From the NCBI RefSeq assembly GCF_009833125.1, contig NZ_QRCC01000001.1, positions 310,001 to 374,000 of the forward strand: a DNA stretch of 64,000 bases. The letters are read 5' to 3'. Shown here piece after piece: positions 1-64,000 of the stretch. The notes below the pieces were generated by a model. That model was not told the DNA's origin. It did not search any database and worked only from the letters and a program-made list of their open reading frames with translations. Position 1 is the first letter of the stretch, and the number at the start of each line of letters is the position of its first letter. A program made the translations under genes and the position numbers. Origin of the DNA: Nitrosomonas sp. HPC101 (lineage in GTDB: Bacteria > Pseudomonadota > Gammaproteobacteria > Burkholderiales > Nitrosomonadaceae).

Positions 1-321
1 TTGATGAATTTTTATAGTCTTATAGTAAATATCCCCGGTAATTTTTGCACCAGGCTGCAGTTCAAGATTTTCATTGGAATGAATCGGCCCCTTTACGGTT
101 CCATTAATTACCAGATAGGGCACCTTGATTTTTCCTTCGACTACTCCCTGCTCACTCAATACAAGCAGAGAATGTTGCTTGTTGCCCGTTGTCATAATGC
201 TGCCGCTGATACGGCCATCAACCCGTAACCCGCCAGCAAACTGGATATCACCGGTAATCACGGTATTTGCTCCGATTAATGTATCGATGTCGCTGACTAC
301 CTTACGTTTTTTTCCGAACAT
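1..321 (-). CDS. Bactofilin family protein (DUF583), 3' end outside the window
   Basis: Reading from an ATG at 319-321 on the minus strand gives 107 codons that stay open to base 1, so the C-terminus is missing. After a short basic start (MFGKKRK) come the short beta-rich repeats with regular glycines typical of bactofilins: DTLIGANTVITGDI, GGLRVDGRISGSI, VEGKIKVPYLVINGTVKGPI. Bactofilins polymerise without nucleotide into filaments that scaffold cell-shape, stalk or envelope functions. An AAGGA lies about 8 bases before the ATG. The start overlaps the end of the upstream coiled-coil membrane protein by 20 bases, so the two are probably translationally coupled. In Betaproteobacteria bactofilins often sit beside such membrane proteins. 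The full family length is usually about 130-150 residues, so some 30-40 residues are off the window. Confidence 0.85.
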   Translation of the reverse strand, partial: MFGKKRKVVSDIDTLIGANTVITGDIQFAGGLRVDGRISGSIMTTGNKQHSLLVLSEQGVVEGKIKVPYLVINGTVKGPIHSNENLELQPGAKITGDIYYKTIKIHQ

Positions 322-1081
322 GCTCCGATTCCTTGTGAGATAACTGAATCGTTTTCGTCAGCACCGCTTCATTTGAACCGTTTTCATAAATAAGAACCTG
401 CAGATTCTTCACTACCGTATCTGCTGGTATCTGGAAGCTTTTCTCCAGTCTGTGATAGAAGCGGAAATTTATGGGAAATTCTTTGGATGCATTCTCGTCC
501 ACAAGGGAAATAAATTTTTCTTCGCCATCCTGAAGCAATCCAACCACAAACTCCAGTTTGCCATTGAACTCTTGGGAACGCTGGCTCCCCTGGGCAAGTA
601 ATAGCGTATACAGATATTCACCGGGAAGCTGGCCTTGTTCAAGAGCAAAGCGATGAATAATTAGCTCGACATCAGGCAATTCTTCATTCCCGGAAATCAT
701 CTGCTGAAACAAATTCAAATCCTCTCTCAGGCGCTCGTTTTCTTCATCCAGAGACTTAACCTGCTTTACCAGATCGACACGCGTCGCATTGCTGATTTGC
801 AACTGCCTGACAAGCTCTGCAAGCTGTGCACAAAGAGCAGAGTCATATTTTTCCAGGCAATTGTTTGATTCCAGTATCTGTTCAAAAACCGGATCAGCTG
901 CAACACTCTCGGCTGGCTGAGCTGTTTCCTGTCCGATTACATACATTCCATAAGCAAGCACAGCTACCAGTAATAGCCCGATGGTTGCTATCAGCAAACG
1001 TCGATACCAGGGAACATGAGGACGCACAACGACTCTGGGTGCGCTGATATTTTTTTTATTATGCAGCAATTTTTCCCTCAT
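302..1081 (-). CDS. DUF6776-like inner-membrane coiled-coil protein
   Basis: A 259-residue protein with a basic N-terminus, one hydrophobic segment at about residues 28-50 (LLIATIGLLLVAVLAYGM), a predicted coiled coil at about 80-135 (VDLVKQVKSLDEENERLRED) and a mixed alpha/beta C-terminal domain that should lie in the periplasm. The arrangement matches the family annotated DUF6776, whose function I do not know. Its last 20 bases overlap the bactofilin start, which suggests one mRNA and perhaps a membrane anchor or partner for the bactofilin filament; that link is inferred. No catalytic motif is visible. Confidence 0.75.
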   Translation of the reverse strand: MREKLLHNKKNISAPRVVVRPHVPWYRRLLIATIGLLLVAVLAYGMYVIGQETAQPAESVAADPVFEQILESNNCLEKYDSALCAQLAELVRQLQISNATRVDLVKQVKSLDEENERLREDLNLFQQMISGNEELPDVELIIHRFALEQGQLPGEYLYTLLLAQGSQRSQEFNGKLEFVVGLLQDGEEKFISLVDENASKEFPINFRFYHRLEKSFQIPADTVVKNLQVLIYENGSNEAVLTKTIQLSHKESEHVRKKT

Positions 1082-1153
1082 TCTTTAGAAACTTCCGGGT
1101 ATATTATCTGCAGTTGACGCTTTTCAGTTACTTCATGCTCCAATCACAAACTA

Positions 1154-2182
1154 TCAGGGCAGCAGTGGAATATGCTGAATACCCATCGTCTCCAGCAGGC
1201 CATACATAATATTCATATTCTGAACGGCCTGCCCAGCAGCACCTTTAACCAGGTTATCTGTAACTGAGAGTATTACTGCAGTGTCACCATCCCGGGGACG
1301 ATGAATTGCGATCCGACAAAAATTTGAACCACGTACAGAACGTGTTTCCGGATGACTGCCCGCCGGGAGCACATCCACAAAAGGTTCATTGACGTACCGG
1401 TTTTCGTACAATGCCTGTAAATCAACATCTCGGGTAAGTCTTGCATACAGAGTGGCATGGATTCCCCGAATCATTGGAGTCAAATGGGGCACAAAAGTCA
1501 GATCAACCGGCTTATCCGATCTCTCGGACAATCCCTGTCTGATTTCAGGCAAATGACGATGTCCCGCCACAGCATATGACTTAAAATTATCTGATGCCTC
1601 TGCATACAGAGTATGTATTTCAGCCTTGCGTCCTGCTCCGGAAACACCTGATTTGGTATCCGCTATCAAATGATTCACATCGACAGCACCTGCCTCGATC
1701 AGCGGGATAAAACCCAGCTGCACCGCCGTCGGATAGCAACCAGGATTAGCAATCAACCTTGCATTCCTGATTTTTTCGCGGTTAACTTCGGGCAAACCAT
1801 AAACAGCTTCAGCCACTAATTCAGGAGCTGCATGCGACATGCCGTACCATTTCTCCCATTCCGTGACGTCCTTGATTCTGAAGTCGGCAGACAAATCAAT
1901 AACTTTTATTCCGGATCCAAGCAATGCACTTGCCTGCTGCATGGCAATGCCGTTGGGTGTTGCGAAAAAAACAACATCACATTTACCAAAATCCACTTTG
2001 GCCGGATCGCTGAATTTAAGCGTGATCTGCCCGCGTAAACTGGAAAAAAGGTCGTCTACCCCGGTTCCAGCTTCTTGGCGGGAAGTAATGACCTGAAGCT
2101 TGACTTTCGGGTGCTGTGCAAGAATACGTAACAGCTCAACACCTGTATAACCTGTCCCACCCACAATACCAACATTGATCAT
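1154..2182 (-). CDS. argC: N-acetyl-gamma-glutamyl-phosphate reductase
   Basis: The 342-residue protein is full length for type 1 ArgC. It reduces N-acetylglutamyl-5-phosphate to the semialdehyde with NADPH, the third step of arginine synthesis in the cytosol. The N-terminus carries the dinucleotide-binding motif [14 protein letters not shown], and the active-site cysteine lies in ANPGCYPT. The conserved GVSGAGR and AGHRHLPEI segments are also present. It lies downstream of rplM-rpsI on the same strand but is separated from them by a strong terminator hairpin at 2264-2307, so it is probably transcribed on its own. Confidence 0.97.
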
Positions 2183-2263
2183 CTCTAGGAAACAGCAACC
2201 AAAAAATTAATTATTTATTAAATAAGCAGCAGTAAATAGCAGGGTACTTTGTGTTGCAGACCC

Positions 2264-2307
2264 AATACGAAAAAGCCGCCCGATAGAAAGGGCGGCTTTT
2301 TCGTATT
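2264..2307 (-). terminator. Intrinsic terminator after rpsI
   Basis: A perfect 17-bp stem (2264-2280 with 2291-2307), extended by one more pair at 2281/2290, encloses a short loop. The GC core GCCGCC/GGCGGC is flanked by A5 on one side and T5 on the other, so the hairpin could work in both directions. It lies 20 bases past the rpsI stop and before argC. Confidence 0.85.
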
Positions 2308-2326
2308 GTTCAAAAAACAACAACAA

Positions 2327-2719
2327 TCACCGTTTAGAAAACTGTTTACGTCGTCTTGCTTTACGTAAACCAACCTTTTTTCGCTCTACTTCACGTGCAT
2401 CTCTTGTCACAAAACCTGCTTTACTTAAAACCGACTTCAATGTTTCATCATAATCGATCAGCGCGCGGGTAATACCATGCCTGACCGCACCAGCTTGCCC
2501 AGATTCTCCACCCCCACATATATTGACCATAATGTCCAGATTAGCTGTATTTCCAGTCAATTCCAGCGGTTGACGAATAATCATACGCCCTGTTTCACGA
2601 GAAAAATACTCATCGGCGGGCTTACGATTTACCGTAATGACACCCGTACCTGGTTTAATAAAAACCCGTGCAACTGCACTTTTTCTGCGCCCGGTTCCGT
2701 AATTATATTGAATAGCCAT
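2327..2719 (-). CDS. rpsI: 30S ribosomal protein S9
   Basis: A 130-residue protein, identical in length to the usual bacterial S9. It opens with [16 protein letters not shown] and ends in the basic tail [14 protein letters not shown], whose last lysine-arginine residues reach the P-site tRNA in the small subunit. It follows rplM by 11 bases on the minus strand, the conserved rplM-rpsI operon order, and is closed by the terminator at 2264-2307. Confidence 0.98.
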
Positions 2720-2730
2720 GATTTATCAGA

Positions 2731-3165
2731 TTAAGCGTTAATTTCCAGTGGTTGCGGCTGCTGAGCCGCATGAGGGTGTATATCTCCAGCATAAATTTTC
2801 AGTTTTTTTATCATGGCGTACCCAAGCGGCCCCTTAGGAAGCATACCTTTCACCGCTTTTTCAAGCGGCCGGGCAGGAAAACGCGCATGCATCTTTTTAA
2901 AGGTAGTCTCATAGATTCCCCCAGGATAACCACTGTGACGATAATATTTCTTGTCTTCGGCCTTGTTACCGGTCACTCTCAATTTATCTACATTGATAAC
3001 TACAATATAATCACCCGTATCCACGTGCGGCGTATAAATAGGCTTATGTTTGCCACGCAGACGATGAGCAATAGCTGCTGCCAATCTACCCAGAATTTTA
3101 TCGGTTGCGTCAACCACAAACCACTCGTGCTCTACTTCATGTGGCTTGGCAGAAAAGGTTTTCAC
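2731..3165 (-). CDS. rplM: 50S ribosomal protein L13
   Basis: L13 is an early-assembly protein of the large ribosomal subunit. The frame is open back to 3192, but the family start is (M)[10 protein letters not shown], and a GTG at 3163-3165 lies 6 bases after an AAAGGAA ribosome-binding site. I therefore choose GTG, giving 144 residues (E. coli L13 has 142). Conserved segments include [31 protein letters not shown] and the C-terminal AQQPQPL. It is the first gene of the rplM-rpsI operon, read from the promoter at 3204-3233. Confidence 0.97.
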
Positions 3166-3203
3166 TGAATTTCCTTTGTTTTTATAGTACAAGATAACCG
3201 CGA

Positions 3204-3233
3204 ATTATGAGTTAGCACATTCAGAATGTCAAA
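3204..3233 (-). promoter_or_regulatory. Sigma-70-type promoter for rplM-rpsI
   Basis: On the minus strand TTGACA (3228-3233) and CATAAT (3204-3209) are separated by 18 bases. This is close to the housekeeping consensus and lies 38 bases before the rplM GTG start. Confidence 0.7.
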
Positions 3234-3314
3234 TCTGCATCCAGATAAAATTGATTTGGATTCAAAAAATCCACACTGCAAAGTCAGAGTATAATAAAGC
3301 TTTTCCTGACCCTC

Positions 3315-4436
3315 ATGAAACAGTTTATTTTCTTTCTGTTCCTATTGATGCCAGTTTTTCCGGCATGGTCACAACAGCCGGAACTGGCTATTGCTGCCAA
3401 ATCGTTCATCCTGACCGACTTTCACAGCAATCAAACGCTTGCCGAGTCCAATCCGCACGAACGATTGGACCCTGCCTCACTCACCAAATTGATGACAGCG
3501 TATGTCGTCTTCTCTGCTCTGAAGCAAGAGCGTATAAAACCGGATCAGATCGTACCCGTATCCAAAAAAGCCTGGCGCACGGCAGGATCACGCATGTTCA
3601 TCGAACCAAACAAACAGGTCACTGTTGATGAATTGATTCATGGAGTAATCGTACAATCAGGAAATGACGCCTGTGTTGCTCTAGCAGAGCTAATTGCCGG
3701 CTCGGAAGATCTGCTTGCGCACATGATGAACGAGGAAGCAAAGCGTCTGGGCATGCACAACACGCACTTTACCAACTCAACCGGACTGACCCATCCTGAT
3801 CATTACAGCACGGCTTATGATCTGGCATTGCTGGCAGCTGCAATTATCAGAGACTTTCCGGAATACTACCCGCTCTATTCTTTACGCGAATATACCTACA
3901 ACGGCATCACCCAGCAGAACCGCAATCGCCTTCTGTGGACGGATCCCAATGTTGATGGCATGAAAACGGGATGGACGGAAGCTGCCGGATATTGCCTGGT
4001 CACTTCAGCAAAGCGTGATCACCGGCGCCTTATTTCTGTGGTAATGGGGACTGCCTCGCCCAATGCTCGCAGCATCGAAAGCCAACGCCTGCTGAATTAT
4101 GGATTCCAGTTTTTCGATACCGCTCATCCCTACAAGAAGGATCAACCTGTCGCCAATGTCCAGATCTGGAAGGGTGCACAAAATAAACTCAAGGTTGGAT
4201 TTGACCAGGATATCTATTTTTCGCTTCCCAAAGGCAAGGTTGATGGATTGAAGGCCCGGATGGAATACCGCCAGCCACTCGTTGCTCCGATCAATCGTGG
4301 TCAGGAAGTGGGAATGGTAAAATTCATCCTGGATGGACAGGAAATAGCGACCTATCCGCTGGTTGCGCTGGAGACAGTTGATACCGCCAACTTCTTCGGG
4401 CGTGCATGGGACAATCTGAAAATGCTGTTCAACTAA
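3315..4436 (+). CDS. dacA: D-alanyl-D-alanine carboxypeptidase (PBP5/6 type)
   Basis: A 373-residue serine peptidase of family S11, which trims the terminal D-Ala from peptidoglycan pentapeptides in the periplasm. A signal peptide ends near PAWSQ. The three active-site motifs are in order: SxxK (SLTK in DPASLTKLMTAY), SxN (SGN in VQSGNDACVAL) and KTG (MKTGWTEAAGY). The C-terminal PBP5-type beta domain and an amphipathic anchor helix (FFGRAWDNLKMLF) follow. A TATAAT at 3290-3295 may be its -10 box, but no good -35 is seen. It probably heads the run 3315-7300. The choice among dacA, dacC and dacD cannot be settled by eye. Confidence 0.93.
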   Translation: MKQFIFFLFLLMPVFPAWSQQPELAIAAKSFILTDFHSNQTLAESNPHERLDPASLTKLMTAYVVFSALKQERIKPDQIVPVSKKAWRTAGSRMFIEPNKQVTVDELIHGVIVQSGNDACVALAELIAGSEDLLAHMMNEEAKRLGMHNTHFTNSTGLTHPDHYSTAYDLALLAAAIIRDFPEYYPLYSLREYTYNGITQQNRNRLLWTDPNVDGMKTGWTEAAGYCLVTSAKRDHRRLISVVMGTASPNARSIESQRLLNYGFQFFDTAHPYKKDQPVANVQIWKGAQNKLKVGFDQDIYFSLPKGKVDGLKARMEYRQPLVAPINRGQEVGMVKFILDGQEIATYPLVALETVDTANFFGRAWDNLKMLFN

Positions 4437-4464
4437 TCTCTAATAATTTCGTGACAATAAAAGC

Positions 4465-5322
4465 ATGATCTATCTCAACGGAAAATTTCTACCAATAGAG
4501 CAAGCTATGGTTCCGGTGCTGGACAGAGGCTTCATTTTCGGGGACGGAGTCTATGAGCTCATACCGGTCTATTCACGCAAACCATTCCGGTTGAATGAAC
4601 ATCTTTCCCGTCTGCAGTATAGTCTGGACAACATCCGCATCCAGAATCCGCATACCGAAAAACAATGGGTTGACCTGATTGCACGCGTTATCGAACTGAA
4701 CGAATACGATGACCAGTATCTTTATTTGCATATTACGCGTGGCGTAGCAAAACGTGATCACGCATTCCCTCACGGAATAACACCCACTGTCTTCATGATG
4801 AGCAGCCCACTACTGACACCTCCGGAAGAATTACTCGTATCCGGAGCATCGGCTGTCACCGCATCTGACAATCGCTGGGGGCGCTGCGATATCAAGACCA
4901 TTTCTCTCCTCCCTAACATATTATTACGCCAGCTTTCGGTAGACGAGCACGCCATGGAAACTATTTTGCTGCGTGATGGATTATTGACCGAGGGAGCCGC
5001 CAGCAATATTTTTATTGTAAGAGGCAACCAGCTGCTGACTCCGCCAAAAGATCATCGCATATTGCCCGGTACTACCTATGATGTGGTATTGGAGCTGGCT
5101 GTAACCCATGATATCCCTCACGCAATAAGAGATGTCTCAGAGACTGAATTACGCACCGCACAGGAAGTCATGCTCACTTCTTCCACCAAGGAAATTCTTC
5201 CCATTACCCAGCTCGACGGACAGCCAGTCGGCAATGGTGTTCCCGGTCCGATATTCCAGCAACTCAACCGGCATTATCAGGCATACAAACAGGCTGTGAT
5301 GCGTGGACACGCCTCACGCTAG
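4465..5322 (+). CDS. dat: D-amino-acid aminotransferase (PLP fold type IV)
   Basis: A 285-residue class IV aminotransferase. The start YLNGKFLPIEQA, the segment VLDRGFIFGDGVYE, the PLP lysine in DIKTISLLPN, and the EGAASNIFIV and LPGTT motifs all fit D-alanine transaminases, which interconvert D-Ala and D-Glu with 2-oxo acids. Its place directly after a D-Ala carboxypeptidase supports a role in D-amino-acid recycling for the wall. The family also contains branched-chain aminotransferases and aminodeoxychorismate lyases, so the substrate is inferred. It starts 28 bases after dacA. Confidence 0.88.
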   Translation: MIYLNGKFLPIEQAMVPVLDRGFIFGDGVYELIPVYSRKPFRLNEHLSRLQYSLDNIRIQNPHTEKQWVDLIARVIELNEYDDQYLYLHITRGVAKRDHAFPHGITPTVFMMSSPLLTPPEELLVSGASAVTASDNRWGRCDIKTISLLPNILLRQLSVDEHAMETILLRDGLLTEGAASNIFIVRGNQLLTPPKDHRILPGTTYDVVLELAVTHDIPHAIRDVSETELRTAQEVMLTSSTKEILPITQLDGQPVGNGVPGPIFQQLNRHYQAYKQAVMRGHASR

Positions 5323-5334
5323 TAATCCAATCCC

Positions 5335-5598
5335 ATGACAGAAGAATCACTTATCGAATATCCTTGTGACTTCCCGATCAAAATCATGGGAAAATCGCAG
5401 CAGGGATTCACTCAATCCATGTTGACTATTGTCAAAACACACGCCCCTGACTTCGATGATACAACCCTCGAAGTTCGCACCAGTAAAAATGGTACTTATC
5501 TAAGTCTTACCTGCACAATTCAGGCTACTTCTCGCGCGCAACTGGATACTCTTTATCAGGCACTGCATGCTCATCCGATGGTCACCATGCTGCTTTAG
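5335..5598 (+). CDS. ybeD: YbeD-like DUF493 protein
   Basis: An 87-residue protein with the DUF493 pattern: YPCDFPIKIMGKSQQGF near the start, then a ferredoxin-like ACT-type fold ending in AHPMVTMLL. E. coli YbeD lies between dacA and lipB, exactly as here, so the neighbourhood is conserved. The biochemical role is not established; a regulatory link to lipoylation or D-Ala metabolism is often suggested from the position. Confidence 0.93.
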   Translation: MTEESLIEYPCDFPIKIMGKSQQGFTQSMLTIVKTHAPDFDDTTLEVRTSKNGTYLSLTCTIQATSRAQLDTLYQALHAHPMVTMLL

Positions 5599-5698
5599 GC
5601 AGCTCAGTACCGGCAATCTTCATTCCCGTTGCTGCTATAGAATCAATCTGCAGAAAAATAAATATTCAGCGCTGAACGATTTACTCACGGGCTGAATC

Positions 5699-6334
5699 AT
5701 GAATTGGGCAACAGGCAACATGTTCACCGTTACTGTAAAAAACATGAGGATCACTGAGTACCTCATTGCCTGGCAGGCAATGAAAGATTTTACACAACAG
5801 CGCACCCGTGAAACCACTGATGAGATCTGGCTACTGGAACATCCGCCTGTTTACACCCAGGGAATCGCTGGAAAACCCGAGCATCTACTTTTTCCGAGCG
5901 ATATTCCCGTCATCAGAACTGATCGAGGGGGACAAATCACCTACCATGCTCCCGGGCAGATTATCATGTACTTACTATTGGATTTGCACCGCCGGCAGCT
6001 TGGTATCAGGCAGCTGATCAGAAAAATGGAAGGAGCCGTGATAGACTTGCTGAGTGAGTACGATGTTGCTGCACAAGGCAATGAGAATGCACCCGGCGTT
6101 TATGTCAACGGCGCCAAAATCGCCTCTCTGGGACTGAAAATCAGGCACGGAGCCTGCTATCATGGCATAGCCTTCAATGCTGACATGGATCTTACGCCCT
6201 TTACCGCGATCAACCCCTGCGGCTATCATGGTTTGCGCGTTACACAGGCAAAAGACCTTGGCATACTAGACAACAAAAAGGTGCTTGCCGCCAAACTGGC
6301 GCAGAATTTTATTGCCCAATTAACCGATGCTTAA
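5699..6334 (+). CDS. lipB: Octanoyl-[acyl carrier protein]:protein N-octanoyltransferase
   Basis: LipB moves octanoate from acyl carrier protein to the lipoyl domains of 2-oxoacid dehydrogenases and GcvH. The 211-residue protein has the conserved RGGQITYHAPGQ, the lysine motif GAKIASLGLKI, and the catalytic cysteine in INPCGYHG. The frame also offers starts at MFTVTV and MRITEY a few residues in; the first ATG at 5699 is kept because the rest of the family motif spacing is unaffected. It stands 22 bases before lipA. Confidence 0.95.
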   Translation: MNWATGNMFTVTVKNMRITEYLIAWQAMKDFTQQRTRETTDEIWLLEHPPVYTQGIAGKPEHLLFPSDIPVIRTDRGGQITYHAPGQIIMYLLLDLHRRQLGIRQLIRKMEGAVIDLLSEYDVAAQGNENAPGVYVNGAKIASLGLKIRHGACYHGIAFNADMDLTPFTAINPCGYHGLRVTQAKDLGILDNKKVLAAKLAQNFIAQLTDA

Positions 6335-6355
6335 CATACAGGATAACCGCTACCC

Positions 6356-7300
6356 ATGACCGCTGACACCCATCAACGAGGCACCGCCAAAACAGCGCGC
6401 AACCCGGTCAAAATCGATCTGGAACAATCCGGACAGTTGTTACGCAAACCTTCCTGGATTCGCGTACGCTCACCCAACAGCCAGCGATATCAGGAAGTAA
6501 AACGTCTGCTGCGCGAAAACAGGCTACATACCGTTTGTGAGGAAGCCTCCTGTCCGAACATCGGAGAATGCTTTGGCCGCGGCACGGCAACGTTCATGAT
6601 ACTGGGTGATTTATGCACCAGACGCTGTCCGTTCTGTGATGTGGCACATGGCCGGCCGCATGCACCCGATCCGGACGAGCCGATACATCTGGCCAATTCT
6701 ATTGCAGTGCTGAAGCTCAATTATGTTGTCATTACCAGCGTGGATCGTGATGATCTCAGAGATGGTGGTGCGCAACACTTTGCAGACTGTATCCGCGAAA
6801 TTCGCACTCAGTCTCCACAAACACGGATCGAGATCCTTGTCCCCGATTTTCGCAGCAGACTGGAAATAGCACTGGAAAAGCTGTCTGCTTGCCCACCTGA
6901 CGTGATGAATCATAACCTGGAAACCGTACCGCGCTTGTACAGACAATGCCGGCCGGGTGCTGATTATGCACATTCATTACAACTGCTGCAGGATTTCAAA
7001 ACGGCATTTCCGCATATTCCAACCAAATCAGGCCTGATGCTCGGGCTGGGAGAAACCGACGAAGAAATCATCGAAGTCATGCGCGATTTACGCGCACACC
7101 AGGTTGATATGCTGACCGTTGGCCAGTATCTGCAACCCAGCAAAGGGCATCATCCTGTCATGCGTTATGTTTCACCCGAAGATTTCAAAACATTCGAGCG
7201 CATCGCTACCCATCTTGGATTCAGCCATGCTGCTTGCGGCCCAATGGTGCGTTCAAGCTACCATGCCGACCAGCAGGCACATGAAGCGGGTATCGAATAA
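6356..7300 (+). CDS. lipA: Lipoyl synthase
   Basis: A 314-residue radical-SAM enzyme that inserts two sulfurs into protein-bound octanoate, completing lipoate after LipB. Both iron-sulfur ligand sets are seen: the auxiliary cluster cysteines C61, C66 and C72 ([12 protein letters not shown]) and the radical-SAM CxxxCxxC at C87, C91 and C94 (CTRRCPFC). The C-terminal RSSY motif that ligates the auxiliary cluster through serine is present in MVRSSYHAD. It ends only 9 bases from the convergent ttcA stop. Confidence 0.97.
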
Positions 7301-7309
7301 ATAATATTC

Positions 7310-8257
7310 TTATACCACCCCACCCTGGGCAGCCTCGGCATCACATCCAGCTTCCAGCTCAAAAACGGAATCATCGTCATGATCCATATCAACAACCGAG
7401 GCACCGGGAAAGGACTCTTCATCAAATGCCTTGTCACCTTCTTCAGTTGCGATACCGTGAGGCCTGATTCCGATAAAATCATATCGACTGGTATCCGCCA
7501 GGTGCGAAAGCTGAATATTCTGTAAGGCAGTGAATATTGTTTCAAGTCGCCCTGGATGTCTTTTATCCCATTGCTGCATCATTTCCTTGATTACCTGCCG
7601 CTGCATATTCGGCTGTGAACCACACAAATTACAGGGAATGATAGGAAACTGAATAAGCTGAGCATAAGCAGCCAGATCCTTTTCCTTACAATACGCTAAC
7701 GGCCGGATCACCACATGACAGCCATCATCGCTCACCAGTTTGGGAGGCATTGCTTTCAGCTTGCCCCCGTAAAACATGTTCAGAAAAAAGGTCTCCAGAA
7801 TATCATCACGATGATGTCCCAAGGCAATCTTGGTGGCACCCAGCTCAGTCGCCACCCGGTACAGCACACCTCTGCGCAGACGGGAACACAGGCTGCAGGT
7901 CGTTTTCCCCTCTGCGATCACCCGCTTTACAACACTATAAGTATCCTGTTCCACAATACGAAAGGGCATCTTTATTTCTGTCAGATAGCTCGGCAATACA
8001 TGTTCAGGAAAGCCCGGCTGTTTCTGATCCAGATTGACAGCAATCAGCTCAAAATTCAATGGTGCATGCGCCTGTAGATTGCGCAGAATATCCAGCAATG
8101 CATAACTATCTTTGCCACCAGACAAACATACCATGACCCGATCATCCTTCTCGATCATGTTGAAATCAGCGATAGCAGTTCCAACAAGACGCCGCAATCG
8201 CTTGCGCAATTTGTTGGCGTTATAATCGGCCTTTCTGGAAAATGCTTCTGTAGCCAT
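7310..8257 (-). CDS. ttcA: tRNA 2-thiocytidine(32) synthetase TtcA
   Basis: A 315-residue ATP-pyrophosphatase that thiolates C32 in the anticodon loop of some tRNAs. The PP-loop SGGKDS is at residues 46-51. Two CxxC pairs, C121/C124 (CSLC) and C209/C212 (CNLC), are the iron-sulfur cluster ligands of Ttc[15 protein letters not shown] is also conserved. The tail after about residue 275 is acidic ([13 protein letters not shown]) and looks family-variable. It is convergent with lipA with 9 bases between stops. Confidence 0.95.
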
Positions 8258-8412
8258 ATTGGATTCCGGATATACGTGATAAAGAATACAAATGAAAACT
8301 AAATGAGGATAAATGGAATCAGAATGCAGAGAAATGTTCGTGTAGCATTAACATCTCTTCAGGCGAAACGACACCTGGTAATTCCGGTGTTCTGTCCACA
8401 ACAGAGGAACAT

Positions 8413-8865
8413 ATGAAGACAACTTTGATCGTATCTCTCATACTTTCTTGTTTAGGATTCGCCGGTGCTTATGCTACAACAAACCACAGCCACGCGGCAA
8501 TTGGTAAGCCTGGCGTTCAGGAAAACGTCACACGCACCATTAGACTCGAAGTATACGAATACCGCTTCTCACCCTCCGAGATCGATGTCAAACAAGGTGA
8601 GACCATCCGATTCATCGTCAAAAACACAGGGAAAAAGAAACATGAAATGATGATAGATACTATGCAACGTCTTAGAAAGCATGAAAAAATGATGCGCGAG
8701 CACGATCATGGGGCACATACTGAACCCAATCAAATAATACTCGAACCTGGTGAAGAAAAAGAGTTGATATGGCATTTCACTCAAACAGGGGCTGTTGACT
8801 TCGCTTGTCCAATCCCCGGTCATTTCAAAGGAATGCGAGGCAAAATCATTGTGGAGAGCAAATGA
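8413..8865 (+). CDS. Periplasmic cupredoxin-domain protein
   Basis: A 150-residue exported protein: a signal peptide to about residue 20, then a plastocyanin/azurin-like cupredoxin fold. Candidate type 1 copper ligands are H77 (KKKHEMM), C132 (FACPIPGHFKGM), H137 and M141, the normal order and spacing. An extra His/Met-rich loop at about 84-102 (with REHDHGAHTE) could bind further copper. A GAGGAA ribosome-binding site precedes the ATG. Its stop overlaps the next start (ATGA), so it is translated with the DUF411 gene and probably the cytochrome. Likely role: electron carrier or copper chaperone in the periplasm; which one cannot be told from sequence. Confidence 0.9.
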   Translation: MKTTLIVSLILSCLGFAGAYATTNHSHAAIGKPGVQENVTRTIRLEVYEYRFSPSEIDVKQGETIRFIVKNTGKKKHEMMIDTMQRLRKHEKMMREHDHGAHTEPNQIILEPGEEKELIWHFTQTGAVDFACPIPGHFKGMRGKIIVESK

Positions 8866-9389
8866 AAAAACAATTTAACAGATTCTTTACCCGTTCCTTG
8901 CTGACAATCGCACTAACAGGCATTGCCAGCACAGCAGTTGCTGCAACCATGGAAGTATATAAAAGCCCAACCTGCGGTTGTTGTGCTAAATGGGTGGACA
9001 TTATGCGCGACAACGGATTTACCGTGAACATCCATGATACAGGTAATGATGATGCCAGAGCAGAAGCCGGTATCTCCACCGAACTGGGCTCGTGTCATAC
9101 GGCCATGGTGAATGGCTATGCCATAGAAGGACATGTTCCGGTTGATGACATCAAACGTCTGCTGAAAGAACGTCCGAGAGCAGTCGGTCTGTCAGCCCCT
9201 GGAATGCCTCATGGCTCCCCCGGCATGGAAACCGGGCGTGTTGATTCTTATAATGTATTGCTGATCAGAAAACCCGGAGATAAACGCAGCGCAGCAGAAA
9301 TCTATAACCAATATGGCCCGGGTAAATCGCAGCAAATAAATAAAACACCCGAGAACAGCACCACTGAATCAATTCTAAGACTTAAGTAA
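8862..9389 (+). CDS. DUF411 metal-binding protein
   Basis: Start chosen at ATG 8862, which overlaps the cupredoxin stop (ATGA) and begins a clear signal peptide (MKKQFNRFFTRSLLTIALTG); the frame is open further upstream but inside the cupredoxin gene. The 175-residue protein has the DUF411 hallmark CGCC (C38-x-C40-C41) in YKSPTCGCCAKW, a thioredoxin-like start, and a later conserved cysteine in LGSCHTAMVNGY. DUF411 proteins are often found in copper and metal resistance clusters and are thought to handle copper in the periplasm. The C-terminal 35 residues are polar and probably disordered. Confidence 0.92.
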   Translation: MKKQFNRFFTRSLLTIALTGIASTAVAATMEVYKSPTCGCCAKWVDIMRDNGFTVNIHDTGNDDARAEAGISTELGSCHTAMVNGYAIEGHVPVDDIKRLLKERPRAVGLSAPGMPHGSPGMETGRVDSYNVLLIRKPGDKRSAAEIYNQYGPGKSQQINKTPENSTTESILRLK

Positions 9390-9390
9390 C

Positions 9391-9876
9391 GTGATATCTG
9401 CAAGAGCCGTAGCGCTTATATCATTGCTGCTTATCGCCGCCTGTTCGGAACAGACTGATACCCATCCGACAGGCGGCAATACCCTGGATCGCATTCTTGG
9501 CAGAAACGTATCTCCGGAACAAATCACGCGCAATTTTGACCCTGACCAAATTGCGCGTGGCCAAATACTTTTCCAGAAAAATTGTGCGGTATGTCATGGC
9601 CGGAATGCAGAGGGTACTCCAGATTGGCGCAAGCCACTGGAAAACGGCAGATATCCGCCACCGCCACTCAATGGCACAGCACACGACTGGCATCATTCCA
9701 CCGAAGAACTAAAGCGCTTCATACTGAAAGGCGGTCCTCCGGGAGAAGGACGCATGCCTGGCTGGGAAGGCATTCTTAAAGACCAGGAAATTGATGACAT
9801 CCTGGTATGGATCAAGTCCCTGTGGCCGGATGAAGTCTATCAGGGCTGGTATACCAGAATCGAAAACAGACCATAA
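9391..9876 (+). CDS. Lipoprotein monoheme cytochrome c
   Basis: A GTG start one base after the DUF411 stop begins a lipoprotein signal ending LLIAAC (lipidated Cys18). The mature part holds one heme-binding CxxCH (NCAVCHG) and a later methionine in EGRMPGWEG as likely sixth ligand, so it is a class I monoheme cytochrome c of 161 residues. The tight spacing says it is made with the cupredoxin and DUF411 proteins, which suggests electron or copper transfer among the three at the outer face of the membrane. No close functional subtype is recognised. Confidence 0.9.
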   Translation: MISARAVALISLLLIAACSEQTDTHPTGGNTLDRILGRNVSPEQITRNFDPDQIARGQILFQKNCAVCHGRNAEGTPDWRKPLENGRYPPPPLNGTAHDWHHSTEELKRFILKGGPPGEGRMPGWEGILKDQEIDDILVWIKSLWPDEVYQGWYTRIENRP

Positions 9877-9878
9877 TT

Positions 9879-9904
9879 TAACCCGGTGCAAGAATTCCGG
9901 GTTA
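9879..9904 (+). terminator. Possible terminator hairpin after the cytochrome gene
   Basis: An 8-bp stem (TAACCCGG with CCGGGTTA) and a 10-base loop start 2 bases after the cytochrome stop. There is no clear T-run after it, so it may instead protect the 3' end of the mRNA. Confidence 0.4.
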
Positions 9905-10103
9905 TTCGAAAAATCCAGTACAGCAATCGGATACAATGCATAAAATGTTCTATGACCGGACGATTAAAAGAATGCATTTCATAGAAACCCTCTAAAATTC
10001 GATTGCCCAGAACATCACTAAATCGAGAGGTCAGGTATCGAAATTTGCCTGAAAACAAATTTCTAACGATACTCATACATTAATTATTTTACGGATAAAC
10101 GAT

Positions 10104-10340
10104 ATGGACTATTCCTACGAATCGGAGCACACAAAATTCATGCGGGAGTTGCTTGCCAGCCGACCCGACCTCATCAAGAAACAGGAAGAAGCACGCGCGA
10201 TCTGGTGGGATAAAAAGGTCGATCGGGAAGCATTAAAACGCTTCAAGGAAGCTAGAACGCCACAAAAGAGCTATGTTTATTTTTCATGGCCGGAACCGAC
10301 CAAGGAGCAGACGAAGCAGGAGAAAAAAACAGAGGAATAA
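10104..10340 (+). CDS. DUF3460 family protein
   Basis: A 78-residue basic, helical, soluble protein that opens MDYSYESEHTKFMRELL and has the IWWDKKVD motif typical of DUF3460, a small family common in Betaproteobacteria. Function unknown. It lies alone between the copper trio and tRNA-Arg. The C-terminal 20 residues are charged and low complexity. Confidence 0.85.
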   Translation: MDYSYESEHTKFMRELLASRPDLIKKQEEARAIWWDKKVDREALKRFKEARTPQKSYVYFSWPEPTKEQTKQEKKTEE

Positions 10341-10503
10341 TTCCCGATAATATCTTTCTCTCCAATGTGCCCGAGCGACAATCGAAAGGTAATAGTATAA
10401 TACCCACACATGTAACCCCCAATCCAATGTCATTTCAGACTGCCGTTCTCCAGACGCTTTGGGTACAGCATAAAACAGCAAATCAGTAAATCGTTTCCCT
10501 TAC

Positions 10504-10579
10504 GCGCCCATAGCTCAGTGGATAGAGTACCGCCCTCCGAAGGCGGGGGTCGCACGTTCGAATCGTGCTGGGCGCGCCA
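10504..10579 (+). tRNA. tRNA-Arg (anticodon CCG)
   Basis: A 76-base cloverleaf with an encoded CCA. The acceptor stem GCGCCCA/TGGGCGC is perfect, the D arm is GCTC/GAGT, the anticodon stem CCGCC/GGCGG holds the loop CTCCGAA (anticodon CCG, reading CGG), and the T arm GCACG/CGTGC holds TTCGAAT. A TATAAT lies at 10396-10401, about 100 bases upstream. Confidence 0.97.
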
Positions 10580-10714
10580 CACCCTTCCCGGTCAATGCCG
10601 TTGCTGAAGGCTGAGACGGTAAGCACTCAATGTGTGGGGATCGGCTCGTTGTTGGAAAGACTCTCTTTGAGGAAGATTGAAACCCGCCGGTATTTAACCT
10701 CGCCACACGAAAAA

Positions 10715-11983
10715 TTATTTTCTCTCAGCCTGCAATTCCAACAATGCTACATAGTGGGATAATACGTCCTGGCCGGGAACATCCAACATTTCCTCAATGA
10801 AGTGCTGTCGATGCGATTCGATGTAATAAGACTGGTAACCGTTTGCAAGAAACTCACTTATTTTCTCATAAACATCATCACGACACCGCAGCTCGGTTTC
10901 CGGCATATATAGCGCTGCGGCAGAGCGGCCTGTATGCAAATAATCCGCAGCCAAGACAGGTTTTCCTACTCGAATGGCTTCATACGCAACCGAAGTCGCC
11001 AGATCGATGATGACATCAGCCCATGCCAGCAAATGCACAGAATGAGTCCCATCTTCAATCATGGTGACATTCTTGAGTCGCCGTAATGCGGCACTCTTCG
11101 TCAAGGATTGCTTCCAACCACCGCGGGTGTGCGGTTTAATCGCCAATTCCACACCAGGAAAAGCTGCGATCATTTGAACCACCTCTTCCACCTCCTCCCA
11201 GAATGTCGTGAAATTGGCTTTTCTCAAAAAAATCACAATTTTCAGTTGACTATCGGAACGTACCAATGGCGATGAAGGCATAAGGGTGACTAATTTAGTC
11301 AACCATTCCTCGCAGTAGCGCGGCGATCCTAATACAGTGAGTTTCTGATCATCCATAAAAGGACGAAAACGCTTGGCACACAATTCATTGGGCACAATGA
11401 CCTTATCAAACATTCCCGCTGCTGAGAAAGATCTATCCGGCTTTAGTTGCCATTCACCACGCCTGATTAATTGACTCGCATGAGGACTATCACCGTGAGG
11501 AAGCGATACTGTTCCCAATCCTTGATTACGTGCTACGCCTACCAGAATTTCCACCCATTCAACACAGATTTCTGAATTTCTCTCAATCCAATCGAAAACA
11601 ACCACCCCTTTCCCGAGATCGGGGAAGCTTCTCTCCAGCAAACGCCAGGTAGTGGACAACCAAATCGCTTCACGTCGTTTTGCGTTATACACATGTGCCA
11701 ATAACTTGACGAGTGGCCCCAGAAATGATTGATACGAACTTCTAACAAGTAATAGTGTTTGTAAACGCCATTTCGTAAATTCCGAAAATGACAATAAATC
11801 CCGAAGATGAGCAAACCGAACACCATCCAGTTGTTTTAGAAACTCGATACGATAATCTCCATCAAACCGTTTCTTACCGATCATAACAATATCGCATACA
11901 TAGCCACGTTCGATCCATTTAGAGATCACCGGCGTAATATGATCGATATCGTTATAGTGGCGTAGAAAAAAAAGGGCTTTCAT
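10715..11983 (-). CDS. Glycosyltransferase-like / surface-polysaccharide synthesis protein
   Basis: A 422-residue soluble protein with two Rossmann-like halves. The second half has features of the GT-B type families that include CDP-glycerol glycerophosphotransferases and capsule synthesis proteins: VSLPHGDSPHAS in the middle, IKPHTRGG, then DGTHSVHLLAWADVIIDLATSVAYEAIRVGKPVLAADY, where the sugar- or polyol-nucleotide usually binds. The exact donor is unknown. It is the last of three minus-strand genes next to tRNA-Arg. A broken paralogue lies at 12856-13230 on the other side of the FkbM gene. Upstream spacing to the FkbM gene is 53 bases, so one transcript is likely. Confidence 0.7.
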   Translation of the reverse strand: MKALFFLRHYNDIDHITPVISKWIERGYVCDIVMIGKKRFDGDYRIEFLKQLDGVRFAHLRDLLSFSEFTKWRLQTLLLVRSSYQSFLGPLVKLLAHVYNAKRREAIWLSTTWRLLERSFPDLGKGVVVFDWIERNSEICVEWVEILVGVARNQGLGTVSLPHGDSPHASQLIRRGEWQLKPDRSFSAAGMFDKVIVPNELCAKRFRPFMDDQKLTVLGSPRYCEEWLTKLVTLMPSSPLVRSDSQLKIVIFLRKANFTTFWEEVEEVVQMIAAFPGVELAIKPHTRGGWKQSLTKSAALRRLKNVTMIEDGTHSVHLLAWADVIIDLATSVAYEAIRVGKPVLAADYLHTGRSAAALYMPETELRCRDDVYEKISEFLANGYQSYYIESHRQHFIEEMLDVPGQDVLSHYVALLELQAERK

Positions 11984-12036
11984 GGTGACTTCATGCGTTT
12001 GTGAGAATTGATAGAAACGAAAAAATCCTGGAAATC

Positions 12037-12831
12037 TTATTTTTTCTCAAACACAAAACACGTCTCCCCCCAGTTCCTGGTTGATTTTTTCTTCAACTCG
12101 AGCCCCGCTTGCTTCATAATGGCCACAGCCTCTTGTTGTTCCACAGGCGTGCCCAGTTCAACGATAACGGACTTGAGATTGGGATGTTTTAAAACCTGCC
12201 CTGCTGCCTTAAGAATAGCGATTTCAATGCCATCGACATCAATTTTCAGATAGTTTGGGTAGGGAAATCCCCATTTCCCACAAAGATCGTCCAATGTCGC
12301 ACCGAACATACCCTGAATATGAGAAGCAGGCCTCTTCATGGCAGCAAATGATTCCTCCCCAAATTGAGAACGATTCCCCCCTGGAATGAATTTGGGAACA
12401 TACAATTTGGAAAATTCAGTTTTCCCCGACACCGCAATACAATACGCACTAATGCGATCTTTAAGATTGTTATAAAAAATATTTTTATTGAGCGCGTAGT
12501 AATTGTTACTTTGTGGCTCGAAGGCATATATCTCAACTTCACTGCTATATTTTTTCGCAGGATAAAGCGAATACTGGCCGATATTAGCACCGATATCAAA
12601 ATAACATGAGCCCGGCTCAAAATCATCGATCCAGTCCAAGGTATCTGGCTCTTTGATGCTATAAGTCTTAGCCCGTTTGAGCACCCGCCAATGATCTACC
12701 GTGATCAGAATCGAATGTCCTCTGATATTGGTCTTAGTGTATCCCCCTTTAGCCCAGTAAGCGGCCACCACCAAATTTTTCAGAAAATCAACTGAAAAAA
12801 TATACTTTACCGTAGCCCATAAAGATCGCAT
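12037..12831 (-). CDS. FkbM family SAM-dependent methyltransferase
   Basis: A 264-residue protein with the FkbM methyltransferase fold. Motif I is YFDIGANIGQYSLYPA, followed by the acidic end of strand 2 in IYAFEPQSNNY, and the late motif YLKIDVDGIEIAILKAAG. Members usually O-methylate sugars of surface glycans or natural products. Its position between an intact and a broken glycosyltransferase-like gene supports a glycan role. The N-terminus (MRSLWATVKYIFSVDFLKNL) is moderately hydrophobic but not a clear signal. The substrate is unknown. Confidence 0.88.
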   Translation of the reverse strand: MRSLWATVKYIFSVDFLKNLVVAAYWAKGGYTKTNIRGHSILITVDHWRVLKRAKTYSIKEPDTLDWIDDFEPGSCYFDIGANIGQYSLYPAKKYSSEVEIYAFEPQSNNYYALNKNIFYNNLKDRISAYCIAVSGKTEFSKLYVPKFIPGGNRSQFGEESFAAMKRPASHIQGMFGATLDDLCGKWGFPYPNYLKIDVDGIEIAILKAAGQVLKHPNLKSVIVELGTPVEQQEAVAIMKQAGLELKKKSTRNWGETCFVFEKK

Positions 12832-12855
12832 AAGTGCATTTACCCTATCAAAAAT

Positions 12856-13230
12856 CTACCAACCGTCTCTATTGCCTTTGACACCACTCTCAAGCAAGAC
12901 GATATAACGAGACAGCACATTTGGCCCGGATACATCGAGCATTTCTTTCAGGAAACGTTGCCGATGCGCTTCAACATAAAAATCATTACAACTTCCTGAA
13001 AGAAATTTATCTATTTTTTCATATACATCATCACGGCAACGTAATTCAGCTTCTGGCATATAAACCGCTATAGCGGAACGCCTGCATGTAGGTAATCTGC
13101 AGCTAAAACGAATTTCTTAAGCTTGGCAGCTTCAAACACCACGGAATAATGCAGCTATCATATGAACCACTGCATTTACTGTTTCCCAGAAGGTCGTAAA
13201 ATTAGCTTTCCTCAGAAACATAATCTTACG
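12856..13230 (-). pseudogene. Broken paralogue of the 10715-11983 glycosyltransferase-like gene
   Basis: The minus strand still encodes pieces closely matching the intact neighbour: KIMFLRKANFTTFWETV (intact: KIVIFLRKANFTTFWEEV), then VLAADYLHAG, then MPEAELRCRDDVYEKIDKFL (intact: MPETELRCRDDVYEKISEFL) and a C-terminus ending in a stop at 12856. Three lesions are visible: everything before KIMFLRK is gone, some 55-60 residues between VVHMIAA and the VLAADY segment are deleted, and a single base is missing near 13080 (GG-CGT against GGC-CGC in the intact copy), which shifts the frame. It ends 25 bases before the FkbM start. It records an ancestral order glycosyltransferase-FkbM-glycosyltransferase. 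Confidence 0.85.
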
Positions 13231-13321
13231 CATAAAGGCAGACGCTCACCTCCTCTTTTATTATCCCAAACTCAGGTTCAGTGTAGGATACAAACATTGG
13301 CGTACTGTAAAGGAGTGAGAA

Positions 13322-13942
13322 ATGTTTCAGGATCGCACGGAAGCGGCCGTTCAGCTGGCGAAACGGCTCGATGCCCTGCGCGGACAGAATCCGCTGATAC
13401 TGGCGATTCCGCGGGGAGCGGTGCCAATGGCCCGGATCATCGCTAACAGACTGGAAGGTGAACTGGATGTCGTACTGGTACGCAAGCTGCGCGCACCGGG
13501 AAATCTGGAATTTGCAATCGGCGCCATTGATGAAACCGGGCAGGTCTATCTGGCCGATTATGCCGCTCACAGTGGAGCCACCCCTGAATACATTGAAACT
13601 GAAAAGGCTGTTCAGCTTGAATCGCTGCGTAAGCGACGAACATGCTATACACCAATTCGACCGGCTATCGATCCGCAAGACCGAATCGTGATTGTAGTGG
13701 ATGACGGTCTGGCGACCGGCGCCACCATGATTGCAGCGTTGCATGCTGTACGTATCCAGCAGCCGCGGAAGCTGATATGTGCGGTGCCAGTCGCACCCGC
13801 TGACACGCTTGCCCGCATCCTCCCCCTTGCAGATGAGACCATCTGCCTGGAAACGCCCCCGCAATTTCATTCGGTAGGGCAATTCTACCGCGCATTTCCA
13901 CAGATCGATGATCAGGAAGTGATCGCTGCTCTAACAACGTAA
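13322..13942 (+). CDS. Phosphoribosyltransferase domain protein
   Basis: A 206-residue type I phosphoribosyltransferase-fold protein. The PRPP-binding loop is IVIVVDDGLATGATMIAAL and the early conserved segment is LILAIPRGAVPMARIIA, the pattern of the stand-alone family often annotated as putative phosphoribosyltransferases that sit beside hydrolases or erythromycin esterases. A good AAAGGAG lies before the ATG. The base acceptor is not predictable. The gene is flanked by the decayed glycosyltransferase copy and by nadC on the opposite strand. Confidence 0.9.
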   Translation: MFQDRTEAAVQLAKRLDALRGQNPLILAIPRGAVPMARIIANRLEGELDVVLVRKLRAPGNLEFAIGAIDETGQVYLADYAAHSGATPEYIETEKAVQLESLRKRRTCYTPIRPAIDPQDRIVIVVDDGLATGATMIAALHAVRIQQPRKLICAVPVAPADTLARILPLADETICLETPPQFHSVGQFYRAFPQIDDQEVIAALTT

Positions 13943-14064
13943 CAAAGAAACACCCTATCGGATTGAAGAGCAACCATAACAGCCTCAGCACAGAACCCCG
14001 ATAACATCCGACCACTTCACGTCTGATCAGGTTATGCATCAAATCCCAGTGAATTGAACGGTCT

Positions 14065-14916
14065 TCAAACAGTTCCGGAGAAACGCATGGATAAATCGGC
14101 GGCCTGTATATCCTTGGTCAGGCTGCCGATTGAAATCCGGTTCACCCCTGTTTCAGCTATCGCACGCACAGTATCAAGCGTAACGTTGCCGGAAGCTTCG
14201 AGTACAGCAGCTGCACCCGAAAATTGTCGGTTATACGCAACGGCGTCCCGCAGACCGGCCAGATCAAAATTATCCAGCAGAACCATGCGTGCTCCGGCAG
14301 ACAGGGCTTGTATCAACTCATCCTGCGTTTCCACCTCAATCTGGATAAATACGCCGGGCGGTGCGATTTTGCCAGCCCGATGCAAAGCAGCTTCAATACC
14401 GCCGGCAGCAATAATATGATTTTCCTTGATCAATATTCCATCATAGAGCCCGGTACGATGATTGACCCCTCCCCCACACCGCACGGCATACTTCTGCGCA
14501 AGGCGTAATCCTGGCAAGGTTTTACGGGTATCGACAATCTGTGCGTCCGTGCCTGCAACCGCTTCGACAAATTTCCGGGTACGTGTCGCCACTGCGGAAA
14601 GCATCTGCAGAAAATTCAATGCTGTACGCTCTCCGGTTAGTAAAGATCGGGCCTCACCACTAAGCACACACAATGTCTGACCGGCCCGAACCCATTGCCC
14701 ATCCTTGACTTGCCAGTCAACGCTGACAGACGAGGATAACTGGCGGAAACTTTCATCAAACCACGGCGCGCCGCAAACAATAATGGCTTCGCGGGAAATT
14801 ACTTTCGCATCAAGCTGTTTTTCAGCCGGGACGAAAGAAGCAGTCAGATCACCGGTACCAATATCCTCATCCAGTGCGGCACGAACCTGACGGCAGATTG
14901 CTTTGTTCTGTAACAT
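14065..14916 (-). CDS. nadC: Nicotinate-nucleotide pyrophosphorylase (carboxylating)
   Basis: NadC condenses quinolinate with PRPP to nicotinate mononucleotide in NAD synthesis. The frame is open upstream to 15075, but the family starts near MLQNKAICRQVRAALDEDIG, so ATG 14916 is chosen (283 residues, normal length). Conserved motifs are DIGTGDLTA, the active-site run VDTRKTLPGLR followed by KYAVRCGGGVNHR, and LIKENHI. The C-terminal part has IQIEVET and the phosphate-binding NRISIGSLTKD. It is divergent from the glutamate-synthase-like gene with 36 bases between starts. Confidence 0.95.
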   Translation of the reverse strand: MLQNKAICRQVRAALDEDIGTGDLTASFVPAEKQLDAKVISREAIIVCGAPWFDESFRQLSSSVSVDWQVKDGQWVRAGQTLCVLSGEARSLLTGERTALNFLQMLSAVATRTRKFVEAVAGTDAQIVDTRKTLPGLRLAQKYAVRCGGGVNHRTGLYDGILIKENHIIAAGGIEAALHRAGKIAPPGVFIQIEVETQDELIQALSAGARMVLLDNFDLAGLRDAVAYNRQFSGAAAVLEASGNVTLDTVRAIAETGVNRISIGSLTKDIQAADLSMRFSGTV

Positions 14917-14952
14917 ACGATTCAATTTTAGATAATCAAGGAGCCATACATC

Positions 14953-16458
14953 ATGTCCGACAGTATGACCAATCTGACCCATCTGATTATTTTCAGCTTT
15001 GGTACCGTTCTGGGACTGATCGCAGTCGGCGCTCTCGTAGCGTTCTTCATTCGTGATGTCACCCAGAAGAAACATACCATTTTGCGTAATTATCCCATTA
15101 TTGGACGGCTGCGCTATTTTTTTGAAACCCAGGGTAAATATTTCCGCCAGTATTTCTTTGCGGGTGACCGTGACGAAATGCCGTTTAATCGCGCTACCCG
15201 AAGCTGGATATACAAAAATGCCAAAAACAAAGGCGGTACGGTTGGTTTCGGCTCCACTTATGATTTAAGCAAGCCGGGCGCATTTATCTTCACCAGCAGT
15301 GCCTTTCCCATCCTGGAGGAAGATCAGTTGCCTGTTCCCGCTGTTATTATCGGTGAAGGCTATTGCGATCGACCTTTTCTGGCCAGATCCATTATCAACA
15401 TCAGTGGCATGAGTTTCGGAGCTATTTCAAAACCTGCTGTACGTGCCCTTTCACTCGGCGCAGCCAAGGCCGGATGTTGGCTGAATACCGGCGAAGGCGG
15501 GTTATCACCCCATCATCTGGAAGGCAATTGTGACCGCATCATGCAAATAGGCACTGCAAAATACGGCATCCGTGACGAATACGGCAACTTTTCTCCGGCC
15601 CGTGCCCGGGAAATTGCCCGGTCTGTCAACGCATTTGAAATCAAGCTTTCTCAGGGCGCAAAACCCGGATCGGGAGGCATACTTCCCGCCTGCAAGGTGA
15701 CGCCGGAAATCGCCGCCATCCGGGGAATCCCTCCCTACCAAACCTCCATCAGCCCTAACCGACACCATAACATCAGTAATATCGAAGAACTACTGGATCG
15801 GATCATTTTTGTCCGTGAATTAACCGGGCGGCCAGTTGGAATCAAAATGGTTATTGGTGGCTGGTATTTCATCAACGAGCTGTGTAATGCGATTCTGCGT
15901 CGCGGCTTGGAATATGCACCTGACTTTATGACAATTGATGGTGGCGAAGGCGGCAGCGGTGCGGCGCCACAAACACTGATTGATCATGTCGGTCTGCCGA
16001 TTACCGAAGCACTGCCACGCGTTGTCGATTCCCTGATCGAATCCGGCCTGAAGCAGCGTATTCGTGTTATTGCGTCTGGCAAACTGGTCACCCCTGCACA
16101 AGGGGCATGGGCATTATGCGCCGGCGCAGATTTTGTCAATACCGCACGCGGATTCATGTTTTCTCTAGGCTGCATTCAAGCAATGCGCTGCCATCTGGAT
16201 ACCTGTCCCACCGGCATCACCACACATAATCCACGATTACAACGCGGTTTGGTCGTAGAAGAAAAATATCTGCGTGTCGCCCATTACGCGACCAACGTCA
16301 ACGGTGAAATCAATATGATCGCCCATTCCTGCGGGCTGCGTCATGCTCGTGAACTGCGCCGGGAGCATATCCGCATTGTGGAAACAGCCGGCAAGAGTAC
16401 TGCGCTGAACATGCTGCATCCTTACCCTGAGACAAAGAATAAAACTACTTCAATTTGA
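14953..16458 (+). CDS. FMN-binding glutamate synthase family protein (GltB2-like)
   Basis: A 501-residue protein with one N-terminal membrane segment at about 10-33 followed by the FMN-binding, (beta/alpha)8 synthase domain of glutamate synthase. Diagnostic motifs are NTGEGGLSPHH, KLSQGAKPGSGGILP, TIDGGEGGSGAAP and the cysteine motif HLDTCPTGITTHNP. It lacks the glutaminase and C-terminal domains of true GltB, as in the archaeal-type or stand-alone family whose substrate is unsettled. AGGAG precedes the ATG. Likely membrane-tethered oxidoreductase in the cytosol. Confidence 0.88.
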   Translation: MSDSMTNLTHLIIFSFGTVLGLIAVGALVAFFIRDVTQKKHTILRNYPIIGRLRYFFETQGKYFRQYFFAGDRDEMPFNRATRSWIYKNAKNKGGTVGFGSTYDLSKPGAFIFTSSAFPILEEDQLPVPAVIIGEGYCDRPFLARSIINISGMSFGAISKPAVRALSLGAAKAGCWLNTGEGGLSPHHLEGNCDRIMQIGTAKYGIRDEYGNFSPARAREIARSVNAFEIKLSQGAKPGSGGILPACKVTPEIAAIRGIPPYQTSISPNRHHNISNIEELLDRIIFVRELTGRPVGIKMVIGGWYFINELCNAILRRGLEYAPDFMTIDGGEGGSGAAPQTLIDHVGLPITEALPRVVDSLIESGLKQRIRVIASGKLVTPAQGAWALCAGADFVNTARGFMFSLGCIQAMRCHLDTCPTGITTHNPRLQRGLVVEEKYLRVAHYATNVNGEINMIAHSCGLRHARELRREHIRIVETAGKSTALNMLHPYPETKNKTTSI

Positions 16459-16518
16459 GAAACTATTAAGTTATCAAAATACCTTGATCAATAAAATCCA
16501 ATCTATAGGGTACATGGA

Positions 16519-16686
16519 ATGAGATTATTATATTTACCAGCCGCACTAATTATGACTTTGGCATTCCCCGGGGCATACGCAGAAGAATCGCTGAATGTCT
16601 GAGACAGAAAGCCAAAAACCGGGCAAATGAAACCTGTGACACAACCAGGGACAAGATTTCTGAAATCAAAAATAAAATTGATTAAA
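16519..16686 (+). pseudogene. Frameshifted small exported protein (candidate)
   Basis: An ATG at 16519 opens a clear signal peptide (MRLLYLPAALIMTLAFPGAYA) that stops after EESLNV. One frame away the reading continues as ECLRQKAKNRANETCDTTRD and ends in a TAA about 30 codons later. Joined, the two would be a secreted peptide of about 55 residues with a Cys pair. A one- or two-base indel near 16580-16597 would restore it. The evidence is the quality of the signal peptide and the helical, charged tail; I do not recognise the family. Confidence 0.35.
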
Positions 16687-16800
16687 TTTCCTTTCATCAC
16701 CGGCCCTACTGCTGCCTGCAGGCATGAGGTAATTCCCTCATCCGAATCGGCAGCAATCTCCTCAAAAAAGCACGCTGAAAACGGAGGATCATATTTGTTC

Positions 16801-18567
16801 ATGCATACCCTCTTCCTGCTGCTAAGCCACTTTTCCCTGATCCTGCTGACGGCATGCAGTACTGCTCCCGCTGTTCCACCGGCAAATATTCCATCTGCAT
16901 CACAGACCGTGGCGACAGCAACGACCTACGACTGGGATATGGATATATTCCATCCGGTTGTGGCACGTCACGGCATGGTGGCAACCGAACAAAGACTGGC
17001 TTCCGGAATCGGGCTGAATATCCTCAAGGCCGGTGGCAATGCCATCGATGCCGCCGTAGCGATTGGTTTTGGCCTGGCAGTAACACTGCCCAATGCAGGC
17101 AATATTGGTGGTGGCGGCTTCATGCTGATTTATGATGCCAAAACCGGGCGATCAACTGCACTGGATTTTCGTGAAACCGCTCCGACAGCCGCCAGTCGCG
17201 ATATGTATCTGGACATGGCCGGAAATGTTATTGAGGGCAAGTCACTTTTCAGCCATGCGGCGGTCGGCGTTCCAGGCACCGTTGCCGGAATGACTCATGC
17301 ACTGGAACGATGGGGCTCCATGTCTCTGGCAGAGGTAATGCAACCGGCAATCGCATTGGCAGAGCAAGGTTATACGGTAAGTGAAACCCTTGCCAAGGGA
17401 TTACAGTACGCTGCCGGTAATATGAAAAAATGGCCGGCTACCCAGGTAATCTTCTGGAAAAATGGCACTCCCCTGAAAGCCGGTGACATGCTGGTGCAGA
17501 AAGATCTGGCAAATTCACTGCGGTTGATCGCGCGCGACGGCGCCAAAGCATTTTATGAAGGAGAAATTGCGCACAGGATCGCCGCCGACATGACTAATAA
17601 CGGCGGCCCGATAACGCTTGCGGATTTGAAAAGCTATCACGTGATTGAGCGAACGCCGGTACATGGTATTTATCACGGTTACGAAATCGTTACCATGCCC
17701 CCCCCTTCTTCGGGCGGCATCCATCTGGTACAAATGCTCAATATGATGGAACACTGGCCACTCAGAGAGTGGGGGCATAACAGCGCTCTGGTCATCCACC
17801 ATATGACTGAAGCTATGAAACTGGCTTACGCAGATCGATCCGAATATTTGGGAGATCCGGATTTTACCCGGATCCCACTTATCGGTCTGACCAGCAAATC
17901 CTATGCCGAGACGCTGCTGTCACACATTAACCCGGATCACGCCCGCTCTGCGGACGACATCAAACCTGGTCAGCCGCAACCTCATGAAAGCAACCAGACC
18001 ACTCATTTTTCAGTGGTTGATTCGGCTGGCAATATGGTTGCCGTCACTTATACGCTCAACACTAATTTCGGCAGCGGCATTGTTGTACCAGGCACAGGCA
18101 TTGTGCTCAATAACGAAATGGATGATTTTTCGATCAAACCAGGGAGACCCAACGTCTACGGTGTCATCGGTGGCGATGCCAATGCCGTTGAAGCAGGCAA
18201 GCGACCTCTTTCATCCATGACCCCCACCTTTGTCTTCAAGGATCGCCAGCCCAGACTGGTTACCGGCAGCCCTGGTGGGCCACGCATTATTACTACAGTT
18301 CTGCAACAGATCGTAAACAATATCGATTTTGCCATGAACCCTGCTGAAGCGTCATCGGCTGCACGATTTCATCACCAGTGGACACCGGATGAATTGCGGA
18401 TGGAAAAAGGCTTCTCACCCGATACCTTGCGGCTTTTGCAGGAGAAAGGCCACAACATCGTTATCAAGCCCACCATGGGCCGTACCCAGACCATCCAGTT
18501 ACAGAATAATGAACTCTGGGGTTACTCCGATCCGCGCAATCCAGATGGAGCAGCCATGGGGTTCTAG
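16801..18567 (+). CDS. ggt: Gamma-glutamyltransferase (lipoprotein)
   Basis: GGT cleaves or transfers the gamma-glutamyl group of glutathione in the periplasm and matures by self-cleavage into two chains. The nucleophile is the threonine in QTTHFSVVDSAGN; the oxyanion and substrate motifs PLSSMTP and GSPGGPRI follow. Start: ATG 16801 gives a lipoprotein signal (LLTACS). GGAGG at 16783-16787 is 13 bases from it but only 7 from an in-frame TTG at 16795, which may be the real start; the difference is two residues. Length 588, normal. It converges on the cyclase-like gene. With gshA-gshB elsewhere in the window this gives synthesis and breakdown of glutathione. Confidence 0.93.
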   Translation: MHTLFLLLSHFSLILLTACSTAPAVPPANIPSASQTVATATTYDWDMDIFHPVVARHGMVATEQRLASGIGLNILKAGGNAIDAAVAIGFGLAVTLPNAGNIGGGGFMLIYDAKTGRSTALDFRETAPTAASRDMYLDMAGNVIEGKSLFSHAAVGVPGTVAGMTHALERWGSMSLAEVMQPAIALAEQGYTVSETLAKGLQYAAGNMKKWPATQVIFWKNGTPLKAGDMLVQKDLANSLRLIARDGAKAFYEGEIAHRIAADMTNNGGPITLADLKSYHVIERTPVHGIYHGYEIVTMPPPSSGGIHLVQMLNMMEHWPLREWGHNSALVIHHMTEAMKLAYADRSEYLGDPDFTRIPLIGLTSKSYAETLLSHINPDHARSADDIKPGQPQPHESNQTTHFSVVDSAGNMVAVTYTLNTNFGSGIVVPGTGIVLNNEMDDFSIKPGRPNVYGVIGGDANAVEAGKRPLSSMTPTFVFKDRQPRLVTGSPGGPRIITTVLQQIVNNIDFAMNPAEASSAARFHHQWTPDELRMEKGFSPDTLRLLQEKGHNIVIKPTMGRTQTIQLQNNELWGYSDPRNPDGAAMGF

Positions 18568-18639
18568 GAACCTCACTTCATACATCCGTATGCCTGCATC
18601 CTGAATACTCGCTTCGACACTCCAGTTCCAATAACGATT

Positions 18640-21600
18640 TCACACACCAAGTTGTTCAAGAACTGTTTTCGCTTCAATCAAGTCGAGGTTGTCGGCACAT
18701 TCACCGAATCTGGAGTACACAGCATTCAAGATGCGTTTGGCATCCTCCGTTTTATTGAGTTTTTTCCAAAGCCTCGCCAGGCTCGTGGCAGCTCGAAGTT
18801 CAAGCATTGTTGCATGCTGATTCTGCGCGATCTTTAAGGCTGCACACAAGCACTCTTCTGCTTCCCGGACTGATTTACCGGATTGCCCCAGCAGCAGTTC
18901 GCCTTTCAGTCGAAATAATTCTGCCTGCCAGAACAATGCTCCTTCAGTAACAGCAAGATTCTGCGCTTCCTCAATAGCAACCAGGCCTTCATCGATTCTA
19001 TTCCTGCGTAAATAGACCTCTGCCAGCAACGCCAGAGTACAAGTGTCATGGATACGCGCTCCTGTGGCCCGGGTAGCGGAAAGTCCGTCCATCAATTTGG
19101 CGATACCTTCCTCCTGCCCGGTGTCGGCCAGTGCCCAGCCCTGCGAGGCGGTCGCCCATGCCAATCCTAATTCAAACGAGTATTGTGTTGAAATTGCGAT
19201 TGCTTCATTGGCGATCTCCAGTGTTTTCTCCGCGTTGCGGGCACTGGAATAAATCCAGGCAAGAAAAATGAGCGTAAAAACGCGCGTAAATGGATGCTCC
19301 AACTCTCTCGCCATACCCATCGTCTCCAGTGCCAGCGCTCCAGCCTGATCGACTTCACCCAATATCCATAATGTTCTGGCCAGCAGAATCCGCGCGGTTA
19401 TTCCAGAATCCTGACCATAGAAAAAAGCCCGTGAATAATGTTGATTTGAATCATCCAGAGATTTTGCAGCGAGCAACTGGGTTTTGGTCTCGTCAAACCG
19501 GCCAAGGTAGAAACAGCTTGCACCCAAGGCATGGTGAGCTTCAATCAGCAGCTCGGGGCTTTGCTCGCGGCGAGCCAGCGCAAGAAGTTCCTCGGCCAGG
19601 CTATGCGCATTGGCGAGTTGCCCTTTGACCAGATGAAAGACCCACAATCCCCGAATAGCCCCGAATTGATGCATGGAACTGCTATTTTCTTGCAGCAGAT
19701 CCTTCGCTCTCCGATAATTGTGTTCTGTTTCGTCAGATGCATATCCTTTGACGGACAGCAACGGGACACCGCGTGCAAGCAAGAGCTCCAGCTCCAGCAC
19801 ATTTCGCTCCGGGTTTTGTGGCAGCTCCTTCAGCAGCTCCAGTGCTCGACTAAAATGATTGAGCGCTTCGATACTGGCTGACCGCTTCACATCGCGTCGA
19901 GCCGCACGATGATAATATTCAATCGCCAAACCAGCTAATCCCGCCTGTTCATAATGATAAGCCAAGAGCTCCGGCTCTGTGCTCACCCGTTCGGGGAACC
20001 TGCTTTCCAGAGTTTTGGCAATACGGGCATGAAGCGCGCGCCGGGATTTCCTGGGCAGCATGTTGTAGGCAGCCTCCTGAACCAGCGCATGCTTGAAATA
20101 ATAGGTTGCAAGAGGGATCTCGCCTTCTTGAAGCACCAGTCCGGAAGCAACAAACAGATCAAGTGCATTCTTCAATTCGCTATCCGGCACTTCCATAATG
20201 GCCTGCAATAGCTCGTAAGTAAATTCACGCCCTATTACCGCACCGGTTTGAACGATTTCCCTAGCTGCCCCCAACCGATCCACCCGCTCCATGAGCAGAG
20301 CCTGCAGACTGTCCGGGATAGGCAATTCTTTTAACGGATCCTTCAAGGTAAATGAATCGTTCCCCTCAGACAACAATTCGGATCCAAGTACATTTTCTGT
20401 CAACGTTTCGATATAAAGCGGTATGCCATCGGCCTTGGCCAGAATCGCCTGCTGTACTTCAGGCGGAAGCACTTTTCCGCCTGCCATCATCGCAACGAGT
20501 TCAGCGCTATGTCGGCGTGGAAGCCGGCAGAGTGTCAAAGATGTTACGTAACTGTATTCTGCCCATGCCGGCTTGAAGCCAGGTCGGCATGTGATCAGCA
20601 ATAACACACGCATCTGCCGGATACGGCCAATGATCCGTGTTATGAGTTCCAGCGTGGTTGGATCAAGCCAATGGGCATCTTCCACAATGAATAATTGGGG
20701 ACAGTGATCAGCCAGCCTTTGCAGATGCTGCACAAGCGCATCCAGTGTCATGTCTTTACGTTTTTCAGATGACACATTCAGGGATGGGTCGCGATGATCT
20801 CCCCGGATCGAAAGCAAATCTGCCAACAGTGAAACAGTTTCCGGGTCATCAATTCCACTTTCAGTGACCAGGGCATCAAGCTTGTTCAGTTGTACCTCAG
20901 CATTGTCCTGACTTGTCAATCCTGCTGCCTGCCGCAAAAAATTGATCGCCGGATAGAGCGCCGTATTCGTGTGATACGGTGAACATTGAAATTGAATCGT
21001 CTCGTGCTGCTCATCTGCAAGGTGGTCGCACAAGCTACAAGCGATTCTCGATTTCCCGATGCCAGCTTCGCCGTTTAAGAGCACGACCTGTCCTTCGCCA
21101 CTGACAGCCTCACGCCAGCGGTCCAACAGGAGTGCAATCTCCTGTTCCCTGCCCACGAGTTTGGCCAACTGGCCGGATCGATAGGACTCAAACCGGCTAG
21201 CTGATGGCTTAATGCTCAGAACCTGCCAGGCTTGAACAGGGGTGTCAAACCCTTTCAGTGAGGAAACACCAAGATCCGAAAGCTCGAATTCATTTCCGAC
21301 AAGCCGTTTTGTCGCCAGATCGATGATCAACTGACCGGGTTTGGCCAGCGTCTGAAGACGGGCGGCAAGATTCGGGGTTTCGCCGAACACCGATCGTTCT
21401 TTCGCGATATCCTGTCCGATGAGCTCACCGACTACGACTGTACCGGTAGCAATCCCGATTCGGGCAGCGATACTTAGCTGCGGATGGGGATTGTCCAGAA
21501 TAAACGCCTTCACTGCATCCAGAATAGAGAGGCCGGCATGTACCGCCCGTTCCGCATCGTTTTCATGGGCATGAGGATACCCGAAATAAGCCAGTATCCC

Positions 21601-22056
21601 GTCTCCCATATATTTTGCGACATAGCCATCGAGCTGGCCAATCACCTGGCTACAGGCACCTAGAAACTGCCGGATCACATCCTGGAGATCTTCAGGATCC
21701 AGCTGGCAGGATAGTGCTGTCGAATCTACAAGATCACAAAACATCACCGTCAGTTGGCGACGTTCCGCCTGATTTCGTTCGAGAGAGAACGATTGCTCTT
21801 CCGAAACAACACCAGCAGGTACGGATTCCGGATTCGCAATTGCGGCACTCTGTGGTAATTGTGCGATCGCACGCAAGAGTATTTTCCGATGTCCCAGTAA
21901 GACACCCAATGCCTTCAGATCGCCCTCATTCAGCTCGGGCAAAACATCCCAGGTGATCGCGTTGTGCTCAAACAATTCGTGATATACACTGAGGCCAAGG
22001 CTATCCAGCCATGTTGATACAGGATCATTCATCATAGCAGTGCTGATGGTGGGCAT
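18640..22056 (-). CDS. SAM domain / class III nucleotide cyclase / AAA ATPase / TPR signalling protein
   Basis: An 1138-residue multidomain protein. Residues 10-65 look like a SAM domain (WLDSLGLSVYHELFEHN). Residues 101-280 are a class III adenylate/guanylate cyclase domain with both metal aspartates in context (MFCDLVDSTAL and YMGDGILAYFGYP). An orphan ATPase follows: region VGREQEI at 301, Walker A NGEAGIGKS at 328-336, Walker B LFIVEDAHWLD at about 455-465. The C-terminal half is helical with TPR-like repeats (LARREQSPELLIEAHHALG and similar). The layout is that of large cytosolic cyclase/LuxR-like sensors whose ligand is unknown. It is convergent with ggt and has no neighbour in operon. 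Confidence 0.88.
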   Translation of the reverse strand: MPTISTAMMNDPVSTWLDSLGLSVYHELFEHNAITWDVLPELNEGDLKALGVLLGHRKILLRAIAQLPQSAAIANPESVPAGVVSEEQSFSLERNQAERRQLTVMFCDLVDSTALSCQLDPEDLQDVIRQFLGACSQVIGQLDGYVAKYMGDGILAYFGYPHAHENDAERAVHAGLSILDAVKAFILDNPHPQLSIAARIGIATGTVVVGELIGQDIAKERSVFGETPNLAARLQTLAKPGQLIIDLATKRLVGNEFELSDLGVSSLKGFDTPVQAWQVLSIKPSASRFESYRSGQLAKLVGREQEIALLLDRWREAVSGEGQVVLLNGEAGIGKSRIACSLCDHLADEQHETIQFQCSPYHTNTALYPAINFLRQAAGLTSQDNAEVQLNKLDALVTESGIDDPETVSLLADLLSIRGDHRDPSLNVSSEKRKDMTLDALVQHLQRLADHCPQLFIVEDAHWLDPTTLELITRIIGRIRQMRVLLLITCRPGFKPAWAEYSYVTSLTLCRLPRRHSAELVAMMAGGKVLPPEVQQAILAKADGIPLYIETLTENVLGSELLSEGNDSFTLKDPLKELPIPDSLQALLMERVDRLGAAREIVQTGAVIGREFTYELLQAIMEVPDSELKNALDLFVASGLVLQEGEIPLATYYFKHALVQEAAYNMLPRKSRRALHARIAKTLESRFPERVSTEPELLAYHYEQAGLAGLAIEYYHRAARRDVKRSASIEALNHFSRALELLKELPQNPERNVLELELLLARGVPLLSVKGYASDETEHNYRRAKDLLQENSSSMHQFGAIRGLWVFHLVKGQLANAHSLAEELLALARREQSPELLIEAHHALGASCFYLGRFDETKTQLLAAKSLDDSNQHYSRAFFYGQDSGITARILLARTLWILGEVDQAGALALETMGMARELEHPFTRVFTLIFLAWIYSSARNAEKTLEIANEAIAISTQYSFELGLAWATASQGWALADTGQEEGIAKLMDGLSATRATGARIHDTCTLALLAEVYLRRNRIDEGLVAIEEAQNLAVTEGALFWQAELFRLKGELLLGQSGKSVREAEECLCAALKIAQNQHATMLELRAATSLARLWKKLNKTEDAKRILNAVYSRFGECADNLDLIEAKTVLEQLGV

Positions 22057-22155
22057 CCGGTCGACTCGTTATGAAATAACATTAAGCGCAGAAAGTTGCG
22101 CATCGCGGATCGTATTTCTTCAATTGATAACAAACCCATGATGGAGAGTGCTTCC

Positions 22156-22314
22156 ATGAGTACAATATCTAAGAGGTCTTTGACTCGAAAAATAGAACAC
22201 TGGTTGATAGGTACGACAATGGCGGTCATCGCCTACCTGATCGAGAAAGCCGTCTTACATTCAATCAAGCGCAGTGACACAAAATCTTCGACACAAGATA
22301 ATTCTGCATCGTAA
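22156..22314 (+). CDS. Small single-pass membrane protein
   Basis: Starting at ATG 22156, 9 bases after GGAGAG, the reading encodes 52 residues: a basic N-terminus (MSTISKRSLTRKIEHW), one hydrophobic segment (LIGTTMAVIAYLIEKAVL) and a polar tail. Two ATGs further upstream in frame (22096, 22138) have no better binding site. No family is recognised. It lies between the divergently read cyclase gene and the convergent Usp-UbiB gene. Confidence 0.5.
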   Translation: MSTISKRSLTRKIEHWLIGTTMAVIAYLIEKAVLHSIKRSDTKSSTQDNSAS

Positions 22315-22325
22315 ACTGTTTTATC

Positions 22326-24413
22326 TCAATGTCCTCGCAACAGATCGATAATCAGGCCAAGAATTAGCAGACCTGCAACCGCCCCAAACGTTACTGGCAC
22401 CCACTCGGCAACAACAGTTGACGTAGTTGTGAGCCCGCTAGCCAGGACACTTGCCGCAGCAGTCAGACCAAGCGCCAATCGTCGTCCCGTGTGACGCACG
22501 ATATCCTCCAGCGAATTGGCCTTGAAGTTCACTACAAGTTTTGGGCCACCCGGACGGACACCGACAAGATTTTCAAGTGCTTCGATCATGCGCGCAGTCC
22601 GTACCTTCAGCTTCTGTGATTCATACATAAGTGTTTTTGGATTGAGTGCAGTACCGACGCGTTTGATCATCAGGCGCGTCAAGTACTTACCTGCCACCTC
22701 GTAAGGATCAAGTGTCGGATCGAGCTCGGCAGTCGCCAGCTGTACCTGCGCAAGCGCTTTGGTGGCGAGCGTGAGCGAAGCCGGTAATGGCACCCCGTTC
22801 CGTAACGAGACCGTGCTCATTTCTTGCAGAAGCGGCCCAATCTGCATCTCGGCAAGCGAGGCAGCACGATATTTTGCCATCACCTCCCCGATCTCGCTCT
22901 GGAAACGGGCCATATCGAAATCACTGTTATTGACGGTATTTGTCATCATCAATGTGACATCGGTGAGAAATCCAGCATCTTCCCGCCACAGAGCCATCAG
23001 CATTAACAAAAGATGCTCGCGAAGATCAGCTTCTACTGCGCCGACCATTCCGAAATCGAGAAAATAGATGGAATTTTTCCACCACATCAGGTTGCCTGGA
23101 TGAGGATCAGCATGAAAGAAACCATCGACAATAATCTGCTTGTAGTAGCTCTCCAACAATTGGCGAGCAGCCTGGATACGCTCTGAGCCGGCCGGTGCCT
23201 GCTTGATCGGAATGCCCTGGATTTCTTCCATCACCAATAATCGGGACGTGGACAGATCCCAGTGCACTCCAGGTACTGCAAGGCGATCATAGCCTGCAAG
23301 CACCGTCCGCATCCGCTCGATATTGTCGGCCTCCTGACGGAAATCGAGTTCACGATGGAGCGAAGTAGAAAGATGTTTGAACACATCCTCCATATTGATC
23401 ACCTGATTAAGCGCAGGACGCTTCCCGACTTTCTCCGCAAATATTTTGAGCAGGGCGAGATCCTGTTCGATATCAGCACGAGCGGTGGGGCGTTGAACTT
23501 TAACCACGACCCGGTCACCGGTTTCGAGTACTGCACGATGGACCTGAGCAATCGTGCCAGCAGCGAGGGGTTTCGGATCAAACGACTTGAATACATCCTC
23601 CCACGGGACACCCAATTCCTGTTCGGAAACCTGCACGACCTCGCTCTCGGACATTGGTGGGACGCGAGACTGCAACAGGACAAGCTCCTCAATGTATTCG
23701 GCTGGCAGGAGATCCGGGCGGGTTGACAACACTTGTCCGAGTTTCGAGAATATTGGGCCCAGCTCTTCCAGGGCGCCGCGTAAACGCCTGGCCTGCTGGC
23801 GGCGGATGGATATATCTGGTTCGCCGGATTGACCAAACAACTCCGTGAGGCCATGTTTTGCCATTACGGCTGCAATATGCGCAGCGCGTGCTGCCAGCCG
23901 AGGCTCAAAAGACGGAGCTTCATCCTTGGACAGATAAGCTCGCTCCGGACTCGATACACGCTCACCAATAGCATGCGCAGCATTTACAATAATCACGGTA
24001 CAGTGAGCATTGTGACTGATACGATTGGGTATATTACCGAGCAAAAACTCTTTTCGACCTGCCATGCCAAGATTACCCACCACCAGAACATCGACTGCTT
24101 TCTGCTCAGCAGCGCGGACGATCGCCAATGCCGGATCAGCATCCATAACAACCAGGGCATGCCCGCGATCTCCTGCAATTTGCTGCGCAAAGTGCGCCAG
24201 GTCATTATTGGCAGCAACAACACTTGTTTGTTCGGACTCGCCGAATTCCGTGGCAGATGGATATTTCGGTACTATCACCTGTATCATGAATAGCTCTGCG
24301 TCGTAGCGGTCTGCCAGTTCGGCAGCCCACTGAACAGTCCGGTCAGCAGTTTCAGAACGGTCAGTGCCCACCATCACGCGCCGTATGACACTACTCTCCA
24401 GAGAATTTTTCAT
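22326..24413 (-). CDS. Universal stress protein fused to UbiB/ABC1-type kinase
   Basis: A 695-residue fusion. Residues 1-148 are a UspA domain starting IRRVMVGTDRS with the ATP-site glycines GNLGMAG at 113-119. Residues about 170-560 are the ABC1/UbiB atypical kinase: KLGQ at 224-227, the alanine-rich loop AAGTIAQVH at 284-292, the lysine in VVKVQRP at 303-309, the catalytic FHADPHPGNLMW and the metal-binding YFLDFGMVG. The last 50 residues form two membrane helices ending in IIDLLRGH, as in UbiB. UbiB supports ubiquinone synthesis. The frame is open further upstream to 24566, but that part is poor and Cys/Asn rich, so ATG 24413 is preferred. Confidence 0.9.
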   Translation of the reverse strand: MKNSLESSVIRRVMVGTDRSETADRTVQWAAELADRYDAELFMIQVIVPKYPSATEFGESEQTSVVAANNDLAHFAQQIAGDRGHALVVMDADPALAIVRAAEQKAVDVLVVGNLGMAGRKEFLLGNIPNRISHNAHCTVIIVNAAHAIGERVSSPERAYLSKDEAPSFEPRLAARAAHIAAVMAKHGLTELFGQSGEPDISIRRQQARRLRGALEELGPIFSKLGQVLSTRPDLLPAEYIEELVLLQSRVPPMSESEVVQVSEQELGVPWEDVFKSFDPKPLAAGTIAQVHRAVLETGDRVVVKVQRPTARADIEQDLALLKIFAEKVGKRPALNQVINMEDVFKHLSTSLHRELDFRQEADNIERMRTVLAGYDRLAVPGVHWDLSTSRLLVMEEIQGIPIKQAPAGSERIQAARQLLESYYKQIIVDGFFHADPHPGNLMWWKNSIYFLDFGMVGAVEADLREHLLLMLMALWREDAGFLTDVTLMMTNTVNNSDFDMARFQSEIGEVMAKYRAASLAEMQIGPLLQEMSTVSLRNGVPLPASLTLATKALAQVQLATAELDPTLDPYEVAGKYLTRLMIKRVGTALNPKTLMYESQKLKVRTARMIEALENLVGVRPGGPKLVVNFKANSLEDIVRHTGRRLALGLTAAASVLASGLTTTSTVVAEWVPVTFGAVAGLLILGLIIDLLRGH

Positions 24414-24727
24414 AAATAAATGAGCCGTTAGGTTAGTAAGGCGGTCGTTATTACAAGAACAATTATTGCAGCTGCATAAGGTTTTTATGGCCTTTATGGA
24501 TACTGTCGCTATTGATCCAACCTCATGTAGCAAAATGATGCTGAATATACCATCTATGAACTGCAATCAATCATTTGAGCTTTACTATACCACCTCATCC
24601 CCTACAAATATTCGTATTCAAGAGATAACGTACAACCTATTCCAGAAATCCAGCAAGCAGTCGGGTTGAAATTTCATAGTTACCCCATATAAATAGGGAC
24701 ATTCCAATCTTTATTTCAGGAGACACC
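24414..24727. other. Intergenic region between the Usp-UbiB gene and clpB
   Basis: About 310 bases between divergent genes. Apart from the clpB heat-shock promoter near its right end I see no gene, repeat or hairpin. Confidence 0.6.
24665..24690 (+). promoter_or_regulatory. Sigma-32 (RpoH)-type heat-shock promoter of clpB
   Basis: GTTGAA at 24665-24670 and CCCCATAT at 24683-24690 match the RpoH elements CTTGAA and CCCCATnT. Counting from GTTGAA to CCCATAT the gap is 13 bases, within the RpoH range. The clpB ATG is 38 bases further on, behind AGGAGA at 24718-24723. Heat-shock control of clpB is established in E. coli. Confidence 0.75.
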
Positions 24728-27319
24728 ATGCGGTTTGACAAATTCACCACCAAGTTACAGCAGGCGCTCGCCGATGCGCAGAGTATGGCACTGGGGCAAG
24801 ATCATTCGTACATCGAACCGCAACATCTGCTGCTCGCACTGATGCAACAGGAAGACGGCAGCATCACTTCTCTACTGCAGCGTGCCGGTGTCAATACCCA
24901 ACCATTGCGCCAGGCACTGGCACAGAGTCTCGAACGCTTGCCAAAAGTGGAAGGTACCGGCGGGGAAATCAATGTTTCCCGGGATCTGGGCAATTTACTC
25001 AATCTGACTGATAAAGAAGCACAAAAAAGAGGAGATCAGTACATCGCGTCGGAAATGTTCCTCCTATCCGCACTGGAGGACAGGGGAGAAACCGGGCGAC
25101 TGCTGAAGCAATACGGCGCTACACGTGCCGCGCTGGAGCAGGCAATCGATTCTGTACGTGGCGGAGAAAAGGTGATCGATGCTGAGGCGGAAGGCAGCCG
25201 CGAAGCACTGAAAAAATACACACTGGATCTGACCGAGCGCGCCCGTTCAGGCAAGCTGGATCCGGTGATTGGCCGTGATGATGAAATCCGCCGGACGATT
25301 CAGGTGCTGCAGCGGCGCACCAAGAATAATCCGGTTCTGATTGGCGAACCGGGTGTTGGTAAAACTGCTATTGTGGAAGGACTGGCGCAGCGCATCGTCA
25401 ATGGTGAAGTGCCCGAAACACTGAAGAATAAACGGGTATTGTCACTGGATATGGCAGCACTGCTGGCGGGCGCCAAATACCGTGGCGAATTCGAGGAACG
25501 GTTGAAAGCTGTACTAAAGGAACTGGCACAGGATGAGGGCCGTACGATCGTGTTCATCGATGAACTGCACACAATGGTAGGAGCAGGCAAGGCAGAAGGC
25601 GCGATCGATGCCGGAAATATGCTCAAACCGGCACTGGCGCGCGGAGAATTGCACTGTGTCGGAGCCACCACGCTGGATGAATATCGCAAATATGTCGAAA
25701 AAGATGCCGCACTGGAACGCCGCTTCCAGAAAGTGCTGGTCGGTGAACCTGACGTAGAGGCGACGATTGCCATTCTGCGTGGCCTGCAGGAGAAATACGA
25801 GCTGCATCACGGCGTGGAAATCACCGATCCGGCCATTGTGGCAGCCGCCGAGCTCTCGCACCGCTATATCACCGACCGCTTCCTGCCGGATAAGGCCATC
25901 GATCTGATCGACGAAGCAGCGGCACGCATCCGCATGGAACGGGATTCCAAACCGGAAGTAATGGACAAGCTCGACCGGCGCCTGATCCAGCTGAAGATCG
26001 AACGCGAGGCGGTCAAAAAAGAAAAGGATGAAGCTTCGAAAAAACGCCTGGCGCTGCTCGAAGAGGAAATCGACAAACTCGAGCGTGAATATGCGGATCT
26101 GGATGAAATACTGAAAGCGGAAAAATCCCGCGCACAGGGCTCACAGGAAATCAAAGAAGAACTGGATAAACTGCGGCGCGAGGAAGAAGCTGCACGGCGC
26201 AAGGGTGATTTGCAGCGGGCCTCGGAGCTGTTGTACGGCCGTATTCCGCAGCTGGAAGCACAGCTGGCGGAACAGTTGCATCACGATGAATCCGCTGAAG
26301 AAGCTGCGCAGCCGAAATTATTCCGCACCCAGGTGGGCGCCGAGGAAATTGCCGAGGTAGTTTCGCGTGCAACCGGCATTCCGGTTTCCAAGATGATGCA
26401 GGGGGAACGTGAAAAACTACTGTTCATGGAAGACAAGCTGCATGAACGTGTCATCGGTCAGGATGAAGCGGTACGGCTGGTTTCCGATGCGATCCGCCGT
26501 TCCCGTTCCGGGCTGGCTGATCCTAATCGCCCCTATGGATCTTTCCTGTTCCTGGGGCCAACCGGTGTGGGCAAGACTGAGCTGTGCAAAGCGCTGGCTG
26601 GCTTCCTGTTCGATTCCGAGGAACATCTGATCCGGGTAGACATGTCTGAATTTATGGAAAAACATTCGGTCGCACGTCTGATTGGTGCGCCACCAGGATA
26701 TGTTGGTTATGAGGAAGGCGGCTATCTGACCGAGCAGGTACGGCGCAAGCCCTATTCTGTCATTTTGCTGGATGAAGTGGAAAAAGCACATCCGGATGTG
26801 TTCAACGTTCTGCTTCAGGTACTGGATGATGGGCGGATGACGGATGGCCAGGGACGCACGGTGGATTTCAAGAATACAGTCATCGTCATGACTTCCAACC
26901 TGGGTTCACAGATGATTCAACAGATGAGTGGCGATGATTACCAGGTTATCAAGCTGGCGGTAATGGGCGAAGTTAAAACCTATTTTCGGCCGGAGTTTAT
27001 TAACCGCATCGATGAGGTGGTTGTTTTCCACGCGCTGGATGAAGCACACATCAAATCGATTGCCCAAATCCAGCTGAGTAACCTGGGGGGTAGATTGGCG
27101 CAAATGGAAATGAAGCTGGTGGTTTCGGAATCAGCGCTTGCAAAACTGGCTGAAGCTGGTTTCGATCCGGTATTCGGTGCACGTCCGCTGAAGCGTGCTA
27201 TTCAGTCTCAAATTGAGAATCCACTGGCAAAAGAGTTACTTGAGGGCCATTTCTCTGCTGGAGATACTATCCTGGTTGAATACAATAACGATGGCATGCA
27301 ATTTTCAGCACAACATTGA
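24728..27319 (+). CDS. clpB: ATP-dependent disaggregase ClpB
   Basis: An 863-residue Hsp100 protein, the normal length. Order: N-domain ([16 protein letters not shown]), first AAA+ domain with Walker [14 protein letters not shown], the long coiled-coil middle domain ([20 protein letters not shown]) that binds DnaK, and second AAA+ domain with Walker [15 protein letters not shown] and the conserved [10 protein letters not shown] and [13 protein letters not shown]. The middle domain excludes ClpA and ClpX. It threads aggregated protein through its hexamer with DnaK. It is alone behind an RpoH-type promoter. Confidence 0.98.
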
Positions 27320-27409
27320 ACCAGACGCGTGACCAACAGTTGAAATTGAATGAAATCAGACTATTTCGGGTAGAATAATGATTGTTATTTTTTATGCGGA
27401 TAAAGTGTC

Positions 27410-28288
27410 ATGTTTAAAGGCAGTCACGTAGCTATCGTCACTCCCATGCTAGAAGATGGGGCGCTGGATCTGGACAAATTCTGCGCTCTGATCGATTTTC
27501 ATATCGGACAAGGGACAGATGGTATCGTCGTGGTTGGCACTACAGGGGAATCTCCCACCGTAGATTTTGACGAGCATGATTTGCTGATTCGAACGGCCGT
27601 CTCCCATGCGGCCGGCCGAATTCCGATTATTGCGGGCACAGGCGCCAATTCGACACGAGAAGCAATAGAATTAACGGTATTTTCAAAAAATGCCGGAGCA
27701 AATGCCTGTCTGTCCGTTGCGCCCTATTACAACAAACCGACTCAGGAAGGATTGTATCGACATTTCAAGGCGATCGCCGAGGCAGTCGATATCCCGATGA
27801 TTTTATATAACGTGCCAGGACGAACTGTGGCGGATATCGGTAATGAAACCACATTACGACTCGCACAGATTCCCGGTATCATCGGCATCAAGGATGCAAC
27901 TGGCAATATCGCACGCGGATATGATTTATTACAGCGTGTACCGGAAGATTTTGCCGTTTATAGCGGAGATGATGCCACTGCGCTGGCGCTGCTGTTGCTC
28001 GGTGCAGATGGCATTATTTCAGTTACCGCAAACGTCGCCCCTCAGCTAATGCATGAAATGTGTACTGCTGCCTTATCCGGCGACCTGATCCAGGCACGGG
28101 CAATTAATACCAGACTATTCAAACTGCATACCGACTTGTTTGTCGAGGCCAATCCCATTCCAGTCAAATGGGCCGTAGCAAAAATGGGGTTGATCAATGA
28201 GAGCATACGCCTGCCACTGACGGCTTTATCCAGTCAGCATCACGAATTGATCAGAAAAGCCATGCTGCACGCTGGCATCACGATTTAA
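27410..28288 (+). CDS. dapA: 4-hydroxy-tetrahydrodipicolinate synthase
   Basis: A 292-residue lyase that joins pyruvate and aspartate semialdehyde in the lysine/diaminopimelate pathway. The Schiff-base lysine is in [10 protein letters not shown], the catalytic tyrosine in [10 protein letters not shown], and the substrate motif VGTTGESPT near the start. It is followed 9 bases later by bamC, the same dapA-bamC (nlpB) order as in E. coli. Confidence 0.97.
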
Positions 28289-28297
28289 AGGTTTACC

Positions 28298-29458
28298 ATG
28301 CTCAATAAGCGTCCCGGGAGGCGTCTGGGAAAACTTCTGATTGCAAATATTACGCTGGCGATCCTTGTTTCGGGTTGTAATCTGCTACCCGAAAATAAGA
28401 AAATCGATTATAAGTCGGCAGGAAAACTTCCTCCACTCGAGGTCCCGCCTGATTTGACCAGCCCTGAAACAAACGAACGATTTGCCATCCCAGATGTAGA
28501 TGCATCTGGTAGTGCTACATTCTCGACTTACAACAGCGCACGAAGCGGACAATCAAGGGAGCGGGCGAATTTACCTGTGCTCTCTGCCACAGGACTGCAA
28601 AACGGGGTTCATATCGAACGTTCCGGCACCCAGCGCTGGCTGGTTGTGCCACGTGAACCTGCCGCAGTATGGCCAGTTATCAAAGAATTCTGGCAGGATC
28701 TGGGATTCCTGCTCAAAGTGGAAGCACCCGATCTTGGAATTATGGAAACTGATTGGGCGGAAAATCGAGCCAAGATACCACAAGATCTTATCCGAAGTGC
28801 ATTATCAACTTTTCTCGACAGCCTTTATTCCACAGCTGAACGCGACAAGTTCCGCACCCGGTTGGAACAGGATCAATCCGGTTCAACCGAAATCTTTATC
28901 AGCCACCGTGGCATGATCGAAGTGCTGGCAGATCGCAATACCAATCGCACTATCTGGCAACCACGCAAATCGGATCCTGAACTGGAAGCAGAAATGCTGA
29001 ATCGCCTGATGCAGCGCTTTGGTGTAGATGAAGAACGTGCAACAGCTGAGGTTGCTGCAAGCGGTATCACCGAGGAACGGACATTTCTGGATAAGACCCG
29101 GAAGGGTGTTTTGATTATAAAAGAACCATTTGATCGTGCGTGGCGTCAGGTAGGTCTTGAACTTGACCGGATCGGCTTTACTGTAGAAGATCGGGATCGT
29201 TCAAGTGGAATTTATTTCATCCGCTATATCAATCCAGATGAGGAAACTCGCAAAGCAGCCAAGGGAAAGGGTTTACTCTCTAAACTGGCTTTTTGGTCAA
29301 ATGACACTGACAAAGACGCTTCAGCAGAAAAATATCAGATCAAAATAAGTGAAGTTGGTTTGAACAGCGAAGTTAGTGTACTGAGTATGGATGGAATTAC
29401 TGAAGAATCGGAAACAGCCAAACGTATTCTTAGTTTGCTGTACGAGCGGCTCAAGTAA
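28298..29458 (+). CDS. bamC: Outer membrane assembly lipoprotein BamC
   Basis: A 386-residue lipoprotein of the BAM complex that inserts outer-membrane beta-barrels. The signal ends in LVSGC (lipobox), then an extended unstructured stretch (YKSAGKLPPLEVPPDLTSP, matching the BamD-binding loop), then two helix-grip domains: one at about 105-210 (RWLVVPREPAAVWPVIKEF), one at about 260-380. BamC is less conserved than other Bam proteins; the dapA-bamC order and the LPPLEVPPDL motif secure the call. Confidence 0.92.
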   Translation: MLNKRPGRRLGKLLIANITLAILVSGCNLLPENKKIDYKSAGKLPPLEVPPDLTSPETNERFAIPDVDASGSATFSTYNSARSGQSRERANLPVLSATGLQNGVHIERSGTQRWLVVPREPAAVWPVIKEFWQDLGFLLKVEAPDLGIMETDWAENRAKIPQDLIRSALSTFLDSLYSTAERDKFRTRLEQDQSGSTEIFISHRGMIEVLADRNTNRTIWQPRKSDPELEAEMLNRLMQRFGVDEERATAEVAASGITEERTFLDKTRKGVLIIKEPFDRAWRQVGLELDRIGFTVEDRDRSSGIYFIRYINPDEETRKAAKGKGLLSKLAFWSNDTDKDASAEKYQIKISEVGLNSEVSVLSMDGITEESETAKRILSLLYERLK

Positions 29459-29537
29459 AGTAAAATTCAGGTAAAAAATAGCTATATAAAATAAGGTGCT
29501 TCCTGTCGCCTGCAGAAAAAATACACCACAGAAACAA

Positions 29538-29561
29538 AAAACCGCCTGGAAAGGCGGTTTT
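29538..29561. terminator. Bidirectional terminator between bamC and a small lipoprotein gene
   Basis: A 9-bp stem (AAAACCGCC/GGCGGTTTT) with a 6-base loop, 80 bases past the bamC stop and 20 bases past the end of the convergent gene. A-rich bases before and T-bases in the stem end suit termination from both sides. Confidence 0.75.
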
Positions 29562-29580
29562 CCCCCTAATGCTTTTCAGC

Positions 29581-29778
29581 TTAGTGATTCGGGATACCAG
29601 TTTCACCTTCTTTCAAGCACTTACCATTTCCGTCAATGCCATGTGGACATTCTATTGATTGACCGGATATAATTTTTTCATAGTTTTCTCTTTCCGACTC
29701 TTGAACTGCCTGATGAGGACGTCCGCATGCCACTAGCAGAACTGCGGTGGCAATAATAGCTGCATAAGCAAATTTCAT
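29581..29778 (-). CDS. Small lipoprotein of unknown function
   Basis: A 65-residue protein with a lipoprotein signal ([20 protein letters not shown]) and a short polar mature part containing two cysteines (IECPHG and GKCLKE) that may pair or bind a metal. An AAAGGAA ribosome-binding site supports translation. It resembles the many small entericidin-like or copper-linked lipoproteins only in form; no family is recognised. It stands alone, convergent with bamC. Confidence 0.7.
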
Positions 29779-29994
29779 TATAAAAGTTCCTTTAAAAATT
29801 TCATAAAACCTTGCTGCGAACGGCAGTATATAACAAAAATATCTCCCTGCTCAAGCAGTAGAATAAAATTAATAATCCCTATGCCGGGCATGTCAAAAGT
29901 ATCTGCTTTTTATATGCCTTACAGAAGCAGACCCACTGAAACACTCCCCTGATACAGGCATTATGAAAACAAGGTTGTACTAACGTACAATAAA

Positions 29995-31524
29995 TTACTG
30001 CCGCGAGAAATCATGCAGTCGAAACCCCAACACCCACAGGCACGCAAAATAGCTGGCACCTCCCTGTACCACCATCAATCCCAGCTTTACCGCTCGCTCG
30101 GCTGCTGTAAGCGTAAACCATCCAGCATCACTCCCGGCCGTCAACCATAACCCCACGCTCATCATAATCAGGGCAATCAGAATTCTGAATAGAAATAATC
30201 CCCAACCCGGTAAAGGTTGGTAAATTCCCTGAGAACGCAACTTGGAATAAAGCATACCGGCATTGAGACAAGCACCCAAGCCAATGGCCAGTGCCAGACC
30301 AGCATGCTTCAGGGGGATTATGAACGCAAGATTCATGAGTTGCGTCGCTGCCAGTGTCAAAATTGCAACTTTAACCGGGGTTTTGATGTTCTGCCGGGCA
30401 TAAAAACCTGGCGCCAATACTTTTACCAATATCAGCCCAAGTAAACCGATACTGTAAGCTATCAGCGCCTCACGAGTCATCCACACATCCTCCGTGGTAA
30501 AAGCACCATAGTAAAACAATGTCGTTATAAGGGGCATTGCCAACAATGCCAGTGCTACAGCAGCTGGCAGCGTCAATAAGAAAGTCAGACGCAATCCCCA
30601 GTCCAGTAACCGGGAAAACTCCTCTGTACAATTTTCCGCATAGTGACGTGATAATGAAGGCAGAATAACGGTACCCAACGCCACACCTAGCATGCCAGCC
30701 GGAAATTCCATCAACCGGTCAGCATAGTACAACCACGAAACACTCCCAGTTACCAGCAGCGACGCAAAAATAGTATTGATCAACAGACTGATTTGCCCGA
30801 TAGAAACACCAAATACAGCTGGTCCCATCAGTTTGAGCACACGCCATGCTCCGCTGTTACGAAACCCGAAACGCAGTCGTGGCATTCTTTTCAGGCGCAA
30901 TAAAAAAGGAACTTGGAAAGCCAATTGCAGCACGCCACCAATAAATACTGCCCAAGCCAGTGCCAGTACAGGCGGATCCATCAGCGGCGCAAGCCATAAA
31001 GCACAACCAATAAAGGAAAGATTCAGTAAAACCGGCGTCAAGGCCGGTACAGAAAAATGGCTGTAGGTATTCAGGATGCCGCCCGCCAGAGCCACCAGTG
31101 AAATAAACAGAATGTAAGGAAAAGTAATCCGAAGCAGCTCGACCGTCAGTTCAAATTTATCCGGCACTGCTGCAAATCCCGGAGCACTAATATAGATGAT
31201 CAATGGCGCTACCAGAATACCCAATAGCGTTACCACAAACAGTGCCGCACCAAGCAAAGTAGCCACGTGGTCGATGAATTCCCGTGTTTGCTCATCTGTT
31301 CGATTATTCTTGTACTCTGCCAGAACAGGAACAAACGCCTGAGAGAAAGCGCCTTCTGAAAACAAACGCCTGAGCAGATTTGGAATACGAAACGCTACAA
31401 AAAAAGCATCGGTAGCCACTCCAGCGCCAAATATTCTTGCAATGATCAGATCTCGAACGAAACCGAGAATACGTGAAACCAGCGTCATGCCGCTGACAGT
31501 AGCGAGAGCTTTAAGCAGGTTCAA
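29995..31524 (-). CDS. murJ: Lipid II flippase MurJ
   Basis: A 509-residue MOP-superfamily membrane protein with about 14 transmembrane helices. It flips the peptidoglycan precursor lipid II across the inner membrane. The N-terminus ([23 protein letters not shown]) and the segment [20 protein letters not shown] are highly typical of MurJ/MviN. It is monocistronic or last in a run read from flhDC, which lies 210 bases upstream on the same strand. Confidence 0.96.
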
Positions 31525-31736
31525 TTGTCAGAATATTTCCAGGATTGAGCCAGAGGTTCCAAGTTTGGAAATACGCCCAGATGGCCAAATAAAATTGATT
31601 TTGGCCGATTATCCCGGATTCTACGTTCAAGCACCAGAAATTTACTGATACTATGAATGCAGGATTGTTAAAGGAGCTCCGCTATTCTCCGGAACCGATT
31701 TTAAAGTAAAGCACCTGATAAAACGCTGTAAAAATA

Positions 31737-32315
31737 TCAGACTGTACACACCTCCCCGATCTCGACCTCTTCTTGCACCTCCTTAGCTTTCCGAGCCGCT
31801 GCTTGTTTGGTTTTACCCGCACGTGAAGGAACATGACACAGTCCGCATACATGGTTGGATTGAATATCCAAACTGTGAACCAGGAAATTCCCAGTACATT
31901 TAACACAGGCCGTAACGGAAAGCACCTTGCTCTCCACAAAACGTACCAGTGTCCATGCGCGTGTGAAACTCAATATACACTGCAGGTGGTTAACCTCGAC
32001 ATGCTCCAGATACAGCTGATAACTCTTGACAATGGCATCAATATCCCGAATATGCGTGTACTGAATAATATAATTGTAAATATTGATAAACAATGACGAA
32101 TGCATGTTGGGCTGCCAACCTGTAAACCAATCCTCGGAGTAAGGAAGCATTCCCTTCGGTGGAGAAACCCCTTTAACTTCCTTATACAGCCTCACAAGTC
32201 GCTCACGACTCAGCGTGGTGGATGCTTCCAGCACCTGCAGCCTTGCACCCAGCTGGACCAATTCAGTGGCAAGTTGAATCTGTTTACCTTCTGACAAGAT
32301 ACTTTTCACTTTCAT
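31737..32315 (-). CDS. flhC: Flagellar master regulator subunit FlhC
   Basis: A 192-residue DNA-binding subunit of the FlhD4C2 activator that starts class II flagellar promoters. The zinc site is complete: C137, C140 (CVKC), C157, C160 (CGLC). The segment EDWFTGWQPNMHSSLF is conserved in FlhC. A GAGGAA site lies before the ATG, 26 bases after the flhD stop, so the pair is one operon. Both subunits look intact, in contrast to the decayed fliD at 53930. Confidence 0.95.
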   Translation of the reverse strand: MKVKSILSEGKQIQLATELVQLGARLQVLEASTTLSRERLVRLYKEVKGVSPPKGMLPYSEDWFTGWQPNMHSSLFINIYNYIIQYTHIRDIDAIVKSYQLYLEHVEVNHLQCILSFTRAWTLVRFVESKVLSVTACVKCTGNFLVHSLDIQSNHVCGLCHVPSRAGKTKQAAARKAKEVQEEVEIGEVCTV

Positions 32316-32341
32316 GATGATTTCCTCTTTTATGTGAATAC

Positions 32342-32659
32342 TCAGGAAATTTTTTCAGCAGGCTGCCCTGCCATAATTATTGCAGCGTGAGATTGTGTCA
32401 GCGCACGATCCTGTTTATGGCTCGTAAGTATTTCTGCAATCAGGCTGTCATCAAAACGGAACCGACACAACAACATGTTGGATCCAGCCATTTTAAGCAC
32501 CTGGCTGTTAGTCAATTTAATCAGAATATCTGCTATGTCCTCATCAATCCCCAAACGATACATTGCAGCCACCCTGTCTTCACGCAGCATCTGTTGAGCC
32601 AACAGCAAATAACTGAGATTGACCTCCCTGATTTCATCTAAAATCTGACTTGTCCTCAT
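32342..32659 (-). CDS. flhD: Flagellar master regulator subunit FlhD
   Basis: A 105-residue partner of FlhC that shapes the FlhD4C2 ring. Conserved: ILDEIREVNLSYLLLAQQML and AMYRLGIDEDIADILIKLT. A GTG two codons upstream (32665) is possible, but AAGGAG lies only 2 bases before it and 8 before the ATG at 32659, so the ATG is chosen. Placed with flhC between comEC and murJ, away from any other flagellar gene in this window. Confidence 0.94.
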   Translation of the reverse strand: MRTSQILDEIREVNLSYLLLAQQMLREDRVAAMYRLGIDEDIADILIKLTNSQVLKMAGSNMLLCRFRFDDSLIAEILTSHKQDRALTQSHAAIIMAGQPAEKIS

Positions 32660-32855
32660 TTTCACCGCTCCTTCTGATATACGAACTAAATCGGACTTTC
32701 CTAAAAAATGATATATGCATTTTTAATCGGGGAGTAAACCGGGTAAAGCAGACTGTTACCATATCAATCGTAAGAATTCGGCTTAAAGATTTGTAGGCGT
32801 TTTTCCTACAAACAAAAAGAGGTAAATCCCGGGCTTTTCTTTTTCGGAATAATGC

Positions 32856-35255
32856 TCAATCTGCCCCATCTACAGCGGACCATCTGTCATGCCAGAAACG
32901 GCGACCCAGCTCTCTCCAGGCGTCCATTTCTATGTTGCCCTGGACAAAACGCAATAATATAGCTCCATCATGATCACTACGCCGGAGCAGGCCACCCTGC
33001 TCCCGATAAAGTTCTACTATTTCCGGATGCGGATGCCCGAACCGGCTGCGGTAACCCACCGTAAAAATGACATAATCGGGGTTAACTTGCCGCACAAATT
33101 CAGGTGAGGATGAAGATCGGCTGCCATGATGCGGCACGACCAGCACATTGGATACGAGCGCATTGCCAGCACGATCCAGGAGTGCTGCCTCTGTTTTCTT
33201 CCCGATATCCCCCGGTAACAGCACGCTGCCATGGGCTGATGTTATTTTTATAACGCAACTCATTTCATTGGTTTTGTGTTTCTGTATCGAGAAATCCGTC
33301 TCAAGCGGGTGCAGGATTTCAAAATACACCCCATCCCACCACCACGCATCTCCGGCAAGACAGTGACGATTATCGAAAACAGCCTGTCGGATCGGATGAT
33401 CCTTCGCAATCGATGCCAGCAACGTTCTGGTTTTGACTCCCGCCAAGACTGACAATGCCCCACCACTGTGATCCGAATCAACATGCGAAACGATCATTTT
33501 GTCCAGCGTCTGTATACCTTCTCCACGCAGAAATGGCAGAATCACATATTTTCCGCTGTCACTTTCACCATACCTTGGCCCGGTATCGTAAAGCATGGCA
33601 TGATTGCGCGTACGTACTACCACGGATAACCCCTGCCCCACATCCAGCACCGTCAGCCAGAGTTCTCCCGCGGCTGGTTTTTCGGGAGCAATCAGAAATA
33701 ATGGTATCCCTGCCAGAATTCCCAGCCATCTCGCAGGGAAACCTGCTGATATCCCCAGTCCCGGCCCGCCTGGCAGTAACAACCATATCACCCCAGCAAT
33801 AGCAGCAATCACCGTCCACAAAGGTGGTGCATGCTGCTGCCAGGTCGCCAGAGGAAGCTCTCCCAGCCAGTGCAATACCATCATCGTAACCTGCAAAACA
33901 GGATGTGCAATCAGCAACAGAAATTCCAACCCAGGAATTGTCGCCAGCAATGCAAGCGGTACAATGATGAAGGTAATCACTGGAATCGCCACCGCATTGG
34001 CAATAGGCGATATCAATGAAATTTGCTGAAACAGGATCAACAGCAATGGAAACAAACCAAGCGTAATAGCCCACTGGATACGCATCCAGCTAACTATTGC
34101 ACCTGACTGACCAATCCGGCCTGATATGACCAGGCAGATCAGCGCAACTGCTGCAAATGAGAGCCAGAAACCCGGCGCAATCACTGACCAGGGATCCAGC
34201 ACCACAACCAGCAGCAGCACCCACCCCAGCACAGGCAGCGTACGCACGCGCTGGTTCCCCCAGAATGCCGCCACGATGATCGCCATCATAAATAACGCGC
34301 GCCTTACAGGCACTGCAAAACCTGCCAGTAAAGCATAGCCAATGGCAACAATCAGCCCGCATACCAGCGCAAACTTGCGGGCAGGCAACCACAATGACAG
34401 GCTCCCATATCGCCAGGCCCGATACATCAGTAGAAACACCATCCCAGCCAGCAGTGTAATGTGCGAACCAGAAATGGCCATGAGATGAGTGGTGCCAGTG
34501 CGGGCAAAAGTCTCCCACTGCTCCGATGGAATCGCCCGTTGATCACCGACTGTCAGCGCAACCAACACCCCCGCATACGGATAACCTGCCAGATAGTGTT
34601 GAAACTGACTGCGAATTTCATCCCGCTTGCGTTCAAAGAAATAGGCCGGATGGATCTCCTGAATCTCAGGCCGTTTGTTATCCTGCTCTGCACGTACATA
34701 CCCTGTTGCGCGCACATTCCGTTCAAGCAACCTGGCCTCGTAATCCAGAACATGTGGATTGGCACTGCCATGCGGGCGCTTCAACCGAACCGTCAACTGC
34801 CAACGTTCACCCGCTGTAATTCGAGGCAAAACTCCCCCGTCATGACTGCCATCGCGATACCAGGAAAGTTGAACATGCTCAGGCACCACCGCATCCGCTG
34901 TCAGTACCCGCTCCACTTCAAACTGGAAACGCATACTTTGAGGGGTAAATTGCGGCATCTCCGAGATCACTCCAACCACCGAGATATCCCGCCCTTCCCA
35001 TTCATGTGGAAGCTCATCTGCCAGCCTGATCTGTGCCCATAACGCTGCCCAGAAAAAACCAGCACCCAGCATGACGGCGAACAGGAGACCTCTGCCTGCC
35101 AGTATGAAAAAGCGCGTCCGAAATCGAAAAAGGACCGCCACCACCATTGCTACCGGCACGAACCCGATCGCCCAATAAAGTTCCGGCAGAACCGGCTGCT
35201 GCAGTAGCCAAAGGGTACCGAATACAAATGCAAGGCTGTAGATTCCAATTACCAC
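32856..35255 (-). CDS. comEC: ComEC/Rec2 DNA-uptake channel protein
   Basis: A 799-residue protein with the three parts of ComEC: an N-terminal OB-like region (to about 200), the competence channel with many membrane helices (YAGVLVALTVGDQRAIP, then ALMAISGSHITLLAG-like motif as TTHLMAISGSHITLLAG), and a C-terminal metallo-beta-lactamase-like nuclease domain with VSHVDSDHSGGAL and VVPHHGSRSSSSPEF. It carries single-stranded DNA across the inner membrane in natural transformation. Length and motifs are normal, so the gene looks functional. Confidence 0.93.
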   Translation of the reverse strand: MVIGIYSLAFVFGTLWLLQQPVLPELYWAIGFVPVAMVVAVLFRFRTRFFILAGRGLLFAVMLGAGFFWAALWAQIRLADELPHEWEGRDISVVGVISEMPQFTPQSMRFQFEVERVLTADAVVPEHVQLSWYRDGSHDGGVLPRITAGERWQLTVRLKRPHGSANPHVLDYEARLLERNVRATGYVRAEQDNKRPEIQEIHPAYFFERKRDEIRSQFQHYLAGYPYAGVLVALTVGDQRAIPSEQWETFARTGTTHLMAISGSHITLLAGMVFLLMYRAWRYGSLSLWLPARKFALVCGLIVAIGYALLAGFAVPVRRALFMMAIIVAAFWGNQRVRTLPVLGWVLLLVVVLDPWSVIAPGFWLSFAAVALICLVISGRIGQSGAIVSWMRIQWAITLGLFPLLLILFQQISLISPIANAVAIPVITFIIVPLALLATIPGLEFLLLIAHPVLQVTMMVLHWLGELPLATWQQHAPPLWTVIAAIAGVIWLLLPGGPGLGISAGFPARWLGILAGIPLFLIAPEKPAAGELWLTVLDVGQGLSVVVRTRNHAMLYDTGPRYGESDSGKYVILPFLRGEGIQTLDKMIVSHVDSDHSGGALSVLAGVKTRTLLASIAKDHPIRQAVFDNRHCLAGDAWWWDGVYFEILHPLETDFSIQKHKTNEMSCVIKITSAHGSVLLPGDIGKKTEAALLDRAGNALVSNVLVVPHHGSRSSSSPEFVRQVNPDYVIFTVGYRSRFGHPHPEIVELYREQGGLLRRSDHDGAILLRFVQGNIEMDAWRELGRRFWHDRWSAVDGAD

Positions 35256-35471
35256 TATTCGATACTAAAGAATTCTGAAAAAACACTGATATCTATCGTG
35301 TCATTTATTAAACTTCATGGATTTATAAAAGAAGCTTCAGATAAATATCCAGCAATTAATAAATCGGCATACAAACAGCATTAACGTCATGTATTACCAT
35401 TATCTATAATTAGAATCTATTCCAAGTACTTCTAAAAGCGCTGTTATTTCACAATTAAAGCAACATGCATC

Positions 35472-35960
35472 TGACCTGACCGGACTTTTTCGATCCGAGA
35501 TAACTTGAGGCAATGGCCTCTCAGAGAGTGAGAGGCGTATGGAGGAGACGCAATACAGCGACGAACAGATACTCCGGATCCTGCGTGAGGCCGATAAGGG
35601 CACGTAGCCAAGGTGGCCAGGTGCCACGGCGTGAGCGAAACCGCGATCTACGTGTGGCGTAAGAAGTTCGGCAGCATGGAAACGGACGAGGTTAAACGAC
35701 TGAAGGTGCTGGAGGCGAAGAACGCCAGGCTACGCAAGTTGCTGGTCGACCGGGAGCTGGAAATCGATGTGATGAAGGAGATCAGCTCAACAAAATGGTA
35801 GGCACACAGGCTCATCTGGATTACCAAACCCCACATGAATTTGTGGAAGACCTGACCAAAGAATTAACAACCGAGGCCAGAATCTCCAGTTCTTACTGGT
35901 GGGAAATACACAGACAAGTCACGCTCTTGATACAGGTCGTTTTGCAAAGAGTATTCTAAA
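35472..35960 (+). mobile_element. IS3-family insertion sequence remnant
   Basis: From ATG 35539 the sequence encodes an IS3 OrfA start (MEETQYSDEQILRILREADKG), hits a stop at 35605, and resumes one frame away as VAKVARCHGVSETAIYVWRKKFG and ending VMKEISSTKW at 35801. Just beyond, at about 35810-35960, another frame reads AHLDYQTPHEFVEDL, like the C-terminal end of OrfB (LGYQTPxEF). The bulk of OrfB between the two is missing. TGACCTGACCGG at 35472 may be the left terminal repeat. The remnant cannot transpose by itself. Confidence 0.75.
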
Positions 35961-36051
35961 GCTACCGCGGACAATTTTTCTCATCTTGTCATATTACTGT
36001 CCGATCACAACCGTTATCCTGACACTTTAAATTCATGAAAAGGAGAACACT

Positions 36052-36351
36052 ATGGACAACGAAGCCCGAAACACCACAAGTACTCCATCTCTCCACAATC
36101 AAAGCAGTTATAGTCCACCTGTGTACGAGACAGGTCAGCTACGACGTGCAAAAATGCATGCTGCTCACCTGGCTGGCAATTTTGATAACAGGAAAAATTT
36201 CCCTCCGGCATTACTTCAACTACTCGAAACCAGCATTATTCTGAAAACAATGGATTCAGAAGTACTTGCTAACCGGCTCAAACGCGAACAGACTGCAATT
36301 CATGCTGATTTGCAAAAAATACGTCATCTCCTCGTGAAAGAACCGGAATGA
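36052..36351 (+). CDS. Small protein with possible C-terminal helix-turn-helix, unknown function
   Basis: A 99-residue soluble protein behind a good AGGAG site. The N-terminal 30 residues are polar (rich in N, S, T). The C-terminal 45 are helical and basic: DSEVLANRLKREQTAIHADLQ then IRHLLVKEPE, with the spacing of a winged or LuxR-like helix-turn-helix, though this is only a resemblance. It lies next to the IS3 remnant and starts the region of two small unknown genes before purA. Confidence 0.6.
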   Translation: MDNEARNTTSTPSLHNQSSYSPPVYETGQLRRAKMHAAHLAGNFDNRKNFPPALLQLLETSIILKTMDSEVLANRLKREQTAIHADLQKIRHLLVKEPE

Positions 36352-36828
36352 TTATTTCCGGCTTGTGATCCGCCCCCGAACCTGAAGGATTACAACCAAA
36401 CTACAAAACGATCAACCATTGGGCGAAGTATTGTTTTCAACTTAGCAGAATCCATGTACCATCTCTTTGTTGATGAACTCTTGAAACCTCAAGAAAGACC
36501 ACGCAAGACTAAATCGGAACGAAAAAGTAGAGCACACTCAGAAAATATATGCCTACAAATAGTTAGGTCGTCAGAAAAGGAATTACGTGATTTTTCACTT
36601 TTTCACTGATGATCAATGCATGATATTTCATTGCAAATTAGCTGGAGAGTCTCTGCAAAACCATCTGCATTGCATTTTTGTGTTAAAGATCGGTTCGAAA
36701 ACACTCATGTATTATGTATAAACCCCGATTTTTGCCTTGAACCAACTGCCTCGTTTGCGTTTCGCAGGATGTTCTCTACCAGATTCTCACGACCTATCAT
36801 TTTCCTGTTTGACAAGGGAATATAAAAA
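36352..36828. other. Intergenic region with a decayed repeat element
   Basis: About 475 bases. The right part (36644-36775) is a diverged copy of the intergenic element described at 52522. A 51-codon open frame at 36454-36609 has no ribosome-binding site or recognisable content. No RNA gene seen. Confidence 0.6.
36644..36775 (+). repeat. Diverged copy of the 142-bp intergenic element
   Basis: Matches the element at 52522-52663 in blocks: GTCTCTGCAAAACCATCTGC against CCTCTGTAAAACCATCTGC, then TTTTTGTGTTAAA against TTTTTGCGTTAAA, then CTCATGTATTATGTATAAA against CTCATTTATTACGCATAAA, and CGATTTTTGCC against CGACTTTTGCC. Its terminal repeats are worn. Confidence 0.6.
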
Positions 36829-37146
36829 ATGAAACTTTTTATAATAGCCTTGCTGTTGCTGATGATACCTGTTTCATTTGCAGCCGATAATTTATCCAGT
36901 CTGCAACAACAAGCTAATAAAGCTTATGAACAGATGAAACAGGCCGAAAGCCAAGCCAGCAAAGCAAGAAAAGAGATGCAGATCAAGCAGGATAACTTGC
37001 GCTACTATCAGGGAAAAATAACTGAGACCGAAAAAGAATTCCAGGCTGCGCAACAGGCTTCACAAAGAGCTGAAGAAAATCTGGCCGCAGCCAGAAAAAG
37101 ATGGAACGATCATTCTGAAGAACTATACCAAAAATGGCGTCAATAG
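36829..37146 (+). CDS. Periplasmic coiled-coil protein of unknown function
   Basis: A 105-residue protein with a cleavable signal peptide (MKLFIIALLLLMIPVSFAAD) and a mature part that is almost all one long coiled coil (SLQQQANKAYEQMKQAESQA and a Q/A/E/K-rich continuation). It looks like a small structural protein of the periplasm, similar in form to Lpp- or OmpH/Skp-like helices, but I do not identify a family. AAGGGAA lies before the ATG. It is convergent with purA, 53 bases from its stop. Confidence 0.75.
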   Translation: MKLFIIALLLLMIPVSFAADNLSSLQQQANKAYEQMKQAESQASKARKEMQIKQDNLRYYQGKITETEKEFQAAQQASQRAEENLAAARKRWNDHSEELYQKWRQ

Positions 37147-37199
37147 CAATAAAGGGATCCAGGCGTGCGAAGACTACCGGCCCCTCCCCACTGCCAGGA

Positions 37200-38525
<1,326 letters not shown>

Positions 38526-38546
38526 TCAGAAATTACTTCCAAAATA

Positions 38547-38576
38547 AAGCACCACGCTCTTTACAGCGTGATGCTT
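38547..38576 (-). terminator. Hairpin with T-rich tail between hisZ and purA
   Basis: On the minus strand AAGCATCACGCT pairs with AGCGTGGTGCTT around the loop GTAAAG, 12 bp, and is followed by TTTATTTT. One pair is U-G on the minus-strand RNA but would be A/C on the plus strand, so only the operon direction forms the full stem. It lies 36 bases before the purA start: a terminator or attenuator inside the operon. Confidence 0.7.
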
Positions 38577-38636
38577 TTGCCATGTTCTTCCAGAGTTTAT
38601 CTTCAAGAACCGGCTCACGATTCCAAAGAAGGCTAT

Positions 38637-39812
38637 TTACCCCGACATAGGGCAAACTTCCCACTTACCATTCCGCCATACCAATTCTCTATCACATCGT
38701 GTTACCTCTCTGCTGTTTTCCCCAGGCAATCCGATCACCACAATATGCCCCGTACTACGCAACTGCTTGATCATTGCGGCAAGCTCATCATCCTGAGGCT
38801 TCCACGGCGCCAATATCCCCCAGGGGTAATCATTTATATCAGTCAGGCGCGACAGCTGTTTCAGATCAAGACTGAATCCGGTTGCCGGCCTTGCTCTGCC
38901 GAACGATTTACCGATTTCGTCATAACGCCCTCCCAATGCAATAGCGACGGGGCTTTCCGGTGTATACGCAGCAAATACCATCCCTGTGTGGTAGTGATAA
39001 CCTCTCAAGTCAGCCAGATCAAAAATTATCTTGTCAACATAGGGCTTCAGTGCTTTCGCAACATGCTCCAGTTGATCAAGAGCCTCGCTGATCTCCGGAA
39101 AATCCGGCAGCAATTTGCGTGCACGCAATAGAATCGCTTCATCCCCGTACAATTCCGGTAGCAGTAGCAATGCTTCCCGAACAACCTTATCCGGACGTCC
39201 ATTCAAGCCAGTGTACACTAGCTCCCTGAGAGCACTTGTATCCTTGGCCCATAATGCGGCATAAAGCTCCGTCTCGAACTCGGCTCCGATTCCTGAATCA
39301 TGAATCAGACTGCGAAAGACTCTGATATGCCCAAGATCAAGATGAATTGATTTAATCCCAGAAACAGACAGGCATTCTAATAGCAGGCGCTGAATTTCAA
39401 GATCACTCTCAATACCGGAATGCCCGTACAATTCAGCCCCTACCTGAAAGGGCTCCCGTGTGCGCGTAATTTCATCGGGTACCGTATGAACAACACTACT
39501 GGCATAGCAAAGCCGGGTCACGCCACTGCTGTTCAGCAAATGTGCATCAATTCGGGCTGCCTGTGGTGTCATATCTGCCCGTAATCCCATTGCTCTGCCG
39601 CTCAGCTGATCGACAACCTTGAACATACGTAAATTCATACCGCTGCCACTGCCGGCCAGCAATGACTCCACATATTCCAGCAAGGGTGGCATCACAAACT
39701 GGTATCCGTGAACAAACAGCATATCCATGATAAGACGGCGGATTTTCTCGATACGATAAGCATCACGCGGCAGCACATCTTCGATATATTCAGGCAGCAG
39801 CCAGTTACGCAT
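38637..39812 (-). CDS. hisZ: ATP phosphoribosyltransferase regulatory subunit HisZ
   Basis: A 391-residue paralogue of histidyl-tRNA synthetase that pairs with short HisG to make the first enzyme of histidine synthesis. The HisRS-like class II core is visible (LPEYIEDVLPRDAYRIEKIRR start, MGLRADMTPQAARI motif 2 region, ALGGRYDEIGKSFG motif 3 region) but no anticodon-binding domain or full tRNA-synthetase active site follows. Its position before purA in this operon is typical. Confidence 0.94.
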   Translation of the reverse strand: MRNWLLPEYIEDVLPRDAYRIEKIRRLIMDMLFVHGYQFVMPPLLEYVESLLAGSGSGMNLRMFKVVDQLSGRAMGLRADMTPQAARIDAHLLNSSGVTRLCYASSVVHTVPDEITRTREPFQVGAELYGHSGIESDLEIQRLLLECLSVSGIKSIHLDLGHIRVFRSLIHDSGIGAEFETELYAALWAKDTSALRELVYTGLNGRPDKVVREALLLLPELYGDEAILLRARKLLPDFPEISEALDQLEHVAKALKPYVDKIIFDLADLRGYHYHTGMVFAAYTPESPVAIALGGRYDEIGKSFGRARPATGFSLDLKQLSRLTDINDYPWGILAPWKPQDDELAAMIKQLRSTGHIVVIGLPGENSREVTRCDRELVWRNGKWEVCPMSG

Positions 39813-39887
39813 TTTGAGTGTTGATCTAAGTAAATTAGCCCGGATTAAGAACAGGAACAGCCAAGGGTCATTAGAGGAGAGATCAAA

Positions 39888-40073
39888 TCAGCTAACCAGA
39901 TAAAGAATAATGAGGCCGGTCAGCATTGTGCTGAGACCCATAAATCTTATCTGGCCATCATTCAGTTGCAGAAGTTTTTGAAAAGCTTCTCGCCAGGCAC
40001 CTGGAGATGAAAAGGGAAAGATACCTTCCAGAATCAGCATCAGTGCAATCGCGCTCAGCAAGGTATCCCACAT
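39888..40073 (-). CDS. DUF2065 family small membrane protein
   Basis: A 61-residue protein of two membrane helices (LLSAIALMLILEGIFPF and GLSTMLTGLIILYLV) that starts MWDTLLSA, as DUF2065 members do; a TTG four codons upstream is less likely. Conserved between hflC and hisZ in Betaproteobacteria, so it may work with the HflKC membrane complex; the function is not known. Confidence 0.88.
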   Translation of the reverse strand: MWDTLLSAIALMLILEGIFPFSSPGAWREAFQKLLQLNDGQIRFMGLSTMLTGLIILYLVS

Positions 40074-40134
40074 GTCAAATCCCAAACATCACTTGAAAAG
40101 TATTTTATATAAATAGTTACTTATACCCACCTTC

Positions 40135-40179
40135 CTCCTCTCCTGAATACAAATTTCAGCTTTGTATTCAGGAGAGGAG
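40135..40179 (-). repeat. Perfect 19-bp inverted repeat between hflC and the DUF2065 gene
   Basis: Bases 40135-40153 and 40161-40179 are perfect complements around the loop TTTCAGC. There is no T-run on either side. It starts 21 bases after the hflC stop and ends 62 bases before DUF2065. Likely an mRNA-stability or processing hairpin inside the operon, or a weak terminator. Confidence 0.7.
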
Positions 40180-40199
40180 CTGCATAACCATTGGAGCTC

Positions 40200-41078
40200 C
40201 TATTTTTTAGGATCCGACGCGCTTTTCATATATTTGAAAAACTCCGAGCTGGGCTCCACAACAAGAATATCCTCTTTGTTCTTGAAGGATTTTTTATACG
40301 CATCCAAGCTCCGGTAAAATTCATAGAACTTTGCATCCTTCTGGAAGGCTTCAGCATAAATTGCTGTGGCCTGTGCATCACCCTGTCCCATGGTTTTCTG
40401 TGCGTCACGATAGGCTTCTGCCAAAATCACTTCATTCTGACGGTCTGCATCTGCACGTATTTTCTCTGCTTCAGCAGCACCGGTTGATCGCAACTCGTTT
40501 GCCACCCGTTTACGCTCTGCCTCCATTCTGCGATAAACAGATTCACTCACTTCCTGCGGCAAATCAACGCGCTTGAGCCGCACATCCACCACTTCCACAC
40601 CAATCTTTCGGGCATCTGCATTCGCTTTCTGACGCATAATTTCCATGATGTTGTCACGCTCTCCAGAAACGACATCATGTACCGTCCGATTACCGAATTC
40701 ATCACGTATGCTGGAATTGATCGTTTGTGCAAGACGAACCCGCGCCAGCGTTTCATCTCCCTGCACGCTGATATAGTACTGCTTCACATCTACGATGCGC
40801 CATTTGACAAACAGATCCACCAAAACGTTTTTCTTCTCTGAAGTAATAAAACGTTCAGGTTCTTCTGAATCCATCGTCAAGATGCGGGAATCAAAGAAAC
40901 GGATATTCTGGACAAAAGGCACCTTGAAATACAAGCCGGGAGATGTTTTTACCTCTACAACCTCCCCCAACTGAAATAACAGTGCCTGCTCACGCTGATC
41001 AACAACATAAACAGCAGAGCTCCCCACAATTGCCAGAACCAGTAAAAGCCCGGCAAATACAGATGAAACCGCCTTCAT
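40200..41078 (-). CDS. hflC: FtsH-modulating SPFH protein HflC
   Basis: A 292-residue type II membrane protein: N-terminal helix (FAGLLLVLAIVGSSAVYVV), then the SPFH/band 7 domain (YVVDQREQALLFQLGEVV) and a coiled coil (AEKIRADADRQNEVILAEAY). HflK and HflC form a cage around the FtsH protease and control its access to membrane proteins. Its first base overlaps the hflK stop by 1 base, so translation is coupled. Ends DPKK. Confidence 0.96.
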   Translation of the reverse strand: MKAVSSVFAGLLLVLAIVGSSAVYVVDQREQALLFQLGEVVEVKTSPGLYFKVPFVQNIRFFDSRILTMDSEEPERFITSEKKNVLVDLFVKWRIVDVKQYYISVQGDETLARVRLAQTINSSIRDEFGNRTVHDVVSGERDNIMEIMRQKANADARKIGVEVVDVRLKRVDLPQEVSESVYRRMEAERKRVANELRSTGAAEAEKIRADADRQNEVILAEAYRDAQKTMGQGDAQATAIYAEAFQKDAKFYEFYRSLDAYKKSFKNKEDILVVEPSSEFFKYMKSASDPKK

Positions 41079-42268
41079 TATCTCACCTCCCGTTCACGAC
41101 TGCGAAAAGACTCACGCGAACGCGAGCTGATATCCGAGGAAAAGTCCTGCGCTTCACTCTGCGGCCTGCTTGCTCCAGCAGACGATCTCATTGCGCCGGA
41201 ATCACCCTGGATCAGTTTGTCCAACGGCAGATAAAGCAGATTTCCTCCTCCTTTTTCCTGATCGATCAGGATTTTGCTGGTATTGGATAATACTTGCTGA
41301 ATTGTATCAATATACATCCGTTCACGCGTTACTTCAGGTGCCTTGACATATTCCACCAGCACCTGCTCAAACCGGCTGGCATCACCCTCTGCGGACGAAA
41401 TAACCTTTTGTTTGTATCCCTCGGCTTCTTCCAGTAACCGGGCCGCGCTACCTCTAGCCCTTGGAACCACGTCATTCGCGTAAGCTTGCCCTTCATTTCT
41501 TTGACGTTCCCTATCCTGATTGGCTTTGACTGCATCATCAAAAGCCGCCTGTACCTGCTCGGGCGGCTGCGCATTCTGCATGGTTACCCGGTTGATGGAA
41601 ATACCAATCTGGTAACGATCAAGAATTTTTTGCATTAATACAGTTGTTTTTGCAGCAACTTCTTCACGTCCCTCATACAAGACAAAGTCCATTTTGCTGT
41701 TACCAATTACTTCCCGGATAGCCGTTTCCGCCACCTGCAAAACGGTACTTTCCGGCTCACGATTAGAGAACAGGAAATTTTCGGGGCTATTAAGTACATA
41801 TTGCACAGCAAACTGGATATCAACGATATTTTCATCATCCGTAAGAATCAATGATTCTTTTAACACCTTGCTGCGCACGTTATTTCGATATCCGATTTCC
41901 ACTGTACGCACCTGACCTATATCGACATCCTCAACAGATTCAATCGGTGAAGGAACATGCCAGCGCAATCCAGGCAGAGTCGTCTCCACATGCTTGCCAA
42001 ATCGCAACACCACTCCTCGATGGCCTTCATCAACGATGTAGAATCCGCTTCCCACCCATGCGACCAGAAGCAGGAATATAATAACCACGACACCCTTGCC
42101 ACTTGGTCCATCAGGACTTCTTTCATTAGAATCCCCGTTACTATTGCCCCCGCCTTTCCGGCCAAAAAGCTCGTTTATTTTCTGGTTAAAGCTACGTATA
42201 ACTTCTTCAAGGTCAGGAGGACCCGGATTGCCTCTCCTCTTCCCCCATTGCGGATCATTCAAGCCCAT
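41078..42268 (-). CDS. hflK: FtsH-modulating SPFH protein HflK
   Basis: A 396-residue partner of HflC. The N-terminus is cytosolic and Pro/Gly-rich (NDPQWGKRRGNPGPPDLEEV), then one membrane helix (VVVIIFLLLVAWVGSGFYIV), then the SPFH domain (VDEGHRGVVLRFGKHVETT) and a long coiled coil. The Arg/Ser-rich tail (SSRSRESFRSREREVR) is common in the family. hflX ends 5 bases before its start. Confidence 0.96.
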   Translation of the reverse strand: MGLNDPQWGKRRGNPGPPDLEEVIRSFNQKINELFGRKGGGNSNGDSNERSPDGPSGKGVVVIIFLLLVAWVGSGFYIVDEGHRGVVLRFGKHVETTLPGLRWHVPSPIESVEDVDIGQVRTVEIGYRNNVRSKVLKESLILTDDENIVDIQFAVQYVLNSPENFLFSNREPESTVLQVAETAIREVIGNSKMDFVLYEGREEVAAKTTVLMQKILDRYQIGISINRVTMQNAQPPEQVQAAFDDAVKANQDRERQRNEGQAYANDVVPRARGSAARLLEEAEGYKQKVISSAEGDASRFEQVLVEYVKAPEVTRERMYIDTIQQVLSNTSKILIDQEKGGGNLLYLPLDKLIQGDSGAMRSSAGASRPQSEAQDFSSDISSRSRESFRSREREVR

Positions 42269-42273
42269 GTGGT

Positions 42274-43458
42274 TTAGTCCTTTTCATTATTTATAAAAGT
42301 GGCACTGACATTGTCCTTCGTGCTTACAGATATTGCTGAATGCTGTTTCAATCTACTCAAGTTTTGGTCAAACGCTTCTGTCAGCGCTTGATAGAGATAA
42401 CTCAAACCCGCTCCTGTCCTTGCGCTGAGATGAATTTTAGTAATTTTACCATACTCGTCGCGCATGTAATTCCCTGGCGATCCCGGTTCAACAAGATCGA
42501 TCTTGTTTAGGATTAGAACTTGCGGTATAGCATCCGCGCCAATCTCCTGTAGTAATTTATTAACTTCGTTGATCTGCACATCCCGGCTGGAACCGGAAGC
42601 ATCAATCACATGCAGAAGCAGGTCGGCCCGGATGGTTTCTTCCAGCGTGGCACGAAAAGCAGCGACAAGCGTATGGGGCAAATCCCGAATAAAACCAACC
42701 GTATCGGAGATCACAATCAAGCCACGTTCGGGAAGAAAAAGTCTCCTGGTAGTCGTATCCAGCGTAGCAAACAGCTTGTCTGCGGCATACGTATCCGATC
42801 GAACAAGGCGGTTGAACAAAGTTGATTTACCCGCATTGGTATAACCCACGATAGAAACAGACATGATCTCAGAGCGCTTTCTTGCACGCCGCTGTACATT
42901 CCACTGCTGCTTGAGTTTAGCCAGCTTCTCCTTCAGGAATTTTACGCGCTTTGCCAGCAGGCGTCTGTCAGTTTCCAGCTGGGTCTCCCCCGGACCACGC
43001 AGTCCGATTCCTCCTTTCTGACGTTCCAAGTGCGTCCACCCCCTTACCAGCCGAGTGGAAAGATATTCCAGCTGGGCAAGCTCAACCTGCAGTTTGCCCT
43101 CGTGACTTTTGGCACGTCGCGCAAAAATGTCCAGGATCAGACTGGTGCGATCTATGACGTGACAAGCCAGCGCTTCAGAAAGATTTCTTTGCTGTACCGG
43201 AGATAGTTCGTGGTTGAATATCACCATTGCGGCTCGCACCTGCTCCAGTATCTGCCTGACTTCCTCCACCTTGCCCTTTCCAATAAAGGTAGCAGAATCA
43301 GGTTGTTTTCGCGCTCCTTCGACGACTGCAATTACGGACAGCTGATCGCTACGAGCAAGCTCTTTCAACTCATCCAGACTTTCCTTATCATTTCTGCCAA
43401 AATCAATATCTACCAATATTGCGGTATTATTCTCTGCCACTTTGGCATCATGATTCAT
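42274..43458 (-). CDS. hflX: Ribosome-associated GTPase HflX
   Basis: A 394-residue GTPase that splits stalled or heat-damaged ribosomes. Order: N-terminal HflX domain with the [19 protein letters not shown] segment, linker coiled coil ([16 protein letters not shown]), and the G domain with G1 [13 protein letters not shown]3 [12 protein letters not shown] and G4 LNKIDLV. Its start overlaps the hfq stop by 11 bases, as in the conserved hfq-hflX pair. Confidence 0.97.
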
Positions 43459-43702
43459 TTTGCTCGGACAGTGTTTCAGCTGCTGCCGGAATAGAAATCG
43501 CCTTACCCGGTACTATAGTAGAAATCGCATGTTTATAAACCATTTGCGTAACAGAGTTCCTCAACAGAACTACGTACTGGTCAAAAGAATCAATATGTCC
43601 CTGCAACTTGATACCATTAACTAGATAGATGGAGACCGGAATACGTTCCTTGCGCAAGATATTCAAAAATGGATCCTGTAATAACTGTCCTTTAACGCCC
43701 AC
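43448..43702 (-). CDS. hfq: RNA chaperone Hfq
   Basis: An 84-residue Sm-like protein that forms a hexamer pairing small RNAs with mRNAs. Both Sm motifs are seen: Sm1 ([20 protein letters not shown]) and Sm2 ([11 protein letters not shown]), with Q8 near the start (GQLLQDPFL) and the short C-terminal tail common in Betaproteobacteria. It heads the operon that continues through hflX, hflK and hflC to purA. A fragment of an intergenic repeat lies 50 bases upstream. Confidence 0.98.
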
Positions 43703-44108
43703 TGTTTACCCTCCCTGGTTGAATTTGTAGTTATTTGGTAACAGACTGTTGAAAGTTATCTGTGTTGCCGATGCGGTGCTAAAAACAGGTTCAGAATGCT
43801 CATTTGTCACGCATAAATTCTGCTTTTCTGCCTAGCATCGGCTTACTCCGAATATATTTTTCATATGGCCCGCTAAAGTCAATACCCTCACGGGCAAACC
43901 GGCTGACTCCGATTATGTTTTTGCCAAGATCCCAAACCTGTCCGTGTCATCAAATCAGCATAAAAAATCAAAATATATAAAAATTCACCCCGGGTATTTT
44001 GACGCTGAAAAAGTATATGATGCGAGAAACCATAAGTCTAACACGGTATATCACGACGTTTGTATGCACGAATAATCAGCAGCTGGCTGACACCATGGAA
44101 TTCGGATA
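43703..44108. other. Intergenic region between hfq and phoR
   Basis: About 400 bases in front of the hfq operon and behind phoR. It holds the repeat fragment at 43754-43850. On the minus strand TTGACT (43877-43882) could be the -35 of an hfq promoter with an AAATAT 17 bases on, but the match is weak. No gene seen. Confidence 0.5.
43754..43850 (+). repeat. Fragment of the 142-bp intergenic element
   Basis: Resembles the middle of the 52522-52663 element: GGTTCAGAATGCTCATTTG with ACGCATAAATTCTGCTTTT, against GGCTTAAAATGCTCATTTA with ACGCATAAACTCCGCTTCC. The terminal repeats are not clear here. Confidence 0.5.
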
Positions 44109-45425
44109 TCACTCAGCTATATTTTCAGCATACAGCACTCGATCGCCAGGAAACCATATCCTGAAAGTACTTCCCTCTCCAGGTTGGCTGGTAACTTCCA
44201 TACTTGCCTGATGGCGATTCAGAACATGTTTGACGATAGCAAGTCCCAGGCCGGTACCACCGGTTTCGCGGGAACGGCCACGATCCACCCGGTAAAAGCG
44301 TTCTGTCAACCGGGGAATATGATTCGGCTCGATACCAATGCCACTGTCCTGAACGTAAAACAGTCCTTTTCCATTTTCCACCGTCCAGCCCAAGGAAATC
44401 ACTCCATTGTCAGGGGTGTATCGAACAGCATTGCTAATGAGGTTCTCAAATGCACTGCGTAGTTCATCTTGATTGCCAAACAGCATGGCATGACTGGCGA
44501 GATCAAGAGAAATAATATGGCGACCGGCGCTCAATGATTGAGCTTCCTGATAAAGTCCCTGCAACAGCTGAACAATATTCACCTTTTCCTCAGTCAGATT
44601 ATTTCCAGCATTTTCCAGCTGGGACAGTGTCAGCAAATCCTCTACCAAACGGCGCATACGGGTGGTCTGATCAAACATCAGTCGCAGCGCATTTTTTTCC
44701 ATGTCACCAGATATCTTGTTTTCCTCCAGCAGTGTTTCAAGGAATCCCCCGATTACTGTCAAAGGCGTACGCAATTCATGCGATACATTTGCGACAAAAT
44801 CGCGCCGCATGATTTCAAGTTTCTCAAAACGTGTTATATCCCGGCTGATCAGCAATTTTTCACTATCGCCATAAGGCACAATTTGAATAGAAAGCAGCAT
44901 ATCGCGGAAGCGTGTCTGTTTGAGCAAAAAGGGCTTGCTGAAATCTCCAGCGTCAAGGTAGGCTACAAATCGTACCTGGCGCACCATGCGAGTTACATGC
45001 TGGCCGACATCCATCCCAAGATCGAGACCCAGGTGCAGCTCAGCAGACGAATTACACCATTCGATCTGATCCTTATCACCCAGGATGACAATCCCCTCCG
45101 GCAAAACAGAAGTTGCACGCTGCAATCGCTCCAGGGAAATGTTCAGACCCAGACGCTCCTTGTCTCGACGCCTGACGAAACGCGCTAATCTGGCAAAAAC
45201 GACCCCCCATAAGCCAGATCGATCGGGCACCGTCGAATAGGAATAATCCGAGTAGCGCAGCCATTGATCCAGACAATGCAACGTATAAAGATGGTAAATG
45301 ACAATCCCGAGCAGAATAACACCGTACAAACCCAGCACAATTGCTGTATCAAATACTATTCCCAGCAGTGCAACAATAACAGTCAACCATACAATGGGGA
45401 CAAGGCTTAGCCAGAAGGTGTTCAC
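44109..45425 (-). CDS. phoR: Phosphate-regulon-type sensor histidine kinase PhoR
   Basis: A 438-residue membrane kinase starting at GTG. Two N-terminal helices (WLSLVPIVWLTVIVALLGI, then AIVLGLYGVILLGIVIYH) are followed by a charged PhoR linker, a PAS domain (around SVLPEGIVILGDKDQIEWCN), the dimerisation motif VSHELRTPLTVIGGF with the phosphorylated His, and the ATP-binding boxes NLISNAVRYTP, GIGIEPNHIPRL and GGTGLGLAIVKH. PhoR senses phosphate with PstSCAB and phosphorylates PhoB. No phoB is next to it in this window. Confidence 0.88.
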   Translation of the reverse strand: MNTFWLSLVPIVWLTVIVALLGIVFDTAIVLGLYGVILLGIVIYHLYTLHCLDQWLRYSDYSYSTVPDRSGLWGVVFARLARFVRRRDKERLGLNISLERLQRATSVLPEGIVILGDKDQIEWCNSSAELHLGLDLGMDVGQHVTRMVRQVRFVAYLDAGDFSKPFLLKQTRFRDMLLSIQIVPYGDSEKLLISRDITRFEKLEIMRRDFVANVSHELRTPLTVIGGFLETLLEENKISGDMEKNALRLMFDQTTRMRRLVEDLLTLSQLENAGNNLTEEKVNIVQLLQGLYQEAQSLSAGRHIISLDLASHAMLFGNQDELRSAFENLISNAVRYTPDNGVISLGWTVENGKGLFYVQDSGIGIEPNHIPRLTERFYRVDRGRSRETGGTGLGLAIVKHVLNRHQASMEVTSQPGEGSTFRIWFPGDRVLYAENIAE

Positions 45426-45520
45426 GTAATCATGAGCAGTGATGGGATCGATTTTCCGATTCAGCTACGGCAGCATTGGCTTTCCCAGTCCCGCCTCTCG
45501 TTCAGAATAATGTCCGGATT

Positions 45521-46525
45521 TTATAAAGATGAGAAGAAATTCACAATACGCCGTGGCAGCCAGTCCAGTCTTCCTGGAAACACGCCATGCATAAAGCCAA
45601 CATGGCCTCCCTGCTGTGGAAACTCCAGTGAAACAAAGGAGGAAACTTCGGATGCCCGCGGCAATACACTTTCAGGTAAAAAAGGATCATTGCGCGCATT
45701 GATTAACATCGTAGGTACACGAATAGATTCAAGCCACGGTTTGCTGCTGGATCGACGCCAGTAATCGTTCGTATCGCGAAAACCATGCAGCGGTGCCGTA
45801 ACCAGATTATCAAACTCATACAATGAACGGCAGGCAGCAACCGCCTTCGCATTCAGCAAGCCTGGAAACTGTTTGTTTTTTCTCAGCGCCTTGCGTTTAA
45901 GCGTAACAAGAAAATGACGAGTATAGACCCGGTTAAAACCGGAATCGAGCACCTTGCCAGCTATTGCCAGATCAAGAGGAACTGAAACTGCAACAGCACC
46001 TGAAATCAATCTGGCTGACTGAGTACCCTGCTCGCCCAACCATTTCAACAACGCATTGCCACCGAGCGAAATACCCACAACGTAACAGGCCGCTTGCTGT
46101 TCTTTGCACGAATTATTCTGCTGCGCCATATATCGCAGCATGCGATCTATTTCCTGCGAATCACCAGCATGATAAGCACGAGGCAGCCGATTGGGAGATC
46201 CGGAACAGCCACGAAAATGAATAACAGCTCCGCGCCAACGCAACATCTGCAAGAAATGCATGATATTCAGGGCATAATGGCTTTGTGAACTCCCCTCCAA
46301 ACCATGAAACAGAATTACCAGTGGCTGATCCGGCTCACCCTCCAGCCAGTCAATATCAACAAAATCTCCGTCATCCATCTCCCAGCGCTCGCGCCGGTAA
46401 CGAATTTCTGGATTCAGGTTAACGAAATACGGAAAAATAGTCTGTGCATTTCCTCCGGGTAGCCATCTGGGCGCACGATAAAACAAGGGTAACCGGGATC
46501 CGGGCAAAGAAAAAGGAGTAGTCAT
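45521..46525 (-). CDS. YheT-type alpha/beta hydrolase
   Basis: A 334-residue protein from ATG 46525 (the frame is open 15 residues further, but that part is cysteine-rich and unlike the family). Conserved: GGNAQTIFPYF near the start, LFHGLEGSSQSHYA oxyanion region, RGCSGSPNR, and the nucleophile elbow GISLGGNALLKWLGE with Ser. The acid and His lie in INARNDPFLP and GGHVGFMHG. The UPF0017/YheT family has esterase activity of unknown physiological substrate. Confidence 0.9.
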   Translation of the reverse strand: MTTPFSLPGSRLPLFYRAPRWLPGGNAQTIFPYFVNLNPEIRYRRERWEMDDGDFVDIDWLEGEPDQPLVILFHGLEGSSQSHYALNIMHFLQMLRWRGAVIHFRGCSGSPNRLPRAYHAGDSQEIDRMLRYMAQQNNSCKEQQAACYVVGISLGGNALLKWLGEQGTQSARLISGAVAVSVPLDLAIAGKVLDSGFNRVYTRHFLVTLKRKALRKNKQFPGLLNAKAVAACRSLYEFDNLVTAPLHGFRDTNDYWRRSSSKPWLESIRVPTMLINARNDPFLPESVLPRASEVSSFVSLEFPQQGGHVGFMHGVFPGRLDWLPRRIVNFFSSL

Positions 46526-46574
46526 ACAAATAATATCAAGCCTTCCAAACAGGCAAATACAGTAAATCAAGCCA

Positions 46575-47696
46575 TCACAGAATAACCAGGTTATCTCGGT
46601 GGATCAGTTCATACTCACCTACATAGCCCAGTATCGTTTCTATCCGACTGGTAGGCTGGCGCATGATTTTGCGTGATTCACGGGCACCGTAATTGATCAG
46701 GCCACGGGCAATTTCACGACCATCGGCATTCAGACAGGATACAGCCTCACCTCGCTCGAAATTCCCTCTCACCTCCACCACACCAATAGGCAACAGGCTT
46801 TTACCCCCTGACAGCAATGCCCGACTGGCACCATCATCCAACACCACACTGCCTCGTACCTGAAGTTGATCAGCCAGCCACAACTTGCGTGCGACCTTCA
46901 CCGGAACATCGGCCAGCAGACTGGTTCCGATTGTCTCCCCATTGGCCAGGCGAACCAGTACATTATCCACTCTGCCTGATGCAATCACGGTATGCGCTCC
47001 GCTACGGGCTGCACGTCTAGCCGCCATCACCTTGCTTTGCATGCCACCACGCCCGATGCTGCTGCCGGCCCCACCAGCCATAGCACCAATATGTGGATCA
47101 CTGACACTGATTTCAGAAATCATCTTCGCATCAGCATACTTGCGTGGATCATTTGTAAACAGACCTTCCTGATCGGTCAGAATAACCAGCACCTCAGCCA
47201 CCACCAGATTGGCAACCAATGCCGCCAGATTATCATTGTCACCAAACCGGATTTCATCCGAAACCACCGTGTCATTCTCATTGATCACCGGAACGATATC
47301 CAGATTCAACAATGTGAGAATCGTCGAACGGGCATTCAGATAGCGTTTACGACTCGATAAATCATCATGCGTCAACAGAATCTGAGCAGTCAGTAATTGA
47401 TATTCACTGAAACAATCTGCATAAGCTCGGGCAAGATCCATCTGACCTACCGCCGCTGCCGCCTGCAGCTCGTAAAGTGCAACAGGACGTGTTTCCCAGC
47501 CCAAGCGCTGCATACCTTCAGCTACCGCGCCAGATGAAACCAGCACAACCTCTTTGCCCATTTGCTTGAGGCGAGAGATCTGTCTGGCCCAACCGCCAAG
47601 CACCTGCCGATCAAGACCGTTTCCTTCATTTGTCACCAGGCTACTGCCAACCTTTACAACAATCCGGTGCGCAGATTGCAGAATTGATAACGTCAT
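46575..47696 (-). CDS. proB: Glutamate 5-kinase
   Basis: A 373-residue kinase for the first step of proline synthesis. The amino-acid kinase domain starts [13 protein letters not shown], with [22 protein letters not shown] and [11 protein letters not shown]. The C-terminal 100 residues are a PUA domain, so this is the long form that feedback control by proline uses. It ends 5 bases before the obgE stop side of the neighbouring reading, i.e. obgE is directly upstream on the same strand (5 bases between), a common obg-proB pairing. Confidence 0.97.
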
Positions 47697-47701
47697 AAAA
47701 A

Positions 47702-48748
<1,047 letters not shown>

Positions 48749-48806
48749 CTACTCTGATTGCAGACAGAAAAATTTATCCTGGCAGGAAGCTACAACCAAA
48801 GCAAAA

Positions 48807-48829
48807 AGCCCCATTCAAGCAATGGGGCT
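48807..48829 (-). terminator. Intrinsic terminator after rplU-rpmA
   Basis: A 9-bp stem AGCCCCATT/AATGGGGCT with a 5-base loop, followed on the minus strand by TTTTT. It lies 36 bases past the rpmA stop and separates it from obgE. Confidence 0.85.
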
Positions 48830-48864
48830 CTTCTTCGGCTTATTCGATCCGACGGGTCAGATGA

Positions 48865-49122
48865 TTAGGAGGGAATAACTGCAACTGTCCTCCGGTTAAA
48901 TCGACCTTTGACGGCAAAAACAATTTTTCCATCCACCTTAGCAAACAGCGTGTGATCACGCCCGATGCCTACGTTATCACCCGGATGAAACTGGGTACCG
49001 CGCTGACGTACGATAATTCCACCTGCCCTGATTACCTCACCACCATAACGCTTCACACCTAATCGCTTGGAATGAGAATCACGCCCGTTTCTGGAGCTTC
49101 CGCCCGCTTTTTTATGTGCCAT
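48865..49122 (-). CDS. rpmA: 50S ribosomal protein L27
   Basis: An 85-residue protein of the peptidyl-transferase centre. The start [20 protein letters not shown] is typical, with the flexible tail that reaches the tRNA ends. It follows rplU by 12 bases on the minus strand, the invariant rplU-rpmA pair. Confidence 0.98.
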
Positions 49123-49134
49123 GAACCAATCTCC

Positions 49135-49446
49135 TTATGCAGAAATACCGGTTATCTGAATTTCAGTGTAATTCTGACGGTGCCCCTGTTGCTTCCGGTA
49201 GTGTTTACGACGGCGCATTTTGAATATACGTATCTTGTCGTGCCGCCCGTGGCTGATTACTGTTGCACTGACCTGTGCCTGATCGAGCAGCGGGGTCCCC
49301 GTAGAAATAACTTCTCCATCCGCAACCATCAGAATCTGGTCCAGCTGAATAGCACTCCCTACTTCCGCAGGAAGTGTTTCCACTTTCAATTTATTGCCGA
49401 CCTGAACCCGATACTGTTTGCCACCTGTCTTGATTACTGCGTACAT
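49135..49446 (-). CDS. rplU: 50S ribosomal protein L21
   Basis: A 103-residue ribosomal protein beginning [17 protein letters not shown] at 49446 is preferred over the one two codons before it because the family starts MYAVIK and GGGAG sits 6 bases ahead. The basic segment [16 protein letters not shown] is the RNA-binding part. First gene of the rplU-rpmA operon. Confidence 0.97.
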
Positions 49447-49556
49447 ATCCATCTCCCGTCCTTCCTAGAACCGCGCATTATAATAACATCCGCGAATTTT
49501 GTGTAATAAATTCAATCACGCGCCGGCATACATCACTCAAAAATCAACACACCTTA

Positions 49557-49682
49557 AGGAATCTCTGATTAAATCCCACATGGACACACTGTGTTTTGCA
49601 GATAGAGTGCAAAGGATTGCGGAAAAAATCATGCGTTCACTATGTCGCACTTTTTGCGATCATAACGATTCCGCTGCAATAT
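49557..49682 (+). repeat. Intergenic element of the 170-bp type, right end missing
   Basis: Starts AGGAATCTCTGATTAAAT and carries the core CTATGTCGCACTTTTTGCGA and CATAACGATTCCGCTGCAAT. It is the same family, in opposite orientation, as 52861-53030 (CTATGTCGTGCTTTTTGCGA and CATAACAATTCTGCTTGCAA on that element's other strand). The right terminal repeat is not found. Confidence 0.7.
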
Positions 49683-49760
49683 TTCCCTGACACCTGCCTC
49701 CCAGGCACACTTTTCAACCTGCTGATAAAGTGCATTTCTTGCCCCTGTCACAGACAGGGG

Positions 49761-49787
49761 CTGACCACTCAAGTGCAGTGCTATAAT
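49761..49787 (+). promoter_or_regulatory. Likely promoter of gshA
   Basis: A perfect -10 TATAAT (49782-49787) lies 32 bases before the gshA ATG. CTGACC at 49761-49766 is a fair -35 with a 15-base gap, a little short. A 9-bp hairpin ends where the -35 begins. Confidence 0.45.
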
Positions 49788-49819
49788 CAGTCGGTTTATT
49801 TCCAAGCAACAGATACCTC

Positions 49820-51130
49820 ATGCCGATACCCCATCTCACCAACACACTGAATGCACCCACCCTCGATCTGGAGAAACGTATTCTGGCTGCCAAGCCGACG
49901 ATTGAACACTGGTTACGCAAGCAATGGCAACATCACTCTATCCCTTTTTATTGCTCGGTAGACCTGCGCAACAGTGGCTTCAAGCTGGCACCAGTTGATA
50001 CCAACCTGTTTCCCGGTGGATTCAATAATCTTAATCCAACTTTCATCCCACTATGTATTCAGGCAATGATGAACGCTGTCGAAAAAATCTGCCCGGATGC
50101 ACACAATGTCCTGCTCATTCCAGAAAATCACACCCGTAATATTTTCTACCTGCAGAATATCGCCACGCTGCAATCCATCATGCAGCAAGCCGGTATGAAT
50201 ATCCGTATCGGCTCATTATTGCCAGGGATTGATCGCCCTGTGTCCGTACCGCTGCCTGGTGGCGAGCCTTTGTTACTGGAGCCGGTACAGCGCAAGAAAA
50301 ACAAGCTGTTTATCCAGGATTTTGACCCATGCGCCATTCTTCTGAATAACGATCTATCCGGTGGGGTACCTGAAATCCTGCAAAATCTGGATCAGATTAT
50401 TATCCCACCTCTCCACGCAGGCTGGGCCACTCGTCGAAAATCCTGGCATTTCAGCGCCTATGATAATGTGGCCCAAGACTTTGCAGAACTAATCGATATC
50501 GATCCCTGGCTTATCAACCCTTACTTTACCTCTTGTGGAAAAGTTGATTTTCAGGAAAAAGAGGGATTGGACTGTGTCGCTGCAGCTGTAGATGAAATTC
50601 TGAGCCAGATCAGAGAAAAATATGCACAATATGGCATCAATGAAAAGCCGTTTGTCATTATCAAGGCCGATTCGGGTACTTACGGCATGGGAATCATGAG
50701 TATTAAAGACGGCGCTGAAGTCTACAAACTCAACCGCAAACAGCGCAACAAAATGACGACAATCAAGGAAGGGCTCGTTGTAAAAAACGTACTGGTGCAG
50801 GAAGGCGTGCATACATTTGAAAGTATCCACCAGGCCGTAGCTGAACCTGTCATTTACATGATCGATCACCATGTAGTGGGAGGATTCTATCGGGTTCATG
50901 CCAACCGGGGAGTTGATGAAAACCTGAATGCACCAGGCATGCATTTTGTGCCGCTGGCATTTGATACCACTTGCATGCAGACCACCGACCCTACTGCCCG
51001 GCCAGATGCCGCTCCCAACCGTTTTTATACCTATGGTGTCATCGCCAGGCTGGCACTGCTTGCCTCCGCTATCGAACTGGAACGATATATTCACCTTCCC
51101 TCACCCGCACTGGCAGTGGCTGAAACCTGA
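49820..51130 (+). CDS. gshA: Glutamate-cysteine ligase (type 3, GshA)
   Basis: A 436-residue enzyme for the first step of glutathione synthesis, of the type found in Betaproteobacteria and acidophiles (short, unlike E. coli GshA). Conserved segments include SVDLRNSGFKLAPVDTNLFPGGFNNL, here noted in part as RNSGFKLAPVDTNLFPG, and VIIKADSGTYGMGIM with an ATP-grasp-like lysine. Its stop overlaps the start of gshB by 1 base, so both enzymes are made together. Confidence 0.93.
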   Translation: MPIPHLTNTLNAPTLDLEKRILAAKPTIEHWLRKQWQHHSIPFYCSVDLRNSGFKLAPVDTNLFPGGFNNLNPTFIPLCIQAMMNAVEKICPDAHNVLLIPENHTRNIFYLQNIATLQSIMQQAGMNIRIGSLLPGIDRPVSVPLPGGEPLLLEPVQRKKNKLFIQDFDPCAILLNNDLSGGVPEILQNLDQIIIPPLHAGWATRRKSWHFSAYDNVAQDFAELIDIDPWLINPYFTSCGKVDFQEKEGLDCVAAAVDEILSQIREKYAQYGINEKPFVIIKADSGTYGMGIMSIKDGAEVYKLNRKQRNKMTTIKEGLVVKNVLVQEGVHTFESIHQAVAEPVIYMIDHHVVGGFYRVHANRGVDENLNAPGMHFVPLAFDTTCMQTTDPTARPDAAPNRFYTYGVIARLALLASAIELERYIHLPSPALAVAET

Positions 51131-52104
51131 TGAAACTGGCTTTTATTCTGGATCCGCTCGACAGCATCAAAATTGGCAAGGATTCAAGCTATGCCATGAT
51201 GCGTGAAGCGGCGCGCCGTCATCACCAGCTGTATACTTTGCAGCAAAATAACCTGGCCTGGAAAAACCATCAGGTAATCGGTTTTGCGCGATCACTGACA
51301 CTGATCGATTCACCAGACAATCCTTACCGTTGGTATAAAGAAGGCGCTGTGGAAGAAATTCCACTGACTAAATTTGATGCTGTACTCATGCGCAAGGATC
51401 CGCCCTTCGATACCGAATATATCTACAGTACCTATCTGCTTGAACTGGCCGAACATCAGGGCGCTTATGTTGTGAACAGTCCGCGAGGCATTCGAGATCA
51501 CAATGAAAAACTGGCAATCACAGAATTTCCGGAATTTATACCACCTTCATTGGTAACCAGCCAGGAGCAGCTGATTCTCCAGTTTCTCGCCGAACACGAG
51601 GATATTATCCTGAAACCACTGGATGGCATGGGGGGTGCCGGTATTTTTCGCATGCAGAATACCGATCATAACATCGGCGTTATCATTGAAACGTTAACGC
51701 GTTACGGTACTCGCACCATCATGGCGCAACGCTTTCTGTCTGAAATCCAGGAAGGAGACAAGCGCATATTACTGATTGCCGGGAAACCTGTCGATTATGC
51801 GCTCGCGCGCATCCCAAAACCAGGAGAAACACGCGGCAACCTGGCAGCCGGTGGTATCGGCAAAGTACAGCCGCTGTCAGCACGTGACAAAGAAATTTCC
51901 GGGAAACTCGGACCAATCCTCTATGCTCGCGGTCTGATGCTGATAGGACTGGATGTTATTGGCAACCATCTAACTGAAATAAATGTCACCAGCCCAACCG
52001 GTATGCAGGAAATTTCTGAGCAGACAGGAATAAATGTTGCAGGATTAATGATCGACGCGCTGGAAAAAATATCCATTGAAGCTCGAATAAATAAAAAGGC
52101 CTGA
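51130..52104 (+). CDS. gshB: Glutathione synthetase
   Basis: A 324-residue ATP-grasp ligase that adds glycine to gamma-glutamylcysteine. Conserved: FILDPLDSIKIGKDSSYAMM near the start, LMRKDPPFDTEYIY, ILKPLDGMGGAGIFR with the ATP lysine, and the metal-binding end TEINVTSPTGMQEI. Starts on the last base of the gshA stop. The terminator at 52094-52119 overlaps its stop codon. Confidence 0.97.
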   Translation: MKLAFILDPLDSIKIGKDSSYAMMREAARRHHQLYTLQQNNLAWKNHQVIGFARSLTLIDSPDNPYRWYKEGAVEEIPLTKFDAVLMRKDPPFDTEYIYSTYLLELAEHQGAYVVNSPRGIRDHNEKLAITEFPEFIPPSLVTSQEQLILQFLAEHEDIILKPLDGMGGAGIFRMQNTDHNIGVIIETLTRYGTRTIMAQRFLSEIQEGDKRILLIAGKPVDYALARIPKPGETRGNLAAGGIGKVQPLSARDKEISGKLGPILYARGLMLIGLDVIGNHLTEINVTSPTGMQEISEQTGINVAGLMIDALEKISIEARINKKA

Positions 52105-52119
52105 TCAATCAGGCCTTTT
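52094..52119. terminator. Bidirectional terminator after gshB
   Basis: An 11-bp stem (AAAAGGCCTGA/TCAGGCCTTTT) with a 4-base loop. The gshB stop codon TGA lies inside it. It also stands 20 bases past the end of the convergent small gene at 52139. Confidence 0.85.
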
Positions 52120-52138
52120 CCTAAGCAAACAGAATGGA

Positions 52139-52414
52139 TTAATAACCGCCCTGCCAAGCGTCACCCGATTCTTCCCTTGCTTTCTGGACAAGCGCTACGA
52201 CATCGCCACATTTTACTCTAACGACTTTTCCATTCTCAACTTCAGTATGGCTTTTTACAACATCGGTCGGTTTTTTATCCTTGCAAGCCAGGTAGCTCAA
52301 TAAATCCTTGGCACTGATTGGTGCCAGGGAAGATTCCAGGTTACCACTTGCAAACGTTGCTGTGGAACCCAGTACAAAAACAGAAACGAAAGCTGCGACG
52401 ATCACCTTGTTCAT
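52139..52414 (-). CDS. Small periplasmic protein with a Cys pair, unknown function
   Basis: A 91-residue protein from ATG 52414 (GAGGAG 5 bases before it; a GTG two codons upstream is less likely). The signal peptide ends TATFA-SG. The mature part has two cysteines about 25 residues apart (YLACKDKKP and RVKCGDVV), which could form one disulfide. The size, exported nature and single Cys pair recall acid-stress chaperones of the HdeA type, but the sequence is not clearly that family. Confidence 0.7.
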   Translation of the reverse strand: MNKVIVAAFVSVFVLGSTATFASGNLESSLAPISAKDLLSYLACKDKKPTDVVKSHTEVENGKVVRVKCGDVVALVQKAREESGDAWQGGY

Positions 52415-52521
52415 TTGCACTCCTCTTCAAATTTCCTAAAACAAAATTTCTTACCTGATAACTTTTCTTTCAGGCCCTCCCGTAATCTGCTCCCCGAATT
52501 ATCAGTACAGATCACCATTTT

Positions 52522-52663
52522 AGGAACCTCTGTAAAACCATCTGCGTTGCCATTTTTGCGTTAAAAGCCGGCTTAAAATGCTCATTTATTACGCATAAAC
52601 TCCGCTTCCTCACCGACTTTTGCCGTGAACTGACTACCTCGCTAATGTTTTTCAGAGGTTCCT
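52522..52663 (+). repeat. 142-bp MITE-like element with terminal inverted repeats
   Basis: AGGAACCTCTG (52522-52532) at the left and CAGAGGTTCCT (52653-52663) at the right are perfect 11-bp inverted ends. If the element proper begins GGAACC and ends GGTTCC, it is flanked by TTA on both sides, a likely target duplication. It has no coding capacity. Related copies are at 36644 and 43754. Confidence 0.8.
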
Positions 52664-52860
52664 TAATCCTCTCGTCAGTCATGGTTAATACAAACCGGCT
52701 ACATTCTATCAAGTAATTCATTCATGTTGCATCTAAAAAACGAATGGTTTATTACTTTCCCTGCCTACCGCAACAAAAAACACAGCCATCAACTTACTAT
52801 TCCTTATTCTGGGATACGATGCAAAGCAACCCCTTTCATTTTGGTATGCTGTCCTATATA

Positions 52861-53030
52861 AGAAACCTCTGATCAAGCCCTCCATGAATCGCATTGCAAG
52901 CAGAATTGTTATGATCGCAAAAAGCACGACATAGCGAGCGCATAATTTTCCCGCATCCTTTGCGCACTGGTTTTGCATTCCATCCGCAAAGTACAATGCG
53001 CAGCCACGCTGAATTTAATCAGAAGTTCCT
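52861..53030 (-). repeat. 170-bp intergenic element with terminal inverted repeats
   Basis: Left end AGAAACCTCTGATCAA and right end TTAATCAGAAGTTCCT are inverted repeats with 13 of 16 matches. The inside matches the element at 49557 in reverse orientation, and the ends resemble those of the 142-bp element, so the two element types may share a transposase source. Confidence 0.75.
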
Positions 53031-53087
53031 TAAGACACACCGGCTTTATTTAAAGCCCGAACCTTCTCCATGCTGATAAATTAACAA

Positions 53088-53558
53088 ATGAAACACAATA
53101 TTCATCGCCCACGCACACTGATTCTTCCACCTGCACCCTACGCTGCAGCCATACTTGCCGGTTGGTGGATGGATCGCAATATTCGAGCACTTCACTGGGG
53201 ATGGAATACAACAACCCAGCCATTCGGCTGGCTGTGTATATTTTTAGGGCTGCTGTTGCTCACATGGACAGCCATTACTCTCTGGTATCATCGAACCACT
53301 GTTAATCCCTACAAAGCCGCCTCCAACTTGTGCACCACCGGGCCATTCCATTACAGTCGTAATCCAATTTATCTCGGTGACTGGTTGATTTTCATCGGTG
53401 CATCAATATTGCTGTCAACCTGGTGGCCACTGCTCTTTACGCCACTGATCTGGGCAATATTACGCTACGGCGTTATTCGCCATGAAGAAGCACATCTTGA
53501 AGCCAGATTCGGAGATGCCTACCTGGATTACAAAACCAGAGTACGACGCTGGCTTTAA
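53088..53558 (+). CDS. Isoprenylcysteine-carboxyl-methyltransferase-like membrane protein
   Basis: A 156-residue protein with about four membrane helices and the ICMT/PEMT signature: GPFHYSRNPIYLGDWLIFIG followed by RHEEAHLEARFGDAYLDY and a basic end VRRWL. Bacterial members are SAM-dependent methyltransferases of unknown substrate, not prenyl-protein methylases. It stands between the repeat region and the decayed flagellar locus. Confidence 0.88.
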   Translation: MKHNIHRPRTLILPPAPYAAAILAGWWMDRNIRALHWGWNTTTQPFGWLCIFLGLLLLTWTAITLWYHRTTVNPYKAASNLCTTGPFHYSRNPIYLGDWLIFIGASILLSTWWPLLFTPLIWAILRYGVIRHEEAHLEARFGDAYLDYKTRVRRWL

Positions 53559-53929
53559 CAGGCCGTTAGAACCACCCTCTAAACACACACTCACCTCGAC
53601 AAATTACATACTTCTCCAGCTTATTGCTACACAATCATCTGCTTTTCCTTTCCTTTCCCATAACAAATCTCTGCTCATCGCGAACGTAAACGGCACGAGA
53701 CAATCTAGAAAGAGTATCAACAGAATGTGTAAAGTCACTTTTGCTCCTGCCGTTATGGTGTCTCAGTATCAACCACAACGGTTGATACTCTTGTGGAGAA
53801 GGGGCAGTGTGCTCAGACAACAGCACAAGGCACAATCATTCAGGATTGCCGCATAGCTACGCAGCTAGAGGATGCGAAAACGGTAAGAAAATTGACGAAT
53901 CAACTCAAATCAAACCAAGGATATAAGCC
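53559..53929. other. Intergenic region with a FliA promoter and a leader hairpin
   Basis: About 370 bases. It holds the FliA-type promoter at 53730-53756 and, 9 bases further, a 10-bp hairpin (AGTATCAACC at 53765-53774 with GGTTGATACT at 53780-53789). I find no flaG or fliC remnant that I would stand behind. Confidence 0.6.
53730..53756 (+). promoter_or_regulatory. Sigma-28 (FliA)-type flagellar promoter of fliD
   Basis: TAAAGTCA (53730-53737), an 11-base gap and GCCGTTAT (53749-53756) match the FliA consensus TAAAGTTT-N11-GCCGATAA in 12 of 16 positions with exact spacing. It lies 174 bases before fliD. Confidence 0.8.
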
Positions 53930-54798
53930 ATGCTTTCATCACTAGGAATCGGTTCTGAACTGGATATCAGCAGGATTATCAGCCAATTGATGCAAGTTGA
54001 ACAACGCCCACTCACTCAGCTCAACACCAAGGAAGCCAAACAACAGGCACAACTTTCCGCCTTTGGCAGCCTGAAAAGTGCACTCTCGACATCTCAGGAC
54101 AGCGTCAAGGCGCTGGCAAAACCCTCGCTGTTCAACGGCTTCAAAGCCACGCTGGCAGATACAACGTTAGCCGCGGCAAGCACTTCCTCCAGCGTGGCAA
54201 CAGGCACGCATCAAATCGAAGTGCAATTCTTGGCGCCGGCGCAAAAAATCAAATCGGAAGCATTCTCCACCACCGGTACGCTGATCGGCAGCGGCTCACT
54301 GACGATCAGATTCGGAACATATAACGAAGACGGCACCTTTACTGCTAGTACAGAAAAGATAGCAAAAGCCATCACAATTGACTCGACGAAATCAACGCTG
54401 ACGGTGGAAAAGGACAAAAATAGCGTTGAAACAGCTATAAAGGCACTTATCACCCCTTACAACGAGCTGGAAGAAACCATTGGCAACCTTTCGCGTTACG
54501 ACGCGGCCAACAAGCAGGCATCAGTACTGACCGGAGATTCTACTGTGCGCATGTCCAGAGCCAGGTACGCACCATGCTGAACGGCAATCAATCCACTGCC
54601 AGCGGAATCAGCTCGCTATCCGAACTGGGTATCAACTTTCAGAAGAATAGCACGCTAGCATCGGATAACAACAAACTGAGCGCTGCGCTAAATAATCCGG
54701 ACAAGAACGTCGCCGCATTTTTCACGACGCAGGTAGAAAGCGCCGGTAGCTTCGTCTCCCGCTTGGGAAGTCTAATCGATAACATGATCTGCAGCGAT
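53930..54798 (+). pseudogene. fliD: fliD (flagellar filament cap), with internal deletion, frameshift and lost 3' end
   Basis: The start is good FliD: LGIGSELDISRIISQLMQVE, then QIEVQFLAPAQKIKSEAFST. At about residue 156 (near 54400) the reading jumps from the middle domain to the late segment TLTVEKDKNSVETAIKALITPYNELEETI, so roughly 120 residues typical of FliD are missing. After GDSTVR a single base is gone between 54551 and 54552 (CGC-AT-GTC where CGC-AGT-GTC is expected): the frame stops at 54580, but the shifted frame continues VQSQVRTMLNGN and GISSLSELGINF, normal FliD. At about 54799 it changes into fliS. FliD normally has about 450-480 residues. Confidence 0.88.
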
Positions 54799-55059
54799 GG
54801 CCTGAAAACCAGCCTGGAAAAGATAACGAGTGGAGCACTGGCAACACGACTCGATCAGCTCTATGACTACATGACCGTTCGCCTACTTACAGCCAATATT
54901 CAAAATAACCTCGCTATTATCGAAGAAGTCAGCCGGTTGCCGAGTGAGCTGCAAGAAACCTGGATTTCCATTGGAAAACAGCCTATAAGAAAAGTAAATG
55001 CAAGAACAACTGCCAACCCAGCGATCAAACAAATAACTGAAGCAGGTGCTATCGCATGA
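54799..55059 (+). pseudogene. fliS: fliS (flagellin chaperone) C-terminal remnant fused behind fliD
   Basis: From GLKTSL on, the sequence is the second half of FliS: ATRLDQLYDYMTVRLLTANI and EEVSRLPSELQETWISIGK match the helices of E. coli FliS (LIALYSYMVRRLLQANLR, EEVEALMRNIADAW). The first half of FliS, including the start and the flagellin-binding N-terminus, is absent. The join lies in a SDGL/DGL stretch that both genes normally carry, as expected for a deletion between short repeats. The stop overlaps the fliT start (ATGA). Confidence 0.85.
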
Positions 55060-55394
55060 GTTTCGACAGTTCTTCGTCCAACCATCCACCGGATAACGGT
55101 AAAAACGAGATGCAAGTGATCGCCACGTACGAGGCAATCCTGGCAATCGCCGATCAAATGCTGCAAGCAGCAAGAAACAGCGACTGGGATGAACTGGTCG
55201 CACTGGAGCACGACTGCAAACACCTGGCAAACCGATTGATGAAGCAACACACCCAGCAACCATTAAATGAAGCTCAGCAGAAAAAAAAATTTGATCTGAT
55301 CCAGCAAATACTCGCCCGTGACGCTGAAATACGTGCTATCACTGAGCCGCAAATGACACTCCTGCAAAACATGCTGACCACAAACGGAAACTAA
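55056..55394 (+). CDS. fliT: Flagellar chaperone FliT
   Basis: A 112-residue helical protein with the FliT form: YEAILAIADQMLQAARNSDWDELVALEHDCK followed by further helices (noted in part as DWDELVALEHDCKHL) and ending in MTLLQNML. FliT binds FliD and represses FlhD4C2 in enteric bacteria. It overlaps the fliS remnant (ATGA) and is itself intact, though its export partner FliD is broken here. Confidence 0.8.
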   Translation: MSFDSSSSNHPPDNGKNEMQVIATYEAILAIADQMLQAARNSDWDELVALEHDCKHLANRLMKQHTQQPLNEAQQKKKFDLIQQILARDAEIRAITEPQMTLLQNMLTTNGN

Positions 55395-55495
55395 GACAAA
55401 TCTATTGAACAGATGCGTAATGACACTCTGGATTATCATGACTCACAGCCCCAGCTGTTTATCCAGCCAGAGTACTGTGCAAGTCTAAATCTGAA

Positions 55496-55544
55496 TATAG
55501 CCAGTTAAAGAATCCCAATAAAGTGGATTCTTTAACTGGCTATA
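55496..55544. terminator. Perfect 20-bp inverted repeat, probable bidirectional terminator
   Basis: Bases 55496-55515 and 55525-55544 are exact complements around a 9-base loop. It lies between fliT and the convergent Spy-like gene, 100 bases from each. There is no T-run, so the call as terminator rests on position and stem strength. Confidence 0.55.
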
Positions 55545-55654
55545 AAAACTACTGTGATCAAAATATAAAACTATTGCCAGCAACGCGCTTTTATAGCTGC
55601 TGTTATCAGGCTCTTCGGATCAAATCAATCTGTATCCAACTGACAGACTCAGGT

Positions 55655-56323
55655 TTAATGATTATGATCTGTTTTTATAACTTTCAATTTCTCAATCTGT
55701 TCAGGTGTCAATATACTGAGAATCGCTTTCCGTTCCTCTACATGGTGCGCGATCATTTCATTAAAACTATCAACATGCTTCTGTCCCAGTTTACGTAAAG
55801 TTTCTTCATCAACAGCTGGCTCGGCAACCGCTTTACGAAAAGCTTGCATGCTTTCTTTCATTTTATTCTTGAGGCGCCCATGTACCTCGGGATCTTCTTT
55901 CAGATGGATACGTACAATCTTGCCAAGCTGTTCATCAGAAAGTCCAAGCACTTCTGCTTGTACGGCAACATTATGCGTATAGCTGTGATGGTGATGATCT
56001 CCTTTATCTCCATGATCGTGCCTTTCTTTGTTCCCATCTTTATTTTTGTCTTTACCCTTACACATACCTTTTTCTTGCTTTGTCTGATCTCCATGATTAT
56101 GACCATGGCTGCCATGATCTGATTCATTTGAATATCCCTGCCCCTTCTCCTCTTCCCCTTCTTTACTTTGAAATTGATGTTGTTGAGCCTGCACCAGAAC
56201 AAGAGTAGCCACCTCCCCCTGCTGGATCGGCGCTACAGTAACTGGAGAAACTGCTGTTGCCGTAGCAGGAATGGCAAATAAAGCACCAACAAGAATGGAT
56301 AATCCGGTCAATCTGATATTCAT
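55655..56323 (-). CDS. Spy/CpxP-like periplasmic protein with a His/Asp-rich insert
   Basis: A 222-residue exported protein. After the signal peptide (to about ATATA) comes a strongly His-, Asp- and Lys-rich stretch at about 68-118 (SDHGSHGHNHGDQTKQEKG and HDHGDKGDHHHHSYTHN). The C-terminal 100 residues are helical with the LTxxQ motif of Spy/CpxP (ILSILTPEQIEKL). Spy-type proteins are metal-induced periplasmic chaperones; the insert suggests zinc, copper or nickel binding. GGAG lies before the ATG. It ends HNH. Confidence 0.82.
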   Translation of the reverse strand: MNIRLTGLSILVGALFAIPATATAVSPVTVAPIQQGEVATLVLVQAQQHQFQSKEGEEEKGQGYSNESDHGSHGHNHGDQTKQEKGMCKGKDKNKDGNKERHDHGDKGDHHHHSYTHNVAVQAEVLGLSDEQLGKIVRIHLKEDPEVHGRLKNKMKESMQAFRKAVAEPAVDEETLRKLGQKHVDSFNEMIAHHVEERKAILSILTPEQIEKLKVIKTDHNH

Positions 56324-56556
56324 ACAACATCTCCTGTTATAAAAATAATTACCAAGAAATTACCATAAAGCCTTGTTATCTCAAAAAATGTAACCTTTAT
56401 CCATAATACCAAACGTAATAAACAATAATACTGCAGAAGTTATCGTAGACAATCTGTCTTGCACAAAATTTATAAAACCCCGAAACTCTTACCACGCAAC
56501 GTACTTCTATTATCAATAGATTTCCCAACTGCCGAGAATTTTCTACTCTCCTCTAA

Positions 56557-58614
<2,058 letters not shown>

Positions 58615-58743
58615 ATAACGCATAGCACAGCAGCAAGTCGGTCACCCTCTCCGTCACGGCTACGTTCTCTTACACGCGCATTCCGTCTATGCTGCCGGTT
58701 ATAATAAAGCACGAGAAAATACTTCATTATTATCAGGATCAAT

Positions 58744-59490
58744 ATGATTGCAATCATCGGTGGCAGACGTATGAACAAACTTGCCGGCCTGGAAGTCACG
58801 CATCGTCAAGTCATCAGAACCCCTTACGGAGAACCATCCGGCTCATTAATTTTTGGCATGATCTGCAAGCGGGAAATTGTTTTTCTGTCGCGACACGGCC
58901 ACGGCATTACCATCCCCCCTCACATCGTCAACTATCGTGCTAACATCTGGGCCCTGCATACCCTGCAGGTCAAAACAATCATTGCGGTAACCTCGGTTGG
59001 TGGTATTCGTAAAGATATGAAACCTGGAAAGATCGTGATTCCTGACCAGATCATAGACTACACCCATAGCCGGGAGGCCACTTTCCATGATCGATCTGAC
59101 AAAAGCATCACCAATACAGATTTCACACAGCCCTATTGCCCTGTTGCACGCATCTGTCTCCTGAAAGCAGCGCAGGAAGCAGGTGAATCAGTCATTGACG
59201 GGGGCGTCTATGCCGCCACCCAGGGTCCCAGATTTGAAACAGCTGCAGAAATCAACCGTCTGGAACGGGATGGTGCGGATATCGTCGGGATGACAGGCAT
59301 GCCGGAAGCAATTCTCGCGAGGGAATTAAACATTTCTTACGCAACTGTTGCCGCTATTGCAAATCATGCAGCCGGACGCGGGGAAAGTACGCAGGCTATT
59401 CCGTTTCAGGCTGCGCACAAAGCGTTGGAAGATGCCATGATAAATGTCAGGAATATATTAGAGCATTTGGTAAGGCACGAAGATGATTAA
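58744..59490 (+). CDS. mtnP: S-methyl-5'-thioinosine phosphorylase (MTAP family)
   Basis: A 248-residue family 2 purine-nucleoside phosphorylase. The phosphate site is in [21 protein letters not shown], the base pocket in [12 protein letters not shown], and [16 protein letters not shown] and NHAAGRG resemble the MTI phosphorylases of Pseudomonas more than 5'-methylthioadenosine phosphorylases. It would recycle methylthio-nucleosides in the methionine-salvage path. The first glycine motif reads GGRRM instead of the usual GGTGL. It overlaps def by 8 bases. Confidence 0.85.
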
Positions 59491-60013
59491 ACCAGTATTA
59501 AAAATGGGGGAGCCACGCCTGCTGCAAACGGCACGTCGTATCGATCAGTTTGATACGCCGGTGCTCAAAGAACTACTGCAGGATATGCAGGACACAATGG
59601 CGGCACTTAATGGTGCCGGATTAGCGGCACCACAGATTGGCGTGGATCTGCAGGTAGTCATTTTCGGTGTAGAGTCTTCTCCGCGCTACCCTGATGCGGA
59701 AAACATCCCGTTTACCGTGCTAATCAACCCAATTCTAACGCCGCTGACTGAAGAACAGGAAGAAGACTGGGAAGGTTGTCTGAGTATTCCAGGCATGCGT
59801 GGATTGGTTCCACGTTACACCCGGCTGCGTTACCAGGGCGTAGATGAAACGGGTACTCCTATTGATAGAACAGTGACCGGGTTTCATGCTCGCGTGGTGC
59901 AGCATGAATGCGATCACCTGAACGGGATCCTCTACCCGATGCGGATAACTGATCTGCGCAAATTTGGCTATACCGATACGCTCTTTCCGGACCAGAGCAT
60001 CGCAGAAGATTAA
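59483..60013 (+). CDS. def: Peptide deformylase
   Basis: A 176-residue metalloenzyme that removes formyl from new proteins. All three motifs are present: [18 protein letters not shown] with the metal cysteine, and QHECDHLNG with the two metal histidines. It starts inside the end of the phosphorylase gene (8-base overlap), so it is co-translated. It is not with fmt, as is often the case for a second copy of def. Confidence 0.96.
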
Positions 60014-60033
60014 TTCACGGACGTCTCATCTGC

Positions 60034-60447
60034 CTAATAAGGTTTGACGACCACCAGGATAACGATGGCAAATAATACCAGAACCGGTAATTCATTGAAC
60101 CAGCGATAATAAATATGGCCATGCCGGTTACGGTCATTCTTGAAGTCGATCAGCAGCTTTCCGCAATAGAGGTGGTAGGCAACCAGTAACACCACCAGCC
60201 CCAGTTTAGTATGCAGCCATCCCCCGGAAAAACCATAGCCCAGCCACAGCCACGTACCAAAAACGATCGTCAGCAGCCCACCGGGAGCCATAATGCCATA
60301 ATAGAGTTTGCGCTCCATCACCTTGAACCGGTCTATACCCGCCTGATCCGTACACATGGCGTGATAGACAAACAGCCGGGGCAAATAAAACAACCCGGCA
60401 AACCAGGTCACCATGAAAATAATGTGCAGTGATTTAATCCAGAGCAT
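60034..60447 (-). CDS. hemJ: Protoporphyrinogen oxidase HemJ
   Basis: A 137-residue protein with four membrane helices. The early segment LHIIFMVTWFAGLFYLPRLFVYH and the later KLYYGIMAPGGLLTIVFGTWL, with conserved His and Lys residues, are the HemJ (UPF0093, CopD-like) pattern. HemJ oxidises protoporphyrinogen IX in bacteria without HemY or HemG. Normal length. It is convergent with def, 20 bases between stops. Confidence 0.93.
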   Translation of the reverse strand: MLWIKSLHIIFMVTWFAGLFYLPRLFVYHAMCTDQAGIDRFKVMERKLYYGIMAPGGLLTIVFGTWLWLGYGFSGGWLHTKLGLVVLLVAYHLYCGKLLIDFKNDRNRHGHIYYRWFNELPVLVLFAIVILVVVKPY

Positions 60448-60695
60448 AATGAAATATCAGGTTTAGAATCAAAAAAAACTTCAAGCAATCAATGCAGTCA
60501 CTCATTCTTGAAACCAGGTAGTTGCTTCATGGAAACAGAAATATCTCTTATCTGCCCAGAAGTTTTTGATATGACTGCATATTCCGGTAATTATAACGAA
60601 CTGTTCGTCCAGTTCCTGCCAAAATAAAGGTACCGGATGTTTTAGACACCGCAACCCGATCGCTGATCCACGACAGATAGCAGGTATGAAATATC

Positions 60696-62933
60696 ATGAT
60701 AACCAACCATAGCAGCAGACATTTATCCTTCAGTACAAAAATACTGATTGTTCTCATCCTGCTTATCACGTATGGATCTCTTTACCCAGGAAATTTCACA
60801 AGCACTGCCCCGGGAGCATTTGAACAATTTTTCACAGACCCGAGATGGACACCCTCTATCGGCGACATCTTAGGCAATATCGTACTCTTTCTCCCGCTTG
60901 GTATTGCCGGAGAACGAGCTATTCGTTCTCAAAACAAGACACTGAAGCTATTATTACTCAGCATCGCCAGCTTTATATTCTCGCTCGTCCTACAAATCCT
61001 GCAGATCTGGCTACCTACCCGATCCGCAGCACTGGCAGATGTATTCTGGAATATGGTGGGCCTGTTCTCAGGAATTGGAATAAGTATCCTGACAAAACAG
61101 ATGCTCTCGTCATTGCCTGGCAGACAGTCTTTTTCAAACAACAAAGCCATCCTTCCCCTGGCAATACTATGTCTCTGGCTATGCAGTGAATTATTACCTC
61201 TCGTTCCATCTCTGGATTGGCAAAAATTCAAGGATGCCCTTAAACCCCTGCAAACACCGGATTTCAATTTTCCCCTTGCCTGGATGCATGCAGCGAGCAT
61301 CATCACAGCTGGAAGTATTCTTTCTCTACTGACTCCAAGATCTCTGGCCTGGCTAACAGGAGCACTATTACTTACTCTGATCGGAAAAATCACGATTGTA
61401 AATCAGTTCCTTGATGTATCAACCCTATCGGGACTATTAGCGGGTTATCTGGCCAGCATTTTTCTATCGAAAACCGATCCATACATCCGGGTAGCCGTCG
61501 CTTTCTGGTCATTGCTATCTGCCTGGACTATTGATGCCCTAACCCCCCTCTCGTTCACGACTGGCGGCACCTTCAACCTGATCCCCTTCACCTCCATGCT
61601 TGAAGGTTCAATGCTTACCAACGCGATGGCATTGTCTCGATCCTTTTATATCTACTCTGCCCTGTTATGGTTTACCTCATATATCGGTGGAAATTCACGA
61701 GGTATGACTCTGGCACTGATCTTCTGGTCGATAATCATCGAACTGATTCAAATGGGACTACTTGGGCGCAGTGCTGACATTACCGAACCGCTACTGATCG
61801 GGCTGATCGCATGGGGGCTGTCCGAATTCAGACAGTTTGAACATCGGGTTGAAGCGCTTGATTCCAGCTCTTTCCCTGTACGAAATAAACCCATTCCATC
61901 CACATCCCGTTCTCATCAGGCTGGTTCCTCCGAAAATCAACCTGCGTTCAGGCTCAAGAAATGGATGCCCATCATTCTTTTGTCAACGGGAACTGCAGGC
62001 CTACTTTGGTTAGTTTTGCGCCTGCCCCAAATACCTTATAACCTCAAAGAGCTATTTCTATTTGACGGCAACATATTGTTTATATTCATTTTTGTTCTGG
62101 CATTACTATGGATCGGGGCAGGGGCCGCATGGATCAGCCCCAAAATACTTTCCAGTACCAGGCCATATATAAGCCTGCCAGGATGGGTGTTTGCAGCCAG
62201 TCTTATCAGCCTGGGGCTACTCTCAATCAGTGTCACTCAGGAAAGTATTGCCGATATCACCGGATCAAATAATCTTTACTGGTTTGTTGTTAACAAAGAT
62301 ATCTGGGGTGAAAGCTGGCGGAATATTTTTATATGGCTTGGGCCAACATTGATTTCCATACTGGAAAGACCGGTCCGCTATACAGCACTACATGCACCTC
62401 TTATTATCTTTCTGGCACTGATTATCAGCTTCTTTAGCCTGCGCAAGCAACGTAAACAAATTACAAGAAAAATACTCACTCTGATTATCAGTGCGCTACC
62501 TTGGCTCTGGCTAGCCAAAACCATTGCCTTTAGCTGGTCCTCAACCGATAACCTGAATGAATTGATTGCCCGCAGTGGCGCCATGGCTATGGGAGGAGGT
62601 TTTTACCTTTACGTTCTACTTTTCGTACTCTGCGTCAATGCCGTCATCCTTGCCAATATGTCTGGTCATGCTACAGAATGGATTGTGGGAACAGTGTTAT
62701 CTCTCACAATGCTGCCGCTAGGATGGTTGCTACTCTCTTTGGGACTGGAGCCCGAAGTTCACAAATATGGACACACTTTCTCCGGAGCCCAGTTTCTACT
62801 CGGCCCTGACCGCAGACAAATTCTGTCCGAAACAGAATTATTCGCCCGCTGGTGCCTGGTACAAACCGGCTTCATCACTATTGTCAGCTCAGGCATACGC
62901 AGTTTCGGCAGAATAACCCAGCAACACGTGTAA
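60696..62933 (+). CDS. Large VanZ-family membrane protein
   Basis: A 745-residue protein with about 16-18 hydrophobic segments. A VanZ-like domain lies in the first 130 residues (ILVLILLITYGSLYP, then DILGNIVLFLPLGIAGERA), and a second, similar block at about 265-390 (FTTGGTFNLIPFTSMLEGS). The last third is membrane helices without a known signature. VanZ proteins give low teicoplanin resistance in enterococci, but the function of the large form is unknown. It precedes tRNA-Lys. Confidence 0.75.
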   Translation: MITNHSSRHLSFSTKILIVLILLITYGSLYPGNFTSTAPGAFEQFFTDPRWTPSIGDILGNIVLFLPLGIAGERAIRSQNKTLKLLLLSIASFIFSLVLQILQIWLPTRSAALADVFWNMVGLFSGIGISILTKQMLSSLPGRQSFSNNKAILPLAILCLWLCSELLPLVPSLDWQKFKDALKPLQTPDFNFPLAWMHAASIITAGSILSLLTPRSLAWLTGALLLTLIGKITIVNQFLDVSTLSGLLAGYLASIFLSKTDPYIRVAVAFWSLLSAWTIDALTPLSFTTGGTFNLIPFTSMLEGSMLTNAMALSRSFYIYSALLWFTSYIGGNSRGMTLALIFWSIIIELIQMGLLGRSADITEPLLIGLIAWGLSEFRQFEHRVEALDSSSFPVRNKPIPSTSRSHQAGSSENQPAFRLKKWMPIILLSTGTAGLLWLVLRLPQIPYNLKELFLFDGNILFIFIFVLALLWIGAGAAWISPKILSSTRPYISLPGWVFAASLISLGLLSISVTQESIADITGSNNLYWFVVNKDIWGESWRNIFIWLGPTLISILERPVRYTALHAPLIIFLALIISFFSLRKQRKQITRKILTLIISALPWLWLAKTIAFSWSSTDNLNELIARSGAMAMGGGFYLYVLLFVLCVNAVILANMSGHATEWIVGTVLSLTMLPLGWLLLSLGLEPEVHKYGHTFSGAQFLLGPDRRQILSETELFARWCLVQTGFITIVSSGIRSFGRITQQHV

Positions 62934-62960
62934 TCACTTTCTTCGAATAGCGATAAAGTG

Positions 62961-62989
62961 TTTCCCTACCAAGGATGAGTTGGTATAAT
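62961..62989 (+). promoter_or_regulatory. Promoter of tRNA-Lys with extended -10
   Basis: TATAAT (62984-62989) is preceded by TGG, an extended -10, and a weak -35 TTTCCC (62961-62966) lies 17 bases before it. The tRNA begins 11 bases after the -10. Confidence 0.65.
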
Positions 62990-62999
62990 TGCCGCCTTT

Positions 63000-63075
63000 G
63001 GGTCGTTAGCTCAGTCGGTAGAGCAGCGGACTTTTAATCCGTTGGTCGCGAGTTCGAATCTCGCACGGCCTACCA
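63000..63075 (+). tRNA. tRNA-Lys (anticodon TTT)
   Basis: A 76-base cloverleaf with an encoded CCA. Anticodon stem GCGGA/TCCGT holds the loop CTTTTAA, so the anticodon is TTT. The T arm is GCGAG/CTCGC with TTCGAAT. The first acceptor pair is G-T. It has its own promoter and terminator. Confidence 0.96.
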
Positions 63076-63080
63076 GATAC

Positions 63081-63117
63081 AGGCACTTGATCAGAAATGG
63101 GCAAGTGCCTTTTTTTA
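63081..63117 (+). terminator. Intrinsic terminator of tRNA-Lys
   Basis: A 9-bp stem (AGGCACTTG/CAAGTGCCT) with a 12-base loop followed by a run of seven T (63111-63117), 6 bases past the tRNA. Confidence 0.9.
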
Positions 63118-63220
63118 TTGCTCAATCAAGTATATATGCTCCAAAATAATTCATACAATATTCTTATATCGATTGTGATGAATAAGATCTATCATTCATC
63201 ATCAAATAATATTCTCTCTC

Positions 63221-63871
63221 ATGTTTTTTATCGATTTCATCATCCATATTGATAGCCATCTGCAGGCGCTTGTCTCGGAATACGGAATATGGGTCAATGG
63301 CCTTCTTTTCCTGATTATATTTTGTGAAACCGGGCTGGTCGTACTCCCTTTTTTACCTGGAGATTCCTTGTTGTTTGCCGCAGGATCACTGGCATCATTG
63401 CCAGGATCACAGCTTAACCCCCATATCCTGTTTGTCGGGCTAACGCTGGCGGGTATTCTGGGAGACAGCGTTAATTACTGGGTAGGCAAAGAATTCGGGC
63501 TCAAGGTTTTTACCCCGGCAAGATTCCGCTTCCTTAAACAGGAATATCTTGACAAGACGCATGCCTTTTATCTCAAATACGGCGGCAAAACGATTATCAT
63601 CGCCCGCTTCATCCCCATCATCCGTACTTTCGCTCCGTTTGTTGCAGGCATTGGCACCATGCCTTATCGCACCTTTCTTGCTTATAACGTCATCGGTGCC
63701 ATACTGTGGGTCGGAACATTCATTTACGCCGGATTTTATTTCGGGCAGCTTCCGTTCATCCAAAAAAACTTCAAGCTGGTTATTATTGCGATCATTATTT
63801 TATCGATCACGCCACCTGTAATCGAGTACCTCAAACACCGCTACGGAAAAAACAGGGCAGACCTGGACTAA
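63221..63871 (+). CDS. DedA family membrane protein
   Basis: A 216-residue DedA/SNARE-associated protein. Conserved: CETGLVVLPFLPGDSLLFAAG, GDSVNYWVGKEFG, and the RFIPIIRTFAPFVAGIGTM segment with the essential Arg. DedA proteins act in membrane-lipid flipping and in envelope and pH homeostasis. The N-terminal half resembles YqjA/YghB-type DedA. Confidence 0.93.
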   Translation: MFFIDFIIHIDSHLQALVSEYGIWVNGLLFLIIFCETGLVVLPFLPGDSLLFAAGSLASLPGSQLNPHILFVGLTLAGILGDSVNYWVGKEFGLKVFTPARFRFLKQEYLDKTHAFYLKYGGKTIIIARFIPIIRTFAPFVAGIGTMPYRTFLAYNVIGAILWVGTFIYAGFYFGQLPFIQKNFKLVIIAIIILSITPPVIEYLKHRYGKNRADLD

Positions 63872-63903
63872 CTGTCCTGTTCGAGCATACCGGGACAAAA
63901 ATT

Positions 63904-64000
63904 TTACGACACCGTTCGCCGGTCGGGATTCCCCAGTAGGGATGGCAGAATAACAAGCGTACAGATCAGGGTGAATGCCAGCCCGACAGTAAGTAATGTC
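63904..64000 (-). CDS. C-terminal end of an RND/MMPL-type exporter
   Basis: Reading the minus strand into the window gives a hydrophobic end, TLLTVGLAFTLICTLVILPSLL, followed by a short polar tail and a TAA at 63904-63906. This is the form of the last membrane helix of MMPL/RND transporters, such as the hopanoid exporter HpnN. Only 31 codons are inside the window, so the family call is tentative. Confidence 0.5.
   Translation of the reverse strand, partial: TLLTVGLAFTLICTLVILPSLLGNPDRRTVS

Follow-up and report, generated by a model that had tools for sequence, protein, structure and literature searches.

Three genes that are predicted to encode exported copper or haem proteins are packed end to end on the forward strand of a 64,000-nucleotide stretch of the Nitrosomonas sp. 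HPC101 genome (the window), and the question is what such a trio does. An initial annotation of this DNA had proposed a periplasmic copper relay or electron path. This proposal fits the homology and genomic context described below, and its additional claim of an upstream operator is unsupported. We consider it probable (roughly 0.75) that the copI-copG-copJ operon handles copper or provides copper tolerance in the Nitrosomonas periplasm. This estimate applies to copper handling or tolerance by the operon and not to the electron step.

Layout of the operon and its leader

The features of the locus are as follows.

8371..8390, no strand: inverted repeat ACACC-N10-GGTGT, proposed by the initial annotation as an operator; unsupported
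8413..8865, + strand: copI-type cupredoxin gene (150 amino acids, exported; Pfam PF13473 and PF00127)
8862..9389, + strand: copG-type DUF411 gene (175 amino acids, exported; PF04214, C38-G-C40-C41)
9391..9876, + strand: copJ-type monohaem cytochrome c gene (161 amino acids, GTG start; PF13442, lipobox-like N-terminus with Cys18)
9661..9696, + strand: PPx5HxWHH motif, coding PPLNGTAHDWHH (H98, W100, H101 and H102 of the cytochrome)

The coordinates, frames, overlaps and domains that had been assigned to the three genes were all recovered from the open reading frames and Pfam searches. The cupredoxin and DUF411 genes overlap by ATGA, and the GTG start codon of the cytochrome gene lies 1 nucleotide past the DUF411 stop codon. 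When the translations are inspected by eye, the cupredoxin and DUF411 proteins carry signal-peptide-like N-termini and the cytochrome carries a lipobox-like LIAAC sequence. An operon-like layout and the three family assignments are supported by the sequence.

The divergent upstream neighbour of the operon is a gene for a PP-loop protein, which we take to be ttcA, and the downstream neighbour is a DUF3460 gene. The genome assembly comprises 2.5 Mb in 31 contigs. Elsewhere in the window there is a tRNA-Arg (CCG) gene at 10504-10579 (+ strand), and the ORFs called over it are probably not genes. A 67-amino-acid ORF at 12856-13059 (- strand) resembles by eye the C-terminal end of a 422-amino-acid protein encoded at 10715-11983 (- strand), and is perhaps a truncated duplicate of it.

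The inverted repeat exists as originally described, and it is neither above chance nor conserved. The 155-nucleotide leader holds 3 inverted repeats with 5-nucleotide arms and spacers of 6-14, compared to a mean of 1.37 in shuffled sequences, and 19% of the shuffles reach 3. With the spacer fixed at 10, the leader has 1 repeat and shuffles have 0.15 on average. The N. europaea locus (L078/L203) carries changes in both arms. With a chance-level repeat count and arms changed in L078, we rejected the operator reading. A promoter scan of positions 8240-10110 gave 2 sigma-70-like sites, both located inside genes, versus a mean of 3.7 in shuffles, and thus no promoter was found in this region.

Conservation of the gene order and loss of copI

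The initial annotation would have been refuted by a gene order unique to this strain. It passes this check, since the order recurs across Nitrosomonas, Nitrosospira and Nitrosovibrio. There are 58 genomes with a DUF411 gene among the 61 from the same genus, counting the window's own, and the three genomes that lack it (G009, G039 and G042) have completeness values of 89, 97 and 84%. All but one of the 58 loci were examined, the exception (G014) being located at a contig end. Each of these loci (57 of 57) has the cytochrome gene downstream of DUF411 and in the same orientation, and the distance between the two ranges from -4 to 68 nucleotides. CopI is encoded ahead of DUF411 in 45 of the 56 testable loci, a count that excludes one locus cut by a contig end (L012), and the copI and DUF411 genes overlap by exactly 4 nucleotides in 43 of these 45. 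Because of these two regularities, the copI-copG-copJ order is far beyond chance.

In the other 11 testable loci, copI is missing or decayed. Two of the 45 copI genes also look damaged, with an in-frame stop in L039 and a shortened gene in L051, and both come from draft assemblies. Remnants of the copI 3' end can be recognized by eye upstream of DUF411 in L042, L077 and L080, and the remnant in the genome of L042 (G053) contains seven in-frame stops. Replacement of the lost gene by another copy was considered and rejected, given that just two of the 11 genomes have CopI matches elsewhere (one in G053 and two in G001) and the other 9 have none. Because copI has been lost repeatedly while copG and copJ stay, the CopG-CopJ pair looks like the kept core and CopI like an accessory.

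The same picture emerges from named records. Among the matches listed, the nearest named cytochrome record is from Nitrosomonas eutropha (88%). The other 79 of the best 80 cytochrome loci are found in Nitrosomonas, Nitrosospira, Nitrosovibrio and metagenome bins, and for several of them the label goes no further than family, order or Proteobacteria. These best 80 named loci, found with the cytochrome as query and coming largely from the same genomes as the genus set, have DUF411 just upstream in 80 cases and copI in 65, whereas 13 lack copI and a contig end truncates the other 2. The most similar CopI relative seen is that of N. europaea (L078/L203), at 89%. No efflux or copper-sensor gene is found beside the operon in the Nitrosomonas loci compared.

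The three proteins and their relatives

The metal-site features named by the initial annotation, which are type 1 ligands and a His/Met-rich loop in the cupredoxin, CGCC in the DUF411 protein and a lipoprotein-like cytochrome c, are all present as residues or motifs. For the cupredoxin, the Pfam models Cupredoxin_1 and Copper-bind both score over cut-off. The protein is 44% identical over 156 columns to CopI encoded by plasmid pMOL30, and its candidate type-1 copper ligands (H77, C132, H137 and M141) do not vary across an alignment of 19 rows that includes pMOL30 CopI. We call it 'CopI-type' rather than model-certified CopI because both NCBIfam CopI equivalog models are matched below cut-off (NF051440 with 101 of 280 bits and NF047895 with 73.5 of 200 bits).

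The His/Met-rich loop spans approximately residues 77-102, and both the ligand set and such a region are described for CopI in the portions of PMC13308877 available. The 40 residues after HEM in the window protein include 4 His and 4 Met, and the same stretch holds 0-2 His in most other CopI proteins of the genus. Because most other members have fewer His there, the rich loop is no genus-wide feature, and most genus loops are poorer in His and Met than this one. The only His residues near the N-terminus are H25 and H27, and the N-terminal His-rich region of CopI is described as variable (PMC13308877, seen in part). CopI is a periplasmic plastocyanin-like protein, and Rubrivivax gelatinosus without CopI is copper-sensitive, according to the available text of PMC7558416. 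The window protein differs from R. gelatinosus CopI in having just those two N-terminal His residues and in falling below the NCBIfam cut-offs, and no copJ partner of R. gelatinosus CopI is described in the portions of text available.

The DUF411 protein matches PF04214 with an E-value of 1.3e-26 (92.5 bits, cut-off 27) and PDB entries 6wis and 6wje with an E-value of 1.2e-25. These entries represent a Pseudomonas aeruginosa protein that is named CopG in PMC7558416. In the available text of that paper, CopG is described as thioredoxin-like and as carrying a tetranuclear copper cluster, and is proposed to oxidise Cu(I) and pass copper on. The window protein belongs to the same DUF411 fold family and shares the CxCC motif, but it has a longer C-terminal tail and its copper binding is putative. 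It is 41% identical to pMOL30 CopG over 96 columns. Residues C38, C40, C41, M115 and M122 are invariant in 19 aligned rows, and CxCC occurs in all 56 genus proteins whose sequence extends to this position (54 with CGCC and 2 with CKCC). In P. aeruginosa, copper raises the cupredoxin PA2807 10.1-fold and the DUF411 protein PA4714 16.2-fold, as given in the accessible part of PMC6444534. Within the plasmid collection, the DUF411 protein has its best match (55.5%) on a Salmonella plasmid (L102, 5986-6441), where it sits between insertion and resistance genes, and no cytochrome or cupredoxin is annotated in that stretch.

CopJ is a gene name and not a curated family. The cytochrome matches Cytochrome_CBB3 (PF13442) with an E-value of 6e-13 and also PF00034, and is 36% identical to pMOL30 CopJ over 107 columns (E-value 2e-25 in a single comparison). 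Its CxxCH motif is located at residues 65-69, and the lipobox-like LIAAC ends at Cys18. A lipobox pattern is present in 56 of 57 genus cytochromes. The CxxCH motif and distal Met of a class I cytochrome c are present, with C65, C68, H69 and M122 invariant. These residues together with H98, W100, H101 and H102 are common to the Nitrosomonas cytochromes and pMOL30 CopJ.

The latter four residues constitute an HxWHH motif that is found in 57 of 57 genus cytochromes. Its three histidines are the only ones in the window cytochrome besides the haem ligand H69 and the non-conserved H25. The longer PPx5HxWHH pattern has a single match in the window, with 0 expected from shuffles. In the alignments shown, the first haem domain of CcoP chains keeps the Trp and lacks the His pair. 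A predicted structure of the cytochrome (pLDDT 77.8, 31 sequences) places the motif directly ahead of helix 104-113. Going by the class I fold, the motif may lie near the haem edge. A fold search with this model gave 0 PDB matches at E <= 0.001, and the best hit was cytochrome cL (1.4e-3, TM 0.47). Support for the class I fold is weaker from these structural comparisons than from residues and Pfam.

The closest known system is the cop cluster on pMOL30 of Cupriavidus metallidurans CH34, where the same three families are adjacent, copJ follows copG, and the cytochrome carries HxWHH. The names copG, copJ and copI are taken from the available portions of PMC12029693 and PMC11647585. On pMOL30, copI is convergent beside copG-copJ, the P-type ATPase gene copF precedes copG within a large cop cluster, and CopJ has an N-terminal stretch that, as read from its sequence, is without a lipobox. 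In contrast, the window has copI-copG-copJ colinear, without efflux genes, and with a lipobox on the cytochrome. According to the text available from PMC7563307, copper induces nearly all of the pMOL30 cop cluster, and copGJ share a start site. Gene naming in print is not uniform, because in the accessible text of PMC9045368 the name copG is given at one point to a P-type ATPase, and elsewhere copFGJ is named as a transcript. The initial annotation knew of no defined function for the trio. This does not hold at the family level, where CopI, CopG and CopJ belong to a known copper-resistance cluster, but it is apt for CopJ itself, which the available texts describe only as a putative cytochrome c.

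Two roseobacter plasmids (Marinovum L098 and Pseudosulfitobacter L100) also encode a DUF411 protein and then an HxWHH cytochrome, directly or after one small ORF, with the motif in the form PPHDxTGHTWHH. Genes for a multicopper oxidase (MCO) and a BNR/sialidase-like protein are located in a row ahead of the pair, and a P-type ATPase gene comes after it in Pseudosulfitobacter. No CopI is annotated in the stretches covered.

Across the phylum, the PPx5HxWHH DNA pattern occurs at 73 places in 63 of 398 genomes. A reversed control pattern occurs at 14 places, and therefore some of the matches are due to chance. Thirty motif places were taken as loci with 1.5-kb flanks, and removal of 3 without a recognisable cytochrome leaves 27. 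Queries for P-type ATPase, MCO, CueR, CopB/C/D/G/I/R/S, Sco and DUF411 were drawn from pMOL30 and the two roseobacter plasmids. A copper-gene homologue lies within 1.5 kb of 16 of the 27 motif cytochromes compared to 0 of 30 ordinary PF13442 loci (Fisher p 2.3e-7). This comparison counts related, and so non-independent, genomes separately and takes as controls the top-scoring members of the family. The ATPase and sensor-kinase matches may not be copper-specific, and L179, among the 16, is almost the same as the pMOL30 cluster from which queries were drawn. No copper-gene homologue lies within 1.5 kb of the remaining 11 motif cytochromes. A DUF411 gene is equally close to 7 of the 27. The motif is found within 1.5 kb in 0 of the 30 best-scoring DUF411 loci in the phylum sample, and therefore CopG usually occurs without a CopJ neighbour. 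Twenty larger regions were chosen partly for a nearby DUF411 and give no rate. As a new lead, the HxWHH cytochromes may constitute a group that goes with copper genes. A single origin of these cytochromes was considered and not adopted. The motif label is clustered, with 2 changes versus a shuffled mean of 24.8, and the tree, which has few columns and long branches, is compatible with one origin as well as with several.

How the operon may handle copper

The homology to all three members of the pMOL30 copper-resistance cluster, the copper induction reported for that cluster and for the P. aeruginosa relatives, the reported roles of CopI and CopG in copper tolerance, the conserved ligand residues, the loss of copI with copG-copJ kept and the association of motif cytochromes with copper-gene homologues argue for copper handling. 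So does a stretch of the Nitrosomonas genome G001 in which copies of copJ and copG are located among other copper-resistance homologues. By analogy with relatives, CopI and CopG would bind and buffer Cu(I) and Cu(II) outside the inner membrane, CopI via its cupredoxin site and His/Met loop and CopG via a copper cluster on CxCC. Membrane-anchored CopJ would take the electron from Cu(I) as it is oxidised to less toxic Cu(II) and hand it to the respiratory chain. Copper would thereby be detoxified without an O2-using multicopper oxidase, with CopG-CopJ as the presumed core and CopI as an accessory. We put forward this role of CopJ as electron exit only tentatively. The more specific version, wherein CopJ is a dedicated cuprous-oxidase cytochrome whose HxWHH motif binds copper beside the haem and which passes electrons from CopG-held Cu(I) to the respiratory chain, is somewhat more doubtful. 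If true, detoxification of copper through the CopG-CopJ electron exit would not require a multicopper oxidase.

Other copper genes were searched for in 15 genomes, chosen as 11 without copI at the locus and 4 with it. Five of the 15 have a CopA-type MCO that scores over the cut-off and 14 encode a copper ATPase elsewhere, with weaker matches to other MCO-like proteins in all 15. Seven of the 11 copI-less genomes have no other CopI and no CopA-type MCO over cut-off, and the proposed CopG-CopJ exit could be the main one in these. The window genome encodes a full CopA-type MCO and two copper ATPases, and therefore the operon is not its sole copper system. The idea of CopG-CopJ as a stand-in for the MCO was rejected, given that there is no simple pattern and the window's own genome is among the five with an MCO.

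Against a role in copper tolerance speak the 11 motif cytochromes without a nearby copper-gene homologue, the usual absence of CopJ beside CopG, the poorer His/Met loops of most genus CopI proteins and the other copper systems of the window's genome. The operon also stands alone in the Nitrosomonas loci compared and is near-universal in the genus. Such retention could reflect a housekeeping role. Perhaps the operon stores copper and delivers it to periplasm-facing enzymes (ammonia monooxygenase, copper nitrite reductase and cytochrome oxidase), and the cytochrome sets the redox state of the copper. Nitrosomonas, Nitrosospira and Nitrosovibrio have a heavy demand for copper enzymes, and the operon is present in nearly all genomes of the first (58 of 61, by DUF411) and in the other two genera. 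The presence elsewhere of a copper ATPase in 14 of the 15 genomes searched, and of a CopA-type MCO in 5, is in line with copper supply, as is the suggestion that CopG hands copper over to other cuproproteins (PMC7558416, available text). However, outside the family the motif cytochromes adjoin resistance genes (MCO, CueR, P-type ATPase and CopC/D), and a search beside the operon with a small set of reference genes recognised neither Cox-assembly nor amo genes. We regard copper supply as unlikely.

Less likely still is a plain electron-transfer unit, wherein cupredoxin and cytochrome feed an oxidase and copper tolerance is not the task. The model for this is AcoP of Acidithiobacillus ferrooxidans, a single-domain cupredoxin that works with a cytochrome c, and the CopI ligands are indeed those of an electron-transfer cupredoxin. 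AcoP, compared here by description only, is encoded with cytochrome oxidase genes, and no DUF411 partner is mentioned in the portions of PMC4059628 available. No oxidase genes are seen at our locus. In addition, 11 of 56 loci have lost CopI but kept the rest, and 9 of those 11 genomes have no other CopI. We know of no electron-carrier role for DUF411 proteins, and relatives of this protein are copper-induced (PMC6444534, in the part available). That the three genes are neighbours by accident and form no functional unit can hardly be right: 0 of 30 sampled DUF411 genes elsewhere have an HxWHH cytochrome nearby and copI is dispensable, but the DUF411-cytochrome order is kept in every genus locus examined, copI nearly always overlaps DUF411 by 4 nucleotides, and copG-copJ adjacency recurs on pMOL30 and the two roseobacter plasmids.

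Returning to copper handling, the operon combines known families in a compact arrangement that is new and typical of these ammonia oxidisers, and the novelty lies in the HxWHH site of a conserved cytochrome. No study of a copI-copG-copJ operon in Nitrosomonas appears among the matches listed from the open-licence literature, as far as its available text goes, and others may exist. CopI and CopG are reported to be most important when oxygen is scarce. As acceptor of the electron from Cu(I) oxidation under such conditions, the conserved cytochrome with its invariant histidine motif offers a concrete candidate. Ammonia oxidisers depend on copper enzymes, often at low oxygen, and thus the operon would tie copper handling to nitrification.

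A richer arrangement is found in one other Nitrosomonas genome (L310-L311, G001:C1:1-40000), where 40 kb contain two copJ genes, one copG and two copI, along with a full MCO, copB, two P-type ATPases and two copRS homologues. The conserved copG-copJ pair of this genome is located separately on contig C2.
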